A DNA stretch of 50,113 nt, from the NCBI GenBank assembly GCA_021325595.1, contig JAJPGX010000029.1, forward strand, positions 1 to 50,113, given 5' to 3'. This document shows, piece by piece, positions 1 to 50,113 of this stretch. The stretch is from Nitrososphaerota archaeon. GTDB lineage: Archaea; Thermoproteota; Nitrososphaeria; Nitrososphaerales; Nitrosopumilaceae. Numbering within the stretch: the first letter of the stretch is position 1; every line of letters starts with the position of its first letter. The translations under genes and the position numbers were made by a program. The notes under the pieces were generated by a model, which worked only from the letters and a program-made list of their open reading frames with translations, was not told where the DNA came from and did no database searches.

Positions 1-282
1 AGTTGGTTCTGGTTTTGGCTCAGGTTTTGGAGCTGGTTTCATTCCAGCTGGTAGTGTACCATGGGTTGGACCAGATGCGGCTGGTCTTGGTTTTGCTGGC
101 TCTGGTTTTGGAGCTGGCTTTGCACTTGTCTGAGCAGGTCGTGTCTCAGGTGCTACCTCTGTTGATAATTTAGCAAGCTTTGCTTCAAGCTCTGCTATTT
201 TTGCCTCAAGTTCGGCGGTATGACCTTCCTCTGTAACTTTTTTAGTAGAACGTGTTCTTTTTGGTTTGGTTTCTTTGGACAT
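1..282 (-). CDS. Coiled-coil / Pro-Ala-Lys-rich protein, N-terminal part only
   Basis: The gene begins with an ATG and runs off the left edge, so only 94 residues are visible. Residues 1-15 are very basic (several Lys/Arg/Thr). Residues 20-40 form a short heptad-like helix (AELEAKIAELEAKLAKL). From about residue 50 the chain is low complexity with repeated PAPKPEP-type units. This resembles a linker or a charged extension on an otherwise unseen domain. No family can be named from this part; the missing C-terminus should decide the function. Confidence 0.7.
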   Translation of the reverse strand, partial: MSKETKPKRTRSTKKVTEEGHTAELEAKIAELEAKLAKLSTEVAPETRPAQTSAKPAPKPEPAKPRPAASGPTHGTLPAGMKPAPKPEPKPEPT

Positions 283-380
283 GTACCAAGTGTGGGGTAA
301 TTGTGGTTTATTTAGATTTTGATCAGTGCCAAGGCTAACTTATAGAAGTTTTATATGAAACAGATGACATTTTACTATCA

Positions 381-758
381 TTGGATGATTTTGAAAGGGA
401 TTATCCAGGATTTGACTGGAAGAATACCCCTGCATACAAGCACCCCGGAGGAAAGGACTGCCCCTGTCCCAAGCATGAATACATCAGGGAGCAGATGAAT
501 ATAGCTAGAACTGTTAGCCAGACATCAAAGGAGTCATCAAGCATTACGCTCAGATTTTGTCCTGACCATTACCGAGTATATACAAAAGAAGTAATTCCAT
601 CAATGCCACTAAAATACAGAATATTAACAAAAATCGCATTACGAATTGGTGCAATCAAAATCATACAACTAAAGTACATGCAGTCAGACCAGTGCTTTTA
701 CTGCAAGTTTGGCTCAGGTGGACATGACAAAAAGACAGAACTTCCACCAGTTCCCTAG
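381..758 (+). CDS. Small Cys-rich hypothetical protein
   Basis: 125 residues from a TTG codon; the frame is open upstream to about 339 but holds no ATG or GTG. It has three Cys/His clusters: CPCPKH near residue 27, FCPDHY near 59 and QCFYCKFG near 103. These could bind zinc or another metal, but the spacing matches no family I know. The C-terminal half is basic. The stop codon overlaps the end of the convergent neighbour by a few bases. The start is uncertain because the only candidates are TTG or rarer codons. Confidence 0.55.
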   Translation: MDDFERDYPGFDWKNTPAYKHPGGKDCPCPKHEYIREQMNIARTVSQTSKESSSITLRFCPDHYRVYTKEVIPSMPLKYRILTKIALRIGAIKIIQLKYMQSDQCFYCKFGSGGHDKKTELPPVP

Positions 759-1102
759 ACAGGACCGATTAGAACTTTGGGTTTGTTAGGAGTATCGTGA
801 TGACATTTTTTTCCACATAGTGGGCATGTTATTCTGTCAAGAAAAATACATTGGCAAATGTGTGTCTTCATGTAACTTTCTGCAGTCTTTGAATATTCTC
901 CTGTTCCATTGCAAAATGAACATTGAGTATCAAGTAAAGTAATCTTTCCTTTTCCATCACAAACGGCACATTTTTGGCCGACCAACTCATCCCATTCCTT
1001 TGCGGTATAATTAAAGTCCTTTTGTTTAATCTTTTTTCTTGGTTCATGCCTAAAATTCTCGCTAAGCTTATACAAGATACAGCTAGAGAAGACTTGTGCC
1101 AA
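755..1102 (-). CDS. Small zinc-finger protein with DnaJ-type CxxCxGxG motifs
   Basis: About 115 residues. The middle holds two CxxCxGxG repeats (CAVCDGKG near residue 45, CSFCNGTG near 60), the zinc-knuckle signature of DnaJ central domains. A third Cys cluster (ITCPLCGKKCHH) lies near the C-terminus. No J-domain is present, so it is a stand-alone zinc protein. The proposed TTG start overlaps the start of the divergent UbiD-like gene; a TTG nine codons further in (1075) would reduce the overlap. Function unknown; protein or RNA binding is possible. Confidence 0.6.
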   Translation of the reverse strand: MAQVFSSCILYKLSENFRHEPRKKIKQKDFNYTAKEWDELVGQKCAVCDGKGKITLLDTQCSFCNGTGEYSKTAESYMKTHICQCIFLDRITCPLCGKKCHHDTPNKPKVLIGPV

Positions 1103-2538
1103 TTGAAGACCTTAACGAGTTTATCCAAAAACTAGAACAGGCAGGTGAGATTAAGCGAGTAAAAACACAAGTTGACACAAATTTAGAAATTTCTGAAATC
1201 TTGAGTCGCGTGATGTACTCTAATGGACCAGCAGTTTTGTTTGAATCAGTGAAAGGGTATAACATGCCAGTTCTCGGAAATGCATTTGGATCAGTCAAGC
1301 GTTTGCAAATTGGTCTTGAGATGCAAGATTTTACAGAAATTGGTCAGAGGATTGTAGACATGACAAAGATGGACATTCCAACTGGAATCTTTGACAAGCT
1401 AAGAAAATTACCTGAGCTTTCAAAAATTACTGACATTGCGCCAAAATTACAAAAAAGTGGACCTGTAACGGAGGTAGTTGAAGATAAACCATCATTTGAC
1501 GGTATACCAATATTGAAAACATGGCCAAAAGATGCTGGACGATTTATCACATTTGGTCTTGTTGCAACAAAGCACCCTGAAACAGAAATTAGAAATCTTG
1601 GAGTATACAGGATGCAAATTATTGATAGTACTCATGCGTTTATGCACTGGCAAAAACACAAGCGGGGTGCACATCATTACGATATCAAAAGAGAATCAGG
1701 GAGCAGAATTGAAGCGGCGATTGTTATTGGTTCAGACCCTGCAACAGTGTTTTCAGCAGTGGCACCAGTTCCTGAGGGATTGGACAAGTATGTCTTTGCA
1801 GGCATTACTAGAAAGACTGGAATCAAGACTGTGAAATGTAAGACAGTAGACTTGGAGGTTCCAGCAAGTGCTGAAATGGTACTTGAGGGATATGTAGATC
1901 CTACAGATGTCAGAATGGAAGGTCCATTTGGTGATCATACTGGATATTATACACCGCAAGAGCCGTATCCAGTTTTTACTCTAACAGGAATTATGCGAAG
2001 ACAAAAACCAATCTACCTTACAACAATTGTTGGAAAGCCAATCTTGGAAGATGCACATATTGGCAAAGTGATTGAAAGATCTTTTCTGCCACTGATCAGA
2101 ATGTTTCATCCAGAAGTTGTTGACTTTTCAATGCCTGGTTCAGGTTGGTTCCAAGGAATGGCAATCATATCAATTAAAAAAAGATATCCAGGGCAGGCAA
2201 AAAAAGTAATGATGGGACTGTGGGGAATGGGACAGCTTGCACTTACCAAAATGTTTGTTGTGGTAGATGAGGATGTAAATGTGCATGACCTAAACGATGT
2301 CATCTGGGCAATCACCACAAGAGCTGATGCTGCGCGAGATACTGTAATCATAAACAACACTCCAACTGATACTCTCGACCCAGCATCGCCACACGTTAAC
2401 TTGGGCTCAAAACTTGGAATTGATGCAACACAAAAAACAAAAGAAGAAGGATTTGAGCGTGAGATTCAGGAATTGGTAAAATCAGACGAGGTCACAAAGA
2501 AACTTGTAGACTCTAAATGGTCAAGTTATGGATTATAA
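1096..2538 (+). CDS. UbiD-family (prenylated-FMN dependent) decarboxylase
   Basis: 480 residues from a GTG, the usual length for UbiD. Family hallmarks are RNLGVYRMQ followed by MHWQKHKRGAHHY near residues 165-200 (prenyl-FMN site), EGPFGDHTGYY near 275 and a C-terminal domain with VDEDVNVHD near 395. UbiD enzymes (de)carboxylate aromatic or unsaturated acids. In archaea two roles fit: anhydromevalonate-phosphate decarboxylase of the modified mevalonate route, or the last decarboxylation of futalosine-type menaquinone synthesis. The MqnC-like gene 0.8 kb away mildly favours the second, but the sequence alone does not separate them. No UbiX partner is in the window. Confidence 0.88.
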   Translation: MPIEDLNEFIQKLEQAGEIKRVKTQVDTNLEISEILSRVMYSNGPAVLFESVKGYNMPVLGNAFGSVKRLQIGLEMQDFTEIGQRIVDMTKMDIPTGIFDKLRKLPELSKITDIAPKLQKSGPVTEVVEDKPSFDGIPILKTWPKDAGRFITFGLVATKHPETEIRNLGVYRMQIIDSTHAFMHWQKHKRGAHHYDIKRESGSRIEAAIVIGSDPATVFSAVAPVPEGLDKYVFAGITRKTGIKTVKCKTVDLEVPASAEMVLEGYVDPTDVRMEGPFGDHTGYYTPQEPYPVFTLTGIMRRQKPIYLTTIVGKPILEDAHIGKVIERSFLPLIRMFHPEVVDFSMPGSGWFQGMAIISIKKRYPGQAKKVMMGLWGMGQLALTKMFVVVDEDVNVHDLNDVIWAITTRADAARDTVIINNTPTDTLDPASPHVNLGSKLGIDATQKTKEEGFEREIQELVKSDEVTKKLVDSKWSSYGL

Positions 2539-2541
2539 GAT

Positions 2542-3267
2542 TTAGTTTTTTACTGCATACTTCTCAGGCAAATCAACTAGTATCAATTCGGTCTGCTTTT
2601 CTGATTTGATCGTCAGTTTGCTTTCCCCTTCCACCTTGGCCGCATCTCTTGTCTGCATAGATACATCATTGATTCGTATCTGACCATCTATGACAAAAAC
2701 ATAGGCTTTTCTTCCTGATGTTAGTTCATGCGAGATCTCAGATCCAGGTCTGAGACTTGAAACATAAAATGATGTGTTTTGATGTATTTTCAATGCACTG
2801 TTATTGTTGGAATCAAGTGGAGATACAACCTGCAACAACTTGTCCAGTCTTTGTTCTTTGGAGAATTCCCTTTGTTGCCATGAAGGTTCAAGTCCTTTTT
2901 TGTCTGGAACAACCCACATCTGTAACAGATGTAGTGGTTTTTCATTAGAATGATTGTGTTCAGAATGCATTATACCCGAACCTGCGGTCATGACTTGTAT
3001 TTCACCAGACCTAATCACTCCCTGATTACCATGACTGTCTTGATGTTCTAGTTCTCCATCAATCACATATGTTATTATTTCCATATCATTGTGTGGATGA
3101 AAATCAAATCCTGTCGATGGTTGTATTGTGTCATCGTTAAAGACTCGAAGTGGGCCATAATTCATTTTCTGCGGATCAAAGTAATCTGCAAACGAGAAAT
3201 GATAATAGGTAGACAACCAATCCATCTCGCTTTTGTAATGTTCATTTGCTTTGATTGTTTGTATCAC
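2542..3267 (-). CDS. Pirin family protein (bicupin)
   Basis: 241 residues, the usual pirin/YhhW length. The N-terminal cupin carries FDFHPHNDMEIITYVIDGELEHQDS (His-57/59-type and Glu metal ligands) and MTAGSGIMHSEHN, the diagnostic pirin motifs. The second cupin, from about residue 150, lacks the metal residues, as is normal. Pirins bind Fe or similar metals; some act as quercetin dioxygenases and others as redox sensors, so the substrate cannot be stated. It ends four bases after the convergent UbiD-like gene and probably forms its own transcript. Confidence 0.88.
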   Translation of the reverse strand: MIQTIKANEHYKSEMDWLSTYYHFSFADYFDPQKMNYGPLRVFNDDTIQPSTGFDFHPHNDMEIITYVIDGELEHQDSHGNQGVIRSGEIQVMTAGSGIMHSEHNHSNEKPLHLLQMWVVPDKKGLEPSWQQREFSKEQRLDKLLQVVSPLDSNNNSALKIHQNTSFYVSSLRPGSEISHELTSGRKAYVFVIDGQIRINDVSMQTRDAAKVEGESKLTIKSEKQTELILVDLPEKYAVKN

Positions 3268-3355
3268 ATATCCTAATAGACAAACGGAGATTTAAGGACA
3301 GCATACAAGACAGTTGCAATATCAAAAAACTTCACAGAACAATCTAAAAGATTAC

Positions 3356-4471
3356 TTAACAGGTCCGAACTATGTTGTAGAAATTATCTCGTTCTTCCAC
3401 TTGATATCCAATCTGTTTTACGGCTTGGATGATTCTTGATGAAGTAAGCTCAGTGGACCTAGAGCCAGTACAGGATACTACTTCTTCTCCTAAAAGCGTG
3501 CCTCCAAAATCATCTGCACCATATTGCAAAGCCATCTGTGCCATTGCAACACCGTTTGTAAGCCATGATGATTGTATATGAGGGATTAATCCACCATACA
3601 TTATTCTGGATATAGCAATCATCTTGAGAAGTTGTGTTCCCCCCGCAGAGTACTTGACTGTCTCTTCTTTTTGCATAAGTGTATTGTTTGGCTCAAAGCT
3701 CCACGGAATAAACGCCATAAAACCATGTGTCTTTTCCTGCAGTTTTGCAATCTTGACAAAGTGTTCTGCAATGTCATCGTATGTTTCCACATGTCCATAC
3801 ATCATTGTTGCAGATGCGGGAATTCCCAAACTATGTGCCTCCTCCATTATACGAAGCCAAGTATCACTTGAGATCTTTTTTGGACTTATCTTCTTTTTTA
3901 CATCATCTACTAGAATTTCTGCTCCTGCACCTGGCATCGATTGCATTCCGGCGTCTTTTAGTCTAGACAAGACTTCCTTTGTACTCGTATGTTCTACTTT
4001 AGATATCATATCAATTTCAGATGCAGATAGTGCATGAACTCCTACTTTAGGAAATTTTTTACGAATTAACCTAAATGCATCTTCAAAATATTCTATTTTC
4101 AGATATGGATTGTGTCCTCCCTGAAACATCACTTGAGTAATGTCAAACATTTCAGAAGCTGCTTTTAGCCGTGATTCTACTTGATCTATTGACACAGTAT
4201 AAGATTCCTCATGTCCTGGCGGTCTGTAAAAGGCACAAAATTTGCAGTCAGTTATACATACATTAGTGTAATTTAGTATCATGTTATTTACAAAAGAAGC
4301 TTTTTTTCCAAATTCTTTTCTTGCCAAATATCCTGCAACAAGTCCCATCAAATGAACATCGTCTGACTCCAAAAGTCTCTTGCAATCTTCAAGCCCTGGT
4401 CTTTTTCCCGATATAGAATTTTCAAGGATGTCTTCAATATCAGAGTGATGAAATTGTGTCAGCTGGCTCAA
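3356..4471 (-). CDS. mqnC: Radical SAM enzyme, MqnC/CofH type (probably dehypoxanthine futalosine cyclase)
   Basis: 371 residues from a TTG, the first usable start after an upstream in-frame stop. The radical-SAM Fe-S motif is CITDCKFC near residue 75, followed by AFYRPPGHEESY. The FYRxPGHEE continuation, GAGAEILVDDV near 180, ATMMYGHVET near 220, FIPWSFEPNNT near 255 and DDFGGTLLGEEVV near 317 match MqnC more closely than CofH. MqnC closes the spiro ring of the futalosine menaquinone route. Thaumarchaeota contain menaquinones, which fits, but CofH-like paralogues occur in the same family and a tree is needed to be certain. Divergent from the ADH synthase gene. Confidence 0.8.
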   Translation of the reverse strand: MSQLTQFHHSDIEDILENSISGKRPGLEDCKRLLESDDVHLMGLVAGYLARKEFGKKASFVNNMILNYTNVCITDCKFCAFYRPPGHEESYTVSIDQVESRLKAASEMFDITQVMFQGGHNPYLKIEYFEDAFRLIRKKFPKVGVHALSASEIDMISKVEHTSTKEVLSRLKDAGMQSMPGAGAEILVDDVKKKISPKKISSDTWLRIMEEAHSLGIPASATMMYGHVETYDDIAEHFVKIAKLQEKTHGFMAFIPWSFEPNNTLMQKEETVKYSAGGTQLLKMIAISRIMYGGLIPHIQSSWLTNGVAMAQMALQYGADDFGGTLLGEEVVSCTGSRSTELTSSRIIQAVKQIGYQVEERDNFYNIVRTC

Positions 4472-4593
4472 TTTGCTCTTGCTTGCTCATTATTGTATTT
4501 AATCGTTTGAAAACAAATATCATGTTTTTAATCACAATTTGAAATAAAGTGAAAAATTTAGAGTTTGTCTCTTAGATAACACAAAAAATGTCG

Positions 4594-4604
4594 TTATTTT
4601 TAAG
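4594..4604 (+). promoter_or_regulatory. TATA box of the ADH synthase gene
   Basis: An AT-rich box (ttatttttaag) is centred about 31 bases before the ATG at 4630, the spacing expected for a leaderless archaeal transcript. It lies inside a possible upstream extension of the reading frame (ATG at 4588), which argues that the extension is not translated. Confidence 0.5.
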
Positions 4605-4629
4605 TAGGGCACACCAACGAATACATTTC

Positions 4630-5418
4630 ATGGTAACCGGTCACCAAATTCGAATGAACCGCATATTACGAAATGGTAAGATGTTGTGTATTCCAATGGA
4701 CCACGGAATATCAAGTGGTCCTTTAAAAGGAATCGAGGATCCATATCCATTGATCTATACTTGTCAACATTTTGGTTTAACATCGGTTATAATCAATAAA
4801 GGAATTTTGAAAAACCTACCAAAGCCAACAAAGATTGGATTGTTAGTGCATTATTCTGCAAGTACTTCACTTTCCATGTCACCTAACAGAAAGATGTTGA
4901 CCGGATCGGTTGAAGAAGCACTACGACTTGGCGCTGATGGCGTTTCACTGCACATCAACATAGGTGGAAAAGAAGAACCAGAAATGTTGGAACAGTTAGG
5001 AAAGATTGCAGATGATTGTCACAAGTGGAGCATGCCACTTTTAGCAATGATGTATCCTCGTGGAGAAAATATCAAAAATCCACATGATCCAGAAATAGTT
5101 GGCCATGTTGCAAGAATTGGAGCTGAATGTGGTGCTGATATTGTAAAGACGCTATACACTGGAGATGTCGATTCATTTACAAAGATTGTAAAGAGCACAC
5201 CAGTTCCGATAGTAATTGCAGGTGGTCCAAAGGCAAAGACGGATAAGGACATACTACAAATGACAGAAGATGCAATGCAAGCAGGAGCCAAGGGCGTAAC
5301 ATATGGTAGAAACATTTTCGAGCACAAAGATCCTGGAAAAATTACACAGGCATTAGCTGCTATAATATTCAAAAAGGAATCTGCAAAGGAAGCTGCAAAA
5401 TATCTTGGCAAAAACTAG
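4630..5418 (+). CDS. 2-amino-3,7-dideoxy-D-threo-hept-6-ulosonate (ADH) synthase
   Basis: 262 residues. Class I aldolase-like enzyme of the archaeal aromatic pathway (MJ0400 type), which makes the six-carbon precursor used in place of DAHP. Visible motifs are IPMDHG at residue 21, MMYPRG with the catalytic Tyr near 142, DIVKTLY with the Schiff-base Lys near 173 and IAGGPK near 197. An ATG 42 bases upstream is in frame, but a TATA-like box lies between the two, and MVTGHQIRMNRIL looks like the family N-terminus. The stop overlaps the start of dehydroquinate synthase II by 14 bases, so the two are cotranscribed and act consecutively. Confidence 0.92.
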   Translation: MVTGHQIRMNRILRNGKMLCIPMDHGISSGPLKGIEDPYPLIYTCQHFGLTSVIINKGILKNLPKPTKIGLLVHYSASTSLSMSPNRKMLTGSVEEALRLGADGVSLHINIGGKEEPEMLEQLGKIADDCHKWSMPLLAMMYPRGENIKNPHDPEIVGHVARIGAECGADIVKTLYTGDVDSFTKIVKSTPVPIVIAGGPKAKTDKDILQMTEDAMQAGAKGVTYGRNIFEHKDPGKITQALAAIIFKKESAKEAAKYLGKN

Positions 5419-6460
5419 AGAACTAATTATCGCCCCAAGGGTTTCACGGGCTGAGATTGGCAAGTTTCTCTCAGCAATTGAAAAAGAAGGAATCAGAATT
5501 GTGAACATAGATCCACGAAGCATCAAAGGTCTCAAGACCAAAGTTTTAACTCTTCATACCTCAAATAGTGCAAATTATGTTGTTGTGGACAAAGTAACAA
5601 AGATCAAGGGCAAAAAAATTGGAATGAAGTTTAAGGTATTATCAAATAATGATATCGACAGCATACTAGGATATGCAAAGTCAGGGTTAGATTTTGTTGT
5701 AATTGAAGTCAAGGATTGGAAGATAATCCCGCTTGAAAACATAATTGCCAAACTCCACAAAGTTCACACAAAGATTTTTGCTGTAGCAGACACACCAGAA
5801 GAAGTTCGTAAGATGTTTTCAATTCTTGAAATAGGAGTAGACGGAGTCATCTTTTCAACAAACTCACTTAACGAAGTAAAAGAAGCTCTAATTTATCTTG
5901 GAACAAAGAATTTTGAATTAAAACCTGCCAAGATATTAGAGATTAAAGAAGTAGGAAATGGTGAACGAGTCTGTGTTGATACTGCATCAATTCTTGGAAG
6001 AGGGGAGGGAATGTTAATTGGTAGCAGATCCAATTTTCTCTTTTTGGTTCACAATGAATCAGTCGGCTCATCATTTACATCTCCAAGACCCTTTAGAGTA
6101 AATGCAGGTGCAGTACACTGTTACACATTATCGCCTGATGGAACAACAAAATATCTATCAGAGTTGGAGACAGGAACTGAAGTGTTGGTCATTGATTCAC
6201 ATGGAAAGGCAAGAAGGGCGACAGTAGGTAGAGCAAAGATTGAAAATAGACCAATGCTGATGATAAAGGCTCAAGTTGGAGATGAAGTAGGCGGAATAAT
6301 TGCGCAAAATGCGGAAACAATTCGTTTTGTTAGACCAAACGGACATTTGGTCTCAGTAACTCACCTAAAAAAGGGAGATATGGTTTTAGCATATGCCAAG
6401 ATTGCATCTGGTAGACATTTTGGCATGGAAGTAGACGATGAGTACATTGTCGAAAAATAA
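5405..6460 (+). CDS. 3-Dehydroquinate synthase II (archaeal type)
   Basis: 351 residues from a TTG that overlaps the previous gene, implying translational coupling. It resembles the MJ1249 family: conserved blocks include RVCVDTASILGRGEGMLIGS near residue 193, PFRVNAGAVHCYT near 228 and RFVRPNG near 317. It oxidatively deaminates and cyclises ADH to 3-dehydroquinate with NAD, a route unrelated to bacterial AroB. The product feeds AroD at 8.9 kb. Length and motifs are complete. Confidence 0.93.
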   Translation: MAKTRELIIAPRVSRAEIGKFLSAIEKEGIRIVNIDPRSIKGLKTKVLTLHTSNSANYVVVDKVTKIKGKKIGMKFKVLSNNDIDSILGYAKSGLDFVVIEVKDWKIIPLENIIAKLHKVHTKIFAVADTPEEVRKMFSILEIGVDGVIFSTNSLNEVKEALIYLGTKNFELKPAKILEIKEVGNGERVCVDTASILGRGEGMLIGSRSNFLFLVHNESVGSSFTSPRPFRVNAGAVHCYTLSPDGTTKYLSELETGTEVLVIDSHGKARRATVGRAKIENRPMLMIKAQVGDEVGGIIAQNAETIRFVRPNGHLVSVTHLKKGDMVLAYAKIASGRHFGMEVDDEYIVEK

Positions 6461-6526
6461 TAGACTAATTTTGCACTTTTTTATTCATTGCTGAGTTTTT
6501 ATAAAAACCGACAAGAATTAGGTAAA

Positions 6527-6536
6527 TCTAAATATG
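6527..6536 (+). promoter_or_regulatory. TATA-like box before the structured RNA candidate
   Basis: The stretch tctaaatatg is about 25 bases upstream of the first paired base of the predicted hairpin at 6555. A second AT box (tttttataaaaacc, 6495-6508) lies further up. Both fit archaeal promoters; neither is followed by an obvious protein start within 200 bases. Confidence 0.35.
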
Positions 6537-6554
6537 ATAGTGCGATCAAGAATC

Positions 6555-6623
6555 AATTGTCATGGGGGCCTCACGCATACTCTCCCCAAAGAGCGTGATT
6601 AAGTTCCATGCCCCCTGGCAATT
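6555..6623 (+). ncRNA. Candidate structured non-coding RNA
   Basis: A two-level hairpin in a gene-free stretch. The outer arms 6555-6569 and 6610-6623 pair over 14 bp (AAUUG, UCA with a G-U pair, then GGGGGC with GCCCCC), with a single bulged U at 6563. Inside, 6571-6575 pairs with 6594-6598 (UCACG/CGUGA) and 6580-6583 with 6590-6593 (CUCU/AGAG) around a CCCCAA loop. An 11-base single strand (6599-6609) joins the arms. The G5/C5 run is conspicuous in AT-rich DNA. No tRNA, SRP, RNase P, C/D or H/ACA layout fits. It could also be a long 5' leader of the zinc protein at 6773. Confidence 0.5.
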
Positions 6624-6772
6624 AATTATCAATATCATCAAACAACATGGATATAATGTTACCGTTAGAAAATTTTAAAAAAATTGTTTTCAAAAGTTGA
6701 TCTACGATCAGAATTCATTTATCAAAAACAAATTCCCAAATCATTAATACTGTATCACAATATTATAACACC

Positions 6773-6946
6773 ATGGCAGTTCACTGCAATATTTGCAATA
6801 TTGACATAGATGAAAAAGATGTAGATATACACATCAAGTCTGGCCAGCATGAACAAAACAAAAAGAGTATTTCTTCGAATGACTCTGGTCTGGAAATTAG
6901 CGTTGCTAAAACTTGGCGCAATTCACTGAATAGTAGTCTAAATTAA
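6773..6946 (+). CDS. 57-residue C2H2-type zinc finger protein
   Basis: ATG to TAA, 57 codons. The N-terminus reads CNIC at residues 5-8, then His-20 and His-26, giving C-x2-C-x11-H-x5-H, a minimal C2H2 finger of the kind seen in eukaryotic matrin/U1-type fingers. The remainder is polar with one Trp (residue 48). A TATA-like box (cattaatactg) near 6741 is about 28 bases upstream, fitting a leaderless start. Probably a nucleic-acid-binding microprotein. The GC-rich RNA candidate lies 150 bases upstream, and a convergent gene ends 14 bases downstream. Confidence 0.65.
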   Translation: MAVHCNICNIDIDEKDVDIHIKSGQHEQNKKSISSNDSGLEISVAKTWRNSLNSSLN

Positions 6947-6982
6947 ATAAAAAGAAGAATTATTTGAATTTCTTCTTTATTT
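6945..6982 (+). terminator. Bidirectional terminator-like inverted repeat
   Basis: aaataaaaagaagaa (6945-6959) is nearly complementary to ttcttctttattt just downstream. It sits between two convergent stop codons and yields a T-rich strand in both directions. Confidence 0.4.
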
Positions 6983-7163
6983 CAATAATTTCTGCCATCT
7001 CCTCTTTGAGATGTCTTCTCAGTAGAGCCTCATGTTCTCTTTTATGCCTCCAGAATAGATTCATGATAGATTGTCTGGATCTGGCTCTTCTTAGATTTGA
7101 AGTGTATTTTCTATGGCTTTTTTCTACACTGCGAAAATACGACTTGCTGTTAGATGTAACCAT
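6960..7163 (-). CDS. Small basic hypothetical protein
   Basis: 67 residues, strongly basic (about a third Lys/Arg) with a likely amphipathic helix rich in Arg, His and Glu (RRARSRQSIM, RHKREHEALLRRHLKEE). No Cys and no membrane segment. A TATA-like ctataaaac lies about 20 bases upstream of the ATG. It resembles nucleic-acid or ribosome-associated small proteins, but I recognise no family. Confidence 0.5.
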   Translation of the reverse strand: MVTSNSKSYFRSVEKSHRKYTSNLRRARSRQSIMNLFWRHKREHEALLRRHLKEEMAEIIEIKKKFK

Positions 7164-7210
7164 GGCTTGTTTGGCTGTGTTTTATAGATAACCTTTGCTA
7201 TCAATATGGA

Positions 7211-8056
7211 TCATTTGCTTAGTGGTTCAGGGTGCTTCCAGTTTGGGACCAGCTGCATCTTTCTTAGATTTGGTACCTGTTTTGTTCTCTGCTGTGCAAC
7301 CTTTGCATACTTGACAGATTTATCAACCCCTATGTATTTTCGTTTCAAGAATCGTGCCATCTTTGTTGTTTGCCCACTGCCAACAAATGGGTCCAAGACT
7401 AGATCACCCACGTTACTGTACAGCTGCACCAGCCTATACGGGATCTCTTCTGGAAAGGCTGCTGGGTGGTACCTGCGATAGCTTGGCGGTACAGGAGCAA
7501 TATGCCATACAGAGTTTGCTATCTCCTTTTTCATGAGATCGTTTAGTACTAGTCTACTTTTTTTGTCCTTGGAATTTTCAAATGGCATCTTTCGTAAGAT
7601 AATAATCTGCTCATGCATGATGTTTGGATAGTAATACGATGGATATGGGTGCTGTACTGTGACTCTAAAGCGCTTTTTTCCACCTGTTACCTTGTTCCAG
7701 ATTATTTCTTCGTAGAATTTCCACCCTACCTCTTCTTTTGTTAGTTCCACAAGCAATAAGGCAGGCAGCGGAAGCTTGCTTTTACCTTCAATTATTTCAT
7801 TCCCAATTACAATGCAGCAGACTCCGCCAGGTTTTGTAACTCGATATACTTCACCAAAGACTTGTTTCATCTCATCAAGCCAGCTCTCAAGTGATACGCC
7901 CACCGTTCCTCGATACCATTTTGTAGTTGTCTGGTGTTCCTGATAGTTTATCGCGTTATGATATGGTGGAGAAGTAACTGTTAGTGCAACACTGTTTGCT
8001 GGAATCCCAGAGAGATTACGTGAATCTGCAACAACAATAGAATTTGTCTTCCACAT
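7211..8056 (-). CDS. Solitary DNA methyltransferase (beta class, SPPY type)
   Basis: 281 residues. Motif IV TSPPYHN is at residue 28 and the SAM-binding motif I DPFVGSGQTT is near 222. The order IV then I marks the beta class. SPPY, rather than DPPY, is more common in N4-cytosine enzymes, so m4C is likelier than m6A. No restriction endonuclease or specificity subunit is adjacent, so it looks like an orphan enzyme. The target sequence cannot be read from the protein. A tataaaac box about 40 bases upstream follows the terminator of alba. Confidence 0.85.
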   Translation of the reverse strand: MWKTNSIVVADSRNLSGIPANSVALTVTSPPYHNAINYQEHQTTTKWYRGTVGVSLESWLDEMKQVFGEVYRVTKPGGVCCIVIGNEIIEGKSKLPLPALLLVELTKEEVGWKFYEEIIWNKVTGGKKRFRVTVQHPYPSYYYPNIMHEQIIILRKMPFENSKDKKSRLVLNDLMKKEIANSVWHIAPVPPSYRRYHPAAFPEEIPYRLVQLYSNVGDLVLDPFVGSGQTTKMARFLKRKYIGVDKSVKYAKVAQQRTKQVPNLRKMQLVPNWKHPEPLSK

Positions 8057-8124
8057 TTACTTTTTTGATAATTGTGAGCAGTAATAAGATTATGCAGTTT
8101 TATATGAAAAACAAAGAAAATCAT

Positions 8125-8149
8125 CTAAAACATGTAAAACATGTTTTAG
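8125..8149 (-). terminator. Terminator hairpin of alba
   Basis: Perfect 10-bp inverted repeat (CTAAAACATG / CATGTTTTAG) with a 5-base loop, starting 5 bases after the alba stop. On the minus strand it is followed by a T-rich run (ttttctttgttttt), matching archaeal intrinsic terminators. Confidence 0.6.
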
Positions 8150-8153
8150 GCGA

Positions 8154-8450
8154 TCATGCATTTCTCTTTACTTCAATCTCGATTGTCGATACGTTTCTAG
8201 ATCGTCCGTCTTGTGATTGGAGTTGTTCAGAACCAATTTTTATTTCCCCAATAGAGTATCCAGAGTTTTCAGTTCGTCTGGAGATTATTTGTGCAACGTC
8301 TACTGCTCTTCCAATAGTAAGTCCTCTTGCCTTGATGAGAACTCGTGGGTTGTTTGCCAACTGTATTAGTGCAGAAGTCACGTATGCCATTAGGGGTTTT
8401 TTTCCAATGAAGACTACGTCTTTTGCTTCTGGTTTTTGTTCGGTACTCAT
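8154..8450 (-). CDS. albA: Alba chromatin/RNA-binding protein
   Basis: 98 residues, the normal Alba length. The core VVFIGKKPLMAYVTSALIQL contains the conserved GKKP with the Lys used in DNA contact (acetylated in Sulfolobus Alba). It continues with IKARGLTIGRAVDVAQII and ends in a beta strand with an IEIEVKR tail. Alba dimers coat DNA and also bind RNA. An actttTATgaa box lies about 30 bases before the ATG. It precedes, and may be partly cotranscribed with, the DNA methyltransferase, although a hairpin separates them. Confidence 0.93.
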   Translation of the reverse strand: MSTEQKPEAKDVVFIGKKPLMAYVTSALIQLANNPRVLIKARGLTIGRAVDVAQIISRRTENSGYSIGEIKIGSEQLQSQDGRSRNVSTIEIEVKRNA

Positions 8451-8604
8451 GCATTAGGGTGGCTGCGATCGTTTCATAAAAGTTTCTTTAATTTTCGATA
8501 TTTGCGGTCAAGTCTACGAATGATTTTTAATATTCCTGCCAGATCTTAACTTACAGATCTTTTGATGCCAATCTAAATATATTAGTAGTATATAGAGTGC
8601 CTAG

Positions 8605-8907
8605 ATGTCAAACCCTCAATTAAAATTCGGATTGGTCGCCTTTGTGCTATCATCCATGGTTGCATTAGCTGTTTCAATACCAGCTGCAAGTGCATTGACA
8701 CCAAGAGATCTTAGCATACTAAACGATGCTCATCACACGGAGAGATTCCCAGGTGGTGTAAAGGTTTGTGGTGATCATGTATGTTCTGCAGACGAGTGGT
8801 CACAGATGAAACATGCACTACGAGACGCCCAGAGAAATCCCGCAGATTGTTCACAGTTAAAAGAGTGGAAAGCTTGTGGCGTATATGTAAAGCAATCAGG
8901 TCAATAG
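8605..8907 (+). CDS. Small secreted Cys-containing protein
   Basis: 100 residues. Residues 7-30 form a hydrophobic signal peptide with a likely cleavage after ASA (about residue 30). The mature part has four Cys (KVCGDHVC and DCSQLKEWKACG), probably two disulfides outside the cell. A strong AT box (aatatattagtagtatatagag, about 8575-8597) lies just upstream. I recognise no family. It ends 10 bases before aroD, so the two may share a transcript, though their functions look unrelated. Confidence 0.75.
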   Translation: MSNPQLKFGLVAFVLSSMVALAVSIPAASALTPRDLSILNDAHHTERFPGGVKVCGDHVCSADEWSQMKHALRDAQRNPADCSQLKEWKACGVYVKQSGQ

Positions 8908-8917
8908 AATAATCGCA

Positions 8918-9592
8918 ATGGCAAAAAAAACTTGCGCGGTGGTAGCAACCCAAAGTCCAGCAAAAGCCGTCAAGGGATTAAGAGTTGCACTTGCCAATTC
9001 AGATTATGCAGAACTCCGGCTGGATTTTTTAAAACCAAGCCAAATTCCGTATTGTCTTAATAAAGTAAGAAGATATCTTAATCGATGTGTTTGTACATTA
9101 AGGCCAAAATCTGAAGGTGGTAAATTTTCAGGTAGTGAAAAAGAACGGATATCTATTTTGAAATTAATTGCAGAATACAAACCATATCTTCTTGATGTTG
9201 AATATAATACATTACGAAGAAATGATGATTTAATCAAATACCTCAAAAAAACTGGAACTAATATTCTTGTGTCATGGCATGATTTTTCAAAGACTCCAGA
9301 TGACAAAACTTTGCGCTCAATGCTTAAAAACATGTCAAAGTTTTCAAAAAATGTAAAAATAGTTACAACATCAAAAACTATTTCCGATACAATACGCGTT
9401 CTTGGACTGTATAAAGCAGCAAGTAAGTTAAACTTGGTTTGTTTTGCAATGGGAGATTATGGAAGAATGTCGCGCGTTATTTGTGCAAAACTTGGCAGCC
9501 CATTCACGTATGTATCGATTGGAAAACCTGTTGCGCCAGGACAATTCAGCTTACAAGAGATGAAAAGAATTTTTACTTTAGAAATAGGTTGA
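8918..9592 (+). CDS. aroD: 3-Dehydroquinate dehydratase, type I
   Basis: 224 residues. Converts 3-dehydroquinate to 3-dehydroshikimate by Schiff-base chemistry. Visible residues are AELRLDFL (Glu-32, Arg-34), catalytic His-121 in SWHDFSKTP, Lys-147 in KIVTT, and the terminal substrate loop ending in APGQFSLQEM. The 3' end overlaps a convergent small gene by 15 bases. It takes product from dehydroquinate synthase II at 5.4 kb and supplies AroE at 10.2 kb. Confidence 0.93.
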   Translation: MAKKTCAVVATQSPAKAVKGLRVALANSDYAELRLDFLKPSQIPYCLNKVRRYLNRCVCTLRPKSEGGKFSGSEKERISILKLIAEYKPYLLDVEYNTLRRNDDLIKYLKKTGTNILVSWHDFSKTPDDKTLRSMLKNMSKFSKNVKIVTTSKTISDTIRVLGLYKAASKLNLVCFAMGDYGRMSRVICAKLGSPFTYVSIGKPVAPGQFSLQEMKRIFTLEIG

Positions 9593-9817
9593 TTCAAAAA
9601 ATCTTCTAACAAAACTAGCTTCAGCTTTTTTTATTCTTGACGAATCGGCAACGTCGTGAACCATATCGATTAATTCATCTTTTGTCATCTTGTCAACCAC
9701 AATGTCTTCTTTTTCATAGTCTAATGAGTATTCAATGTCAGTTAGAACCGCCAAATTGTCATCCAACAGTTTCATACATTCATCCAATATTTCCGTAATC
9801 TCTTCTCCTGGCTCCAT
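9578..9817 (-). CDS. Small acidic hypothetical protein
   Basis: 79 residues, highly acidic in its first 60 positions (EEITEILDECMKLLDD, YEKEDIVVDK), ending in a basic/aromatic tail. Probably all helical. No motif recognised. It starts with ATG and overlaps the end of aroD convergently. It could be a small regulatory or interaction protein. Confidence 0.55.
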   Translation of the reverse strand: MEPGEEITEILDECMKLLDDNLAVLTDIEYSLDYEKEDIVVDKMTKDELIDMVHDVADSSRIKKAEASFVRRFFESTYF

Positions 9818-9900
9818 ACAAAATTAGAACAAATTTACATTAATTAACCTATTTCGAGCATACCTCACTGTTATTATAAAAGAATAACGTAGTACTTGAC

Positions 9901-10182
9901 ATGAAAGATCAGCAGCCTCAAAATAATGTTCCAAGAAATGTGATAATTGTCACTGTTGCAATAACTGTTGTATTTGCAGTCTTTAGACTCTTATTCTTTG
10001 CAATAGCCACATGGATTGTAGCGCTTGCCTTTATTGTAATATACCAATACAAGTCAACCAGAACAACTGAATCGAACTTTCTCTGTCTTGATTGCAATAC
10101 AGTTCATCAAGATACAAGATGTCCAAGATGTGGTTCTAGACTAAAAAAATACTATACAAAAAATAGTAATTACGAAAACTAG
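9901..10182 (+). CDS. Small membrane protein with C-terminal zinc ribbon
   Basis: 93 residues. Two adjacent hydrophobic segments (about residues 13-50) are followed by a cytoplasmic-looking zinc ribbon CLDC (60-63) and CPRC (72-75) with a basic tail. A box attataaaag about 27 bases before the ATG suggests a leaderless transcript. Many archaea have such anchored zinc ribbons; the partner is unknown. It lies between aroD and aroE but has its own promoter. Confidence 0.68.
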   Translation: MKDQQPQNNVPRNVIIVTVAITVVFAVFRLLFFAIATWIVALAFIVIYQYKSTRTTESNFLCLDCNTVHQDTRCPRCGSRLKKYYTKNSNYEN

Positions 10183-10236
10183 ATTTTTCAACACTGCCCC
10201 CAATCGCTTAAATCATGTTTCAGTTGAAACGATATC

Positions 10237-11058
10237 ATGACTAGAACTTATGCTGTTATAGGAGATCCAATTGATCACTCGTTATCACCAGCATTATTCA
10301 ATTCTGCATTTTTGTTTCTAGGACTAGATTGTGCTTACATAGCATATAGGATTCCAAAAGGTGAGCTTGCTTTTGGCATCGATTCACTAAGAAAGATAGG
10401 AATTTCAGGATTTAACGTTACAATTCCTCACAAGGTAGAGATGATGAGGTACCTAAATGAAGTAGACACCGAGTGTAAACTTGTAGGTGCAACAAATACC
10501 GTAGTAAATAACAATGGGATCTTAAAAGGATATAATACAGATGTTGCGGGTTTTATGGATCCAATAAAAAATAGAAACATCAAATCAACAGGTTCTGATG
10601 TTTTACTCCTTGGTGCAGGAGGGGCTGCAAGAGCAATCATAGTAGCATTTAGCAAAGAAAATGTGAAAAAAATAACAATTGCAAATAGAACAAAACAGAC
10701 TGCAGATGAACTTGTCAGGTTTGCACACAGTCTTGGAATGGATTCAGATTATTCAGATCTAGAAAACGCTGGAAGGATTGCGGGAAATTACAAGTTTGTT
10801 ATAAATGCAACCTCAATTGGACTAAAAGGATCAGGATGTCCGATTTCTACAGATAAAATAAACAAAGATTCCGTCATATATGATATTGTATACATGCCAG
10901 TAGAAACTCCGTTAATTCAACAGTCAAAAAATCAAGGTGCCACAATCATATATGGATGGGAAATGCTTCTTGCTCAAGCAATGAAAGGATTTGAGATCTG
11001 GTTTAATAGACCTGCTCCATACGAGGCAATGAAATTGACACTTCTTGGGAGATTCTAA
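10237..11058 (+). CDS. aroE: Shikimate dehydrogenase
   Basis: 273 residues, the standard AroE length. SLSPALFN (Ser-15/Ser-17, shikimate contacts), NVTIPHK with catalytic Lys-66, GATNTVV, NTDVAGF with Asp-102, Rossmann loop GAGGAAR (126-132) and NATSIGL are all intact; the NRT after the Rossmann strand suggests NADPH. Reduces 3-dehydroshikimate to shikimate. It is two bases upstream of the shikimate kinase, starting a tight aroE-kinase-aroA run. A small inverted repeat (GTTTC/GAAAC) precedes the start. Confidence 0.95.
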   Translation: MTRTYAVIGDPIDHSLSPALFNSAFLFLGLDCAYIAYRIPKGELAFGIDSLRKIGISGFNVTIPHKVEMMRYLNEVDTECKLVGATNTVVNNNGILKGYNTDVAGFMDPIKNRNIKSTGSDVLLLGAGGAARAIIVAFSKENVKKITIANRTKQTADELVRFAHSLGMDSDYSDLENAGRIAGNYKFVINATSIGLKGSGCPISTDKINKDSVIYDIVYMPVETPLIQQSKNQGATIIYGWEMLLAQAMKGFEIWFNRPAPYEAMKLTLLGRF

Positions 11059-11060
11059 AA

Positions 11061-11915
11061 ATGCCTACAGTAAAGGCAACTTTGCACGGTGCAGTGTCCA
11101 TCGTCAATGCAATAGCTACAGGCATGGGAGCTACACTTGGAATATCACTTGAGGTGGAAGCTCTTATTGAGGCACAGCCAGGAAAGGGCATATTCTTTGA
11201 TAACAATGAATCAAACTTGAGTGCCAGATTAATACGAGAAGTTGTAGAGACATCAGTTCCAAGACAAGAATTAGAGGTAAACAAGATAAGAATTTCTATC
11301 AAGAGTGAGATTCCATCTGGTTATGGACTAAAAAGCTCAAGTGCCATTTCGTCAGTGGTTTCACTTGCTTGTGCAAGATTGTTTAAACCAAAAGCAACCG
11401 ACATGGACATATTACGTGATGGTGTAAAGGCATCAATCAAGACAAAGGTCAGCATGACTGGAGCATTTGATGATGCATCCGCGTGTTATTTCGGTGGGTT
11501 TGCTGTAACTGATAATATCAATATCAAGATAGTCAAGTCTGAAAAAGCCCCAGAAGATCTAACTGCAATAGTTTTCATTCCGAGATCACGTAAGAGAGGG
11601 AATGTAAAAAAATTAAAAATTTTACAGCCAGTATTTTCACAGGCATGGGATCTGGCATGCAAAGGAGATTATTGGAATGCGATGATACTAAATGGACTTG
11701 CCACCTCGGCTATTTTAGATTCTGATCCAAAAATTCTAACCGATCTTGTAGAAAATGGTGCACTTGGGGCATCAGTTTCTGGAAATGGTCCGTCAATTGC
11801 AGCCGTTGTTAAAAACGATAGAATATCAAATGTAAAGAAGGTTTTTTCATCACTTGAAGGAGAAACATTAGTTTCTCCAATAAATAACAAGAAGGCAGAA
11901 GCTCATGAAGTGTAA
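11061..11915 (+). CDS. aroK: Shikimate kinase, archaeal GHMP type
   Basis: 284 residues. The GHMP kinase ATP-binding motif PSGYGLKSSSAIS lies at residues 85-97, with a second family motif GASVSGNGPSIAAV near 236. Archaea use this GHMP-family kinase instead of the bacterial P-loop AroK. It phosphorylates shikimate O3. The last 11 bases overlap the aroA start, so the two are translationally coupled. Confidence 0.93.
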   Translation: MPTVKATLHGAVSIVNAIATGMGATLGISLEVEALIEAQPGKGIFFDNNESNLSARLIREVVETSVPRQELEVNKIRISIKSEIPSGYGLKSSSAISSVVSLACARLFKPKATDMDILRDGVKASIKTKVSMTGAFDDASACYFGGFAVTDNINIKIVKSEKAPEDLTAIVFIPRSRKRGNVKKLKILQPVFSQAWDLACKGDYWNAMILNGLATSAILDSDPKILTDLVENGALGASVSGNGPSIAAVVKNDRISNVKKVFSSLEGETLVSPINNKKAEAHEV

Positions 11916-13167
11916 GATAGAAAAATCAACGTTATCAGGAACAATTTCCTGCCCTCCCAACAAAAGTTATTCTCATAGGGCCATTTTCTTGGCCACGTTA
12001 TCAAAAGGAAAGAGTGTCATCTCAAACATGCTGCTCTCGCGTGATACGCTTGCCACAATTGACGCATGTAGGGTCTTTGGTGCAAAGATTGATGTCAGTG
12101 ATTCTATTGTGAGCGTGGAAAGTACAGGCGATATAGTACTACAAAAACCAGAAATAGACGCCTCAAATTCTGGCACCACGATCAGAATAGCTGCTGCGAT
12201 ATCATCACTTGCAGATATCAAGGTAACACTTTCTGGAGATTCTAGCTTAAGAAAAAGACCAATGCAGCCACTGCTTGATGCATTAGATAGGATGGGTGCA
12301 AAATGTACCTCAACTGATGGTAAGCCCCCTATTACAATAAGAGGAAAAATAAATGGAGGCAAGATCACAATTCCAGGTTCTGTCTCAAGTCAATTCATTT
12401 CTGCGCTTTTAATTGTGGCTCCAAAGACAAGAGATGGTATTACATTAGACATAGAAGGTGACATGGTATCAAAACCATATCTTGATGCAACTATTGCAAC
12501 AATGAAAAAATTTGGCGTGGCAGTAGAAACCGTACAACCATACAAAAAATACAAGATCCCTCCACAACAGTACAAGCCAACTGATTTTACTATTCCAACT
12601 GATTTTTCAAGCATGGCGTTATTGCTTTCTGCATCTGTTCTGGTTGGTGACAATATGGCAATTTCTGCATCCATAAGCGATCTTCCCCAAGGAGATATGG
12701 AAATGATCTCACATCTTGAAAAACTTGGGGCTAAAGTTGAGATTGGAGATAAAATAACTGTAAAATCACCTACACTTCTTAATGGAGGCAGATTTGATCT
12801 TTCAAACACTCCAGACTTGCTTCCACCCATGGCAATACTTGCGCTCAAGACATCAAAACCAATAGAGATCTACAACGTACGACATGCAAGATTCAAGGAG
12901 ACAGATAGAATTGCAATCTTGTGCAAGGAACTTGCCAAGATTGGAGTAAGAGTTACAGAAAAAGAAGATGGTATGATACTTGATGCCCCAAAATCATTGA
13001 AAAGTGCAGAGCTAGAGTCCTCTGATGATCACAGGTTATTCATGGCATTTTGTATAGCATCAATGTTTGTTGGGAACTGCACTGTCACTGATCCAGAATC
13101 AGTAGATGTTTCTTATCCAACTTTTATAGCAGACATGAATAAGATTGGTGCCAGGATTTCTTTCTAG
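11905..13167 (+). CDS. aroA: 3-Phosphoshikimate 1-carboxyvinyltransferase (EPSP synthase)
   Basis: 420 residues, the usual length. NKSYSHRAI (Lys-20, Ser-21) binds phosphoshikimate; SNSGTTIRI near 87 is the phosphoenolpyruvate loop; PGSVSSQFISALL near 157, TPDLLPPMAILAL near 307 and RFKETDRI near 330 complete the fold. Transfers enolpyruvyl to shikimate-3-phosphate. Last gene of the overlapping aroE-kinase-aroA set; a 91-base gap with a fresh promoter precedes aroC. Confidence 0.95.
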   Translation: MKCKIEKSTLSGTISCPPNKSYSHRAIFLATLSKGKSVISNMLLSRDTLATIDACRVFGAKIDVSDSIVSVESTGDIVLQKPEIDASNSGTTIRIAAAISSLADIKVTLSGDSSLRKRPMQPLLDALDRMGAKCTSTDGKPPITIRGKINGGKITIPGSVSSQFISALLIVAPKTRDGITLDIEGDMVSKPYLDATIATMKKFGVAVETVQPYKKYKIPPQQYKPTDFTIPTDFSSMALLLSASVLVGDNMAISASISDLPQGDMEMISHLEKLGAKVEIGDKITVKSPTLLNGGRFDLSNTPDLLPPMAILALKTSKPIEIYNVRHARFKETDRIAILCKELAKIGVRVTEKEDGMILDAPKSLKSAELESSDDHRLFMAFCIASMFVGNCTVTDPESVDVSYPTFIADMNKIGARISF

Positions 13168-13228
13168 TTTTTTGATTTTCCTCACGTAGTTCTACATTGT
13201 AAGATAAAATGCGGCTTTTTCCTATAAG

Positions 13229-13238
13229 GATTATAAGC
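13229..13238 (+). promoter_or_regulatory. TATA box of aroC
   Basis: gattataagc is centred 25 bases before the aroC ATG, consistent with a leaderless transcript covering aroC, the mutase-aminotransferase and tyrA. Confidence 0.5.
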
Positions 13239-13258
13239 ATGCAGAAGGAAATTTCATC

Positions 13259-14356
13259 ATGTCTTCAAGTTCTATAGGACAGCGATTTGTCTTTACAAGC
13301 TTTGGAGAAAGCCATGGTAGATGCATAGGTGCCGTAGTAGATGGTTGCCCAGCAGGGTTAGAACTGGAAGAAAAAGATATACAAAAAATGCTTGACTTGC
13401 GCAAACCTGGACAGTCAATTATTGCCACACAAAGAAAAGAAGAAGACAAGGTAGAAATTTTGTCAGGAGTATTTCGTGGTTATACCACTGGTGCGCCTAT
13501 TGCTATGATAATTTGGAATACGGATCAACGCTCACATGATTATGATAATTTGACACTAAAGCCAAGGCCTGGACATTCGGACTATCCAGCATATATCAAG
13601 TACAAAGGATTAAATGATTTTCGAGGAAGTGGAAGATTCTCAGGTAGATTAACTGCTACTTTTGTGATGGCTGGAGCAATTGCGAGAAAATTGCTTGAAA
13701 AGACATTGAAAATTGAAACATACTCGTATACTTGTCAAGTTGCAAACGTAAAGATGAAAGATCAAGCAACTACCAAGATGAAAAATTTCATCTATAAAAA
13801 TGAAGTCAGGTGTCCTGATCAGAAAATTGCAGAAAAGATGCGTGCAACAATTCTTGCAGCAAGACGAAATGGAGATTCTGTAGGAGGAGTGATAGAATCA
13901 ATTACAACAAATATTCCAGTAGGATTAGGAGAGCCAATCTTTGGTTCATTGGAGTCTGACCTCAGTAAAGCATTGTTCTCAATTCCAGCAGTAAAGGGAA
14001 TCGAGTTTGGTTCTGGATTTCATGGTTCCACAATACATGGTTCTGAGAACAATGATGAATACATTATGAAAAATGACAAAGTGGTAACTAAAACCAACAA
14101 TTCTGGAGGCATACTTGGAGGATTATCTACAGGAATGCCACTTGTATTGCGAGTTGCATTCAAACCAGCATCATCAATTGCAAAAAAACAAAAAACCATA
14201 GATCTTAGAACCAAAAAACCAACTTCACTTATAGTTCAAGGACGACATGATCCATGCGTCGTACCACGTGCACCACCCATAGTTGATTCCTTGGTATCAG
14301 TGGTACTTGCAGATCATGCAATTAGAGCAGGATTGATTTCTCCAGTGATAAGATAA
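13259..14356 (+). CDS. aroC: Chorismate synthase
   Basis: 365 residues. Begins FTSFGESHG, the FMN/EPSP site, followed by RPGHSDYP near 101, RGSGRFSGRLTA near 122 and, near the end, GRHDPCVVPRAPP with invariant Arg and His. Makes chorismate by anti-1,4-elimination and needs reduced FMN. Spaced 3 bases from the chorismate mutase-aminotransferase fusion, so both lie on one transcript. The seven steps to chorismate are thereby complete in this window, counting the archaeal entry route. Confidence 0.96.
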   Translation: MSSSSIGQRFVFTSFGESHGRCIGAVVDGCPAGLELEEKDIQKMLDLRKPGQSIIATQRKEEDKVEILSGVFRGYTTGAPIAMIIWNTDQRSHDYDNLTLKPRPGHSDYPAYIKYKGLNDFRGSGRFSGRLTATFVMAGAIARKLLEKTLKIETYSYTCQVANVKMKDQATTKMKNFIYKNEVRCPDQKIAEKMRATILAARRNGDSVGGVIESITTNIPVGLGEPIFGSLESDLSKALFSIPAVKGIEFGSGFHGSTIHGSENNDEYIMKNDKVVTKTNNSGGILGGLSTGMPLVLRVAFKPASSIAKKQKTIDLRTKKPTSLIVQGRHDPCVVPRAPPIVDSLVSVVLADHAIRAGLISPVIR

Positions 14357-14359
14357 GAA

Positions 14360-15730
14360 ATGTCAGACATTATCAATTTGCGTGACAAGATAGACAAGAT
14401 AACCCTAGAAATCTTGAAGATGATAAAAGAAAGAAATGAAGTAGCAAAAGAAATTGGAAATGTAAAAAATAATCTCAAGATGGGAATTACAAATGAAGAA
14501 AGAGAAAACCAGCTTCGTATAAAAGTACTAACATTTTGCAAGGAAATAGGTCTTGATGAAAAAACCGCACTTAATGCACTAAACTATCTGTTTAACGAGT
14601 CAGTCAAGATTCAGTCCTCAGGAAAGCAGACTCATCTTTCAGTATTTCTCAAAGCAAAAGCATTGGAAAGAGAGGGTAAAAAAATTATCCATATGGAGGT
14701 AGGTGAGCCAGACTTTGCTCCACCACGTATTGTAAATGAGGCATTGTCACAAGTCTATGACATAGGATATACAAAATATGGAGATTCTAAAGGAATGGTA
14801 GAGTTCAGAGACGCACTTGCAAAATATGTATCAAACACATTTCATACAAAGACGAATCTAGAAAACATCATAGTATCACCTGGAGCTAGATTTTCCGTGT
14901 TTTTAGCAATCTCTACCTTGCTGAACCCAGGAAACGAACTCATAGTAATTGAACCAGCATGGCCAGCATATAGAGATAATGCACTAAACTCTGGAATCAA
15001 GGTAAGAACAATTCATACTACACTAGAAAACAAATGGGAACCAAAAATTGAAGAAATAGAAAGCGCGATAAATCAAAACACAAAAATGATTGTACTAAAC
15101 TATCCAAATAATCCCACAGGAAAGATCCTACCAGAAAAACTTCAAGATAATATAATTGATCTAGCTAAGAAAAAAAATCTCTACGTATTAAGTGATGAAA
15201 TTTATTCTTCCTATGCTTACAAATCATGGAAGAGTATTCTTTCATATGAATATGAAAAGTCAATCATCACACAGTCATTTTCAAAATCACATGCAATGAC
15301 TGGATTTAGAATAGGATATGCAATATCAGCTCCAGAAATTGTTGACAAGATGTCAAAGCTGCAGGCGTTAGCCATGACAAATGTATCAGAGCCCACACAG
15401 TATGTCGCAATGAAGGCACTTACAGCAGAAATTTCCAATAATTCGAGAACGATTAAGAAAAGACTCGATGCCATATCAAAAACAGCAAGAAGTATGAATC
15501 TTGATTTTGTGGAACCTGATGGCTCTATGTACCTGTTTGCAAGACCACAAAAAGAAAACTTTGATTCGGTGGAATTTACAAACAAACTTTTAGACATGGG
15601 TGTGGCAGTAGCACCAGGTGAAGGATTTGGAAACTATAAGGAATTTATCAGAATATCATCTTGTCAGCCAGAAGATACACTTAATCAGGGAATGCAAATT
15701 ATAAAAGATATGTTGGAGCGTCAAAAATGA
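14360..15730 (+). CDS. Chorismate mutase - PLP aminotransferase fusion
   Basis: 456 residues in two domains. Residues 1-88 are an AroQ-type all-helical chorismate mutase (LRDKIDKITLEILKMIKERNEVAKEIG pattern, with Arg and Lys at the usual places). Residues 90-456 are a class I/II aminotransferase: VGEPDF near 114, NYPNNPTGK near 247, the Schiff-base Lys-309 in SFSKSHAMTGFRIG and a C-terminal RISS. It would turn chorismate into prephenate and then aminate either prephenate or the phenyl/hydroxyphenylpyruvate. Overlap with tyrA (ATGA) ties it to tyrosine synthesis. The aminotransferase substrate is an inference. Confidence 0.88.
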   Translation: MSDIINLRDKIDKITLEILKMIKERNEVAKEIGNVKNNLKMGITNEERENQLRIKVLTFCKEIGLDEKTALNALNYLFNESVKIQSSGKQTHLSVFLKAKALEREGKKIIHMEVGEPDFAPPRIVNEALSQVYDIGYTKYGDSKGMVEFRDALAKYVSNTFHTKTNLENIIVSPGARFSVFLAISTLLNPGNELIVIEPAWPAYRDNALNSGIKVRTIHTTLENKWEPKIEEIESAINQNTKMIVLNYPNNPTGKILPEKLQDNIIDLAKKKNLYVLSDEIYSSYAYKSWKSILSYEYEKSIITQSFSKSHAMTGFRIGYAISAPEIVDKMSKLQALAMTNVSEPTQYVAMKALTAEISNNSRTIKKRLDAISKTARSMNLDFVEPDGSMYLFARPQKENFDSVEFTNKLLDMGVAVAPGEGFGNYKEFIRISSCQPEDTLNQGMQIIKDMLERQK

Positions 15731-16581
15731 AGAAAAAGATTGCAATAATTGGTTCAGAAGGACAGATGGGCAAATGGTTCACAAAGTACTTTCTGGAAAA
15801 GGGTTTTGAGGTAATAGGTTATGATGCTGAAAAAGAGATTAAAGACAAAGCAGTAACAAAGGCTCAATCACTAGTAGGAGCAATTCTCACAGCAGATTAC
15901 GTGATATTATGCATTCCAGTAAAGCGCACACCTGAAACTATCAGACTTATTGCAAAGGAGATGAAGCGAGACTCTTATTTGATAGATATTTCCTCATTAA
16001 AATCAAAATCAGCTGCGGCGTTATCTAAGATACCAGATAAGGTAAATCCGATTTGTATTCATCCAATGTTTGGCCCTGGTACAAAGAAACTAAAAGGACA
16101 GAATATAATTTCAATTCCAATTCGTGACGCTAAAAAAGAACTTACCGTTGCAAAATCACTATTTAGTGATGCTAATTTTGTTCAGATTGACGCTGCAGAA
16201 CACGATAAAAAAATTGCTATTGTTTTAGGTATGACCCACTTGGTAAATGTTGCACTTGCTAACATTTTAGCAAAAGAAGAAAACTTTACACTAGTAGAGA
16301 AAATGGCAGGAACCACTTTTAAAGCACAAAAACTTCTCACAGCTGGAATTATGACAGAGACACCTGAGCTCATTGAAACCATAATTGCAAATCCAGAGAT
16401 CAGAAAATTTGCAGAAGAGTTTTGGAAAGACATTGGAAGAATGCTCATACTTGTACAAGAAAATAGAACAGAAGAAATTGTCAAGTATACTTCAAGCGCA
16501 AAAGAAAGACTGGCAAAAAACATAGACCTCGATGATGCATACAAAAAGCTTGTACAAATGGTAAATGCTGTAGAAAAATAA
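15727..16581 (+). CDS. tyrA: Prephenate (or arogenate) dehydrogenase
   Basis: 284 residues. N-terminal Rossmann loop GSEGQMGKWF (about residues 9-18); the first Gly of the usual GxGxxG is kept but the second position is Ser-Glu. CIHPMFGPG near 117 holds the catalytic His. The C-terminal helical domain is shorter than in bacterial fusions. Oxidatively decarboxylates prephenate to hydroxyphenylpyruvate, or arogenate to tyrosine if the upstream aminotransferase acts on prephenate. Followed at once by a Nudix gene. Confidence 0.9.
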   Translation: MKKKIAIIGSEGQMGKWFTKYFLEKGFEVIGYDAEKEIKDKAVTKAQSLVGAILTADYVILCIPVKRTPETIRLIAKEMKRDSYLIDISSLKSKSAAALSKIPDKVNPICIHPMFGPGTKKLKGQNIISIPIRDAKKELTVAKSLFSDANFVQIDAAEHDKKIAIVLGMTHLVNVALANILAKEENFTLVEKMAGTTFKAQKLLTAGIMTETPELIETIIANPEIRKFAEEFWKDIGRMLILVQENRTEEIVKYTSSAKERLAKNIDLDDAYKKLVQMVNAVEK

Positions 16582-16986
16582 TTGAGATCCACCAGAATCG
16601 TTACCTCGTTTTTGACTTGTGATAACAAGTACCTGATATTGAAACGTAGTCAAAAGGTACGCTCCATGAAAGGTCTCTGGGCAGGAATAAGTGGAATCAT
16701 AGAAGGAAGCGAAGAGCCATTATACAGAGCAAAAAAAGAAATAAACGAAGAGACTAGAATTTCTGAGACTCAGATCTCACTTTTAAAGTCTGTCCCACAT
16801 ATGAGAACCGATTCACCACAATACGCAGATCATGAGTGGATAATCTATCCATTTTTGTTCTCAGTCAGAGAACCTGTCATTAGATTGAATTGGGAAAACT
16901 CTGATTACAGATGGGTCTATCCAGAGGAGATCTCAAAATTTGAGACTGTTCCAGGTCTTGATAAAGTGTTATCAAGTCTGCTCTAG
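16582..16986 (+). CDS. Nudix hydrolase
   Basis: 134 residues from a TTG directly after the tyrA stop. The Nudix box is GIIEGSEEPLYRAKKEINEE at about residues 37-56: the metal-binding E-x-x-E-E is present, but the usual Arg is Lys and the usual final Gly is Thr. Nudix enzymes hydrolyse nucleoside diphosphates linked to another group; the substrate is unknown. The 3' end overlaps the convergent thiC by 15 bases. It rides on the tyrA transcript, so it may have no link to aromatic synthesis. Confidence 0.85.
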   Translation: MRSTRIVTSFLTCDNKYLILKRSQKVRSMKGLWAGISGIIEGSEEPLYRAKKEINEETRISETQISLLKSVPHMRTDSPQYADHEWIIYPFLFSVREPVIRLNWENSDYRWVYPEEISKFETVPGLDKVLSSLL

Positions 16987-18285
16987 TTTTTCGATTTCCT
17001 TGTCAGTGTATCTTTGTTGTGGCAACATAATATACACACATGCACCACCACACATGGTACATGGCACAGTGTTTCCTTTTAGCTGCCCAGTTCTTGCATG
17101 AATCTTAGCAGCTTCTTCAGGATCAATAGATAACGCAATTTGTTTTTCCCAGTTTAGAGTTCGTCTTGCTTCTGTCATTTCCATATCCCATTTGATTGCC
17201 TTTTCACGAAGTTTTACCAAATCAGCTGCATGTGCAGCAATCCTATAAGCAATCAGTCCATCTTTTACTTCTTCAGCATTTGGTAATGCAAGATGTTCAG
17301 CTGGTGTTAGGTAACATAATAGATCCACACCCTCACTTGCAGAGATTGCTGCACCTATTGCGCTTGCAATATGATCATGACCTGATGCAACATCAGTCAC
17401 TAATGGTCCAAGTACATAGTATGGAACATCTCCTATGAGAGATTTGGCAAGACGAACATTAGCTGCTATCTCATTTAACGGAACGTGTCCAGGACCCTCA
17501 ACCATCACTTGAACGTCTTTTTCGTGGGCTTGTTTTGTTAGCCTTGAAACATTTATCATTTCTTGAACTTGGAGTTCATCATGAGAATCTAGAATGGATC
17601 CTGGTCGTAATGCATCACCCAAGCTAAATGTAACATCATATTTTCTGGCAAGCTCTATCAGATAGTCAAAATTAGCATAGTATGGATTTTCTTTGTCATA
17701 TTTTAGCATCCAAGCAGCTGTTATGGTACCTCCCTTACTTACAATTCCACCATGTCGCTTTACTGCAAGAATTCTTTTTGCTATTTCTTTTGTTATTCCA
17801 GAGTGTATTGTAGTGTAATCAACTCCATCTCTTATGTTATTTTCAAATGCTTTGAGAAAGTCATCTTCAGTAATATCAAGTGGATTTTTGTGTTTTTCAA
17901 CTCCATAATTATATGCCTCATAGACAGGGACGGTGCCAAAAGTTATTGGTGCAGCTTCAAGTAATGTCCTTCTAAAAAGTCCAACATCACCACCATCGCT
18001 CAAATCCATAATTGTATCAGCATGATATCTTACAGCAACCTTTGCTTTTTTCACTTCATCATCTAAATTCTTGTTTAGAGTAGAGTTTCCTATGTTTACG
18101 TTGACTTTGGTTTTCATTCCTTTGCCGATTCCTACTACTCTGATCTTTTGTGGCCTTGCCTCGTTATGTGGTATAATTATAGAGCCGTTTGCTACTTTTG
18201 GAATTAACCAATCAAGTGTGACGCCTTCATCTTTTGCTACTGATTTCATCTCATCTGTAGCAATGCCCCTTCGGGCTGAGTTCAT
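16972..18285 (-). CDS. thiC: Phosphomethylpyrimidine synthase ThiC
   Basis: 437 residues. Radical-SAM enzyme that rearranges aminoimidazole ribotide into the thiamine pyrimidine. Its 4Fe-4S cysteines are near the C-terminus in CTMCGGAC, where the last two are spaced by three residues rather than the four of bacterial ThiC. Other landmarks are MVEGPGHVP, LGPLVTDVASGHDH and LLCYLTPAEHL. A TTG four codons upstream (18297) is possible. The ATG is preferred because a TATA-like ttaaaac sits about 22 bases before it, symmetric with the divergent thiD promoter. No TPP riboswitch fold is visible in the short leader. Confidence 0.95.
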   Translation of the reverse strand: MNSARRGIATDEMKSVAKDEGVTLDWLIPKVANGSIIIPHNEARPQKIRVVGIGKGMKTKVNVNIGNSTLNKNLDDEVKKAKVAVRYHADTIMDLSDGGDVGLFRRTLLEAAPITFGTVPVYEAYNYGVEKHKNPLDITEDDFLKAFENNIRDGVDYTTIHSGITKEIAKRILAVKRHGGIVSKGGTITAAWMLKYDKENPYYANFDYLIELARKYDVTFSLGDALRPGSILDSHDELQVQEMINVSRLTKQAHEKDVQVMVEGPGHVPLNEIAANVRLAKSLIGDVPYYVLGPLVTDVASGHDHIASAIGAAISASEGVDLLCYLTPAEHLALPNAEEVKDGLIAYRIAAHAADLVKLREKAIKWDMEMTEARRTLNWEKQIALSIDPEEAAKIHARTGQLKGNTVPCTMCGGACVYIMLPQQRYTDKEIEKLEQT

Positions 18286-18310
18286 TTGTGTACCCAATTT
18301 ACTGTTTTAA

Positions 18311-18322
18311 CCAATTAATTGG
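18311..18322. promoter_or_regulatory. Palindromic operator candidate between thiC and thiD-thiN
   Basis: CCAATTAATTGG is a perfect 12-bp palindrome centred 32 bases from the thiC ATG and 32 bases from the thiD ATG. It is flanked on each side by AT boxes (ttttaa and tttaaa) at the right distance to serve as TATA elements for leaderless transcripts in both directions. One dimeric protein bound here would block both promoters. Confidence 0.5.
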
Positions 18323-18348
18323 ATTTAAACGTGAGTTTCTCAAGGGAT

Positions 18349-19659
18349 ATGATTGTGAACATATTAACCATTGCTGGTTCCGATCCTTCCTCTGGTGCAG
18401 GAATCCAACGGGATTTGAAGACATTTGATGCATTAGGTGCATATGGGTTAAGTGTAATAACAGCAGTAACAAGTCAGAATACTACAAGATTTTTTGGAGT
18501 ACAGCCTGTTTCAGCTGACATGGTTAAGAATCAGATAAGATCTATACTTTCAGATTTTACTCTAGATGCCATAAAAATAGGCATGGTTTTTGATAAACGT
18601 ATCATTCAAGTAATTTATTCAGAGTTAAAAGGTCTTGACATGCCCATAGTTTTAGATCCAGTCTTTGAATCGACAACAGGAGGAGCCTTGTTGCAAAAAG
18701 ATGCATTTGAAGATTTTAAAAAATTACTTGTTCCTCTTGCATATGTAATTACTCCTAACATCATAGAAGCAGAGAGACTGGCAGGTATCAAGATAAAAAC
18801 AATAAATGATATACATAATGCGGCAAAAAAGATTCAGAGGCTTGGTGTTACAAATATAATCATCAAGGGTGGGCATCTACCTTACAAAAATAAAATTGTA
18901 GATGTATTACTTGATAACAAAAGATTTTATGATTTTTCGCACAAATTTATCAAGATGAAAAATCATGGTGGTGGGTGTACATTTTCTGCTGCACTCTGTG
19001 TCGAAATAGCTATTGGACATGATCTTCCAATTGCTGTAAAATCTGCAAGCAAATTTACTTCTCTATCAATTAAAAATGCAACAAACTTGGGGAAGGGATT
19101 AGCAATAGCAGAAAAAAGAGATAGAGAAGATGCAGTAACAGCGCTTTTACAAGGAATTGTGCGATTTACAAAAGTTTCCAATATTTATCAGCAAATACCA
19201 GAATGCCAAACGAATTTTGTTTATTCCAATACAAAACCAGGATCACTTGAAGATATACTAGGTCTTGAAGGACGCATCGTAAGGGCTGGAACCAGAGTAT
19301 TACCTACAGGCATCCTCAAGTATGGAGGTTCAAAGCATGTTGGATCTGCCCTACTTGAAGTATCAAAGAGATTTTCATCCATAAGATCTGCACTTAACAT
19401 AAAATTTGATAAAAATACTATTGCAAAGGCCAAAAGAAAAAAACTGCATGTTTTGTCCTATGACAGAAGCAAGGAACCTTTGTACATCAAAAAAAAAGAA
19501 GGCAGCACCATATCATGGGGAATACATGAAGCAGTAAAAAACGCAAAAAGCCCACCTGACATCATATTTCACAAGGGAGGAATTGGAAAGGAACCAATGA
19601 TTTTGATATTTGGAAGAACACCTGATGATGTTTTAAAAAAACTGGTCAAGATAGTCTAG
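18349..19659 (+). CDS. thiDN: ThiD-ThiN fusion: HMP(-P) kinase with thiamine-phosphate synthase domain
   Basis: 436 residues. The N-terminal part (1-255) is ThiD: AGSDPSSGAGIQRDLK near residue 8, VLDPVF near 103 and the anion-hole NHGGGCTFSAA near 205. The C-terminal part (265-436) is ThiN, the archaeal thiamine-phosphate synthase that replaces ThiE (KYGGSKHVGSALLEV, DIIFHKGGIGKEPM). It phosphorylates the ThiC product and couples it to the thiazole. A TTG ten codons upstream is in frame, but the ATG fits the promoter spacing. Divergent from thiC. Confidence 0.93.
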   Translation: MIVNILTIAGSDPSSGAGIQRDLKTFDALGAYGLSVITAVTSQNTTRFFGVQPVSADMVKNQIRSILSDFTLDAIKIGMVFDKRIIQVIYSELKGLDMPIVLDPVFESTTGGALLQKDAFEDFKKLLVPLAYVITPNIIEAERLAGIKIKTINDIHNAAKKIQRLGVTNIIIKGGHLPYKNKIVDVLLDNKRFYDFSHKFIKMKNHGGGCTFSAALCVEIAIGHDLPIAVKSASKFTSLSIKNATNLGKGLAIAEKRDREDAVTALLQGIVRFTKVSNIYQQIPECQTNFVYSNTKPGSLEDILGLEGRIVRAGTRVLPTGILKYGGSKHVGSALLEVSKRFSSIRSALNIKFDKNTIAKAKRKKLHVLSYDRSKEPLYIKKKEGSTISWGIHEAVKNAKSPPDIIFHKGGIGKEPMILIFGRTPDDVLKKLVKIV

Positions 19660-19707
19660 TCTAATTTTATCCTTCAACATAAATACTAGAATTATAGAGT
19701 ACTTTTT

Positions 19708-20409
19708 GTGAAAGCTGTCATATTAGCTGGTGGGCTTGGAACTAGACTTCAACCTTATACAACATTCCTTCCAAAACCAATGTTACCGCTTGGTGAAAAA
19801 CCACTTTTAGAACATTTGATTGAATGGACCAAAAAGAATGGAATTGATTCATTTGTTCTATGTGTTAGTTATCTGAGAAAAACAATTGAAGATTATTTTG
19901 AAGACGGTAGCAGATTTGGCGCCAAAATAGAATATGCTGTTGCAGATAGACCTCTTGCAACTGCAGGTCAGCTTAAAACAGCAGAGGAATTCATCGATGA
20001 CACTTTTGTTTGTCTTTATGGAGATTCCATATTTGAATTTAGTTTGAAAAATATGATCCAAGATCATATTAGGAAAAGATCATTTGTCACAATGGGTCTA
20101 TATGAATACAAGACAAAAATGCAGTATGGTTTCATAGAGATGAATGGCAGCAATCGTGTTAAGGCTTGGCGTGAAAAACCAGAAGTAAAAGGAAACATAA
20201 ACATTGGATGTTATGTCATGGAGCCTGGAATATTCAAGTTCATACCTACAAACAAACCATATGGCATGGATGATGTCATAAGAAGTGCAATAGCAAAGAA
20301 AAACAGGGTTACAGGATATCTAATAAAGAAGGGCTTTACAGATATTGGAGACAAGACATCTTACAGGCGTGCTTATCAGCATTATTTAGAGAGACTTGGC
20401 AGGATCTAA
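19708..20409 (+). CDS. Sugar-phosphate nucleotidyltransferase
   Basis: 233 residues from a GTG 26 bases after a TATA-like ataaatac. The nucleotide-binding signature LAGGLGTRLQPYTTFLPKPM opens the protein, then VCLYGDSIF near 110 (metal Asp) and GYLIKKGFTDIGDKTSYRRA at the end. It activates a hexose-1-phosphate with UTP, GTP or dTTP; the sugar cannot be fixed from sequence. It lacks the C-terminal beta-helix of GlmU. The reading frame overlaps the upstream part of the acetyltransferase frame, so the two form a pair. Confidence 0.88.
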   Translation: MKAVILAGGLGTRLQPYTTFLPKPMLPLGEKPLLEHLIEWTKKNGIDSFVLCVSYLRKTIEDYFEDGSRFGAKIEYAVADRPLATAGQLKTAEEFIDDTFVCLYGDSIFEFSLKNMIQDHIRKRSFVTMGLYEYKTKMQYGFIEMNGSNRVKAWREKPEVKGNINIGCYVMEPGIFKFIPTNKPYGMDDVIRSAIAKKNRVTGYLIKKGFTDIGDKTSYRRAYQHYLERLGRI

Positions 20410-20416
20410 AGAAAGA

Positions 20417-20863
20417 ATGCCAAAGATAACAATTCGTAAGCTCCAAAAAAAGGATCTATACAATGGATTCTTGTTATCCCTAGATTCATTAAGAAAATCA
20501 AGTCACATATCTCCAAAAAAAGCCCAAGAAATTTATGAAAAAATCTCAAAAAACCACGATCAGGTAATCTATGTGGCTATTCTTGACAACAAAGTTGTTG
20601 GAACTGCTTGCATCCTCATTGAACAAAAATTTATTCATGAGGGAGGAAAAGTAGGTCACATTGAAGATGTAGCAGTAAGAAAAGAATTCCAAGGAAAAGG
20701 AATTGGAAAGAAAATTGTAAAAGCACTTTTAGAACATGGCAAAAAAATGGGATGCTACAAAACAATTCTTGATTGTTCAGATGAACTGATTCCTTTTTAC
20801 AATGATATGGGTTTTAAGCGGTTTTCAAATTCCATGAGATTTGACTATCGGTCAAAAATGTAA
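20417..20863 (+). CDS. GNAT acetyltransferase, GNA1-like (glucosamine-6-phosphate N-acetyltransferase candidate)
   Basis: 148 residues. Acetyl-CoA motif A is VAVRKEFQGKGIGKKIV near residue 78. The preceding GHIEDV and the following CYKTILDCSDELIPFYNDMGF closely follow eukaryotic GNA1, which acetylates glucosamine-6-phosphate. Directly after a nucleotidyltransferase, this would fit a GlcNAc-nucleotide pathway. The assignment is by motif resemblance only; other small-molecule GNATs cannot be excluded. An earlier TTG start (20396) would overlap the previous gene. Confidence 0.8.
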   Translation: MPKITIRKLQKKDLYNGFLLSLDSLRKSSHISPKKAQEIYEKISKNHDQVIYVAILDNKVVGTACILIEQKFIHEGGKVGHIEDVAVRKEFQGKGIGKKIVKALLEHGKKMGCYKTILDCSDELIPFYNDMGFKRFSNSMRFDYRSKM

Positions 20864-21276
20864 TCTCTTTTTGGTTGAGGTTTAGTTTTAAACAATAATG
20901 CACCTACAATCATCACAGGTATTGCAACAGCTATGAAAATAGTAGGAGCTATTGTCAATTCATCAACTTGATAGGCTGGAGGAATTTTTGGTAGTAAGAT
21001 GTTCAATACATAAATCATTCCAATTATTGTTACGATTCCACCTGCAATGATCATAGAACCATTTAGTTTAGAACCATATCGTCTTGACAACAAAAATGAA
21101 GAGCCTGCAAGTATTAATGCAGGAGCACCACTGATTGAAACAAATTCTCGAATTTGTGAGGATGGATCTACATCATATGATGGATGAATTAAAAACTGAG
21201 ATACCGTAATCATCTGAGCTGAAAACATTACAAAGAGCCCAAGACTTGCACCTGCGATCCATTTTTCAATTGCCAT
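20845..21276 (-). CDS. Four-helix membrane protein, unknown
   Basis: 143 residues with hydrophobic segments at about 7-27, 47-66, 75-95 and 106-128, a short Pro-containing loop between 3 and 4, and a basic C-terminal tail (KTKPQPKRD). No catalytic or metal motif is visible. The 3' end overlaps the acetyltransferase convergently by 19 bases. Likely an ordinary inner-membrane protein of unknown role. Confidence 0.7.
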   Translation of the reverse strand: MAIEKWIAGASLGLFVMFSAQMITVSQFLIHPSYDVDPSSQIREFVSISGAPALILAGSSFLLSRRYGSKLNGSMIIAGGIVTIIGMIYVLNILLPKIPPAYQVDELTIAPTIFIAVAIPVMIVGALLFKTKPQPKRDYIFDR

Positions 21277-21318
21277 AAGAACTAACTTTCTTGTTCAATA
21301 AATAAACCAAATGATCAT

Positions 21319-22350
21319 CTAAACTATGCCAACTAGACCTGCAAGTTCTTTCCTGCAAGCTGAGCCAAGCTCTTCTGCTGACTTTTCAGGAGTCATTCTG
21401 TTTAGAAATACGCCATAGCCGCGTTCAAGACCAGACCAAGAGTCAGATTGAGGATACACTTCAATGTGCCAGTGAATCTGTCTATTATTTTTCTTTTCAG
21501 GAGATAGGTGAAAAACCATGTTGTATGAGGGGTTTTTCATCGTATTTACAAGGCCACCCAGCGTTGCACGGAGTATAAGAGATAGATCGTTTATTTCTTT
21601 TTGAGTAATTTTTGAAAAGCTTGTAGTGTGTTTTTTTGGATATATCCAGAATTCATACGGATGAGACGGTGCCCATGGACAAAAGGCAATGAATCCTTCA
21701 GTCTGTAGTACTTGCCTTGGACCTCCTGTTTCCGTACTTACTGTCTGACACATTGGACAGATACCCTTCTCATTGAGAATTTTGTGCGCTGCCTCTGCTT
21801 CTTGTTCGATGACAGGAGGAATAGTCGAAAATGTTACTACATTGATGTGCGGATGAGTGGTTCTACCCCCTGCTTCTTTTCCATGATTTACGTAAATTGA
21901 GACATATGTGACGCCACGTTGTGTATATAACCATCTCAAACGATCTTGAATAACTACAAGAACGTTTGACCATTGTTCTACAGATATGCTTGCAAGTGAA
22001 TCTTTGTGTTTTTCTGATGCTACAACAATATAGTGATAGCCGTAAGCTGGTTCACTATATAATGGCCTGTCACTGTATGAGTTTTCTGATGTGGTTGCAA
22101 CAACCGGATTTTTACTTTCAAAAACTCTTACTGACCAATTTTCAACATAATAATCCTCAGAATCTTGCAACCTTTGAAGCATTCCGTCTTTTGCAACAAG
22201 TGAAAGCGATGAGGGATTGGTCATGGATTCGTTACCAGGGCAATAAGGACATTTCTTGGAATCACTTACAGGATCGTTTTCTTTAGATACAATGACAAAA
22301 CGATCCACAACGTAATCTTTTCGAAGATCCCCCATACGACTAAGTTCCAT
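21319..22350 (-). CDS. galT: Galactose-1-phosphate uridylyltransferase-like protein (HIT superfamily)
   Basis: 343 residues. The catalytic HxH is TTHPHINV (His-166, His-168), preceded by the zinc pair CPYC (34-37) and followed by CPMC near 199 and IHWHIEVYP near 297. GalT-like enzymes move a nucleotidyl group between sugar phosphates through a histidine intermediate; the sugar here is unknown. An internal ATG at 22335 lies about 29 bases from a ttttaaat box and may be the true leaderless start. Fits the sugar-nucleotide context. Confidence 0.87.
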   Translation of the reverse strand: MELSRMGDLRKDYVVDRFVIVSKENDPVSDSKKCPYCPGNESMTNPSSLSLVAKDGMLQRLQDSEDYYVENWSVRVFESKNPVVATTSENSYSDRPLYSEPAYGYHYIVVASEKHKDSLASISVEQWSNVLVVIQDRLRWLYTQRGVTYVSIYVNHGKEAGGRTTHPHINVVTFSTIPPVIEQEAEAAHKILNEKGICPMCQTVSTETGGPRQVLQTEGFIAFCPWAPSHPYEFWIYPKKHTTSFSKITQKEINDLSLILRATLGGLVNTMKNPSYNMVFHLSPEKKNNRQIHWHIEVYPQSDSWSGLERGYGVFLNRMTPEKSAEELGSACRKELAGLVGIV

Positions 22351-22850
22351 CTCAGGTGATTTAAAACCTTTTCAGAAATTTGTCGATCAAATGTCTAGTC
22401 AAGATAGATTTTTGAAAATTATTTACAAATAATGAAAAACAAGACTATATGTGCCATTATGTGTCAAATAATCAAAATAATATCTTGGAAAAGGATCGAA
22501 ACCGTTATTGTGGTAATTTTCCAAAATTTTCGTGTATTACTACTGAAAAACACAACAAATTCTTGACTGTGCGTAATTATTAGTCAAGTAAAATTTCAGA
22601 TTATTTGTTACATAGAAATAACAAATTCAAGTCTGAAGGTATCAAAATTACATCAATATAGATTTCGGTGAAAATGATTGCAGACGTAGAGATTTTTTGA
22701 AAAAAACACATACATACCAAATTTATTATATGAAATGACAAATCCTTATCAGTTCTTGACTGAACATCGAATAATATAAAATGAATAACGTGCTGAATTG
22801 CCAAAAACAGATGAGAATATTACCATACAGAGGGGGTTTGAATTCTAAGA
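22351..22850. other. Gene-free 500-bp stretch with several inverted repeats
   Basis: No credible reading frame. Five short stem-loops are visible: 22418-22433 (ATTATT/AATAAT), 22485-22524 (TTGGAAAA/TTTTCCAA with an inner ACC/GGT), 22562-22588 (CTTGACT/AGTCAAG), 22603-22626 (ATTTGTTA/TAACAAAT) and 22749-22763 (TCAGT/ACTGA). The decamer TTCTTGACTG occurs twice (22560, 22753). It could hold small RNAs or regulatory sites for the downstream winged-helix gene. Confidence 0.5.
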
Positions 22851-23183
22851 TTGTCTGAAATTGTTAGAACAAAATCCACGTATGACAAAATTGTACAAGA
22901 TGAGAATACCAAATCAGAATTTCAGCCAAACATAAAGCTGCTATACAGAATTGCAAAAGCTATAATTGAGAATAACTCACTTGGAAAAACAGCGCTTTCA
23001 CAGAAAGCAAATATCAACTATGTCATACTCATGAAACATTTGGCATGGTTAGATGAAAAGGGATTAATTGAAAGTATAATCAATGATGGAAAAGTACATA
23101 TAAAATTTGGAGAAAAGGGAAGGCAGTTTGCAGATCAGCTTACAAAGTTAATAGATGGCGAACTAAACTTTATTGATAGATAG
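22851..23183 (+). CDS. Winged-helix transcriptional regulator
   Basis: 110 residues from a TTG, with a G-rich gaggggg 15-20 bases upstream that may help ribosome binding. Residues 28-95 fit a small winged helix: RIAKAIIENNSLGKTALSQKANINYVILMKHLAWLDEKGLI with a recognition helix near 55-68 and a beta wing (IINDGKVHIKFGEKG). Small single-domain regulators of this type are abundant in Thaumarchaeota. The inverted repeats upstream may be its sites. A hemerythrin gene follows. Confidence 0.8.
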   Translation: MSEIVRTKSTYDKIVQDENTKSEFQPNIKLLYRIAKAIIENNSLGKTALSQKANINYVILMKHLAWLDEKGLIESIINDGKVHIKFGEKGRQFADQLTKLIDGELNFIDR

Positions 23184-23264
23184 TACACCTATTGTTCTAT
23201 TGCATTCCAGATACAGTTGGAAATCAAAATTAGACTTAAATTGGAAGATGAAATCTGCCATTTC

Positions 23265-23819
23265 ATGTCCACAGTTTCTTTGAAAAAAGACCATGTTTTG
23301 ATTGAAAAAGTACTCAAGTCAATGTGGGCCACTATACCCATTTTAAAATCTGGAAATAAAATACCAGAACCAATATTAAATCAGGTAATTGACTTTACAA
23401 AAAACTTTACAGATATATGTCATCATGGAAAAGAAGAAAATTCTTTGTTTCCAGAACTAGAAAAGAAAGGAATGCCGCGAAATGCAGGGCCCATTGCAGT
23501 GATGCTCATGGAGCATGAAGTCACAAGAAAACTTGCAAGCCGTATGGAGTCATCAAGCAAGACTTACTTAAGTTCAGGTGATTCAACCCAGTTGATAACA
23601 GACATGCAAGAGTACATCAATCATGTTGTACAACACCTATGGAAAGAAAATAACAGGTTGTTTGAGATGGCAGAAATGGCTCTAAGGAATGATGTCGATC
23701 ACATAAATAAGAGTCTAGAGGATGTTGAAAAAATAAAGCTCAAAGAAATAGGTAAGACAAGAGAACATTACGAAAAATTTGCCGAGGAACTTGCAAAGCA
23801 ATTTCCCCTTCGAGAATAA
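23265..23819 (+). CDS. Hemerythrin-like (HHE) protein
   Basis: 184 residues. Four-helix di-iron ligands are visible: His in KKDH near residue 9, HHGKEENSLFPEL near 60, LMEHE near 84 and NHVVQHLWKEN near 124. A long charged helix forms the C-terminus. Such proteins bind oxygen or NO or sense redox state. The frame is open to a TTG at 23217, but the ATG chosen has a cttaaatt box 28 bases before it and starts just before the domain. It may pair functionally with the upstream winged-helix gene. Confidence 0.85.
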   Translation: MSTVSLKKDHVLIEKVLKSMWATIPILKSGNKIPEPILNQVIDFTKNFTDICHHGKEENSLFPELEKKGMPRNAGPIAVMLMEHEVTRKLASRMESSSKTYLSSGDSTQLITDMQEYINHVVQHLWKENNRLFEMAEMALRNDVDHINKSLEDVEKIKLKEIGKTREHYEKFAEELAKQFPLRE

Positions 23820-23886
23820 TTGCAGAACCAAAGAACTTTTTAGTTATGAAATATAGGTATACAAAAGTGTTAGATGGTGAATAATT

Positions 23887-24321
23887 TTGGAAGTTAAACT
23901 AGGTGATACCGTAAAGATAGAGTACACAGGAACACTTGATGACGGCACTGTATTTGATAGCACTGCAGATCACGGTACACCGCTTGAATTCCAAGTTGGA
24001 AGCGGTCAAGTAATCAAAGGATTTGATGAAGCAGTCATTGGCATGATCTCAGGTCAAGAAAAACAATTCAGGATACTGCCTGCTGATGCATATGGCAAGC
24101 ATGATCCAGGTTTGATTCAGAAGGTACCCAGACAAGCATTTCCCACAGATGTTGAGATTGCAGTAGGGTTGTTGTTTGAAGCAGGACTACCTACTGGAGA
24201 AACAATTCCTGCAAAAATAACAAAGATAGAAGGAGATACCATATCAGTAGACTTGAACCATCCCCTTGCAGGACATGCGTTAAATTTTAAAATCAAGATA
24301 GCTGGCATTACTTCGGTTTGA
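23887..24321 (+). CDS. FKBP-type peptidyl-prolyl isomerase (SlyD-like)
   Basis: 144 residues from a TTG that follows a tatacaaaag box by about 25 bases. The FKBP core is split by an inserted-flap domain as in SlyD and archaeal short FKBPs: YTGTLDDGTVFDST near 13, GSGQVIKGFDEAVIGM near 37, then the IF domain (70-120) and the closing strand DLNHPLAGHALNFKIKI. There is no His-rich metal tail. A cytoplasmic folding helper for nascent chains. Confidence 0.93.
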   Translation: MEVKLGDTVKIEYTGTLDDGTVFDSTADHGTPLEFQVGSGQVIKGFDEAVIGMISGQEKQFRILPADAYGKHDPGLIQKVPRQAFPTDVEIAVGLLFEAGLPTGETIPAKITKIEGDTISVDLNHPLAGHALNFKIKIAGITSV

Positions 24322-24400
24322 TTTCGTTCTTACAATTTTATATGTTATACAAATTTTGATCGCATAAAAAATCAAGGTTTATGTGAGCTAACAAAAAATC

Positions 24401-25705
24401 TTGAATGTGAACGGGGTTTCAAGTACAGATAACTCAGATATACATATGATCTATGTTCTACTTGATGGCATAGGGGATCTTCCACATCCGGATCTTAAGG
24501 GTTCAACTCCATTAAGTTATGCAAAGACGCCCAATCTAGACAGACTTGCAAGAAACGGTTCAATTGGTGAAGTAATATCTGTTGGAAAAGGAATAGCTCC
24601 ACAGTCAGATATTGCTGTGTTCAATATGCTTGGGTATAGATTTGAGAATGGACAATATGTTGGAAGAGGAGTAATAGAAGCAATTGGCGTAGGGATCGAT
24701 TTTAAGAGCGGTGATCTTGCACTACGAGGAAACTTTGCAACAGTAAACAGCGAGAGAGTAATCACAGATCGTCGTGCTGGGAGAAAGATCGAACGTGAAG
24801 ATGCAGTGGCAATATCACGTGAAATTGAACAAAAAATCAAATTTTCAAATCCCAACGCATCTGTAGTTGTATCACCCACTATAGGCCACAGAGTAATTGT
24901 AAGAATACGATGCGATGGAGAATTTTTATCTCCAGATATTAGTAATACAGATCCTGCCTATGCAAGAATAGATGGAATGGGAGTAGCAAAAGCAGTAGGA
25001 GATTATTTGAAGATTGAAAAATCCTTACCTCTAAATGAATCAGATGGTGCAAGGTTATCGGCATCTCTAGTAAATGAATTTACTGATCAGTCACTTAAAA
25101 TTATGAGTGAAAGCCAAGTGAACGTAAGACGAAAAGATGAAGGGAAGAAATTACTAAACAGTATCTTACTCAGAGATGCAGGAAACAAATTTCCAAATGT
25201 AGTTCCGATTAATCAACTACACCACATGCAATTTTCATGTATTGTTGATATGCCAGTCGAGATTGGAATTGCAAATGTGTTGAAGATGAAAACATTTAGT
25301 GCTGGTGGTATTACAGATTATGAAGAAAAGGCACGTGTTGCTTCAAAATCCATGGAAACACAAAATGCGATCTATGTTCACATCAAAGGACCTGATGAGT
25401 TTGGTCACGATGGGGACGCAATAGGAAAAATGGAAAACATCGAAGAGATAGACAAGAGATTCTTTGGGACGTTACTTGATAACATTGACACATCAAAGGT
25501 TACGGTAGTCATATCAGGCGATCATTCAACACCGTGCATTAACAAGAGTCACAGTGATGATCCCGTACCAGTACTGATATCAGGAGACTCTGTAAGAAAG
25601 GATGGCACTACAAGATTTACGGAAGAACAGGCAAAGAGAGGAAAGATAGGCCTGCTGGCAGGTGCAGATGTTATCAGGACTGCCATCAAGATAATTAAAT
25701 CTTAA
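24401..25705 (+). CDS. apgM: 2,3-Bisphosphoglycerate-independent phosphoglycerate mutase, archaeal type
   Basis: 434 residues from TTG; GTG at 24407 and ATG at 24446 are alternatives, and the conserved part begins at IYVLLDGIGD. The alkaline-phosphatase-fold metal/Ser motif GKGIAPQSDIAVFNMLGY near residue 62 contains the phospho-Ser, and the metal set recurs in GPDEFGHDGD near 327 and VVISGDHSTP near 366. Interconverts 2- and 3-phosphoglycerate in glycolysis/gluconeogenesis. The 3' end overlaps the convergent DUF309 gene by 11 bases. Confidence 0.93.
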   Translation: MNVNGVSSTDNSDIHMIYVLLDGIGDLPHPDLKGSTPLSYAKTPNLDRLARNGSIGEVISVGKGIAPQSDIAVFNMLGYRFENGQYVGRGVIEAIGVGIDFKSGDLALRGNFATVNSERVITDRRAGRKIEREDAVAISREIEQKIKFSNPNASVVVSPTIGHRVIVRIRCDGEFLSPDISNTDPAYARIDGMGVAKAVGDYLKIEKSLPLNESDGARLSASLVNEFTDQSLKIMSESQVNVRRKDEGKKLLNSILLRDAGNKFPNVVPINQLHHMQFSCIVDMPVEIGIANVLKMKTFSAGGITDYEEKARVASKSMETQNAIYVHIKGPDEFGHDGDAIGKMENIEEIDKRFFGTLLDNIDTSKVTVVISGDHSTPCINKSHSDDPVPVLISGDSVRKDGTTRFTEEQAKRGKIGLLAGADVIRTAIKIIKS

Positions 25706-26255
25706 TCGGCTTAATCTTTTTTGATGAAATGATTTCGGTTACAGTTTGTCGGAATTTGTCTATGTTTATACCGTGATACATACCTTCTACATTAGAGAGC
25801 TTTTCCATTGCTCGTTTCATTATTGAAATACATATGTCATCTTCGTTTTTTTGATAATGTACAAGAGCGGCTGCAACAAGAATGATTCCTTGAACAAGAT
25901 CTTTTTCTCCTTCAAAGGTTTGTTTCCACACACCCTCCAAAACTTCATGACATTCCCAGAATCGTTCATCATTAAAATATTGTATCGCCATACAGATTGC
26001 TGTTTCTCTGTCAATTTCTTCTTCAACAACACGTCTTGCATGATCAAGTACTCCAAGTGGGGAAAGTTTGTCAACCAGCATATCAAGTTCTTGCTGTGCT
26101 ACCGATGTATCAAATTCTAGATATTTCGTAGAAACGCGCATGTCACGTATTATCACGTTCATCCCAGATGACAGATTATCTGCTTTTTTAAGAAGTGTTT
26201 GAGCATCAGTTGGAGAATATCCTGAATTTCTCAGGTGAATCATGAATCTATCCAT
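25695..26255 (-). CDS. DUF309-family protein
   Basis: 186 residues. The C-terminal half contains the DUF309 signature FNDERFWECHEVLEGVWK near residue 98 and DLVQGIILVAAALVHYQK near 118, a helical bundle with conserved Trp, Glu, His and Glu that might bind a metal. The N-terminal 80 residues hold an additional helical part of unknown role. No function is established for the family as far as I know. Divergent from S24e with overlapping promoter DNA. Confidence 0.85.
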   Translation of the reverse strand: MDRFMIHLRNSGYSPTDAQTLLKKADNLSSGMNVIIRDMRVSTKYLEFDTSVAQQELDMLVDKLSPLGVLDHARRVVEEEIDRETAICMAIQYFNDERFWECHEVLEGVWKQTFEGEKDLVQGIILVAAALVHYQKNEDDICISIMKRAMEKLSNVEGMYHGINIDKFRQTVTEIISSKKIKPIKI

Positions 26256-26337
26256 ATGCTAACACGTACTTGATTTCATAAATTTGTTAGTAGATGCAGT
26301 TAAGATTTATATGAACTATTCAGAGGACTTTGAATAC

Positions 26338-26697
26338 ATGTCCATGATTGAAGTAACACGTGATGTTAACAATTCCCTACTCTCAAGAAGAGAGATCACA
26401 TGTACTTTCAAGGGACTTGCTGGCAAACTAAAAAGACTAGAAGCTGCAGACATGGTTTCTAAACAGTTTAACCTATCTGGAAAAACCATAATTCCAGTTC
26501 AACTAAAAAATGAAACAGGTCGTCCAATAGTATCAGGAACATTCTATGTTTATGATGATGAAAGTTTGGCAAGAGAACACCTCAAAGCAGCCATATTCAA
26601 AAGACTAGAAAAAGCAAAAGCAACACCTGAAAAGGCTGCAGAAGTGACATCTGCTCCGGCAGAAAATGCAGAAGCTCCAAAGGAAGAGAGCAAATAA
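26338..26697 (+). CDS. rps24e: 30S ribosomal protein S24e
   Basis: 119 residues. IEVTRDVNNSLLSRREI opens the S24e fold, with VSGTFYVYDD near 70 as the second conserved strand. The C-terminal 30 residues (Ala, Glu, Pro, Lys rich) are an archaeal acidic tail. The frame is open to a TTG at 26284, but a gatttatatg TATA box at 26303-26312 is 30 bases before this ATG, so the extension is probably not translated. The stop overlaps the S27ae start (TAATG). Confidence 0.88.
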   Translation: MSMIEVTRDVNNSLLSRREITCTFKGLAGKLKRLEAADMVSKQFNLSGKTIIPVQLKNETGRPIVSGTFYVYDDESLAREHLKAAIFKRLEKAKATPEKAAEVTSAPAENAEAPKEESK

Positions 26698-26870
26698 TGG
26701 CGGGAAAGAAAGGCACTAGTCCATCAGTCTACAAGTATTACAAAGTAAAGGGAGAAAAAGCTGAGAAAGTCAAAAAAGAATGCTCAAGGTGTGGCAAAGG
26801 TGTTTTTATGTCAGAACATAAGAACAGACGCACTTGTGGCAAATGTGGCCTGACTGAATTTATACAATAA
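26697..26870 (+). CDS. rps27ae: 30S ribosomal protein S27ae
   Basis: 57 residues. Zinc ribbon CSRCGKGVFMSEHKNRRTCGKCG (Cys-29, 32, 47, 50) after a Lys-rich N-terminus with VYKYYKVKG, the archaeal stand-alone S27ae that is fused to ubiquitin in eukaryotes. It overlaps the S24e stop by one base, the usual archaeal gene order. Confidence 0.95.
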   Translation: MAGKKGTSPSVYKYYKVKGEKAEKVKKECSRCGKGVFMSEHKNRRTCGKCGLTEFIQ

Positions 26871-26871
26871 T

Positions 26872-27579
26872 TTAATACAGTTTCTTTGGTCTTAATCTAG
26901 AGGCTTTTTCTTCTATTTGTGTCATTTTTTGTAAAAGAACAGGATCAACAGAAGTGTTAGCAAGAATGTCAGCTGGAATCTTTACAATATTTGTATCAAG
27001 TGACATATCTATTGTGGGCAGACTCTTTTCTATCCAAAGTTTTATAACTTTATCTTCAAGTTTATAGTCTCTAAATCCTTCGGGGAATCTTTTAGTGATA
27101 TGTAGTAAGAGTGTTTTATCATTAAAGACGGCACGAGGTTCAAATAATCTAGTAGAATCAGAATAGCTACTTTCAAACAAGTTACTGGTTATTTCATCAG
27201 AAAGCATTTCCATTTTTGAGATTTTTCTCATAAGTTCAAGATAGTGAAGAAATTCGTGTGCCAATATGGCATGAATGGTTCCTTTGAGACCATATGCAAC
27301 AAGTGGAGCGGTTATCTGTATAACTACCTCTAACTTATTGTTAGACAAAACAGGTATTGTTCTTGCAAACAGTATTCCGTAATCAAAAGAACCAGGATGT
27401 GGTCTTGTAACTACAATAGCAGGTTCTACATAAGCAAGTGGAAAGTATATTCCTGATGCTTTTTCCACACGGTTTATTCCCGATACTGCTACATCAAATC
27501 GCTTTACAATAAGTGAGTAGATCTTATCAGGAATTAAGCCATTTTTGTGCGCTTCATGTACTCTTAGTAGCGGATCCAA
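26872..27579 (-). CDS. Putative zinc metalloprotease-like protein (HExxH)
   Basis: 235 residues from a TTG. AILAHEFLHYLEL near residue 105 is a canonical HExxH with aromatic/Leu flanks; a third ligand is not obvious (candidates lie in MEMLSDEI near 124). No signal peptide or membrane segment, so a cytoplasmic enzyme or an inactive relative. It ends one base after S27ae convergently. Pus10 lies 75 bases upstream on the same strand, so the two may be cotranscribed. Family not recognised. Confidence 0.7.
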   Translation of the reverse strand: MDPLLRVHEAHKNGLIPDKIYSLIVKRFDVAVSGINRVEKASGIYFPLAYVEPAIVVTRPHPGSFDYGILFARTIPVLSNNKLEVVIQITAPLVAYGLKGTIHAILAHEFLHYLELMRKISKMEMLSDEITSNLFESSYSDSTRLFEPRAVFNDKTLLLHITKRFPEGFRDYKLEDKVIKLWIEKSLPTIDMSLDTNIVKIPADILANTSVDPVLLQKMTQIEEKASRLRPKKLY

Positions 27580-27654
27580 ATCGAAAAAACTTGAATTTAA
27601 CCATTAATAAAAGCTTGATAATATGCAAAATCAAAAATTGTTTAAAATCACATA

Positions 27655-28800
27655 TTACTTTATGACAAGTATTTTGTGAAAATCAAATACCTTACATTTG
27701 CATTGATTATCAAGAATCATGCTCAGATTAGGTTCCAGATTTCCTCCACTAACCAGTCGCTTTATTGGAATACCTCCATCCATATCTATAATAGACGAGA
27801 ATGCTCTGGAGGATGTTTTCTTGAATTTTATGGAGTAAATTCTTTTAGGGTTTTTTTGTGTACCATCATCATTTGAGATAACCATATTTTGCAATGCATC
27901 AAGAGTTTTGAGCGATTCATCAGATATCTCATTTTCAGTTTCTACCTCAATTGAGACTTGGGTTTTAAACCGTAATGGTTCAGTTGGAATTTTTTCAATT
28001 TTATGCAAGTTTAGAATTGATACATCATGAAGAGGTATCTTTTTTGGTAAAGATATGTTTCTTTTGTGGGGGTTGTATATTTTTACAAAGAAAGGTCGCC
28101 CTTGCCCTAAAACTAGACTTGATTCATCCTCACTTCCAATCCATGTTATCTTAACTTGTTGTGCTCCAAATTTTTCATATAGAAATTTGGCGATCTTACC
28201 TTCTACACTATTGTATTCGGATATGCCATGAAAATCACATACGAGACATCCTTTTCCTCCACATGATGTACATGGGACTTGTTTTTGTGGGATTCCCCTA
28301 ACATTTTTCGTATATCTTCCTTGCAAAATAATTGCCTTGGATTTTACTTCATACTGTCCTTTCTTAAAATCAACAGTTATTACAATATCAGGATTATGAT
28401 ATTCTACTATAGTCTTTGTTTTTCTTCCGAACCGTTTACCCATTTCCTTGGTTATGTCGTTTTTTATGCTTACTATCCCACGAAGTTTAAATTTTGAACG
28501 GATTTGATCATCTCTGTCTAATATAGATGGTTTGATAACTGCACCAATTAGAAAAGAAGAGAAATCATAATGGGATGATATCTCAAGAATTTTGTTTACC
28601 GAAGAATCTAGATCATCCATCAAGTTTTTACAAATGTAACATGAGATTGGAACTTTTTGTTTTAGTTTTTTACGAATTTTTTGCCCAAGTTTTTTATGAG
28701 AAGTTAATTTTAGATTACCTGCAAACATTCTTCCAAGACAATAGTCACAAAGATGAAAATCGCGTAAAATTTTTACAGTGTTTTCTATTACTTCAGACAT
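27655..28800 (-). CDS. pus10: tRNA pseudouridine synthase Pus10
   Basis: 381 residues from the second Met; an ATG five codons upstream (28815) is also possible. The N-terminus has two zinc pairs (CDYC near 18, CYIC near 54), then a THUMP-like region, an extra four-Cys cluster CTSC...CLVC near 180 and the catalytic Asp in WIGSEDESS near 225. Pus10 makes pseudouridine 54 and 55 in archaeal tRNAs. The C-terminal catalytic domain looks complete. Confidence 0.92.
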   Translation of the reverse strand: MSEVIENTVKILRDFHLCDYCLGRMFAGNLKLTSHKKLGQKIRKKLKQKVPISCYICKNLMDDLDSSVNKILEISSHYDFSSFLIGAVIKPSILDRDDQIRSKFKLRGIVSIKNDITKEMGKRFGRKTKTIVEYHNPDIVITVDFKKGQYEVKSKAIILQGRYTKNVRGIPQKQVPCTSCGGKGCLVCDFHGISEYNSVEGKIAKFLYEKFGAQQVKITWIGSEDESSLVLGQGRPFFVKIYNPHKRNISLPKKIPLHDVSILNLHKIEKIPTEPLRFKTQVSIEVETENEISDESLKTLDALQNMVISNDDGTQKNPKRIYSIKFKKTSSRAFSSIIDMDGGIPIKRLVSGGNLEPNLSMILDNQCKCKVFDFHKILVIK

Positions 28801-28865
28801 CTTATTTTTTTGCATTCTTGAAATAACTTTTCATAGCCAGTTTTATTCTTATGTGATTTGTTTCT

Positions 28866-29528
28866 CTACCACGGATATAGCCGTCTACATGATTGCTTGT
28901 CTGTCACACTAATTGCCTTTGTTGGACAGGTCTGTGCTGCATCAAGTATTTTATTATACTTTGCACCTTGTTCGTTAATTACCTTGGATTTTGGGTTCAC
29001 TTTTACATTTCTTTCTATATGAAACACAGTAGGAACAATCATCTCACAGCTACAGCATGCTATGCATTTTTCAGGATCTACGATAACAGATACGGCAAAG
29101 TCTTTTTCTACTTCTACTGGTTCAGAATCTTGTTTTACTTCAGATTTTACCTTCTCATAATATTCCCAAAATGTTTGTTCGTAATATCTCCAAAAGTCTT
29201 GGTATGCATCTTCATAGTAGCTAGTATGTTTTCTCCAATCCTCATGTGATGTACGATCAGAATTTCTTGCTCCCCATGAACTTTCTTTAAAATCATATTT
29301 TTTAGAATCATTACGAGTTTGATATGTACGAGTAACTGATCTTTTGTTGTGTGATTTTAATATGTGATATGCTTCAGTAATAATCTTGAACTTGTTTCCA
29401 TCATTGTTTGAGGAATGCTTGTCTGGGTGATATCTAAGAGCTAATTTTCGATATGCAGATTTTACTTCTTTAATTGATGCTCCTTCCTGTAACCCAAGAA
29501 CTTGGTAGCATTGGTGACTATTCAACAC
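28866..29528 (-). CDS. DnaJ-ferredoxin fusion protein
   Basis: 220 residues from GTG. Residues 5-65 are a J-domain with the HPD triad at 34-36, so it can stimulate DnaK. A Tyr/Trp-rich, highly charged spacer (70-140) follows. Residues 145-210 are a ferredoxin-like 4Fe-4S domain: Cys-155, 158, 161 and 201 (CxxCxxC then CP). This J-domain plus ferredoxin layout is the DnaJ-Fer family reported for Thaumarchaeota and photosynthetic eukaryotes. Possibly a chaperone linked to Fe-S or redox status. Encoded downstream of SRP54. Confidence 0.88.
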   Translation of the reverse strand: MLNSHQCYQVLGLQEGASIKEVKSAYRKLALRYHPDKHSSNNDGNKFKIITEAYHILKSHNKRSVTRTYQTRNDSKKYDFKESSWGARNSDRTSHEDWRKHTSYYEDAYQDFWRYYEQTFWEYYEKVKSEVKQDSEPVEVEKDFAVSVIVDPEKCIACCSCEMIVPTVFHIERNVKVNPKSKVINEQGAKYNKILDAAQTCPTKAISVTDKQSCRRLYPW

Positions 29529-29574
29529 AAGAATTTGGTGGAACTAGATTAAAAATTTTAAATATCAAGAGTCT

Positions 29575-30900
29575 TTATCCAAGACCCATTTTTCTTAACA
29601 TGCCCTGTAGTTGTCTTCCTTTTGAGGCCTTCATCATAGTTTTGGAGTTTTTGTATGCTTTGAGGAGTTCTTTTACCTCATGCTCTGGCCATCCAGAACC
29701 TCTTGCTATTCTCTTTACTCTGGAGGCGTTTATCAAATCAGGATCTGCTTTTTCGTCCTTTGTCATTGATTGTATAATAAATCTCCATTTTTCCATTCGT
29801 TCTTCTTGTTGTTCCAGTTGGTCTTCTTTTACCATTCCTGAAAGTCCAGGCATGTTTTCAAGAATGCTACGTAATCCTCCGGCTCTTGTCGCTTCTTCAA
29901 TTTGGAAGTAAAAATCCTCCATGTTCATCTTTCCATGCGATATTCTTTTTAGTCTGTCCTCATTTCCTTCCGTCTCCAATCGCTTTGCCATATCAAGTAG
30001 AGCTTGAATATCGCCCATTCCAAGAAGTCTTCCGACAAATCGAGTAGGAGAAAACTTTTCAAGATCATCAATTCTTTCACCGGTTCCAATATACATTATT
30101 CTAGCACCAGTAGCTGCTGCAGCCGCAAGTGCACCACCTCCTTTTGCACTGCTGTCAAGTTTTGTTATTATTATTCCACCCACTGGAACAGTTTTATGAA
30201 AAGCTTCTGCTTGACTATAACACTGTTGTCCTATTGTACCATCAATTACAAGTAATGCAAGGTCTGGATTTGCTACCTTACCGATTCGTAGCATTTCATC
30301 AAGAAGATCTTTTTCTTCTTTATGTCTACCAGCAGTATCTATTAGTATGATATCAAAATTTTGCCCCTCAAAGTGTTTTAGCCCATTTTGTACAATTTCT
30401 GGTGAGTCTTTGTTCCCTTCCTCACCATATACCTCAACATTTGCTTTTTCACACATTGTCTTTAACTGAGTAAGTGCACCTGGTCTGTAAGTATCTGCAC
30501 CTATGACTGCTACTCTATATCCTTGTCGCGTTAGTAGCTTAGCTAGCTTGGATGTGACTGTAGTTTTTCCACTTCCTTGTATTCCTAGCATCAATACTCT
30601 GTTTGTTCTACCTGGCTGGAAGGAAAATTGATCATCAGTTCCAAGTAGTTTAGCAAGTTCGTCATATAGAATTTTTACAATATGATCTTTCCTTGATAGT
30701 CCTGGAGGCGGTGTTTCTTTAAGTGATCTTTCTTCTAAATTCTTTGTGATCTCAAACACCAATTTTACATTAACGTCTGATTGAAGCAATGCCCTTTGGA
30801 TATCTTTTGATAATTCCTTTATGAGCGCCTCATCTATAGCAGAAGAGTTTACTATTTTTTTAAGAGCAGAGCGAAGACCATTTTTTAGACCGTCTAACAT
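29575..30900 (-). CDS. srp54: Signal recognition particle subunit SRP54
   Basis: 441 residues. N-domain helices (1-90), then the GTPase: GIQGSGKTT near 104, DTYRPGAL near 136, DTAGRH near 188 and TKLDSSAKGGGAL near 246. The M-domain (from about 300) is Met-rich and binds signal peptide and SRP RNA. The last Ffh/SRP54 helix (KGRQLQGMLRKMG) is complete. It overlaps the Dph6-like gene by one base (TAATG). The partner SRP19 is 5.5 kb away; no SRP RNA was seen here. Confidence 0.97.
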   Translation of the reverse strand: MLDGLKNGLRSALKKIVNSSAIDEALIKELSKDIQRALLQSDVNVKLVFEITKNLEERSLKETPPPGLSRKDHIVKILYDELAKLLGTDDQFSFQPGRTNRVLMLGIQGSGKTTVTSKLAKLLTRQGYRVAVIGADTYRPGALTQLKTMCEKANVEVYGEEGNKDSPEIVQNGLKHFEGQNFDIILIDTAGRHKEEKDLLDEMLRIGKVANPDLALLVIDGTIGQQCYSQAEAFHKTVPVGGIIITKLDSSAKGGGALAAAAATGARIMYIGTGERIDDLEKFSPTRFVGRLLGMGDIQALLDMAKRLETEGNEDRLKRISHGKMNMEDFYFQIEEATRAGGLRSILENMPGLSGMVKEDQLEQQEERMEKWRFIIQSMTKDEKADPDLINASRVKRIARGSGWPEHEVKELLKAYKNSKTMMKASKGRQLQGMLRKMGLG

Positions 30901-31583
30901 TACTTGTCTAGGATGGCTTCGGTTATTTCAAATCTTCCTCTATATCCGTCCCAGATCTTGTTTGCTTTTACTATTTTAATTGGATGTGAGAACAATGGAC
31001 AATCAATTACAAAGGTTTCAGCTTCTCCACCTTCAAAGGCAAGATGAAATCCATATTTTGATGAAAGTGAATCTAAAGTTTGTATTTCCTTAGTTGTGAT
31101 CTCTTTACCAAGCCAGATATCATCAAGGCCTGCAGCTGTAACACTTGTAACAATAAATCTAAAACCAGAATCCAATAGTTCGGCTAAGTATTTTCTATCA
31201 TCTATGTGCCAAATAGGTGAAACAACATGTAAGTTTAATTTTTTCCCAATACTTTCAAAACGATTTTTCTGATACTCACTTAAGATTCCTCCATGAACGA
31301 GTCCTTCTATTCCAAATTCTCTTTTTGCTTTTTTTAACAATTCTTCTAATTTTTCAATCTCATTTTGTTCATCATTGTTTTCTAATAAAATAGAAAGATG
31401 TGGAATTTTCATTGATTCTGCTTGAAGACTAGTCCATGATATGTTAGGATGGTGTAGTAGATGACTTTCTGCAGATTCTGGATAAAGTGATACAAGACAT
31501 ACTATATTGTGTCCATTCTGTTTTGTCTTGAATATTGAAAAAGTACTGTCCTTTCCACCAGAAAAGAGCGATGCTAGATTCAA
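30900..31583 (-). CDS. dph6: Diphthine-ammonia ligase-like ATP pyrophosphatase (Dph6 family)
   Basis: 227 residues from TTG. The PP-loop FSGGKDSTFS opens the protein. EGLVHGGILSEYQKNRFE near 115 and FEGGEAETFVIDCPLF near 192 are the Dph6 blocks. Adds the amide to diphthine on elongation factor 2 in the last step of diphthamide synthesis. Cotranscribed with srp54, as often seen in archaea. A 37-residue zinc protein lies just upstream. Confidence 0.9.
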   Translation of the reverse strand: MNLASLFSGGKDSTFSIFKTKQNGHNIVCLVSLYPESAESHLLHHPNISWTSLQAESMKIPHLSILLENNDEQNEIEKLEELLKKAKREFGIEGLVHGGILSEYQKNRFESIGKKLNLHVVSPIWHIDDRKYLAELLDSGFRFIVTSVTAAGLDDIWLGKEITTKEIQTLDSLSSKYGFHLAFEGGEAETFVIDCPLFSHPIKIVKANKIWDGYRGRFEITEAILDK

Positions 31584-31607
31584 TTTGTGTTGTCAACCAT
31601 GTAAAAA

Positions 31608-31721
31608 TTAGTTTTTTTCCAGATCATTTATTCTATTAAGACAGTCTTTACAAACAGAAAGATGATCTTTTACTGTTATTTCTACATTAGACGCTAGGCA
31701 TACATGGCACAGACCCTTCAT
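31608..31721 (-). CDS. 37-residue four-cysteine zinc microprotein
   Basis: ATG to TAA, 37 codons. CHVC (residues 5-8) and CKDC (24-27) form a compact zinc ribbon with a few charged residues after. A gttatacag box (31746-31752 region) is about 28 bases upstream of the ATG, so it is probably a leaderless transcript. It is 25 bases from the Dph6-like start and in the same direction, hence likely an operon leader gene of dph6-srp54. Function unknown. Confidence 0.6.
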   Translation of the reverse strand: MKGLCHVCLASNVEITVKDHLSVCKDCLNRINDLEKN

Positions 31722-31775
31722 TATTTCAGTATTACATGTCGTACTGTATAACTTGTTCTCACATTAGAAAAGCCT

Positions 31776-31841
31776 GGATGCCTCAAGACTCATAATCTTC
31801 ATCATATGATCAGATGGCTTTTCTCTTCATCATCAGCATCC
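31776..31841 (-). ncRNA. C/D-box sRNA, predicted guide for Cm34 of elongator tRNA-Met
   Basis: Read on the minus strand: terminal stem GGATGC (31841-31836) with GCATCC (31781-31776); box C ATGATGA (31833-31827); 13-base guide 1 (31826-31814); box D' CTGA (31813-31810); 4-base spacer; box C' ATGATGA (31805-31799); 12-base guide 2 (31798-31787); box D TTGA (31786-31783). Guide 2 is complementary to GACTCATAATCT, which reads as a CAU anticodon loop with self-pairing stem ends. The base opposite the fifth guide position before box D is the C of CAU, i.e. C34. Guide 1 target unknown. Starts a few bases after the aIF5A stop. Confidence 0.8.
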
Positions 31842-31844
31842 GAA

Positions 31845-32252
31845 TTAACTTTTGATTCGGACTATAAGAGTTCTATCCATTACTTTCCAGTATTCAACAT
31901 CTTGACCTTGCGCAATCTTGTCTTTAATTTCGTCTTCAATCTGAGTGATGTCAAATACCTCAAATGTTTCAGAGTCCATAACCTGAACTATTGAATCAGT
32001 TTTTGAAATAACAGAGCCATTTCTTTTGTCGATGAGTGGTACTTGGACTTGAGCACTCACTGGAGAGACGTGTGGATATTTTTTCTTGTCAAATATCCCA
32101 ACTCCGACAATTCTTGCTTTTGCTGCACCATGTTTACCTGGTTTGCTTGTATCATATTCTACAATTCTGCATGGCTCTGCATTTGGATTGTCAACTGGGA
32201 GTAAGATATAGGAACCAATTTTTAGTGAACCTAGTTCGGACGGCTTGCTCAT
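31845..32252 (-). CDS. eif5a: Translation initiation factor 5A
   Basis: 135 residues. The hypusine loop STSKPGKHGAAK places the modified Lys at residue 40. SH3-like N-domain and OB-fold C-domain are both present. The ATG chosen is 26 bases after a strong gttatatactc box; a TTG two codons earlier is possible. Promotes peptide-bond formation at Pro-rich stretches. The stop lies in a CCGAAT/ATTCGG stem, and the C/D sRNA follows immediately, so the sRNA could be processed from this mRNA. Confidence 0.95.
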   Translation of the reverse strand: MSKPSELGSLKIGSYILLPVDNPNAEPCRIVEYDTSKPGKHGAAKARIVGVGIFDKKKYPHVSPVSAQVQVPLIDKRNGSVISKTDSIVQVMDSETFEVFDITQIEDEIKDKIAQGQDVEYWKVMDRTLIVRIKS

Positions 32253-32321
32253 CACCAAAACAGAATTTGCCAGAGTATATAACTTTTCTATTATAATTAA
32301 ATAGGATCTTCAGATCACAAT

Positions 32322-32927
32322 TTATTTTATTTTTTCAATTATCGACAAGTTCAAAAGATTTGTCAGACGTATTCCTTTTCGTGCTACTTCTTTTCTTGTT
32401 TTTTCACAATATTTATTGTCGGATTGATGAGTGTTATCACTTGAAACCTCTAAGACTATCAAATTGTCACCATATGGAAATGTGAATTTTGGTTGTTCAG
32501 TGGTAGAAAGACTCATCTGGTCCCATTCAGCGCGTCTTACTCTCTGGCGCTTTGCAACAATCATTGCTAGATCTAGAAGGTCAGAACTAGAATGCCCATC
32601 AAGATAATAAATTGATACCAAGTTTAATTTTTCACTTGGCATCCTTTCAAAAAATTCGTCATTATTTCTAAATACAAATATTGGTTTGTCTTGCTTGTAC
32701 TTCTCAACTTCATTTATGGTTTTTTCATAGTCATTAAAATGTGCCAAAAGATAGGTATTTGTTCTAGATGGAAAGTATGCCCCCCCATCTTCTGAAAATG
32801 TTGCAGTAGCAAAGTACATGTCGTCAACATATTCCGAGCGTTCCAGAACTTCCTTTAATTTAATAGAAGAATCCACATGAAGATATGGTGCGCATACATA
32901 TCCTCCTCCCATCATGGCTCCCGACAC
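32322..32927 (-). CDS. Conserved-looking protein of unknown function
   Basis: 201 residues from GTG; internal ATGs at codons 5 and 6 are alternatives. The N-terminus has a Gly-rich GGGYVCAPYL. The middle alternates beta and alpha (PIFVFRNNDEF, LVSIYYLDGHSSSDLLDLAMIVAKRQ), suggesting an alpha/beta fold of a small ligand or nuclease type, but no motif can be named. The TATA box sits in the centre of a long perfect inverted repeat, so expression is probably controlled. Confidence 0.7.
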   Translation of the reverse strand: MSGAMMGGGYVCAPYLHVDSSIKLKEVLERSEYVDDMYFATATFSEDGGAYFPSRTNTYLLAHFNDYEKTINEVEKYKQDKPIFVFRNNDEFFERMPSEKLNLVSIYYLDGHSSSDLLDLAMIVAKRQRVRRAEWDQMSLSTTEQPKFTFPYGDNLIVLEVSSDNTHQSDNKYCEKTRKEVARKGIRLTNLLNLSIIEKIK

Positions 32928-32931
32928 GCTG

Positions 32932-32971
32932 TCCGGATCAAATTACTATCATATATGTAATTTGTTCCGGA
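32932..32971. promoter_or_regulatory. 40-bp inverted repeat enclosing a TATA box
   Basis: TCCGGA + CAAATTAC (32932-32946, with one T between) mirrors GTAATTTG + TCCGGA (32957-32971, one T between): 14 paired positions, one mismatch. The central 10 bases hold catatatga on the minus strand, about 28 bases before the GTG of the 201-residue protein. A symmetric repressor or activator site around a core promoter is the simplest reading. Confidence 0.55.
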
Positions 32972-33058
32972 AATTTCGATCGCTATTATTAGAAAATTTT
33001 TTGCTAAAATATCCATAACGATAGTTATTTAATACGAAGAAGCAGGCTCAGAAATAGT

Positions 33059-33178
33059 CCCACGCTAGCTCAGCCTGGTAGAGCTTCCGGCTGTAGTGGT
33101 TGGCTATTGGCTGACCGTCATCAGCCTATCAGGCATACAGAAACCGGGTTGTCGCAGGTTCAAGTCCTGCGCGTGGGA
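33059..33178 (+). tRNA. tRNA-Tyr(GTA) with intron
   Basis: Acceptor CCCACGC/GCGTGGG, D-stem GCTC/GAGC, anticodon stem TCCGG/CCGGG, loop CTGTAG+A with anticodon GTA, T-arm GCAGG TTCAAGT CCTGC, A73, and an encoded CCA at 33179-33181. A 46-base intron (33097-33142) interrupts the loop between positions 37 and 38. CTGT/ACAG pairing across the junctions with 3-base bulges fits the bulge-helix-bulge cut by archaeal endonuclease. The intron holds its own hairpin (GGCTGA/TCAGCC). A gttatttaata box lies about 30 bases upstream. Confidence 0.95.
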
Positions 33179-33222
33179 CCATATACATAAACTTCAAAAA
33201 CTTACCATAACAAGTAGAAACG

Positions 33223-33729
33223 TTGTCTGATGATAAAAATTGGTCAACTCTAGATGAGATTGATCAGAAGATAATTGCAATCCTAAACAATAATGCTAGA
33301 ACCCCATCTAAAGAAATAGCAAGTGAATTAAGAAATTCTGGAGTAGATGTATCAGATAGAACCATTAGAAAAAGAATCGAAAGACTTGAAAAAAATGGAA
33401 TCATCAAGGGATACAAGGCCATACTAAGCGGAATTAGTACAACAGATTCGTTTGAGGCATTATTTATTAAATTAAAGATTACAAGATCAATGGATGGCAT
33501 AATAGAATCAATCAAAAATTTTGTAAAAAATTTGCCAAACTATCTTTTCGTAGCCACTTTGGAGGGAGATTGGAATATCATTATAGTAATGAGAGTTGAA
33601 GACTCTGAAAAAAATCCAACCTCAAGAGTAGTTGAAAAGTTTTCGGATCAGATCTTAGATTATAAGATAAATGGAATCCAGATCAAAGATGTGAATCTCT
33701 TGAATATGTCTATGCTGCTTCTTACTTGA
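33223..33729 (+). CDS. Lrp/AsnC-family transcriptional regulator
   Basis: 168 residues from TTG. The N-terminal helix-turn-helix (LDEIDQKIIAILNNNARTPSKEIASEL...RTIRKRIERLEKNGIIKGY) is followed by a RAM-like ligand-binding domain (FIKLKI, VATLEGDWNIIIVM). Such regulators bind amino acids or small metabolites and form octamers. The gene lies after tRNA-Tyr and ends convergently with an 8-base overlap to the solenoid-receiver gene. Targets unknown. Confidence 0.88.
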   Translation: MSDDKNWSTLDEIDQKIIAILNNNARTPSKEIASELRNSGVDVSDRTIRKRIERLEKNGIIKGYKAILSGISTTDSFEALFIKLKITRSMDGIIESIKNFVKNLPNYLFVATLEGDWNIIIVMRVEDSEKNPTSRVVEKFSDQILDYKINGIQIKDVNLLNMSMLLLT

Positions 33730-34483
33730 TTTCTGACATTTTTGCTGTATCAAGTGCATTTTTTAATTCGTTAATAGTAAATGGTTTTTGAACAAATGCT
33801 GCAGAACCAAAACCTATGGTCTTTGTAACACGAGGCGTTGTCTTTTCATCAGCAGTTATTAGTATAATTGACATATCGGGTTTTACTTTTAACAGATTTT
33901 TTGCAATAACATCTCCTGTGATATCAGGTAGATTCATGTCCAATAACAATATAGGATTTTGTCCTAATTTTATCAGTTTATTTGTAAGTGCAAGAGCGGC
34001 TTTTCCTGTCTTTGTAGTTTGTATATCGGCATATCCTAGCTGTTGCAGGAAACTTTTAACCCGTATCAGAATTGCTGGACTATCATCAACTACAATGATT
34101 GGTCGTTTTTCCTCAATAACTTTTGGTATGTATTTTTTGGCTAGATCAGATGCTTTCATTGCCTCATCAAATTGACCAATCTTTAGGAAACATTTTGCTG
34201 CACATCGATATGCATAATTTGCATCAGATGGAATTTTTTTTGCAAGTTTAAGATACAGTTTTGCCGCTGCCAGTAATTCTTCTTTTTTGTCTTTTCCCTG
34301 TCTTGATTTACATTCTGATGCCAATATCAGGTATATTCCAGCCTTATAGGTTGGATTTTTCATTTCTCTCTCAGCTAAAGACATGAACAAGTTATGTGCA
34401 GATATGTTTTGATCATTTTTGAGATAAGTGCAAGCCAAATCAAATTTTTCTAGGTCTTTATCCAATGTATTGGTATCTGTCAT
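33722..34483 (-). CDS. Helical-repeat protein with C-terminal receiver domain
   Basis: 253 residues. Residues 5-125 are TPR/alpha-solenoid-like helices (AHNLFMSLAERE, AAAKLYLKLAKKIPSD, CFLKIGQFDEAMKASDLAKKY). Residues 133-250 are a CheY-type receiver: VVDDS near 131 for the acidic pocket, phospho-acceptor Asp in LLLDMNLPD near 182, and the Lys in QKPF near 233. There is no DNA-binding output domain, so phosphorylation may alter protein binding through the helices. Divergent from scpA. Confidence 0.85.
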   Translation of the reverse strand: MTDTNTLDKDLEKFDLACTYLKNDQNISAHNLFMSLAEREMKNPTYKAGIYLILASECKSRQGKDKKEELLAAAKLYLKLAKKIPSDANYAYRCAAKCFLKIGQFDEAMKASDLAKKYIPKVIEEKRPIIVVDDSPAILIRVKSFLQQLGYADIQTTKTGKAALALTNKLIKLGQNPILLLDMNLPDITGDVIAKNLLKVKPDMSIILITADEKTTPRVTKTIGFGSAAFVQKPFTINELKNALDTAKMSEIK

Positions 34484-34525
34484 CAATCAATATAATATTT
34501 CATTTTAGAGCGGAAAATTCTTGAC

Positions 34526-35245
34526 TTGAGCAAGGAAAAGAGTAGAGCACACACATATTATAAAGAAAAAGATATCATCAGTGCGTTGAGTAAGGAAAAC
34601 CCAAACACCAACATATCGCAGCCGCCAATAAACGTGTTATTTAGTCCTCTTGATATTTCAAAAAAGGATGTTTGGAGTATAGATATAGTTCGAATATTGG
34701 AGATCTTGATTACTGTTCTAAATCAAGCAGACAAAAAAGATCTTAGAGTAGCCGGAATTGCAGCGTTATCATCTGCCATGATACATCGGATGAAGGTTGA
34801 GAGTATTTTTGCATTACAAAAGGCTGCGATGGAGAAAAAACCACTAAGCCAGAGAGAAGATGTTGATATTGATATCATCAATATGCCATACAGACATGAA
34901 TCTACCTATCCAGTAACATTGGATGAATTATTATCGGTTCTTGAAAATCTTATCGGTACAATAGCAAATCCACGTTCCAGCAGAAGACAGATAGAATTCG
35001 ATCCGGTTCAAGTTCCAAACTTTGATGAATATTTCATCTCTCTTGAGAAGATAATAGGCCAATACGAAGAGCTAATCATGAATAAGATAACTCCCACCGG
35101 CTCTGGTTCGTTTAAGAATATGGTTTCTGGGCTAGAATTGATTGACGTAATAAGATGCTTTTTTGCCATATTATTCCTTGCAAGAGATATGAAAGTGGAC
35201 CTGGAACAAACAGAAGATGACATAGTAGTCTCTTTGATAAAATAG
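34526..35245 (+). CDS. scpA: Segregation and condensation protein ScpA
   Basis: 239 residues from TTG, about 30 bases after a taatatttcatt box. Kleisin-like: VWSIDIVRILEILITVLNQ forms the N-terminal helical part, and ELIDVIRCFFAILFLARDMKVDLEQTEDDIVVSLI is the C-terminal winged helix that closes on SMC. Works with ScpB, 69 bases downstream, and an SMC protein not in this window, in chromosome organisation. Confidence 0.87.
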   Translation: MSKEKSRAHTYYKEKDIISALSKENPNTNISQPPINVLFSPLDISKKDVWSIDIVRILEILITVLNQADKKDLRVAGIAALSSAMIHRMKVESIFALQKAAMEKKPLSQREDVDIDIINMPYRHESTYPVTLDELLSVLENLIGTIANPRSSRRQIEFDPVQVPNFDEYFISLEKIIGQYEELIMNKITPTGSGSFKNMVSGLELIDVIRCFFAILFLARDMKVDLEQTEDDIVVSLIK

Positions 35246-35314
35246 AAATTTACAACTAGATCAATACTGAGTATGAATTTCATTTAAGTATGCTCAAAAT
35301 CTTCTCATCTTTAT

Positions 35315-35893
35315 ATGGGAAAGGTAGAAGATGACGAAGCAGGAGCCAGGCTTGAGGCAGCACTATATTCTGCAGGAAGACCACTTACCATAGAGGAGCT
35401 CATAAAAGCTTCAGGCACAGAATCTAGGACAAAGACACTTGCTCTCATGACAAACATTGTAAAAAAAACTAAATCAGCGTTTAAAGCAATTGAGGTGGCT
35501 AGCCTACCAGACGGTTCCTATGTTTTTCAACTAAAACCAGAATATAATACAGTCATACGAAAATATGCCTCAAAACCACTTTTGCCTACTGCGACCCTCA
35601 AGACATTATCATATATTGCATATATGCAGCCTGTTTCTTCCAAAAGATTGGTGGAGGTAAGAGGTTCTGGAGTTTACATGCACCTTAGATTATTACAACA
35701 GCTTGGATATATTGAACATCAAAATGTTGGGAGATTAAAAATTTACAGTACCACCGAAAAATTCCAAAAATATTTTGGCATACAAGGAGACAAGGATCTG
35801 CTAAAACAAAAGCTCTTCACAAAGGTACGAAATACAAACCAATCAAATACTCTACAATCAGAGTCGGTAGCACAATCAACTCCGACTCAATAG
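35315..35893 (+). CDS. scpB: Segregation and condensation protein ScpB
   Basis: 192 residues. Two winged helices: LEAALYSAGRPLTIEELIKASG at the start and TLKTLSYIAYMQPVSSKRLVEVRGSGVYMHLRLLQQLGYI near 100, the ScpB signature. The final 30 residues are polar and probably disordered. It has its own atttaagta box 29 bases before the ATG. Partner of ScpA. Confidence 0.9.
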   Translation: MGKVEDDEAGARLEAALYSAGRPLTIEELIKASGTESRTKTLALMTNIVKKTKSAFKAIEVASLPDGSYVFQLKPEYNTVIRKYASKPLLPTATLKTLSYIAYMQPVSSKRLVEVRGSGVYMHLRLLQQLGYIEHQNVGRLKIYSTTEKFQKYFGIQGDKDLLKQKLFTKVRNTNQSNTLQSESVAQSTPTQ

Positions 35894-35954
35894 ACCATGT
35901 TTATGTTCAGTTTTTTGTAAAGGGTATAAATTAGAGTTATTTTATCAAGTCATT

Positions 35955-36335
35955 ATGAAGAAGTCTGTAGAGAATCTTGCAACAAGTAAGATAACAGGTG
36001 GTAGAAGATATCCACTCAGAACCAGAAGGAAATATGAAATTGATAGATATGCAGTAGAAACAGTTCCAGGAGAGCAAGTAACTGTTGTAAGAAAAGTCAG
36101 AGGAGATAACAGAAAGACTTCTTTGAAGACAACTGATTTTGTTAACTTGTCATCACCAGAGTCCAAAGTAAAAAGAGTAAAAATTTTAAAAGTTTTAAAA
36201 AATCCATCAAACAATGATTATGAAAGACGTGGTGTGATTTCAAAAGGTGCAATTTTAGAAACAGAAGCTGGCCAATGTAGAGTCATTTCAAGACCAGGAC
36301 AAGATGGCGCAGTAAATGCAATTTTGATAAAGTGA
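35955..36335 (+). CDS. rps8e: 30S ribosomal protein S8e
   Basis: 126 residues, typical for archaeal S8e. Basic N-terminus with KITGGRRYPLRTRRKYEIDRYAVET, then VRKVRGDNRKT and the closing strand ISKGAILETEAGQCRVISRPGQDG. A gtataaatta box is 20-30 bases upstream. Followed 4 bases later by SRP19. Confidence 0.95.
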   Translation: MKKSVENLATSKITGGRRYPLRTRRKYEIDRYAVETVPGEQVTVVRKVRGDNRKTSLKTTDFVNLSSPESKVKRVKILKVLKNPSNNDYERRGVISKGAILETEAGQCRVISRPGQDGAVNAILIK

Positions 36336-36339
36336 TCAA

Positions 36340-36639
36340 ATGAAAGATTACGAACACATCGTAATCTGGTTGGATTATTTCAACAAGACAATTCCAAAAA
36401 AAATGGGTAGAAAAGTTTCACGTGAAAAAAGCATATTTGATCCTTCCCTAAATGAATTAATTGATGCAGCAAAAGCTGCAGGATTTGAGCCAACAGAAAC
36501 AAATGATCAAGTAAGATTTCCCAGAAGACCTTATGTCAGATCAGGATACATAACACTTTCAAAAAGTCAACCAAAATCCAAAATCATTTCCAAGATTTCA
36601 GAAAAACTAGTATCAAGAAGAGCTAAACAGTCCAAGTAA
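36340..36639 (+). CDS. srp19: Signal recognition particle protein SRP19
   Basis: 99 residues. HIVIWLDYFNKTIPKKMGRKV near the N-terminus and VRFPRRPYVRSGYITL near 58 are SRP19 hallmarks used to clamp SRP RNA helices 6 and 8. Basic tail. Transcribed with S8e. It assembles with SRP54 encoded at 29.6 kb. Confidence 0.92.
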   Translation: MKDYEHIVIWLDYFNKTIPKKMGRKVSREKSIFDPSLNELIDAAKAAGFEPTETNDQVRFPRRPYVRSGYITLSKSQPKSKIISKISEKLVSRRAKQSK

Positions 36640-36701
36640 ATAGCTAATCTAGCTTAGAGCTAAAGTAATTTTGACAGAACTCTATTGATAACAGTAACCT
36701 G

Positions 36702-36983
36702 TTGAGAACTCAATTGCAGGAGGTAGGCGAAATATTGCATCTAGCTAGTAGCGGCAGAGTCATTATCAGACTTAGTAAACCGCTAAAGGATGGCCAAATA
36801 ATTGTAGACAATTCTGGAACCAAAGTCGCCAAAGTTTTGGAAATGATTGGTCCAGTTGATGCTCCATATGCATCGGCAATTCCGCTTACTAACAATATCA
36901 AAAGACATGTTGGAAGAACAGTTTACATCGTCGAAGAATCTCCTGCAATAAAACCGAAAAGATTCAGAGGAAGAAAAAGATGA
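36702..36983 (+). CDS. gar1: H/ACA RNP subunit Gar1
   Basis: 93 residues from TTG. Core beta barrel VGEILHLASSGRVIIRLSKPLKDGQIIVDNSG followed by KVLEMIGPVDAPYASAIPL, the Gar1 fold that docks on Cbf5. A short Lys/Arg tail replaces the RGG repeats of eukaryotes. The stop overlaps the TFB ATG (ATGA), the usual archaeal gar1-tfb pair. Confidence 0.93.
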   Translation: MRTQLQEVGEILHLASSGRVIIRLSKPLKDGQIIVDNSGTKVAKVLEMIGPVDAPYASAIPLTNNIKRHVGRTVYIVEESPAIKPKRFRGRKR

Positions 36984-37939
36984 CCATAGTAGAACTACAA
37001 ACTCACTGCACGGAATGTCGATCAATGTTAATTGATGATGTCCACAGTGGAGAAAAAATTTGTTCTGGCTGCGGATTGGTCGCAATGGAACAGATGTCAG
37101 ACTACGGTCCAGAATCAAGAGCAACAAGTCCTGAAGAAAAAATGAAAACCGCAAGAGCCACAGGCCAAACAACATATACACAACATGATTTGGGAATAAG
37201 AACAGAGATTGCATTAGGAACAAAAGATTTTAGCGGTAAGTCAATCTCAAGCGATGTTGCAATGCAGATGTACAATCTTCGAAAGTGGCAAACCAGAATA
37301 AGGGTTGCATCTCCAAGGGAAAGACGACTTGCTAACATACTTTCAAAGATAGGAGAGACCTGTAATGCGTTAGCCCTTCCAAGAAATGTAACAGAATCTG
37401 CATCAATGATATACAGAAACTTTGAAGGGCAAGCAGAGGCAAAAGGCAAATCTGTTGCATGTATGTCAGCTGCAACAATTTACATGGCATGCAAACAATG
37501 CGATGTAGTTAGATCACTTGACGAGATCTGTGCAGCAACAGGAAGTACGAAAGAGGAGAAAATGAACGTCAAGTTGACAGCAAAATACTATAGAATGTTA
37601 GTCATGGAACTTGGCTCAAAAACAGCTCCTGTAGTTACTCTTGAAAAATATATCTCAAAGATCGCAAATCTGGCAAAACTCGAAGTACGTGTAGAAAGAC
37701 TAGCCGCTGAAATTGCGGAAAAGACAGATGACCACAATCTTGCTGACGGTAAGGCTCCAAACGGGTTAGCTGCTGCCTACCTATATATCGCATCTACCCT
37801 CCTTGGACAGAGCATTCTTCAAAGAGATGTCTCAAGTGTAGCAGGAATAACAGAGGTCACAATCAGAAACAGATGTAAGGAAATTCTCACTGCGTACAAG
37901 ATCAAAATAACTCTACGACCAGTAATAGCCAAAAACTAA
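36980..37939 (+). CDS. tfb: Transcription initiation factor TFB
   Basis: 319 residues. N-terminal zinc ribbon CTECRSM...CSGCGLV (Cys near 10, 13, 29, 32), B-reader/linker, then two cyclin-like repeats (RLANILSKIG... and YISKIANLAKLEVRVERLAAEI...) that bind TBP-DNA. The C-terminal helix-turn-helix near 285 reads the BRE. Thaumarchaeota often carry several TFBs; this one, linked to gar1, may be a housekeeping copy. Confidence 0.96.
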   Translation: MTIVELQTHCTECRSMLIDDVHSGEKICSGCGLVAMEQMSDYGPESRATSPEEKMKTARATGQTTYTQHDLGIRTEIALGTKDFSGKSISSDVAMQMYNLRKWQTRIRVASPRERRLANILSKIGETCNALALPRNVTESASMIYRNFEGQAEAKGKSVACMSAATIYMACKQCDVVRSLDEICAATGSTKEEKMNVKLTAKYYRMLVMELGSKTAPVVTLEKYISKIANLAKLEVRVERLAAEIAEKTDDHNLADGKAPNGLAAAYLYIASTLLGQSILQRDVSSVAGITEVTIRNRCKEILTAYKIKITLRPVIAKN

Positions 37940-37956
37940 CCCCTTTCTCTTTTTGT

Positions 37957-38112
37957 TTATTCTAGTGAATCAGTAACGTCTTCACGTTTTTCTTCATTTA
38001 ATCTCCACATTTTTTTTCTTGTAGCATAGTGTTCATCCCATTCAAGAACTTCAGAGAGATCTTTTGTGTTATCTTCATTGTTTGCGATATCTTGACCTTC
38101 TCTATCATCCAA
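37957..38112 (-). CDS. 51-residue charged hypothetical protein
   Basis: TTG to TAA, 51 codons. Very acidic first half (DDREGQDIANNEDNTKDLSEVLEWDEHY) and a basic stretch ATRKKMWRLNEEKRED near the end. A TATA box tttaaatataa (38133-38145) is about 28 bases before the TTG, supporting a leaderless start. No family recognised; composition suits a small binding protein. Convergent with tfb. Confidence 0.55.
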   Translation of the reverse strand: MDDREGQDIANNEDNTKDLSEVLEWDEHYATRKKMWRLNEEKREDVTDSLE

Positions 38113-38368
38113 TTTGCCGTGTCTTGTTTCATATTATATTTAAAGAGAAAATATGAAAATCAGAAATGATAACCAATAGAATTTATCGGTCCACAAAATC
38201 TAGATGTGCCAATATCATCTAATAGATTGGTCTGATTTTTACAACATATGTACCACACACGATTCCAAAATCATAGAACAACATAGCTTGCAAATAGGTA
38301 GCATTATTCAAATTAGATAAAGCTAATTTTTTGTTCACTTATATATCCAAAATACCGTTGAAGTAACA
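38113..38368. other. Intergenic DNA with possible small RNA and sufC promoter
   Basis: No coding frame. Inverted repeats ACCAAT/ATTGGT (38172-38231) enclose AGATG/CATCT (38202-38220). A further hairpin AATTAG/CTAATT (38311-38328) is followed by a T-run on the plus strand, like an intrinsic terminator, although no plus-strand protein gene ends nearby. The sufC TATA box (cttatatatc) is at about 38338-38347. Confidence 0.4.
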
Positions 38369-39148
38369 ATGGCCATACTAGAAATCAAGGACTTGCATGC
38401 ACAAAGAGAGGGTAAGGAGATCCTCAAAGGAGTCAATCTAAAAACAGGTCCTGGGGAGGTACATGCCATCATGGGTCCAAATGGTTCTGGTAAAAGTACA
38501 CTTGCGTACACTTTACTTGGACATCCAAAGTATGAAGTTACAAGTGGAGATATTTTACTTGATGGACAAAGCATTTTAGAACTTTCGGCTGATGAAAGAG
38601 CAAAAAAAGGTCTATTTCTTGCATTTCAATATCCCACTGAAGTTTCTGGCGTAGGTTATTCTCATTTTTTAAGAACTGCGTACAATGCATTAAGTAAATC
38701 ACTCGGAGACGAAAACCGTGAAGTTTTCTTAACAGTAAGAGAATTTCAAAATTATCTTAAAAAAAATCTTGATCAGGTAGGCCTTAGACAAGATTTTTTG
38801 TCTAGATATCTAAATGAAGGATTCTCGGGAGGAGAAAAGAAAAGATCAGAAGTATTACAAATGGCAGTGTTACAACCAAGAATTTCCATTCTGGATGAAC
38901 CAGACTCAGGATTAGATATAGATGCAGTCCAAGCTGTTGCAAAAGCAATAAGCCAAGTTTCAAGAAAAGATGCAACAGTGATTGTTATTACTCACTATGC
39001 AAGAATTTTGAAATTCCTTGACAAGTTGGATTATGTTCATGTTATGGCTCAAGGTAAGATGATAAAAGACGGTCCAAAAGAATTAGCAGACGAATTAGAA
39101 CAAAAAGGATATTCTTGGCTCGGAATACAAGATGCCCCAGAACAATAA
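38369..39148 (+). CDS. sufC: Fe-S cluster assembly ATPase SufC
   Basis: 259 residues. ABC ATPase: Walker A GPNGSGKST near 36, Q-loop AFQYPTEVSG near 89, signature FSGGEKKRSEVLQM near 151, Walker B SILDEPDSGLD near 171, switch His in VITHYAR near 209. FQYPxEVxG and SGGEKKR are SufC-specific. It powers the SufBCD scaffold. SufB and SufD are not next to it in this window. TATA to ATG spacing is about 28. Confidence 0.95.
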   Translation: MAILEIKDLHAQREGKEILKGVNLKTGPGEVHAIMGPNGSGKSTLAYTLLGHPKYEVTSGDILLDGQSILELSADERAKKGLFLAFQYPTEVSGVGYSHFLRTAYNALSKSLGDENREVFLTVREFQNYLKKNLDQVGLRQDFLSRYLNEGFSGGEKKRSEVLQMAVLQPRISILDEPDSGLDIDAVQAVAKAISQVSRKDATVIVITHYARILKFLDKLDYVHVMAQGKMIKDGPKELADELEQKGYSWLGIQDAPEQ

Positions 39149-39187
39149 CTACCAAAAAACATACCAAATATTCCTTTTCTAAAAAAT

Positions 39188-39628
39188 ATGAAAGTTGGAG
39201 AACCTGCTCCGGATTTTGAGCTTGAATCCCAGAAAGGTGAGAAGATAAAACTTTCATCTTATTTTGGAAAGAAAAAAATTATTTTATTCTTCTACGTAAA
39301 AGACAACACTCCCGGATGTACTTCGGAAGCAACAGGAATCAAAAATCTATATCCAAAAATTTCTGACAAATACGAAGTGATTGGCATAAACCATGAATCT
39401 AGAGAATCACATATTGTGTTTTGCCAAAAATATGAACTTCCTTTTAATATCCTATCAGACCCAGGCAAGAAGATAGCCTCACTTTACGGTGCAAAAGGAG
39501 CACTTGGCATATACACTAGAAGGGTGACTTATCTTATAGATCTAGACGGTAAAATTGAGAAAATTGTTGAGGGAATTGGGGCATCACCACACATAGAATT
39601 TGTTGAAAGTTTGACATCGCGCGCCTAA
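39188..39628 (+). CDS. Peroxiredoxin, BCP/PrxQ type
   Basis: 146 residues. DNTPGCTSEATGIKN carries the peroxidatic Cys near 48. The resolving Cys that PrxQ often has five residues later is absent (Thr/Gly there), so the enzyme is either 1-Cys or uses the distant Cys in FCQKYELPF near 80. Reduces H2O2 and organic peroxides with a thiol donor. It follows sufC by 39 bases, and protection of Fe-S assembly is a reasonable link. Confidence 0.92.
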   Translation: MKVGEPAPDFELESQKGEKIKLSSYFGKKKIILFFYVKDNTPGCTSEATGIKNLYPKISDKYEVIGINHESRESHIVFCQKYELPFNILSDPGKKIASLYGAKGALGIYTRRVTYLIDLDGKIEKIVEGIGASPHIEFVESLTSRA

Positions 39629-39648
39629 CTAAAAAAAAGGCAATAATG

Positions 39649-39861
39649 ATGTCTAAAATTTCTTACATCATAAGAGAAACTCCATCTTGGAAAGCATGGC
39701 ATATGCAAGCATCAAATCAAGTAGGCTCAAGTGATTTTTATACAAATTGTATGAAATACTTTGAAGCGTTAAGAAAACAAGGAAAGCAAGATTTTGCTTT
39801 TGAGGATGAATTTTTCTATACCATGCCTGCCATTTCTGAAAAAATAATAACTGAACAATAG
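39649..39861 (+). CDS. Small hypothetical protein
   Basis: 70 residues from the second ATG of a pair. ISYIIRETPSWKAWHMQASNQVGSSDFYTNCMKYFEALRKQGKQDF is aromatic-rich and probably helical. One Cys, no membrane segment. It follows the peroxiredoxin by 20 bases and may share its transcript. No family recognised. Confidence 0.6.
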   Translation: MSKISYIIRETPSWKAWHMQASNQVGSSDFYTNCMKYFEALRKQGKQDFAFEDEFFYTMPAISEKIITEQ

Positions 39862-39912
39862 CAATTCAAAATCACGGTTTCAGTTATATATTCAGTGAGT
39901 GAACCTCTCGTT

Positions 39913-40013
39913 GCAGAGGTATCGAAGCCCGGCCAACCGAGAAGGACTCAAGATTTTGGCAATAGGAAATCCTTTCCCTCAGGGGTTCGGGGGTTCAAAT
40001 CCCTCCCTCTGCA
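39913..40013 (+). tRNA. tRNA-Leu(CAA) with a 16-base intron
   Basis: Acceptor GCAGAGG/CCTCTGC, 3-bp D-stem TCG/CGA, anticodon stem AAGGA/TCCTT, loop CTCAAG+A giving anticodon CAA, a long variable arm (39975-39988, CCC/GGG stem) as in class II tRNAs, T-arm GGGGG TTCAAAT CCCTC, A73. The anticodon stem pairs well only if 39953-39968 are removed, so I infer a very short intron at 37/38. A gttatatattc box lies about 25 bases upstream. Confidence 0.92.
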
Positions 40014-40133
40014 CTTTTCGTGTCTTTTTTTCTCTTCGTTGTCTTTGTTTTCGGTTTGGTTCATCAAAACCCCGGTGATTCTCACCCATGCTTATTGATC
40101 CAAGTATTTATTAGAAAATTTTTCCATCAAATT

Positions 40134-41366
40134 ATGAACTTGAAGGCATTAAATAATAAAAAATCCCTCCCAGGGCCAAATGCAAGACGAATCATCAACA
40201 TAATGAAGAATCATTCTTACAATTCCACGTTCATGTATTCACTTGTTATTTCTAGAGGAGAAAATTGCACCATAGAAGATGTGGATGGAAATAGATTCCT
40301 AGATTTTACTTCAAATATAGGTGCCTGCCCATTAGGATATTCACATCATGACATCATAGATGTATTGTCAGAATATTCCTCAAACGGAGCATACAAGATA
40401 GCAGGACAGGATTTTTATTGTAAGGAACATGCTGAACTCGCGCAAAAAATTTCAACTATACTTCCCCACGGATTTAAGACTTTTTTTATAAATAGTGGTG
40501 CGGAAGCAGTTGAAAACTCGATAAAGATTGCATATCGAAAGATGGGTCCATTACCTGGAATTTCATGCCATGGAGCATTTCATGGAAGGACTCTAGGTGC
40601 CTTAAGTTTCACATCCAGTAGGCCAGTACACAAACACAATTTTCCAGAATTTCCAGTGAAGAGAATAAAGTTTTGTACAAAACCAAATGATCCAGAAATT
40701 GATGTGGTAGAATCCCTTCTAAAAGAAAACAAGATTGCATTCATAATTACTGAAATCATACAGGGAGAAGGTGGGTACAACGTAGCAAGTAAAAAATTCA
40801 TCAAGAACTTACGCAGATGTGCGACAAAGTATGGAGTTCCTCTAATTTTAGACGAGGTACAATCAGGAATAGGTCATACTGGCAAGTGGTGGGCCTTTGA
40901 ACATTATGGCATAAAACCAGATATTATGAGTACTGCAAAAGCTTTGCAGATTGGCGCTGCTGCATATAATAAAAAATATGATCCTGGAGAAAAATCAGTA
41001 TTATCTAGCACCTGGGGAGGTGGCAACAGAATAGACATGGCAGTAGGTGCAAGAATAATTGACGTGATAAAACGAGACAATCTTTTAGACAATGCTACAA
41101 AGATGGGCAATATTCTAAGAAAAGGATTGGAAGAACTTGTTGGTAAAAAAGGTGTCATAGAAGTAAGAGGTCTAGGATTAATGATTGGTCTGGAATTTGA
41201 TACAAAAATTCGCAGGGATCAGAAATTGATAGAGCTTTTTGAAAGAAAGTTATTGACATTAGGAGCTGGTCAAAAATCGTTAAGAATTATTCCACCGCTC
41301 ATAATAACAAAAGAGCAGATAGAGGAAGGGCTAGAGATAATACATCATGTCCTTTCCAGAAATTAG
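40134..41366 (+). CDS. Class III (ornithine/GABA-type) aminotransferase
   Basis: 410 residues. VDGNRFLDFTSNIGACPLGYSH near 62, NSGAEAVENSIKIA near 122, FHGRTLGALSFT near 150, DEVQSGIGHTGKWWAFEH near 240 and the PLP Lys in STAKALQIGAA near 265. Catalyses omega- or 2-oxo amino transfer; the substrate is not decidable. The frame extends upstream into the tRNA region, but the ATG is placed about 25 bases after an agtatttatta box. It overlaps the acyl-CoA dehydrogenase end by 4 bases. Confidence 0.9.
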   Translation: MNLKALNNKKSLPGPNARRIINIMKNHSYNSTFMYSLVISRGENCTIEDVDGNRFLDFTSNIGACPLGYSHHDIIDVLSEYSSNGAYKIAGQDFYCKEHAELAQKISTILPHGFKTFFINSGAEAVENSIKIAYRKMGPLPGISCHGAFHGRTLGALSFTSSRPVHKHNFPEFPVKRIKFCTKPNDPEIDVVESLLKENKIAFIITEIIQGEGGYNVASKKFIKNLRRCATKYGVPLILDEVQSGIGHTGKWWAFEHYGIKPDIMSTAKALQIGAAAYNKKYDPGEKSVLSSTWGGGNRIDMAVGARIIDVIKRDNLLDNATKMGNILRKGLEELVGKKGVIEVRGLGLMIGLEFDTKIRRDQKLIELFERKLLTLGAGQKSLRIIPPLIITKEQIEEGLEIIHHVLSRN

Positions 41367-42616
41367 TATGATTGATACTTGTCTCCAAGCTCAAGTGACG
41401 CAATTTTTAATTTTAATACCTCGTTTGCGCCTTCATAAATAATGATTGCTCTAGAATCAAGAAAGTGTCTTGCAATTCTACTTGTTTTCTGGTATGCAAA
41501 GGACCCAAACACCTGAACTGCCCTGTTTGCACTGTCAAATGCTGCATTTGTAGCATGTAGTTTGGCTATGGCAGCAAGCCTGTCTGCACGGTTTCTTAAA
41601 TTAGAATATTCCTTGTTTTCCCTGTTTAGTAAAAATAACCAATTTTCATCTTTTTCTTTGAGTGATTCCACATAATCATGTAGTTTTTGTCTTGCAACAG
41701 CTGCTCGATATACCAACCATCTTGAACTTTCGATATTGACAATCATTGTTGCCAAATGTTCTTGAATCAATTGCTTTTTTGCAAGCGTGGATCCATGCTG
41801 TTCTCTTTTTTGTGAGTGTTTTATCGATTCTTCAAGACAATCTTTCATTACCCCTATTGACCCTGCTGCAACACTTAGTCTGCCATCAATCAAAGCACTG
41901 TATGCCACACTAAGTCCGTTTCCTTTCTTCCCAAGAAGATTCTTTTTTGGAATTATGCAATTATCAAATGTAATTTCTGCATTTTTTACCGTAAGTAATC
42001 CTATCTTGTTTTTCATTTCTTCAGCATGGTATCCCTTTGAGTTTGTGTCTACTATGAACGCAGAAATTTTTCCATCTGGCCCTTTTGCATAAGTCGTTAT
42101 AACTTTTGCAAATGTTCCATTTCCCACCCAGTGTTTTTTGCCGTTTAGTACATAGTTGTCTCCTTTTTCCTCAAATTTTGTCACAATGGAACTAGGGTCA
42201 CTTCCTGCATCTGGCTCAGTAAGTCCAAATGCCATGATGCTTTTTCCATTAGTTGTTTCTGGGAGATATTGTCTTTTTTGTTCTTCATTTGCCCAGTTCT
42301 GTAGAATCATTTGCCCTATTGATATATGGGCAGAAAAAAAAGTTCGTAGTGAGTTTCCTTCTCTCCCTATTCTTTCAAGTGCGAAAACATATGTGAGTAT
42401 GTCATATCCTAACCCCCCATATTTTTTTGATATTGGACATCCAAGCATTCCAATCTCTCCAAACTCTGGAATTACTCTGTCGTTTATTCGCTCTTCAAGG
42501 TAGGCTTTTGTTTCATAATCTCGTATTAATTTACAAACCCTATCTACTTTATCTAAGAAATTTTTTTGTTCTTCTGTTACTTCAAAATTCATTTTAGAAA
42601 TATTCGAAAATGACAT
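41363..42616 (-). CDS. Acyl-CoA dehydrogenase
   Basis: 417 residues. The flavin-site block FGLTEPDAGSDPSS near 130, HWVGNGTFAKV near 158, GRLSVAAGSIGVM near 245 and, near the C-terminus, AVQVFGSFAYQKTSRIARHFLDSRAIIIYEGANEV with the catalytic Glu. Oxidises acyl-CoA at alpha-beta; the substrate class (fatty, branched or aromatic) is unknown. Another ATG eight codons in is possible. No ETF or thiolase gene is nearby. Confidence 0.92.
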   Translation of the reverse strand: MSFSNISKMNFEVTEEQKNFLDKVDRVCKLIRDYETKAYLEERINDRVIPEFGEIGMLGCPISKKYGGLGYDILTYVFALERIGREGNSLRTFFSAHISIGQMILQNWANEEQKRQYLPETTNGKSIMAFGLTEPDAGSDPSSIVTKFEEKGDNYVLNGKKHWVGNGTFAKVITTYAKGPDGKISAFIVDTNSKGYHAEEMKNKIGLLTVKNAEITFDNCIIPKKNLLGKKGNGLSVAYSALIDGRLSVAAGSIGVMKDCLEESIKHSQKREQHGSTLAKKQLIQEHLATMIVNIESSRWLVYRAAVARQKLHDYVESLKEKDENWLFLLNRENKEYSNLRNRADRLAAIAKLHATNAAFDSANRAVQVFGSFAYQKTSRIARHFLDSRAIIIYEGANEVLKLKIASLELGDKYQSY

Positions 42617-42652
42617 TTTTTTGTTCGATATTAGATACTCTAGTTATAGTTT

Positions 42653-42775
42653 CTATACTTTTATCATTTGTATTTCTCTTACATGATGTTTTGATAGATC
42701 TTCATGCAAAGCAGCATGGTATTCATCGGTGAAGGTAAGATTACATCTATAACATTTCCATGCTTTGCTACTCAC
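42653..42775 (-). CDS. 40-residue C2H2 zinc finger protein
   Basis: GTG start, 40 codons, placed 25 bases after the box ctttataaatt (about 42792-42802). The frame is open much further upstream, but that part is AT-biased and codes for Lys/Asn/Tyr-rich sequence without sense. KCYRCNLTFTDEYHAALHEDLSKHH gives C-x2-C then His-18 and His-23/25, a classic single C2H2 finger with a basic end. Likely binds nucleic acid. Confidence 0.65.
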   Translation of the reverse strand: MSSKAWKCYRCNLTFTDEYHAALHEDLSKHHVREIQMIKV

Positions 42776-42972
42776 AGTATTATTATGCAACTTTAATTTA
42801 TAAAGATATTGTACTATTTGTCTATTTTTTTGAATAATACAGATCCAGTAAATTTTTAGATAGAATTTTTTATTATTATGCTTCCAATTATTGAATTTTA
42901 TCTCTAAACATGATATGAACAACACGTCAACAGTGATGCAATTTATAAAATAGATTGATATCGAAAGACCAG

Positions 42973-43581
42973 TTGCGACTGGAAAAAGAAGTCCAAAAGA
43001 GAACTAGAAGCGATTCAGCACATGATTTTCAGCACATAATGCGTGTACTCAAAAATGCACAAAAAATAGCAAGGAAGGAAAGGGCAAACATTCGACTTGT
43101 AACTGCAGCCGTATTGCTACATGATATTATTTCATATCCAAAATCAGATCCGCGATCAAAGAATTCTTCATCTGAAAGCGCAATCATGGCAAGAAAGATA
43201 CTTAAAAAATATCACTACACCAGTGATGAAATTGAGACTATATCTGATGCCATAAGAGACCATAGTTTCTCAAAAGGTGTCACGCCCAGATCACTAGAAG
43301 GTAAGATTCTGCAAGATGCCGATAGATTAGATGCTATTGGTGCAATAGGAATAGCAAGAACTTTTGCTGTAGGCGGAGCAGAAAATAGGTCTTTTTATAA
43401 CAAAGATGATCCGTTTTGCAAAAATCGTATACCCAATGATAAAATTTACACCTTGGATCATTTCTACAGGAAACTGTTACTCTTAGAAAAAAAGATGAAT
43501 ACAAAATCGGGAAAAAGAGAGGCAAGAAACAGGACAAGGGTTTTGAAGAAATTTATAAATGACTTGCAAAAGGAAATCTAA
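42973..43581 (+). CDS. HD-domain phosphohydrolase (YedJ/RelA-like HD fold)
   Basis: 202 residues from a TTG 27 bases after a tttataaaat box; the TTG at 42955 would be too close. HD motif residues are His in SAHDFQHIMRV near 18, LLHDI near 49, DHSFSKG near 97 and DADRLDAIGAIGIARTF near 115. Cleaves phosphate esters of nucleotides or similar; the substrate is unknown. The 3' end overlaps the following convergent gene by 4 bases. Confidence 0.87.
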   Translation: MRLEKEVQKRTRSDSAHDFQHIMRVLKNAQKIARKERANIRLVTAAVLLHDIISYPKSDPRSKNSSSESAIMARKILKKYHYTSDEIETISDAIRDHSFSKGVTPRSLEGKILQDADRLDAIGAIGIARTFAVGGAENRSFYNKDDPFCKNRIPNDKIYTLDHFYRKLLLLEKKMNTKSGKREARNRTRVLKKFINDLQKEI

Positions 43582-43889
43582 CCATATTCCAGGTAACGCT
43601 TGAATCTTTTTTCTATTTCATAATTTGTGCCAGAAAGTATTCGTTGAACCTCTTCGTTATGTCTATACCGTATATGTTCAATCATATCTTTGAATTGTTC
43701 ATCTTGTGGATAGACAGTAATCAGTGGATCCAATATATTGAAATATTCTGCAACCTTTTTACGAAACTCTTCCTTCGAGGGTCGTCTAATCTTATTCATT
43801 CTAAACCATATAGTTGCCCAGCTTGCTCCAATCACATGTGGTAATAGATCATATGCTCTATCAATTTCAAAACCGTCGCCTTCTCTCAT
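43578..43889 (-). CDS. Hypothetical protein cotranscribed with hemB
   Basis: 103 residues. DRAYDLLPHVIGASWATIWFRMNKIRRPSKEEF then a helical, charged C-terminus (MIEHIRYRHNEEVQRIL). Soluble, no metal motif. ATG overlaps the hemB stop (ATGA), so it is translationally coupled to hemB and may belong to haem synthesis, but no family is recognised. Confidence 0.72.
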   Translation of the reverse strand: MREGDGFEIDRAYDLLPHVIGASWATIWFRMNKIRRPSKEEFRKKVAEYFNILDPLITVYPQDEQFKDMIEHIRYRHNEEVQRILSGTNYEIEKRFKRYLEYG

Positions 43890-44866
43890 TTCTCGTTTAG
43901 TATTTTAGCTGCATTCTTTGAGAAATATGTTACTATCATGTCTGCTCCGGCGCGCTTTATTGCTGTCAGTATTTCTAGCGTTACCTCATTTTCATCTATC
44001 CATCCTTGCATAGCGGCTGCTTTCACTAATGCATACTCTCCTGATACACTATAAGCAGATATTGGTACGTTGAATCTTTCTCGAGTCATTGAAATTAGGT
44101 CTAGATACGCTAGGGCTGGTTTTATCATGACAATATCAACACCTTCAGATATATCCGTCTCAACCTCTCTCATGGCCTCTTTTGGATTGGTATAAGGCAG
44201 TTGGTAGCTCTTCCTGTCACCAAACTGCGGTGCAGAATGAGCCATATCTTTGAATGGGGAATACAAGGATGAGCGGTGCTTTGCAGAATGAGACATAATT
44301 GCAATGTCTGTAAAACCTGCATCATCTAGTCCTTGTCTTATTGCTTTTACTTGCCCATCCATCATTGCAGATGGTGAAACTAGATCTGCCCCTGCTTGTG
44401 CTTGACTTATAGCTACTTTTGCAAGTGTGTCAAGGCTAGAATCATTATCAATTTTATTTCCTTTGACAAGCCCACAGTGTCCTGAACTAGTATATTGACA
44501 CAAACAAACATCAGCCATGATTGCAATCTCATTTCCCAAGTTCTTACGAATTTCAGAAATTGCTTTTTGAACAATTCCATCTTGGGCAAATGCAGAAGTA
44601 CCTTGATCATCTTTGTGGGATGGAATTCCAAAAACCATAACTGCTGGAATTTTAAGATCAGCTATTGCGTTTACTTCATCAACAACATCTTTTAGTGGTA
44701 ATCGCTCCATTCCAGGCATAGATTGTCCTGCCGATTTAGATTTGAGACCTTCTTGTACAAAAACTGGGCAGATCAAATCTTTTGGCGATAGTCTTATCTC
44801 TTCAAGTAACTCTCTAATTTTACCAGTTTTTCTTAGTCTGCGCAGTCTTAGATTAGGAAAGGACAT
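43886..44866 (-). CDS. hemB: Delta-aminolevulinic acid dehydratase (porphobilinogen synthase)
   Basis: 326 residues. Zn-site CLCQYTSSGHCG near 121, first active Lys in MSHSAKHRSSLYSPF near 193 and second in VMIKPALAYLD near 246. Condenses two ALA to porphobilinogen. The ATG is 27 bases after an aaattatattgc box located in the hemA-hemB gap; a TTG three codons upstream is an alternative. Acts directly after the HemA/HemL steps; HemL is not in the window. Confidence 0.96.
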   Translation of the reverse strand: MSFPNLRLRRLRKTGKIRELLEEIRLSPKDLICPVFVQEGLKSKSAGQSMPGMERLPLKDVVDEVNAIADLKIPAVMVFGIPSHKDDQGTSAFAQDGIVQKAISEIRKNLGNEIAIMADVCLCQYTSSGHCGLVKGNKIDNDSSLDTLAKVAISQAQAGADLVSPSAMMDGQVKAIRQGLDDAGFTDIAIMSHSAKHRSSLYSPFKDMAHSAPQFGDRKSYQLPYTNPKEAMREVETDISEGVDIVMIKPALAYLDLISMTRERFNVPISAYSVSGEYALVKAAAMQGWIDENEVTLEILTAIKRAGADMIVTYFSKNAAKILNEK

Positions 44867-44901
44867 TTGTATCAAAGTACCTTTTGTAGCAATATAATTT
44901 G

Positions 44902-46158
44902 TTACTCTTTTGTCTTATAATCAAAGAGTTTGGTAACAGTTTTTACGATTTCAGAATCTCCTTGTTCTGAGGCCTTTCTTAGATTGTTCATTGGTGTTGA
45001 CATGATATCCTCAACTATTGCCTGTGTGAGTTGGTCAATAATTCTGATTTTGTTCTCATCTGTTTCACCCAGCATTTGAAGTGCCTTTCTTAGCTCTTTT
45101 AGCCTCACTTGATCAATCTCTTTAAAAACACCATTTACAATTGGCTCTACCTCAATTCGCTTCATAGCTGCTTCTACTACGGGCAGCTCTTCATTAATTA
45201 TTTTCTCTGCTGAAGATACTACACCCATCCTAGTTCTCATGTTTTTATCTACCATTTCTGCAATTTGGTCCAGATTCATCATTTTGATCTTCTTTATTGT
45301 TGAAACCTTTTCATCTACAGTTCTTGGGTTTGACAGATCCATTATCATCATACCGTTTTTTCCAGACTCCATAGCTTCTTTTACTCTATCATATGTGACA
45401 AGAAAATATGGAGCCGTAGTTGCAACAAAAAGAACATCTATCGACCTAAAATCGGCAATTGCTTCTTCAAACTTGACTGGTTTTCCTCCAACGGTTTCTG
45501 CAAATGCCTTTGAACGCTCAAAGGTTCGACTTGTTACAAGAAATTCTATCTCTCTTTTCTTAAGAGATTTGGCAACAAGACTTGCTGCCTCTCCTGTCCC
45601 TATAAGAAGAATGCGTTTTGACTTTAGATCATCAATGTTTTCTTCTGCCAGCTTAACTGCCATGGAACCAATTGATATGCTCCCTTTGCTTATTCCAGTA
45701 GTACGTCTTACACGAGTTCCAATTCGAATTGCCTTATCAAACAATGTATTAAGACTGGTTCCAGATGCCTGTAGTTGTCGTGCTGTGTTTATGGATTCCT
45801 TTACTTGTCCCAAGATTTGTTCCTCACCTACAACCATAGAATCAAGTCCTGAAGTAAGCTTTAGCAAGTGTTCATATGCCTCAGTTCCTTGACTTATCTC
45901 AAGATTTTCCTTGAATGCGTTTTCTTCTAGTCCTGAAACAGAAGCCCAAGTTTTTTTTATTTTTTCTGTATTTGAGACATTTCCACATCCGAAAAGCTCT
46001 ACCCTGTTACAGGTCTGCAATATTACACATTCCTGCAATCCAGAATGTTTTAGAAATGATTGATAAGCAGAGTCTAGATCCCTAAATGTGAATCTTTCAA
46101 GCATGTGAATCGGAGATTTGCGGAATGTAACTCTCGCATTAATAACATCATTTGTCAT
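44902..46158 (-). CDS. hemA: Glutamyl-tRNA reductase
   Basis: 418 residues. Catalytic Cys-50 in LQTCNRVELFG, GEEQILGQVK near 110, NADPH loop GTGEAASLVAKSL near 181, C-terminal dimerisation helix from about 320. Reduces glutamyl-tRNA to glutamate-1-semialdehyde. The ATG overlaps the end of the precorrin-2 dehydrogenase gene, giving a coupled pair. Confidence 0.96.
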   Translation of the reverse strand: MTNDVINARVTFRKSPIHMLERFTFRDLDSAYQSFLKHSGLQECVILQTCNRVELFGCGNVSNTEKIKKTWASVSGLEENAFKENLEISQGTEAYEHLLKLTSGLDSMVVGEEQILGQVKESINTARQLQASGTSLNTLFDKAIRIGTRVRRTTGISKGSISIGSMAVKLAEENIDDLKSKRILLIGTGEAASLVAKSLKKREIEFLVTSRTFERSKAFAETVGGKPVKFEEAIADFRSIDVLFVATTAPYFLVTYDRVKEAMESGKNGMMIMDLSNPRTVDEKVSTIKKIKMMNLDQIAEMVDKNMRTRMGVVSSAEKIINEELPVVEAAMKRIEVEPIVNGVFKEIDQVRLKELRKALQMLGETDENKIRIIDQLTQAIVEDIMSTPMNNLRKASEQGDSEIVKTVTKLFDYKTKE

Positions 46159-46808
46159 TACAAGTCACCTAGCATTTCGATTACCCTTTTCTGTGCCATT
46201 AGTAGATTTCCGTCTGCTATTAATTGTTTAATACGTTTGTCATTCATAACTGCGTATAGAAACTTCTTTCTTTGAGGAAAAGTGGCGATCTTTTTCTTGG
46301 CAGCTCGTCTTGCATAGTCTTGCAATTTGATATGGTAGATGTCTTCTTTTTTGATTAGTTTTTTGAATACCTTCTCTGCTTGTAGTCTGAGCTTTCTTGA
46401 CATTGCAGGACTTTTTCCTCCCGTAGATACCGCAATTTGGACCGTATCTTCAATATTTATTACAGAACCAAATGCAAAGTCACTTACTTCGGGATCATCC
46501 GCAGCATATGCATAGCAACGCATTTTTTTTGCCTGATCAACTATCCTACGATTTAGTTTTTTGTCATCAGTTGTTGCAAGAACCATAAATGGTCTGTATT
46601 TTTTTAAAAAGTTTGCATTTTGAAGCCTTATTTTTTTGAATTGGATCTTTTTTTTCTTGACATAGTTCTCAATTTGTCTATTAGTTGAATCGCTTACAAG
46701 AAGAATTTTACAATCTTGCGTAAGTAAGGCATTAACTTTCTTTAGACCTTCATTGCCTCCTCCTACAACAATTACTAGCTTACCTTTGAGGTTAAGATCA
46801 ACTATCAA
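46158..46808 (-). CDS. Precorrin-2 dehydrogenase / sirohydrochlorin ferrochelatase (Met8/SirC type)
   Basis: 216 residues. Rossmann-like VIVVGGGNEGLKKVNALL near 14, DDPEVSDFAFGSVI near 100 and VSTGGKSPAMSRKLR near 125, the Met8/CysG-N signatures. Oxidises precorrin-2 to sirohydrochlorin and may insert iron. First gene of the hemA-hemB run. It provides the sirohaem precursor for the AhbAB gene on the other side of the divergent promoter. Confidence 0.92.
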   Translation of the reverse strand: MIVDLNLKGKLVIVVGGGNEGLKKVNALLTQDCKILLVSDSTNRQIENYVKKKKIQFKKIRLQNANFLKKYRPFMVLATTDDKKLNRRIVDQAKKMRCYAYAADDPEVSDFAFGSVINIEDTVQIAVSTGGKSPAMSRKLRLQAEKVFKKLIKKEDIYHIKLQDYARRAAKKKIATFPQRKKFLYAVMNDKRIKQLIADGNLLMAQKRVIEMLGDL

Positions 46809-46898
46809 TGATTTCCAGCTGTCTTCGTATATTATTTATAGATTCCATGGCAATCTAGGTAACATTTTTAATTGTAATTGGTAACGCTTGATATAACA

Positions 46899-47912
46899 AT
46901 GGATAACTTGGACAAAGAGATCCTCAACGAGATCCAGTGGACATTCCCTCTAGTTCCAAGACCATACTCTGAGATGGCAAAAAAATTTGGAATCTCAGAT
47001 GAAGAAATAATGAAAAGAATATGTGTTCTAAAAGACAGCGGGGTCATAAGACAACTTAGTGCAATATTTGATACAAGAAAGCTTGGATACAAAAGTGCTC
47101 TAGTCGCAATGGCGATTGAACCAGAAAAGCTAGATAGTGTTGCAAACCAAGTTAACAAACATCCCGGCGTCAGCCATAATTATGAAAGAAATCACGAATA
47201 CAATCTTTGGTTTACCTTAGCGGTACCACCTGGTTCTGATCTAAAAACAGAGATTGACAAGTTTTCGAAATTATCTGGAATAAACAAAGTAAGGTTGTTG
47301 CCAACAATCAAACTTTTCAAGATAGGTGTAAAACTAGAAATGGTAGAAGATAAAAAATCTGACATCAAGCCAAGTGAAGAAAAAAAGAAAATCAAGGATG
47401 TAAAATTTGTTGCAACTGAAGAAGATAAGAACTACATAAGAGAGCTTCAAAAAGACATCGAAGTAATAGAGAGACCATTTTTAAAATCTGCACAAAAACT
47501 TGGAATGACTGAGGAACAACTACTTGAAAAAGCCAAGTATTATGAAGAGATTGGAGTTATGCGAAGATTTGCTGCGATATTAAGGCATAGAGAAGCAGGA
47601 TTCATAGCAAATGGAATGATTGTTTGGAAGGTTCCAGACGAAAGAATTGAACAGGTAGGTGCAACACTTGGTTCTTTCCCGCAGATCAGTCATTGTTACC
47701 AGAGACCTACATATCCAGACTGGCCATACAATGTATTTTCCATGGTTCACTGCAAATCGATTGGAGACGCAGAAGAAATGGCAAAAGAGATTCAGAAACA
47801 CGTAGGTGTGGATGACTATAAAATTCTCTTTAGTTCAAGAGAATTCAAGAAAACCAGAGTAGAATATTTCGTAGAACATGAGTTTAAGGTAGAAGAGCCC
47901 ATAACAGTATAA
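46899..47912 (+). CDS. ahbAB: Sirohaem decarboxylase, AhbA-AhbB fusion (AsnC-like)
   Basis: 337 residues with two homologous halves. Each has an AsnC-type helix-turn-helix and RAM domain: RQLSAIFDTRKLGYKSALVAMAI ... HPGVSHNYERNHEYNLWFTLA and RRFAAILRHREAGFIANGMIVWKV ... FPQISHCYQRPTYPDWPYNVFSMVH, where the His/Tyr residues bind sirohaem. In other organisms these are the separate subunits AhbA and AhbB that remove acetate carboxyls from sirohaem. ATG follows a tttttaattg box by 29 bases. A charged linker (about 155-175) joins the halves. Confidence 0.9.
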   Translation: MDNLDKEILNEIQWTFPLVPRPYSEMAKKFGISDEEIMKRICVLKDSGVIRQLSAIFDTRKLGYKSALVAMAIEPEKLDSVANQVNKHPGVSHNYERNHEYNLWFTLAVPPGSDLKTEIDKFSKLSGINKVRLLPTIKLFKIGVKLEMVEDKKSDIKPSEEKKKIKDVKFVATEEDKNYIRELQKDIEVIERPFLKSAQKLGMTEEQLLEKAKYYEEIGVMRRFAAILRHREAGFIANGMIVWKVPDERIEQVGATLGSFPQISHCYQRPTYPDWPYNVFSMVHCKSIGDAEEMAKEIQKHVGVDDYKILFSSREFKKTRVEYFVEHEFKVEEPITV

Positions 47913-47943
47913 TTTTGGCCATTTTGTACCAGTAACGGAGAAT

Positions 47944-49491
47944 GTGTATTTGTTAAAAGTTGTCAAAATCATTAGTTCAAGTCCTTTTTTGATTCCAGTT
48001 TTGCTATTTCTTGGTGCGTTTTTTATCTACTCATACAACTTGGAAGGTCAACCATGGCACCCAGACGAGATAAACTATCTTGGATGGGCTGGAAATTACA
48101 TCTATTTAGTAAATCATGGGTTTTTTGGAAATTCTTGTCTTCTTTCAATTGATGACTGTAACATGCTATATCACATACCAGCGCATGGAGCAACTTACAG
48201 TCCAATACGCATGCTCCTAATTGGAATACCAATGAGCTGGAAAAATTCTGACAGTGGAGATTTCTATAATTGGTCATGCTATTGGTTCAGTTGTTATCAT
48301 CCAGACAAGGCTCCCACCATTTCACAAATGGGTGCAGGCAGAACTCTCTCTCCTCTTTTTGGAGCATTAACTGTAATGATATCTTTCCTAGTTGGCCGAG
48401 TCCTTTTCAGTAAATATACTGGAATAGTGGTTGCATTTCTTTTCCTGTTTTATGATCTTTGGCTATGGTATAGCAGAACGATAATGGTCGAAGTTCATTA
48501 TGTTTTCTTTAGTATGTTGACATTGTTAATTTTATTATATGCTGTCAAATCTGAACAGATAAAGATCAAGTATCTTGTTTTGGCTGCAATTACGTATGGT
48601 TTCGCATTGACATCAAAGCTCATGTCAGTAGAATTTTCAGTTTTGTTTGCAGTTATCATTTTTATTGTAAACTTGTCAAAAAGAAAAAATGTCAAAAAAC
48701 AAACCGTAAAATCAGGTCTTGCCATAGTTTTGTTTTTTTTATTATCCGGTACAGTATTTTTATTAACAGAACCTGGTTTTTATAAGAATCCGATAGGCCA
48801 GATTGTATCAATGAAAGATGACATGGACAATTACAATCGAGATGTTTGGTTTATAGGATATCCAAACGTTCAAGGATTACAGCCTGTAAGAATTTTGGCA
48901 CTATCTCAGTACACTCTATTTCCTAGCTTGATCAATTATCACGCCTCAGAACCTGCTATGAAAGTTGAGGCAAACTATAGTTGGAATAATCCACCTACCT
49001 ATTCTACCATACCAATATCGCTTTTCTTCTTTATTGGGTTTGCTTACATTGTAAACAGAATAAGAAAACTGAAAGAGTGTTTGCCTGAAGTAATCATGCT
49101 CGTATGGTTTGTAAGCACGTTTGTATACTCTCTTTTGATCCCAAGGGATTTTTCACTTGAACGATATTTGTTACCCCTATTGATTTCAATTATTTTCATT
49201 TCAGCATATGGATTTTGGAATTTTATCAAAATGATATCATACCACAAAACCAAGATTGTGTTTAGTGCATCTCTAATAATTACACATGCAATTACTACAT
49301 TATTTTATTGGCAAAAAATCTATTATTCGTATGGAACTTTTTGGTTTAATCCATTACGATTTGGTACATTTCAACAATCAATTGAAAACATTCTACCACT
49401 CACAATCAATTTGGTATTTTTAGTATTCTTCGGTCTAATGGTGGTACTCAAATTTCAAAAACATGCAAAACATTCAAGAATGATCCAATAA
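47944..49491 (+). CDS. PMT/ArnT-like membrane glycosyltransferase (GT-C)
   Basis: 515 residues from GTG. Around ten membrane helices. The first external loop has WHPDEINYLGWAG (Asp-41, Glu-42), the acidic pair of GT-C enzymes that use lipid-linked sugars. A Cys-rich stretch follows (near 65-115; SCLLSIDDCN, WSCYWFSCYHPDK), unusual and perhaps disulfide-bonded outside. Probably transfers a sugar to protein or lipid at the cell surface. The sugar donor is unknown. Confidence 0.85.
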   Translation: MYLLKVVKIISSSPFLIPVLLFLGAFFIYSYNLEGQPWHPDEINYLGWAGNYIYLVNHGFFGNSCLLSIDDCNMLYHIPAHGATYSPIRMLLIGIPMSWKNSDSGDFYNWSCYWFSCYHPDKAPTISQMGAGRTLSPLFGALTVMISFLVGRVLFSKYTGIVVAFLFLFYDLWLWYSRTIMVEVHYVFFSMLTLLILLYAVKSEQIKIKYLVLAAITYGFALTSKLMSVEFSVLFAVIIFIVNLSKRKNVKKQTVKSGLAIVLFFLLSGTVFLLTEPGFYKNPIGQIVSMKDDMDNYNRDVWFIGYPNVQGLQPVRILALSQYTLFPSLINYHASEPAMKVEANYSWNNPPTYSTIPISLFFFIGFAYIVNRIRKLKECLPEVIMLVWFVSTFVYSLLIPRDFSLERYLLPLLISIIFISAYGFWNFIKMISYHKTKIVFSASLIITHAITTLFYWQKIYYSYGTFWFNPLRFGTFQQSIENILPLTINLVFLVFFGLMVVLKFQKHAKHSRMIQ

Positions 49492-49561
49492 TATCAAATA
49501 GACACATAGGGAGAATTTAAGAGCAACGTGATAATTTCATGACATAAAGAGGAATAAAAAT

Positions 49562-50113
49562 TTGGAAAAAGATATTTTGATAATAGAAGATAGTCAAGCA
49601 ACTTCTCTGTTAATTACAGAGTTTCTCAAAAAACTCGGTTATGAAAAAATTCACTCTGTTAACACTGGTAAAAAGGGCCTAGAAATATTTCAAAAACTTG
49701 TAAATAGCGGAATGATGCCAATAGTACTACTCGACTATAGTCTTCCGGATACAAATGCTAATGAGATAATCTCGGAGTTATTTAAGATCAAACCAGATGT
49801 AAAAATCATACTTGAGACAGCTGAAGAAAAAGAAGAAACCGTGGTAAAGGAAGCAATTAGGAAGGGGGTTTATCTATATCTACAAAAGCCAATCAGATTT
49901 GACAACATAAAGAACACTATGAAGATAGTTGAGGAAGAAACTGCTAACAAATTAAATGATTTTACAGAAATTATTGAATCATGTATTTCTTTTAATCCAA
50001 TAATTAGTATTGCCAAACTATCTGATAAAACAGGTAAATCTAAAGAAGAATTAACGCATTATCTTAAGGATCTAGAATCATCGGGTAAGATAATACCCAT
50101 CCAAGATTTAAAA
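49562..50113 (+). CDS. Response regulator with C-terminal winged-helix-like domain (truncated)
   Basis: 184 codons from a TTG to the right edge, no stop reached. ILIIEDSQATS (acidic pocket), the phospho-acceptor Asp in VLLDYSLPD near 60, ETAEEKEET and the Lys in LQKPI near 108 make a CheY-type receiver. From about 130 (IIESCISFNPIISIAKLSDKTGKSKEELTHYLKDLESSGKI) it looks like a small winged helix that could bind DNA. gagg lies 8-12 bases before the TTG. The sensor kinase is not in the window. Confidence 0.85.
   Translation, partial: MEKDILIIEDSQATSLLITEFLKKLGYEKIHSVNTGKKGLEIFQKLVNSGMMPIVLLDYSLPDTNANEIISELFKIKPDVKIILETAEEKEETVVKEAIRKGVYLYLQKPIRFDNIKNTMKIVEEETANKLNDFTEIIESCISFNPIISIAKLSDKTGKSKEELTHYLKDLESSGKIIPIQDLK

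Follow-up and report, generated by a model that had tools for sequence, protein, structure and literature searches.

Box C/D RNAs that guide methylation of the wobble cytidine of tRNA-Met are already known. In Haloferax volcanii, the box C/D RNA sR-tMet guides Cm34 in elongator pre-tRNA-Met (Joardar et al. 2011, cited in PMC6601510), while Pyrococcus sR49 is a predicted Cm34 guide for tRNA-Met, and sR41 of the same genus has the equivalent of G1950 as its proposed 23S target (PMC2584109). The human box C/D RNAs SNORD97 and SCARNA97 serve Cm34 of elongator tRNA-Met too (PMC6601510). This modification restricts the pairing of C34 to G only (PMC7668247). Most archaeal C/D sRNAs have no promoter of their own and are trimmed out of longer RNAs (PMC7994747).

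The sRNA considered here spans 66 nt (31776..31841, minus strand) in a window of 50,113 nt, the whole stretch of DNA that was analysed, which derives from a metagenome-assembled genome (MAG) of 1.64 Mb, 99% complete; its host is a Nitrosotalea-group archaeon. Like Haloferax sR-tMet it is a box C/D RNA predicted to mark the wobble base of elongator tRNA-Met, but it differs in lineage and sequence; its tRNA has an intron at 30/31, whereas the Haloferax work concerned the pre-tRNA. With Pyrococcus sR49 it shares the predicted target and the logic of methylating opposite the fifth guide base before the box (N+5), but we find no evidence of homology, since the score against sR49 (RF01303) is 13.3 bits, far below the cut-off of 50, and leaves the window sRNA outside that family. 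Rfam at gathering scores gives no match at the locus; at permissive scores nearly all matches are to C/D-box families, the best being sR41 (RF01126; 30.5 bits, cut-off 54, E 2e-05, hence not a member), with RF01291 at 17.8 bits (cut-off 45). Pyrococcus sR41 has the same C/D layout, and yet its proposed target is neither C2510 nor tRNA-Met. In the human system the same nucleotide is methylated, but the setting is eukaryotic and two RNAs cooperate. What is added here to the known Cm34 guides is therefore this family and, in this lineage, the pairing of an rRNA with a tRNA target. A literature search of incomplete coverage found nothing published on the C/D sRNAs of ammonia-oxidising archaea, for which the present results supply a conserved guide-RNA family.

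Architecture and conservation of the locus

Read directly, the minus strand from 31841 to 31776 is GGATGCT-G-ATGATGA-AGAGAAAAGCCAT-CTGA-TCAT-ATGATGA-AGATTATGAGTC-TTGA-GGCATCC. The 5' arm of the terminal stem, GGATGCT (31835..31841), forms 7 bp with the 3' arm, GGCATCC (31776..31782), and encloses box C (AUGAUGA, 31827..31833), the D' guide AGAGAAAAGCCAT (31814..31826), box D' (CUGA, 31810..31813), a 4-nt D'-C' spacer (UCAU, 31806..31809) that differs in length and sequence among relatives, box C' (AUGAUGA, 31799..31805), the 12-nt D guide AGATTATGAGTC (31787..31798) and box D (UUGA, 31783..31786), all on the minus strand. The ordered boxes C, D', C' and D within about 50-70 nt, the terminal stem, the k-turn sequences and the guides of 10-13 nt, abutting boxes D and D' with the target base in fifth position, are those of the C/D sRNA class, and their arrangement is far beyond chance. 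In an alignment of 42 sequences, in which box D' is also seen, AUGAU of box C and UGAUGA of box C' are invariant. Box D is NUGA throughout the family (UUGA in 50, AUGA in 11 and GUGA in two of 63 loci), and CUGA in most of the Nitrososphaeraceae-type relatives listed.

Directly upstream lies the gene for aIF5A (31845..32258, minus strand; Pfam IF5A-like_N and eIF-5a), the stop codon of which occupies 31845-31847, so that the sRNA begins three bases beyond it. The conserved downstream neighbour encodes a Dph6-like diphthamide synthase (30900..31583, minus strand; Pfam PF01902, E 7.6e-57). A sequence-only reading of this DNA had placed a C/D-box sRNA at 31776-31841, a few bases past the aIF5A stop, with the boxes in this order, a matched terminal stem and TTGA rather than CTGA as box D; direct reading of the minus strand agrees on every point, and the Pfam matches confirm the identity of aIF5A.

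The C/D-box identity proposed by that reading is borne out by the relatives. Our family set comprised 121 genomes of 22 genera, 108 of which yielded aIF5A; among the 90 aIF5A-flanking stretches that were read, a strict pattern matched the sRNA in 63 and variants occurred in several more, boxes and guide being kept in relatives that retain aIF5A. A covariance model built from the 42 sequences found the sRNA in 117 of the 121 genomes at E <= 0.1, at least 110 of them strongly, and in all 22 genera. The model gives the window sRNA 86 bits (E 9.5e-21), a score to be read knowing that this sequence is in the training set, and it also has weaker matches in other families of the order. In the terminal stem, 99.7% of the cells of the 42 sequences are paired, with double-sided changes at six of the seven pairs (0 of 500 shuffles). 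The gene neighbourhood is also widely kept: a pattern search over 119 named genome records identified, by motif, aIF5A upstream together with Dph6 downstream in 87, while 116 of the records show the Dph6 motif on the downstream side; elsewhere in the order, several further families have the sRNA next to aIF5A, Dph6 or both. The RNA is nonetheless unchanged where it lies away from aIF5A, at 0.4-3 kb in three genomes (G018, G003 and G061) and at about 20 kb in two (G025 and G093).

The two guides and their predicted targets

The reverse complement of the D guide is GACTCATAATCT. The window's genome carries a CAU tRNA at G000:C48:70694-70786 that reads CCAG[TCCACATAAAGGGTAAT]ACTCATAATCTGG, the inner bracketed part being an intron of 17 nt at 30/31, removal of which restores a perfect anticodon stem, CCAGA-CUCAUAA-UCUGG. 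Against exon 2 of this tRNA the D guide pairs at 11 of 12 positions in the gene and at 12 of 12 once spliced, and by the N+5 rule the base facing the G at 31791 (minus strand), the fifth before box D, is C34. Complementarity to the anticodon arm with C34 at N+5 is what characterises the tRNA-Met Cm34 guides of the class of sR-tMet and sR49. Positions 3-11 of the guide are invariant in the 42 sequences (core GATTATGAG), and wherever the tRNA was read in the family it is of the same CAU type, with the intron at 30/31 and the mature arm CCAGA-CUCAUAA-UCUGG. The spacing corresponding to the D guide is 12 nt in 58 of 63 loci, which puts C34 at N+5. Another 12/12 match to the D guide, at G000:C5:7647, was set aside, as the site is outside any tRNA.

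Which CAU tRNA is this? In the complete genome of a genus-mate (G058), with 41 tRNA genes, the CAU tRNA beginning GCCGGGG is the sole strong match (12/12); the runner-up tRNA offers a contiguous 10-nt match that includes two G-U pairs, and pairing with the other CAU tRNA covers about eight positions. That other tRNA (GGGCCCA) resembles tRNA-Ile GAT and looks, from its sequence, like Ile2. A search of the tRNA sets of the window's genome and of G058 for a third CAU tRNA found none, each set having only two. Three G-C pairs in the anticodon stem mark initiator tRNAs (PMC7668247). Since the stem of the target lacks these pairs and the other CAU tRNA is Ile2-like, the target is assigned by elimination, and in view of its acceptor sequence, as the probable elongator tRNA-Met.

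The position of the intron raises the question of which form of the tRNA may be recognised. Base 1 of the window's D guide, a C, pairs with G30, a nucleotide that is brought next to A31 by splicing. Recognition of the spliced tRNA alone was considered and dropped, because base 1 is mostly A, T or G in relatives; it varies, A being commonest, and shows no consistent agreement with G30 or with the final base of the intron, so no preference for either form can be assigned. Positions 2-11 pair wholly inside exon 2, and pre-tRNA and spliced tRNA are thus both possible substrates.

The sequence-only reading had interpreted the locus as a guide for C34 of elongator tRNA-Met. For its guide 2, our D guide, this reading is supported by the match to the tRNA gene of the same genome and by the preference over the other CAU tRNA, the methylation itself being predicted; it was incomplete in that the 23S rRNA target of the other guide went unnoticed. 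The core of this D' guide, GAAAAGCC, is nearly as invariant as the D guide in the alignment of 42 sequences. Because the window's own MAG was searched for rRNA genes and contains none, relatives were used, and the 23S match in the window's family (f1) rests on one genus-mate genome, G058. There the best rRNA match is 23S GGCUUUUC, inside the universal stretch CCUCGAUGUCGGCU, which we take to be E. coli 23S 2498-2511, so that the fifth base before box D', the G at 31818 (minus strand), would pair with C2510. C2510 lies beside the peptidyl-transferase centre. Judged by length the complementarity is not significant, as the 8 bp found in G058 were reached by 159 of 300 shuffled guides when both locus strands were searched, and the case therefore rests on conservation and on co-change of guide and target.

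In all five families tested, one and the same 23S site is the best rRNA match of the D' guide. In family f1 (G058), 23S GGCUUUUCC goes with D' guide GAAAAGCC, and seven other families (f2, f3, f4 and f6-f9) have 23S GGCUCUUCC, the D' guide of other families being GGAAGAGCC. Among the families in which 23S was read, the guide is GAAGAGCC wherever a homologue was found (f2, f3 in G129, f4, f7 and f8), and the same guide occurs in f12, f13 and f16, which lie outside the 23S reading. Comparing f1 with the other families, the guide differs exactly where the 23S target differs, its changed base being the complement of that in the target. This is natural evidence for an rRNA target and gives the sRNA a second guide with a co-varying rRNA partner beside its tRNA guide, with the f1 23S taken from one genome. 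The co-change was probably a single event, basal to the family; as evidence it is consequently strong, though not repeated. One f3 genome (G146, 5% contamination; locus L272) has an f1-type D' guide, GGAAAAGCC (core GAAAAGCC); the D guide of this locus is unrelated, and aIF5A is absent from its upstream side.

Directly after the stem, the window sequence continues with a 3' trailer, GGCTTTTCT (31766..31774, minus strand), of which 9 nt are complementary to the D' guide and which also resembles the 23S target. It is clade-specific: most members of genera g1, g6, g8, g12, g20 and g21 have a trailer with an 8-10 nt complement of the D' guide, which is absent elsewhere. L070 has a hairpin between trailer and D' guide as its best predicted fold; the window sequence, L087 and L073 do not. 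The trailer may act as a terminator, or it may keep the D' guide locked within the precursor.

Proposed function and alternative explanations

Architecture, conservation, the N+5 complementarity of both guides and the co-change with 23S together point to predicted methylation of both rRNA and tRNA, and we consider it very probable that the locus encodes a C/D-box guide sRNA with two targets, C34 of elongator tRNA-Met for the D guide and C2510 of 23S rRNA for the D' guide. The sRNA would be produced, probably as a 3' segment of the aIF5A transcript, from which, or from whose 3' region, it would be released, the precursor being trimmed to a body protected by L7Ae, Nop5 and fibrillarin. The D guide would then pair with positions 31-41 of the anticodon arm of elongator tRNA-Met and direct 2'-O-methylation of the wobble C34, and the D' guide with 23S G2508-C2515 (E. 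coli numbering), directing 2'-O-methylation of C2510. We infer that the RNA is expressed, freed from the aIF5A transcript and assembled into an RNP, and that it guides methylation. The two predicted marks are specific enough to be testable in cultured strains.

Would a single target suffice? The sRNA could serve only Cm34 of elongator tRNA-Met, its D' guide being an orphan and the 23S match due to chance, as the insignificance of an 8-bp match taken alone would allow. There is a parallel in Pyrobaculum, where, according to a review (PMC7994747), the other guide of tRNA-guiding sRNAs lacks a target; a double use for rRNA and tRNA would be unlike this pattern, and is of interest for that reason. 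An orphan, however, would hardly be expected to have a core only slightly less invariant than the D guide, to be the more conserved of the two beyond the family, where f2, f4, f12 and f16 keep GGAAGAGCC despite unrelated D guides, or to change together with the 23S site between families; this explanation is therefore unlikely.

We give still less credence to a conserved k-turn at the 3' end of the aIF5A mRNA that would bind L7Ae and regulate aIF5A, with the guide-like sequences being secondary. Archaeal L7Ae binds k-turns and has been proposed as a translation regulator (PMC5539422), and the element does follow the aIF5A stop by 3 nt in a neighbourhood kept over many genera; yet the sRNA is unchanged when hundreds of bases to about 20 kb separate it from aIF5A, as in the five genomes mentioned above, and regulation needs no invariant guide cores that match actual tRNA and rRNA sites at N+5. 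That the boxes arose by chance in an intergenic stretch, a thought suggested by the shortness of the motifs and the empty Rfam result at gathering scores, is refuted by conservation of the element in 117 of 121 genomes with compensatory changes in its stem, and its likelihood is negligible.

Variation of the guides within the family and the order

The two-target guide varies in an instructive way in a subclade of Nitrosotalea, where five of the 63 loci have a box C'-box D spacing of 13 nt, or 11 nt in one case (genomes G067, G073, G079, G108 and G118; loci L066, L074, L075, L076 and L079). A spacing of 11 or 13 nt makes the N+5 base A35 or U33 instead of C34. The mark may have moved, the altered spacing may be tolerated, or the guide may be in decay; the subclade constitutes a natural test of the N+5 rule. 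Its trailer is changed as well, to GGCTTTCTC.

Beyond the family, f2, f4, f12 and f16 combine the conserved D' guide with different D guides, and the one in f16, GATCTTGAG, is complementary to the loop of tRNA-Leu CAA. The 23S guide appears, from these comparisons, to be the old and fixed half of the molecule and the tRNA guide its exchangeable half. In evolutionary terms, we would tentatively extend this into a broader proposal, to which we assign somewhat less than an even chance: a single sRNA beside aIF5A and Dph6 in Nitrosopumilaceae, and beside one or both in several other families, may tie methylation of 23S C2510 to that of the tRNA-Met wobble base, with a fixed 23S guide, a D guide that can be swapped (tRNA-Leu CAA in f16; tRNA-Met in f1, f7, f8 and f13) and a mark moved to U33 or A35 in the Nitrosotalea subclade.

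A few observations were made in passing. Other families of the order have a second C/D sRNA family with the guide GATCTTGAG and a predicted Cm34 in tRNA-Leu(CAA) (L290, L291, L293, L294, L295, L298 and L299). An initiator tRNA-Met was not recognised in the tRNA sets of the window's genome or G058, perhaps owing to unusual introns. In the window itself, the whole-genome search revealed a tRNA-Tyr(GTA) with a long intron (33059-33178, plus strand), which ARAGORN at default and the Rfam scan of the window had missed. An intron-bearing tRNA at 39913-40013 (plus strand), missed by ARAGORN at default and called Ser(cga) when long introns are allowed, has the loop CTCAAG and is most likely tRNA-Leu(CAA).
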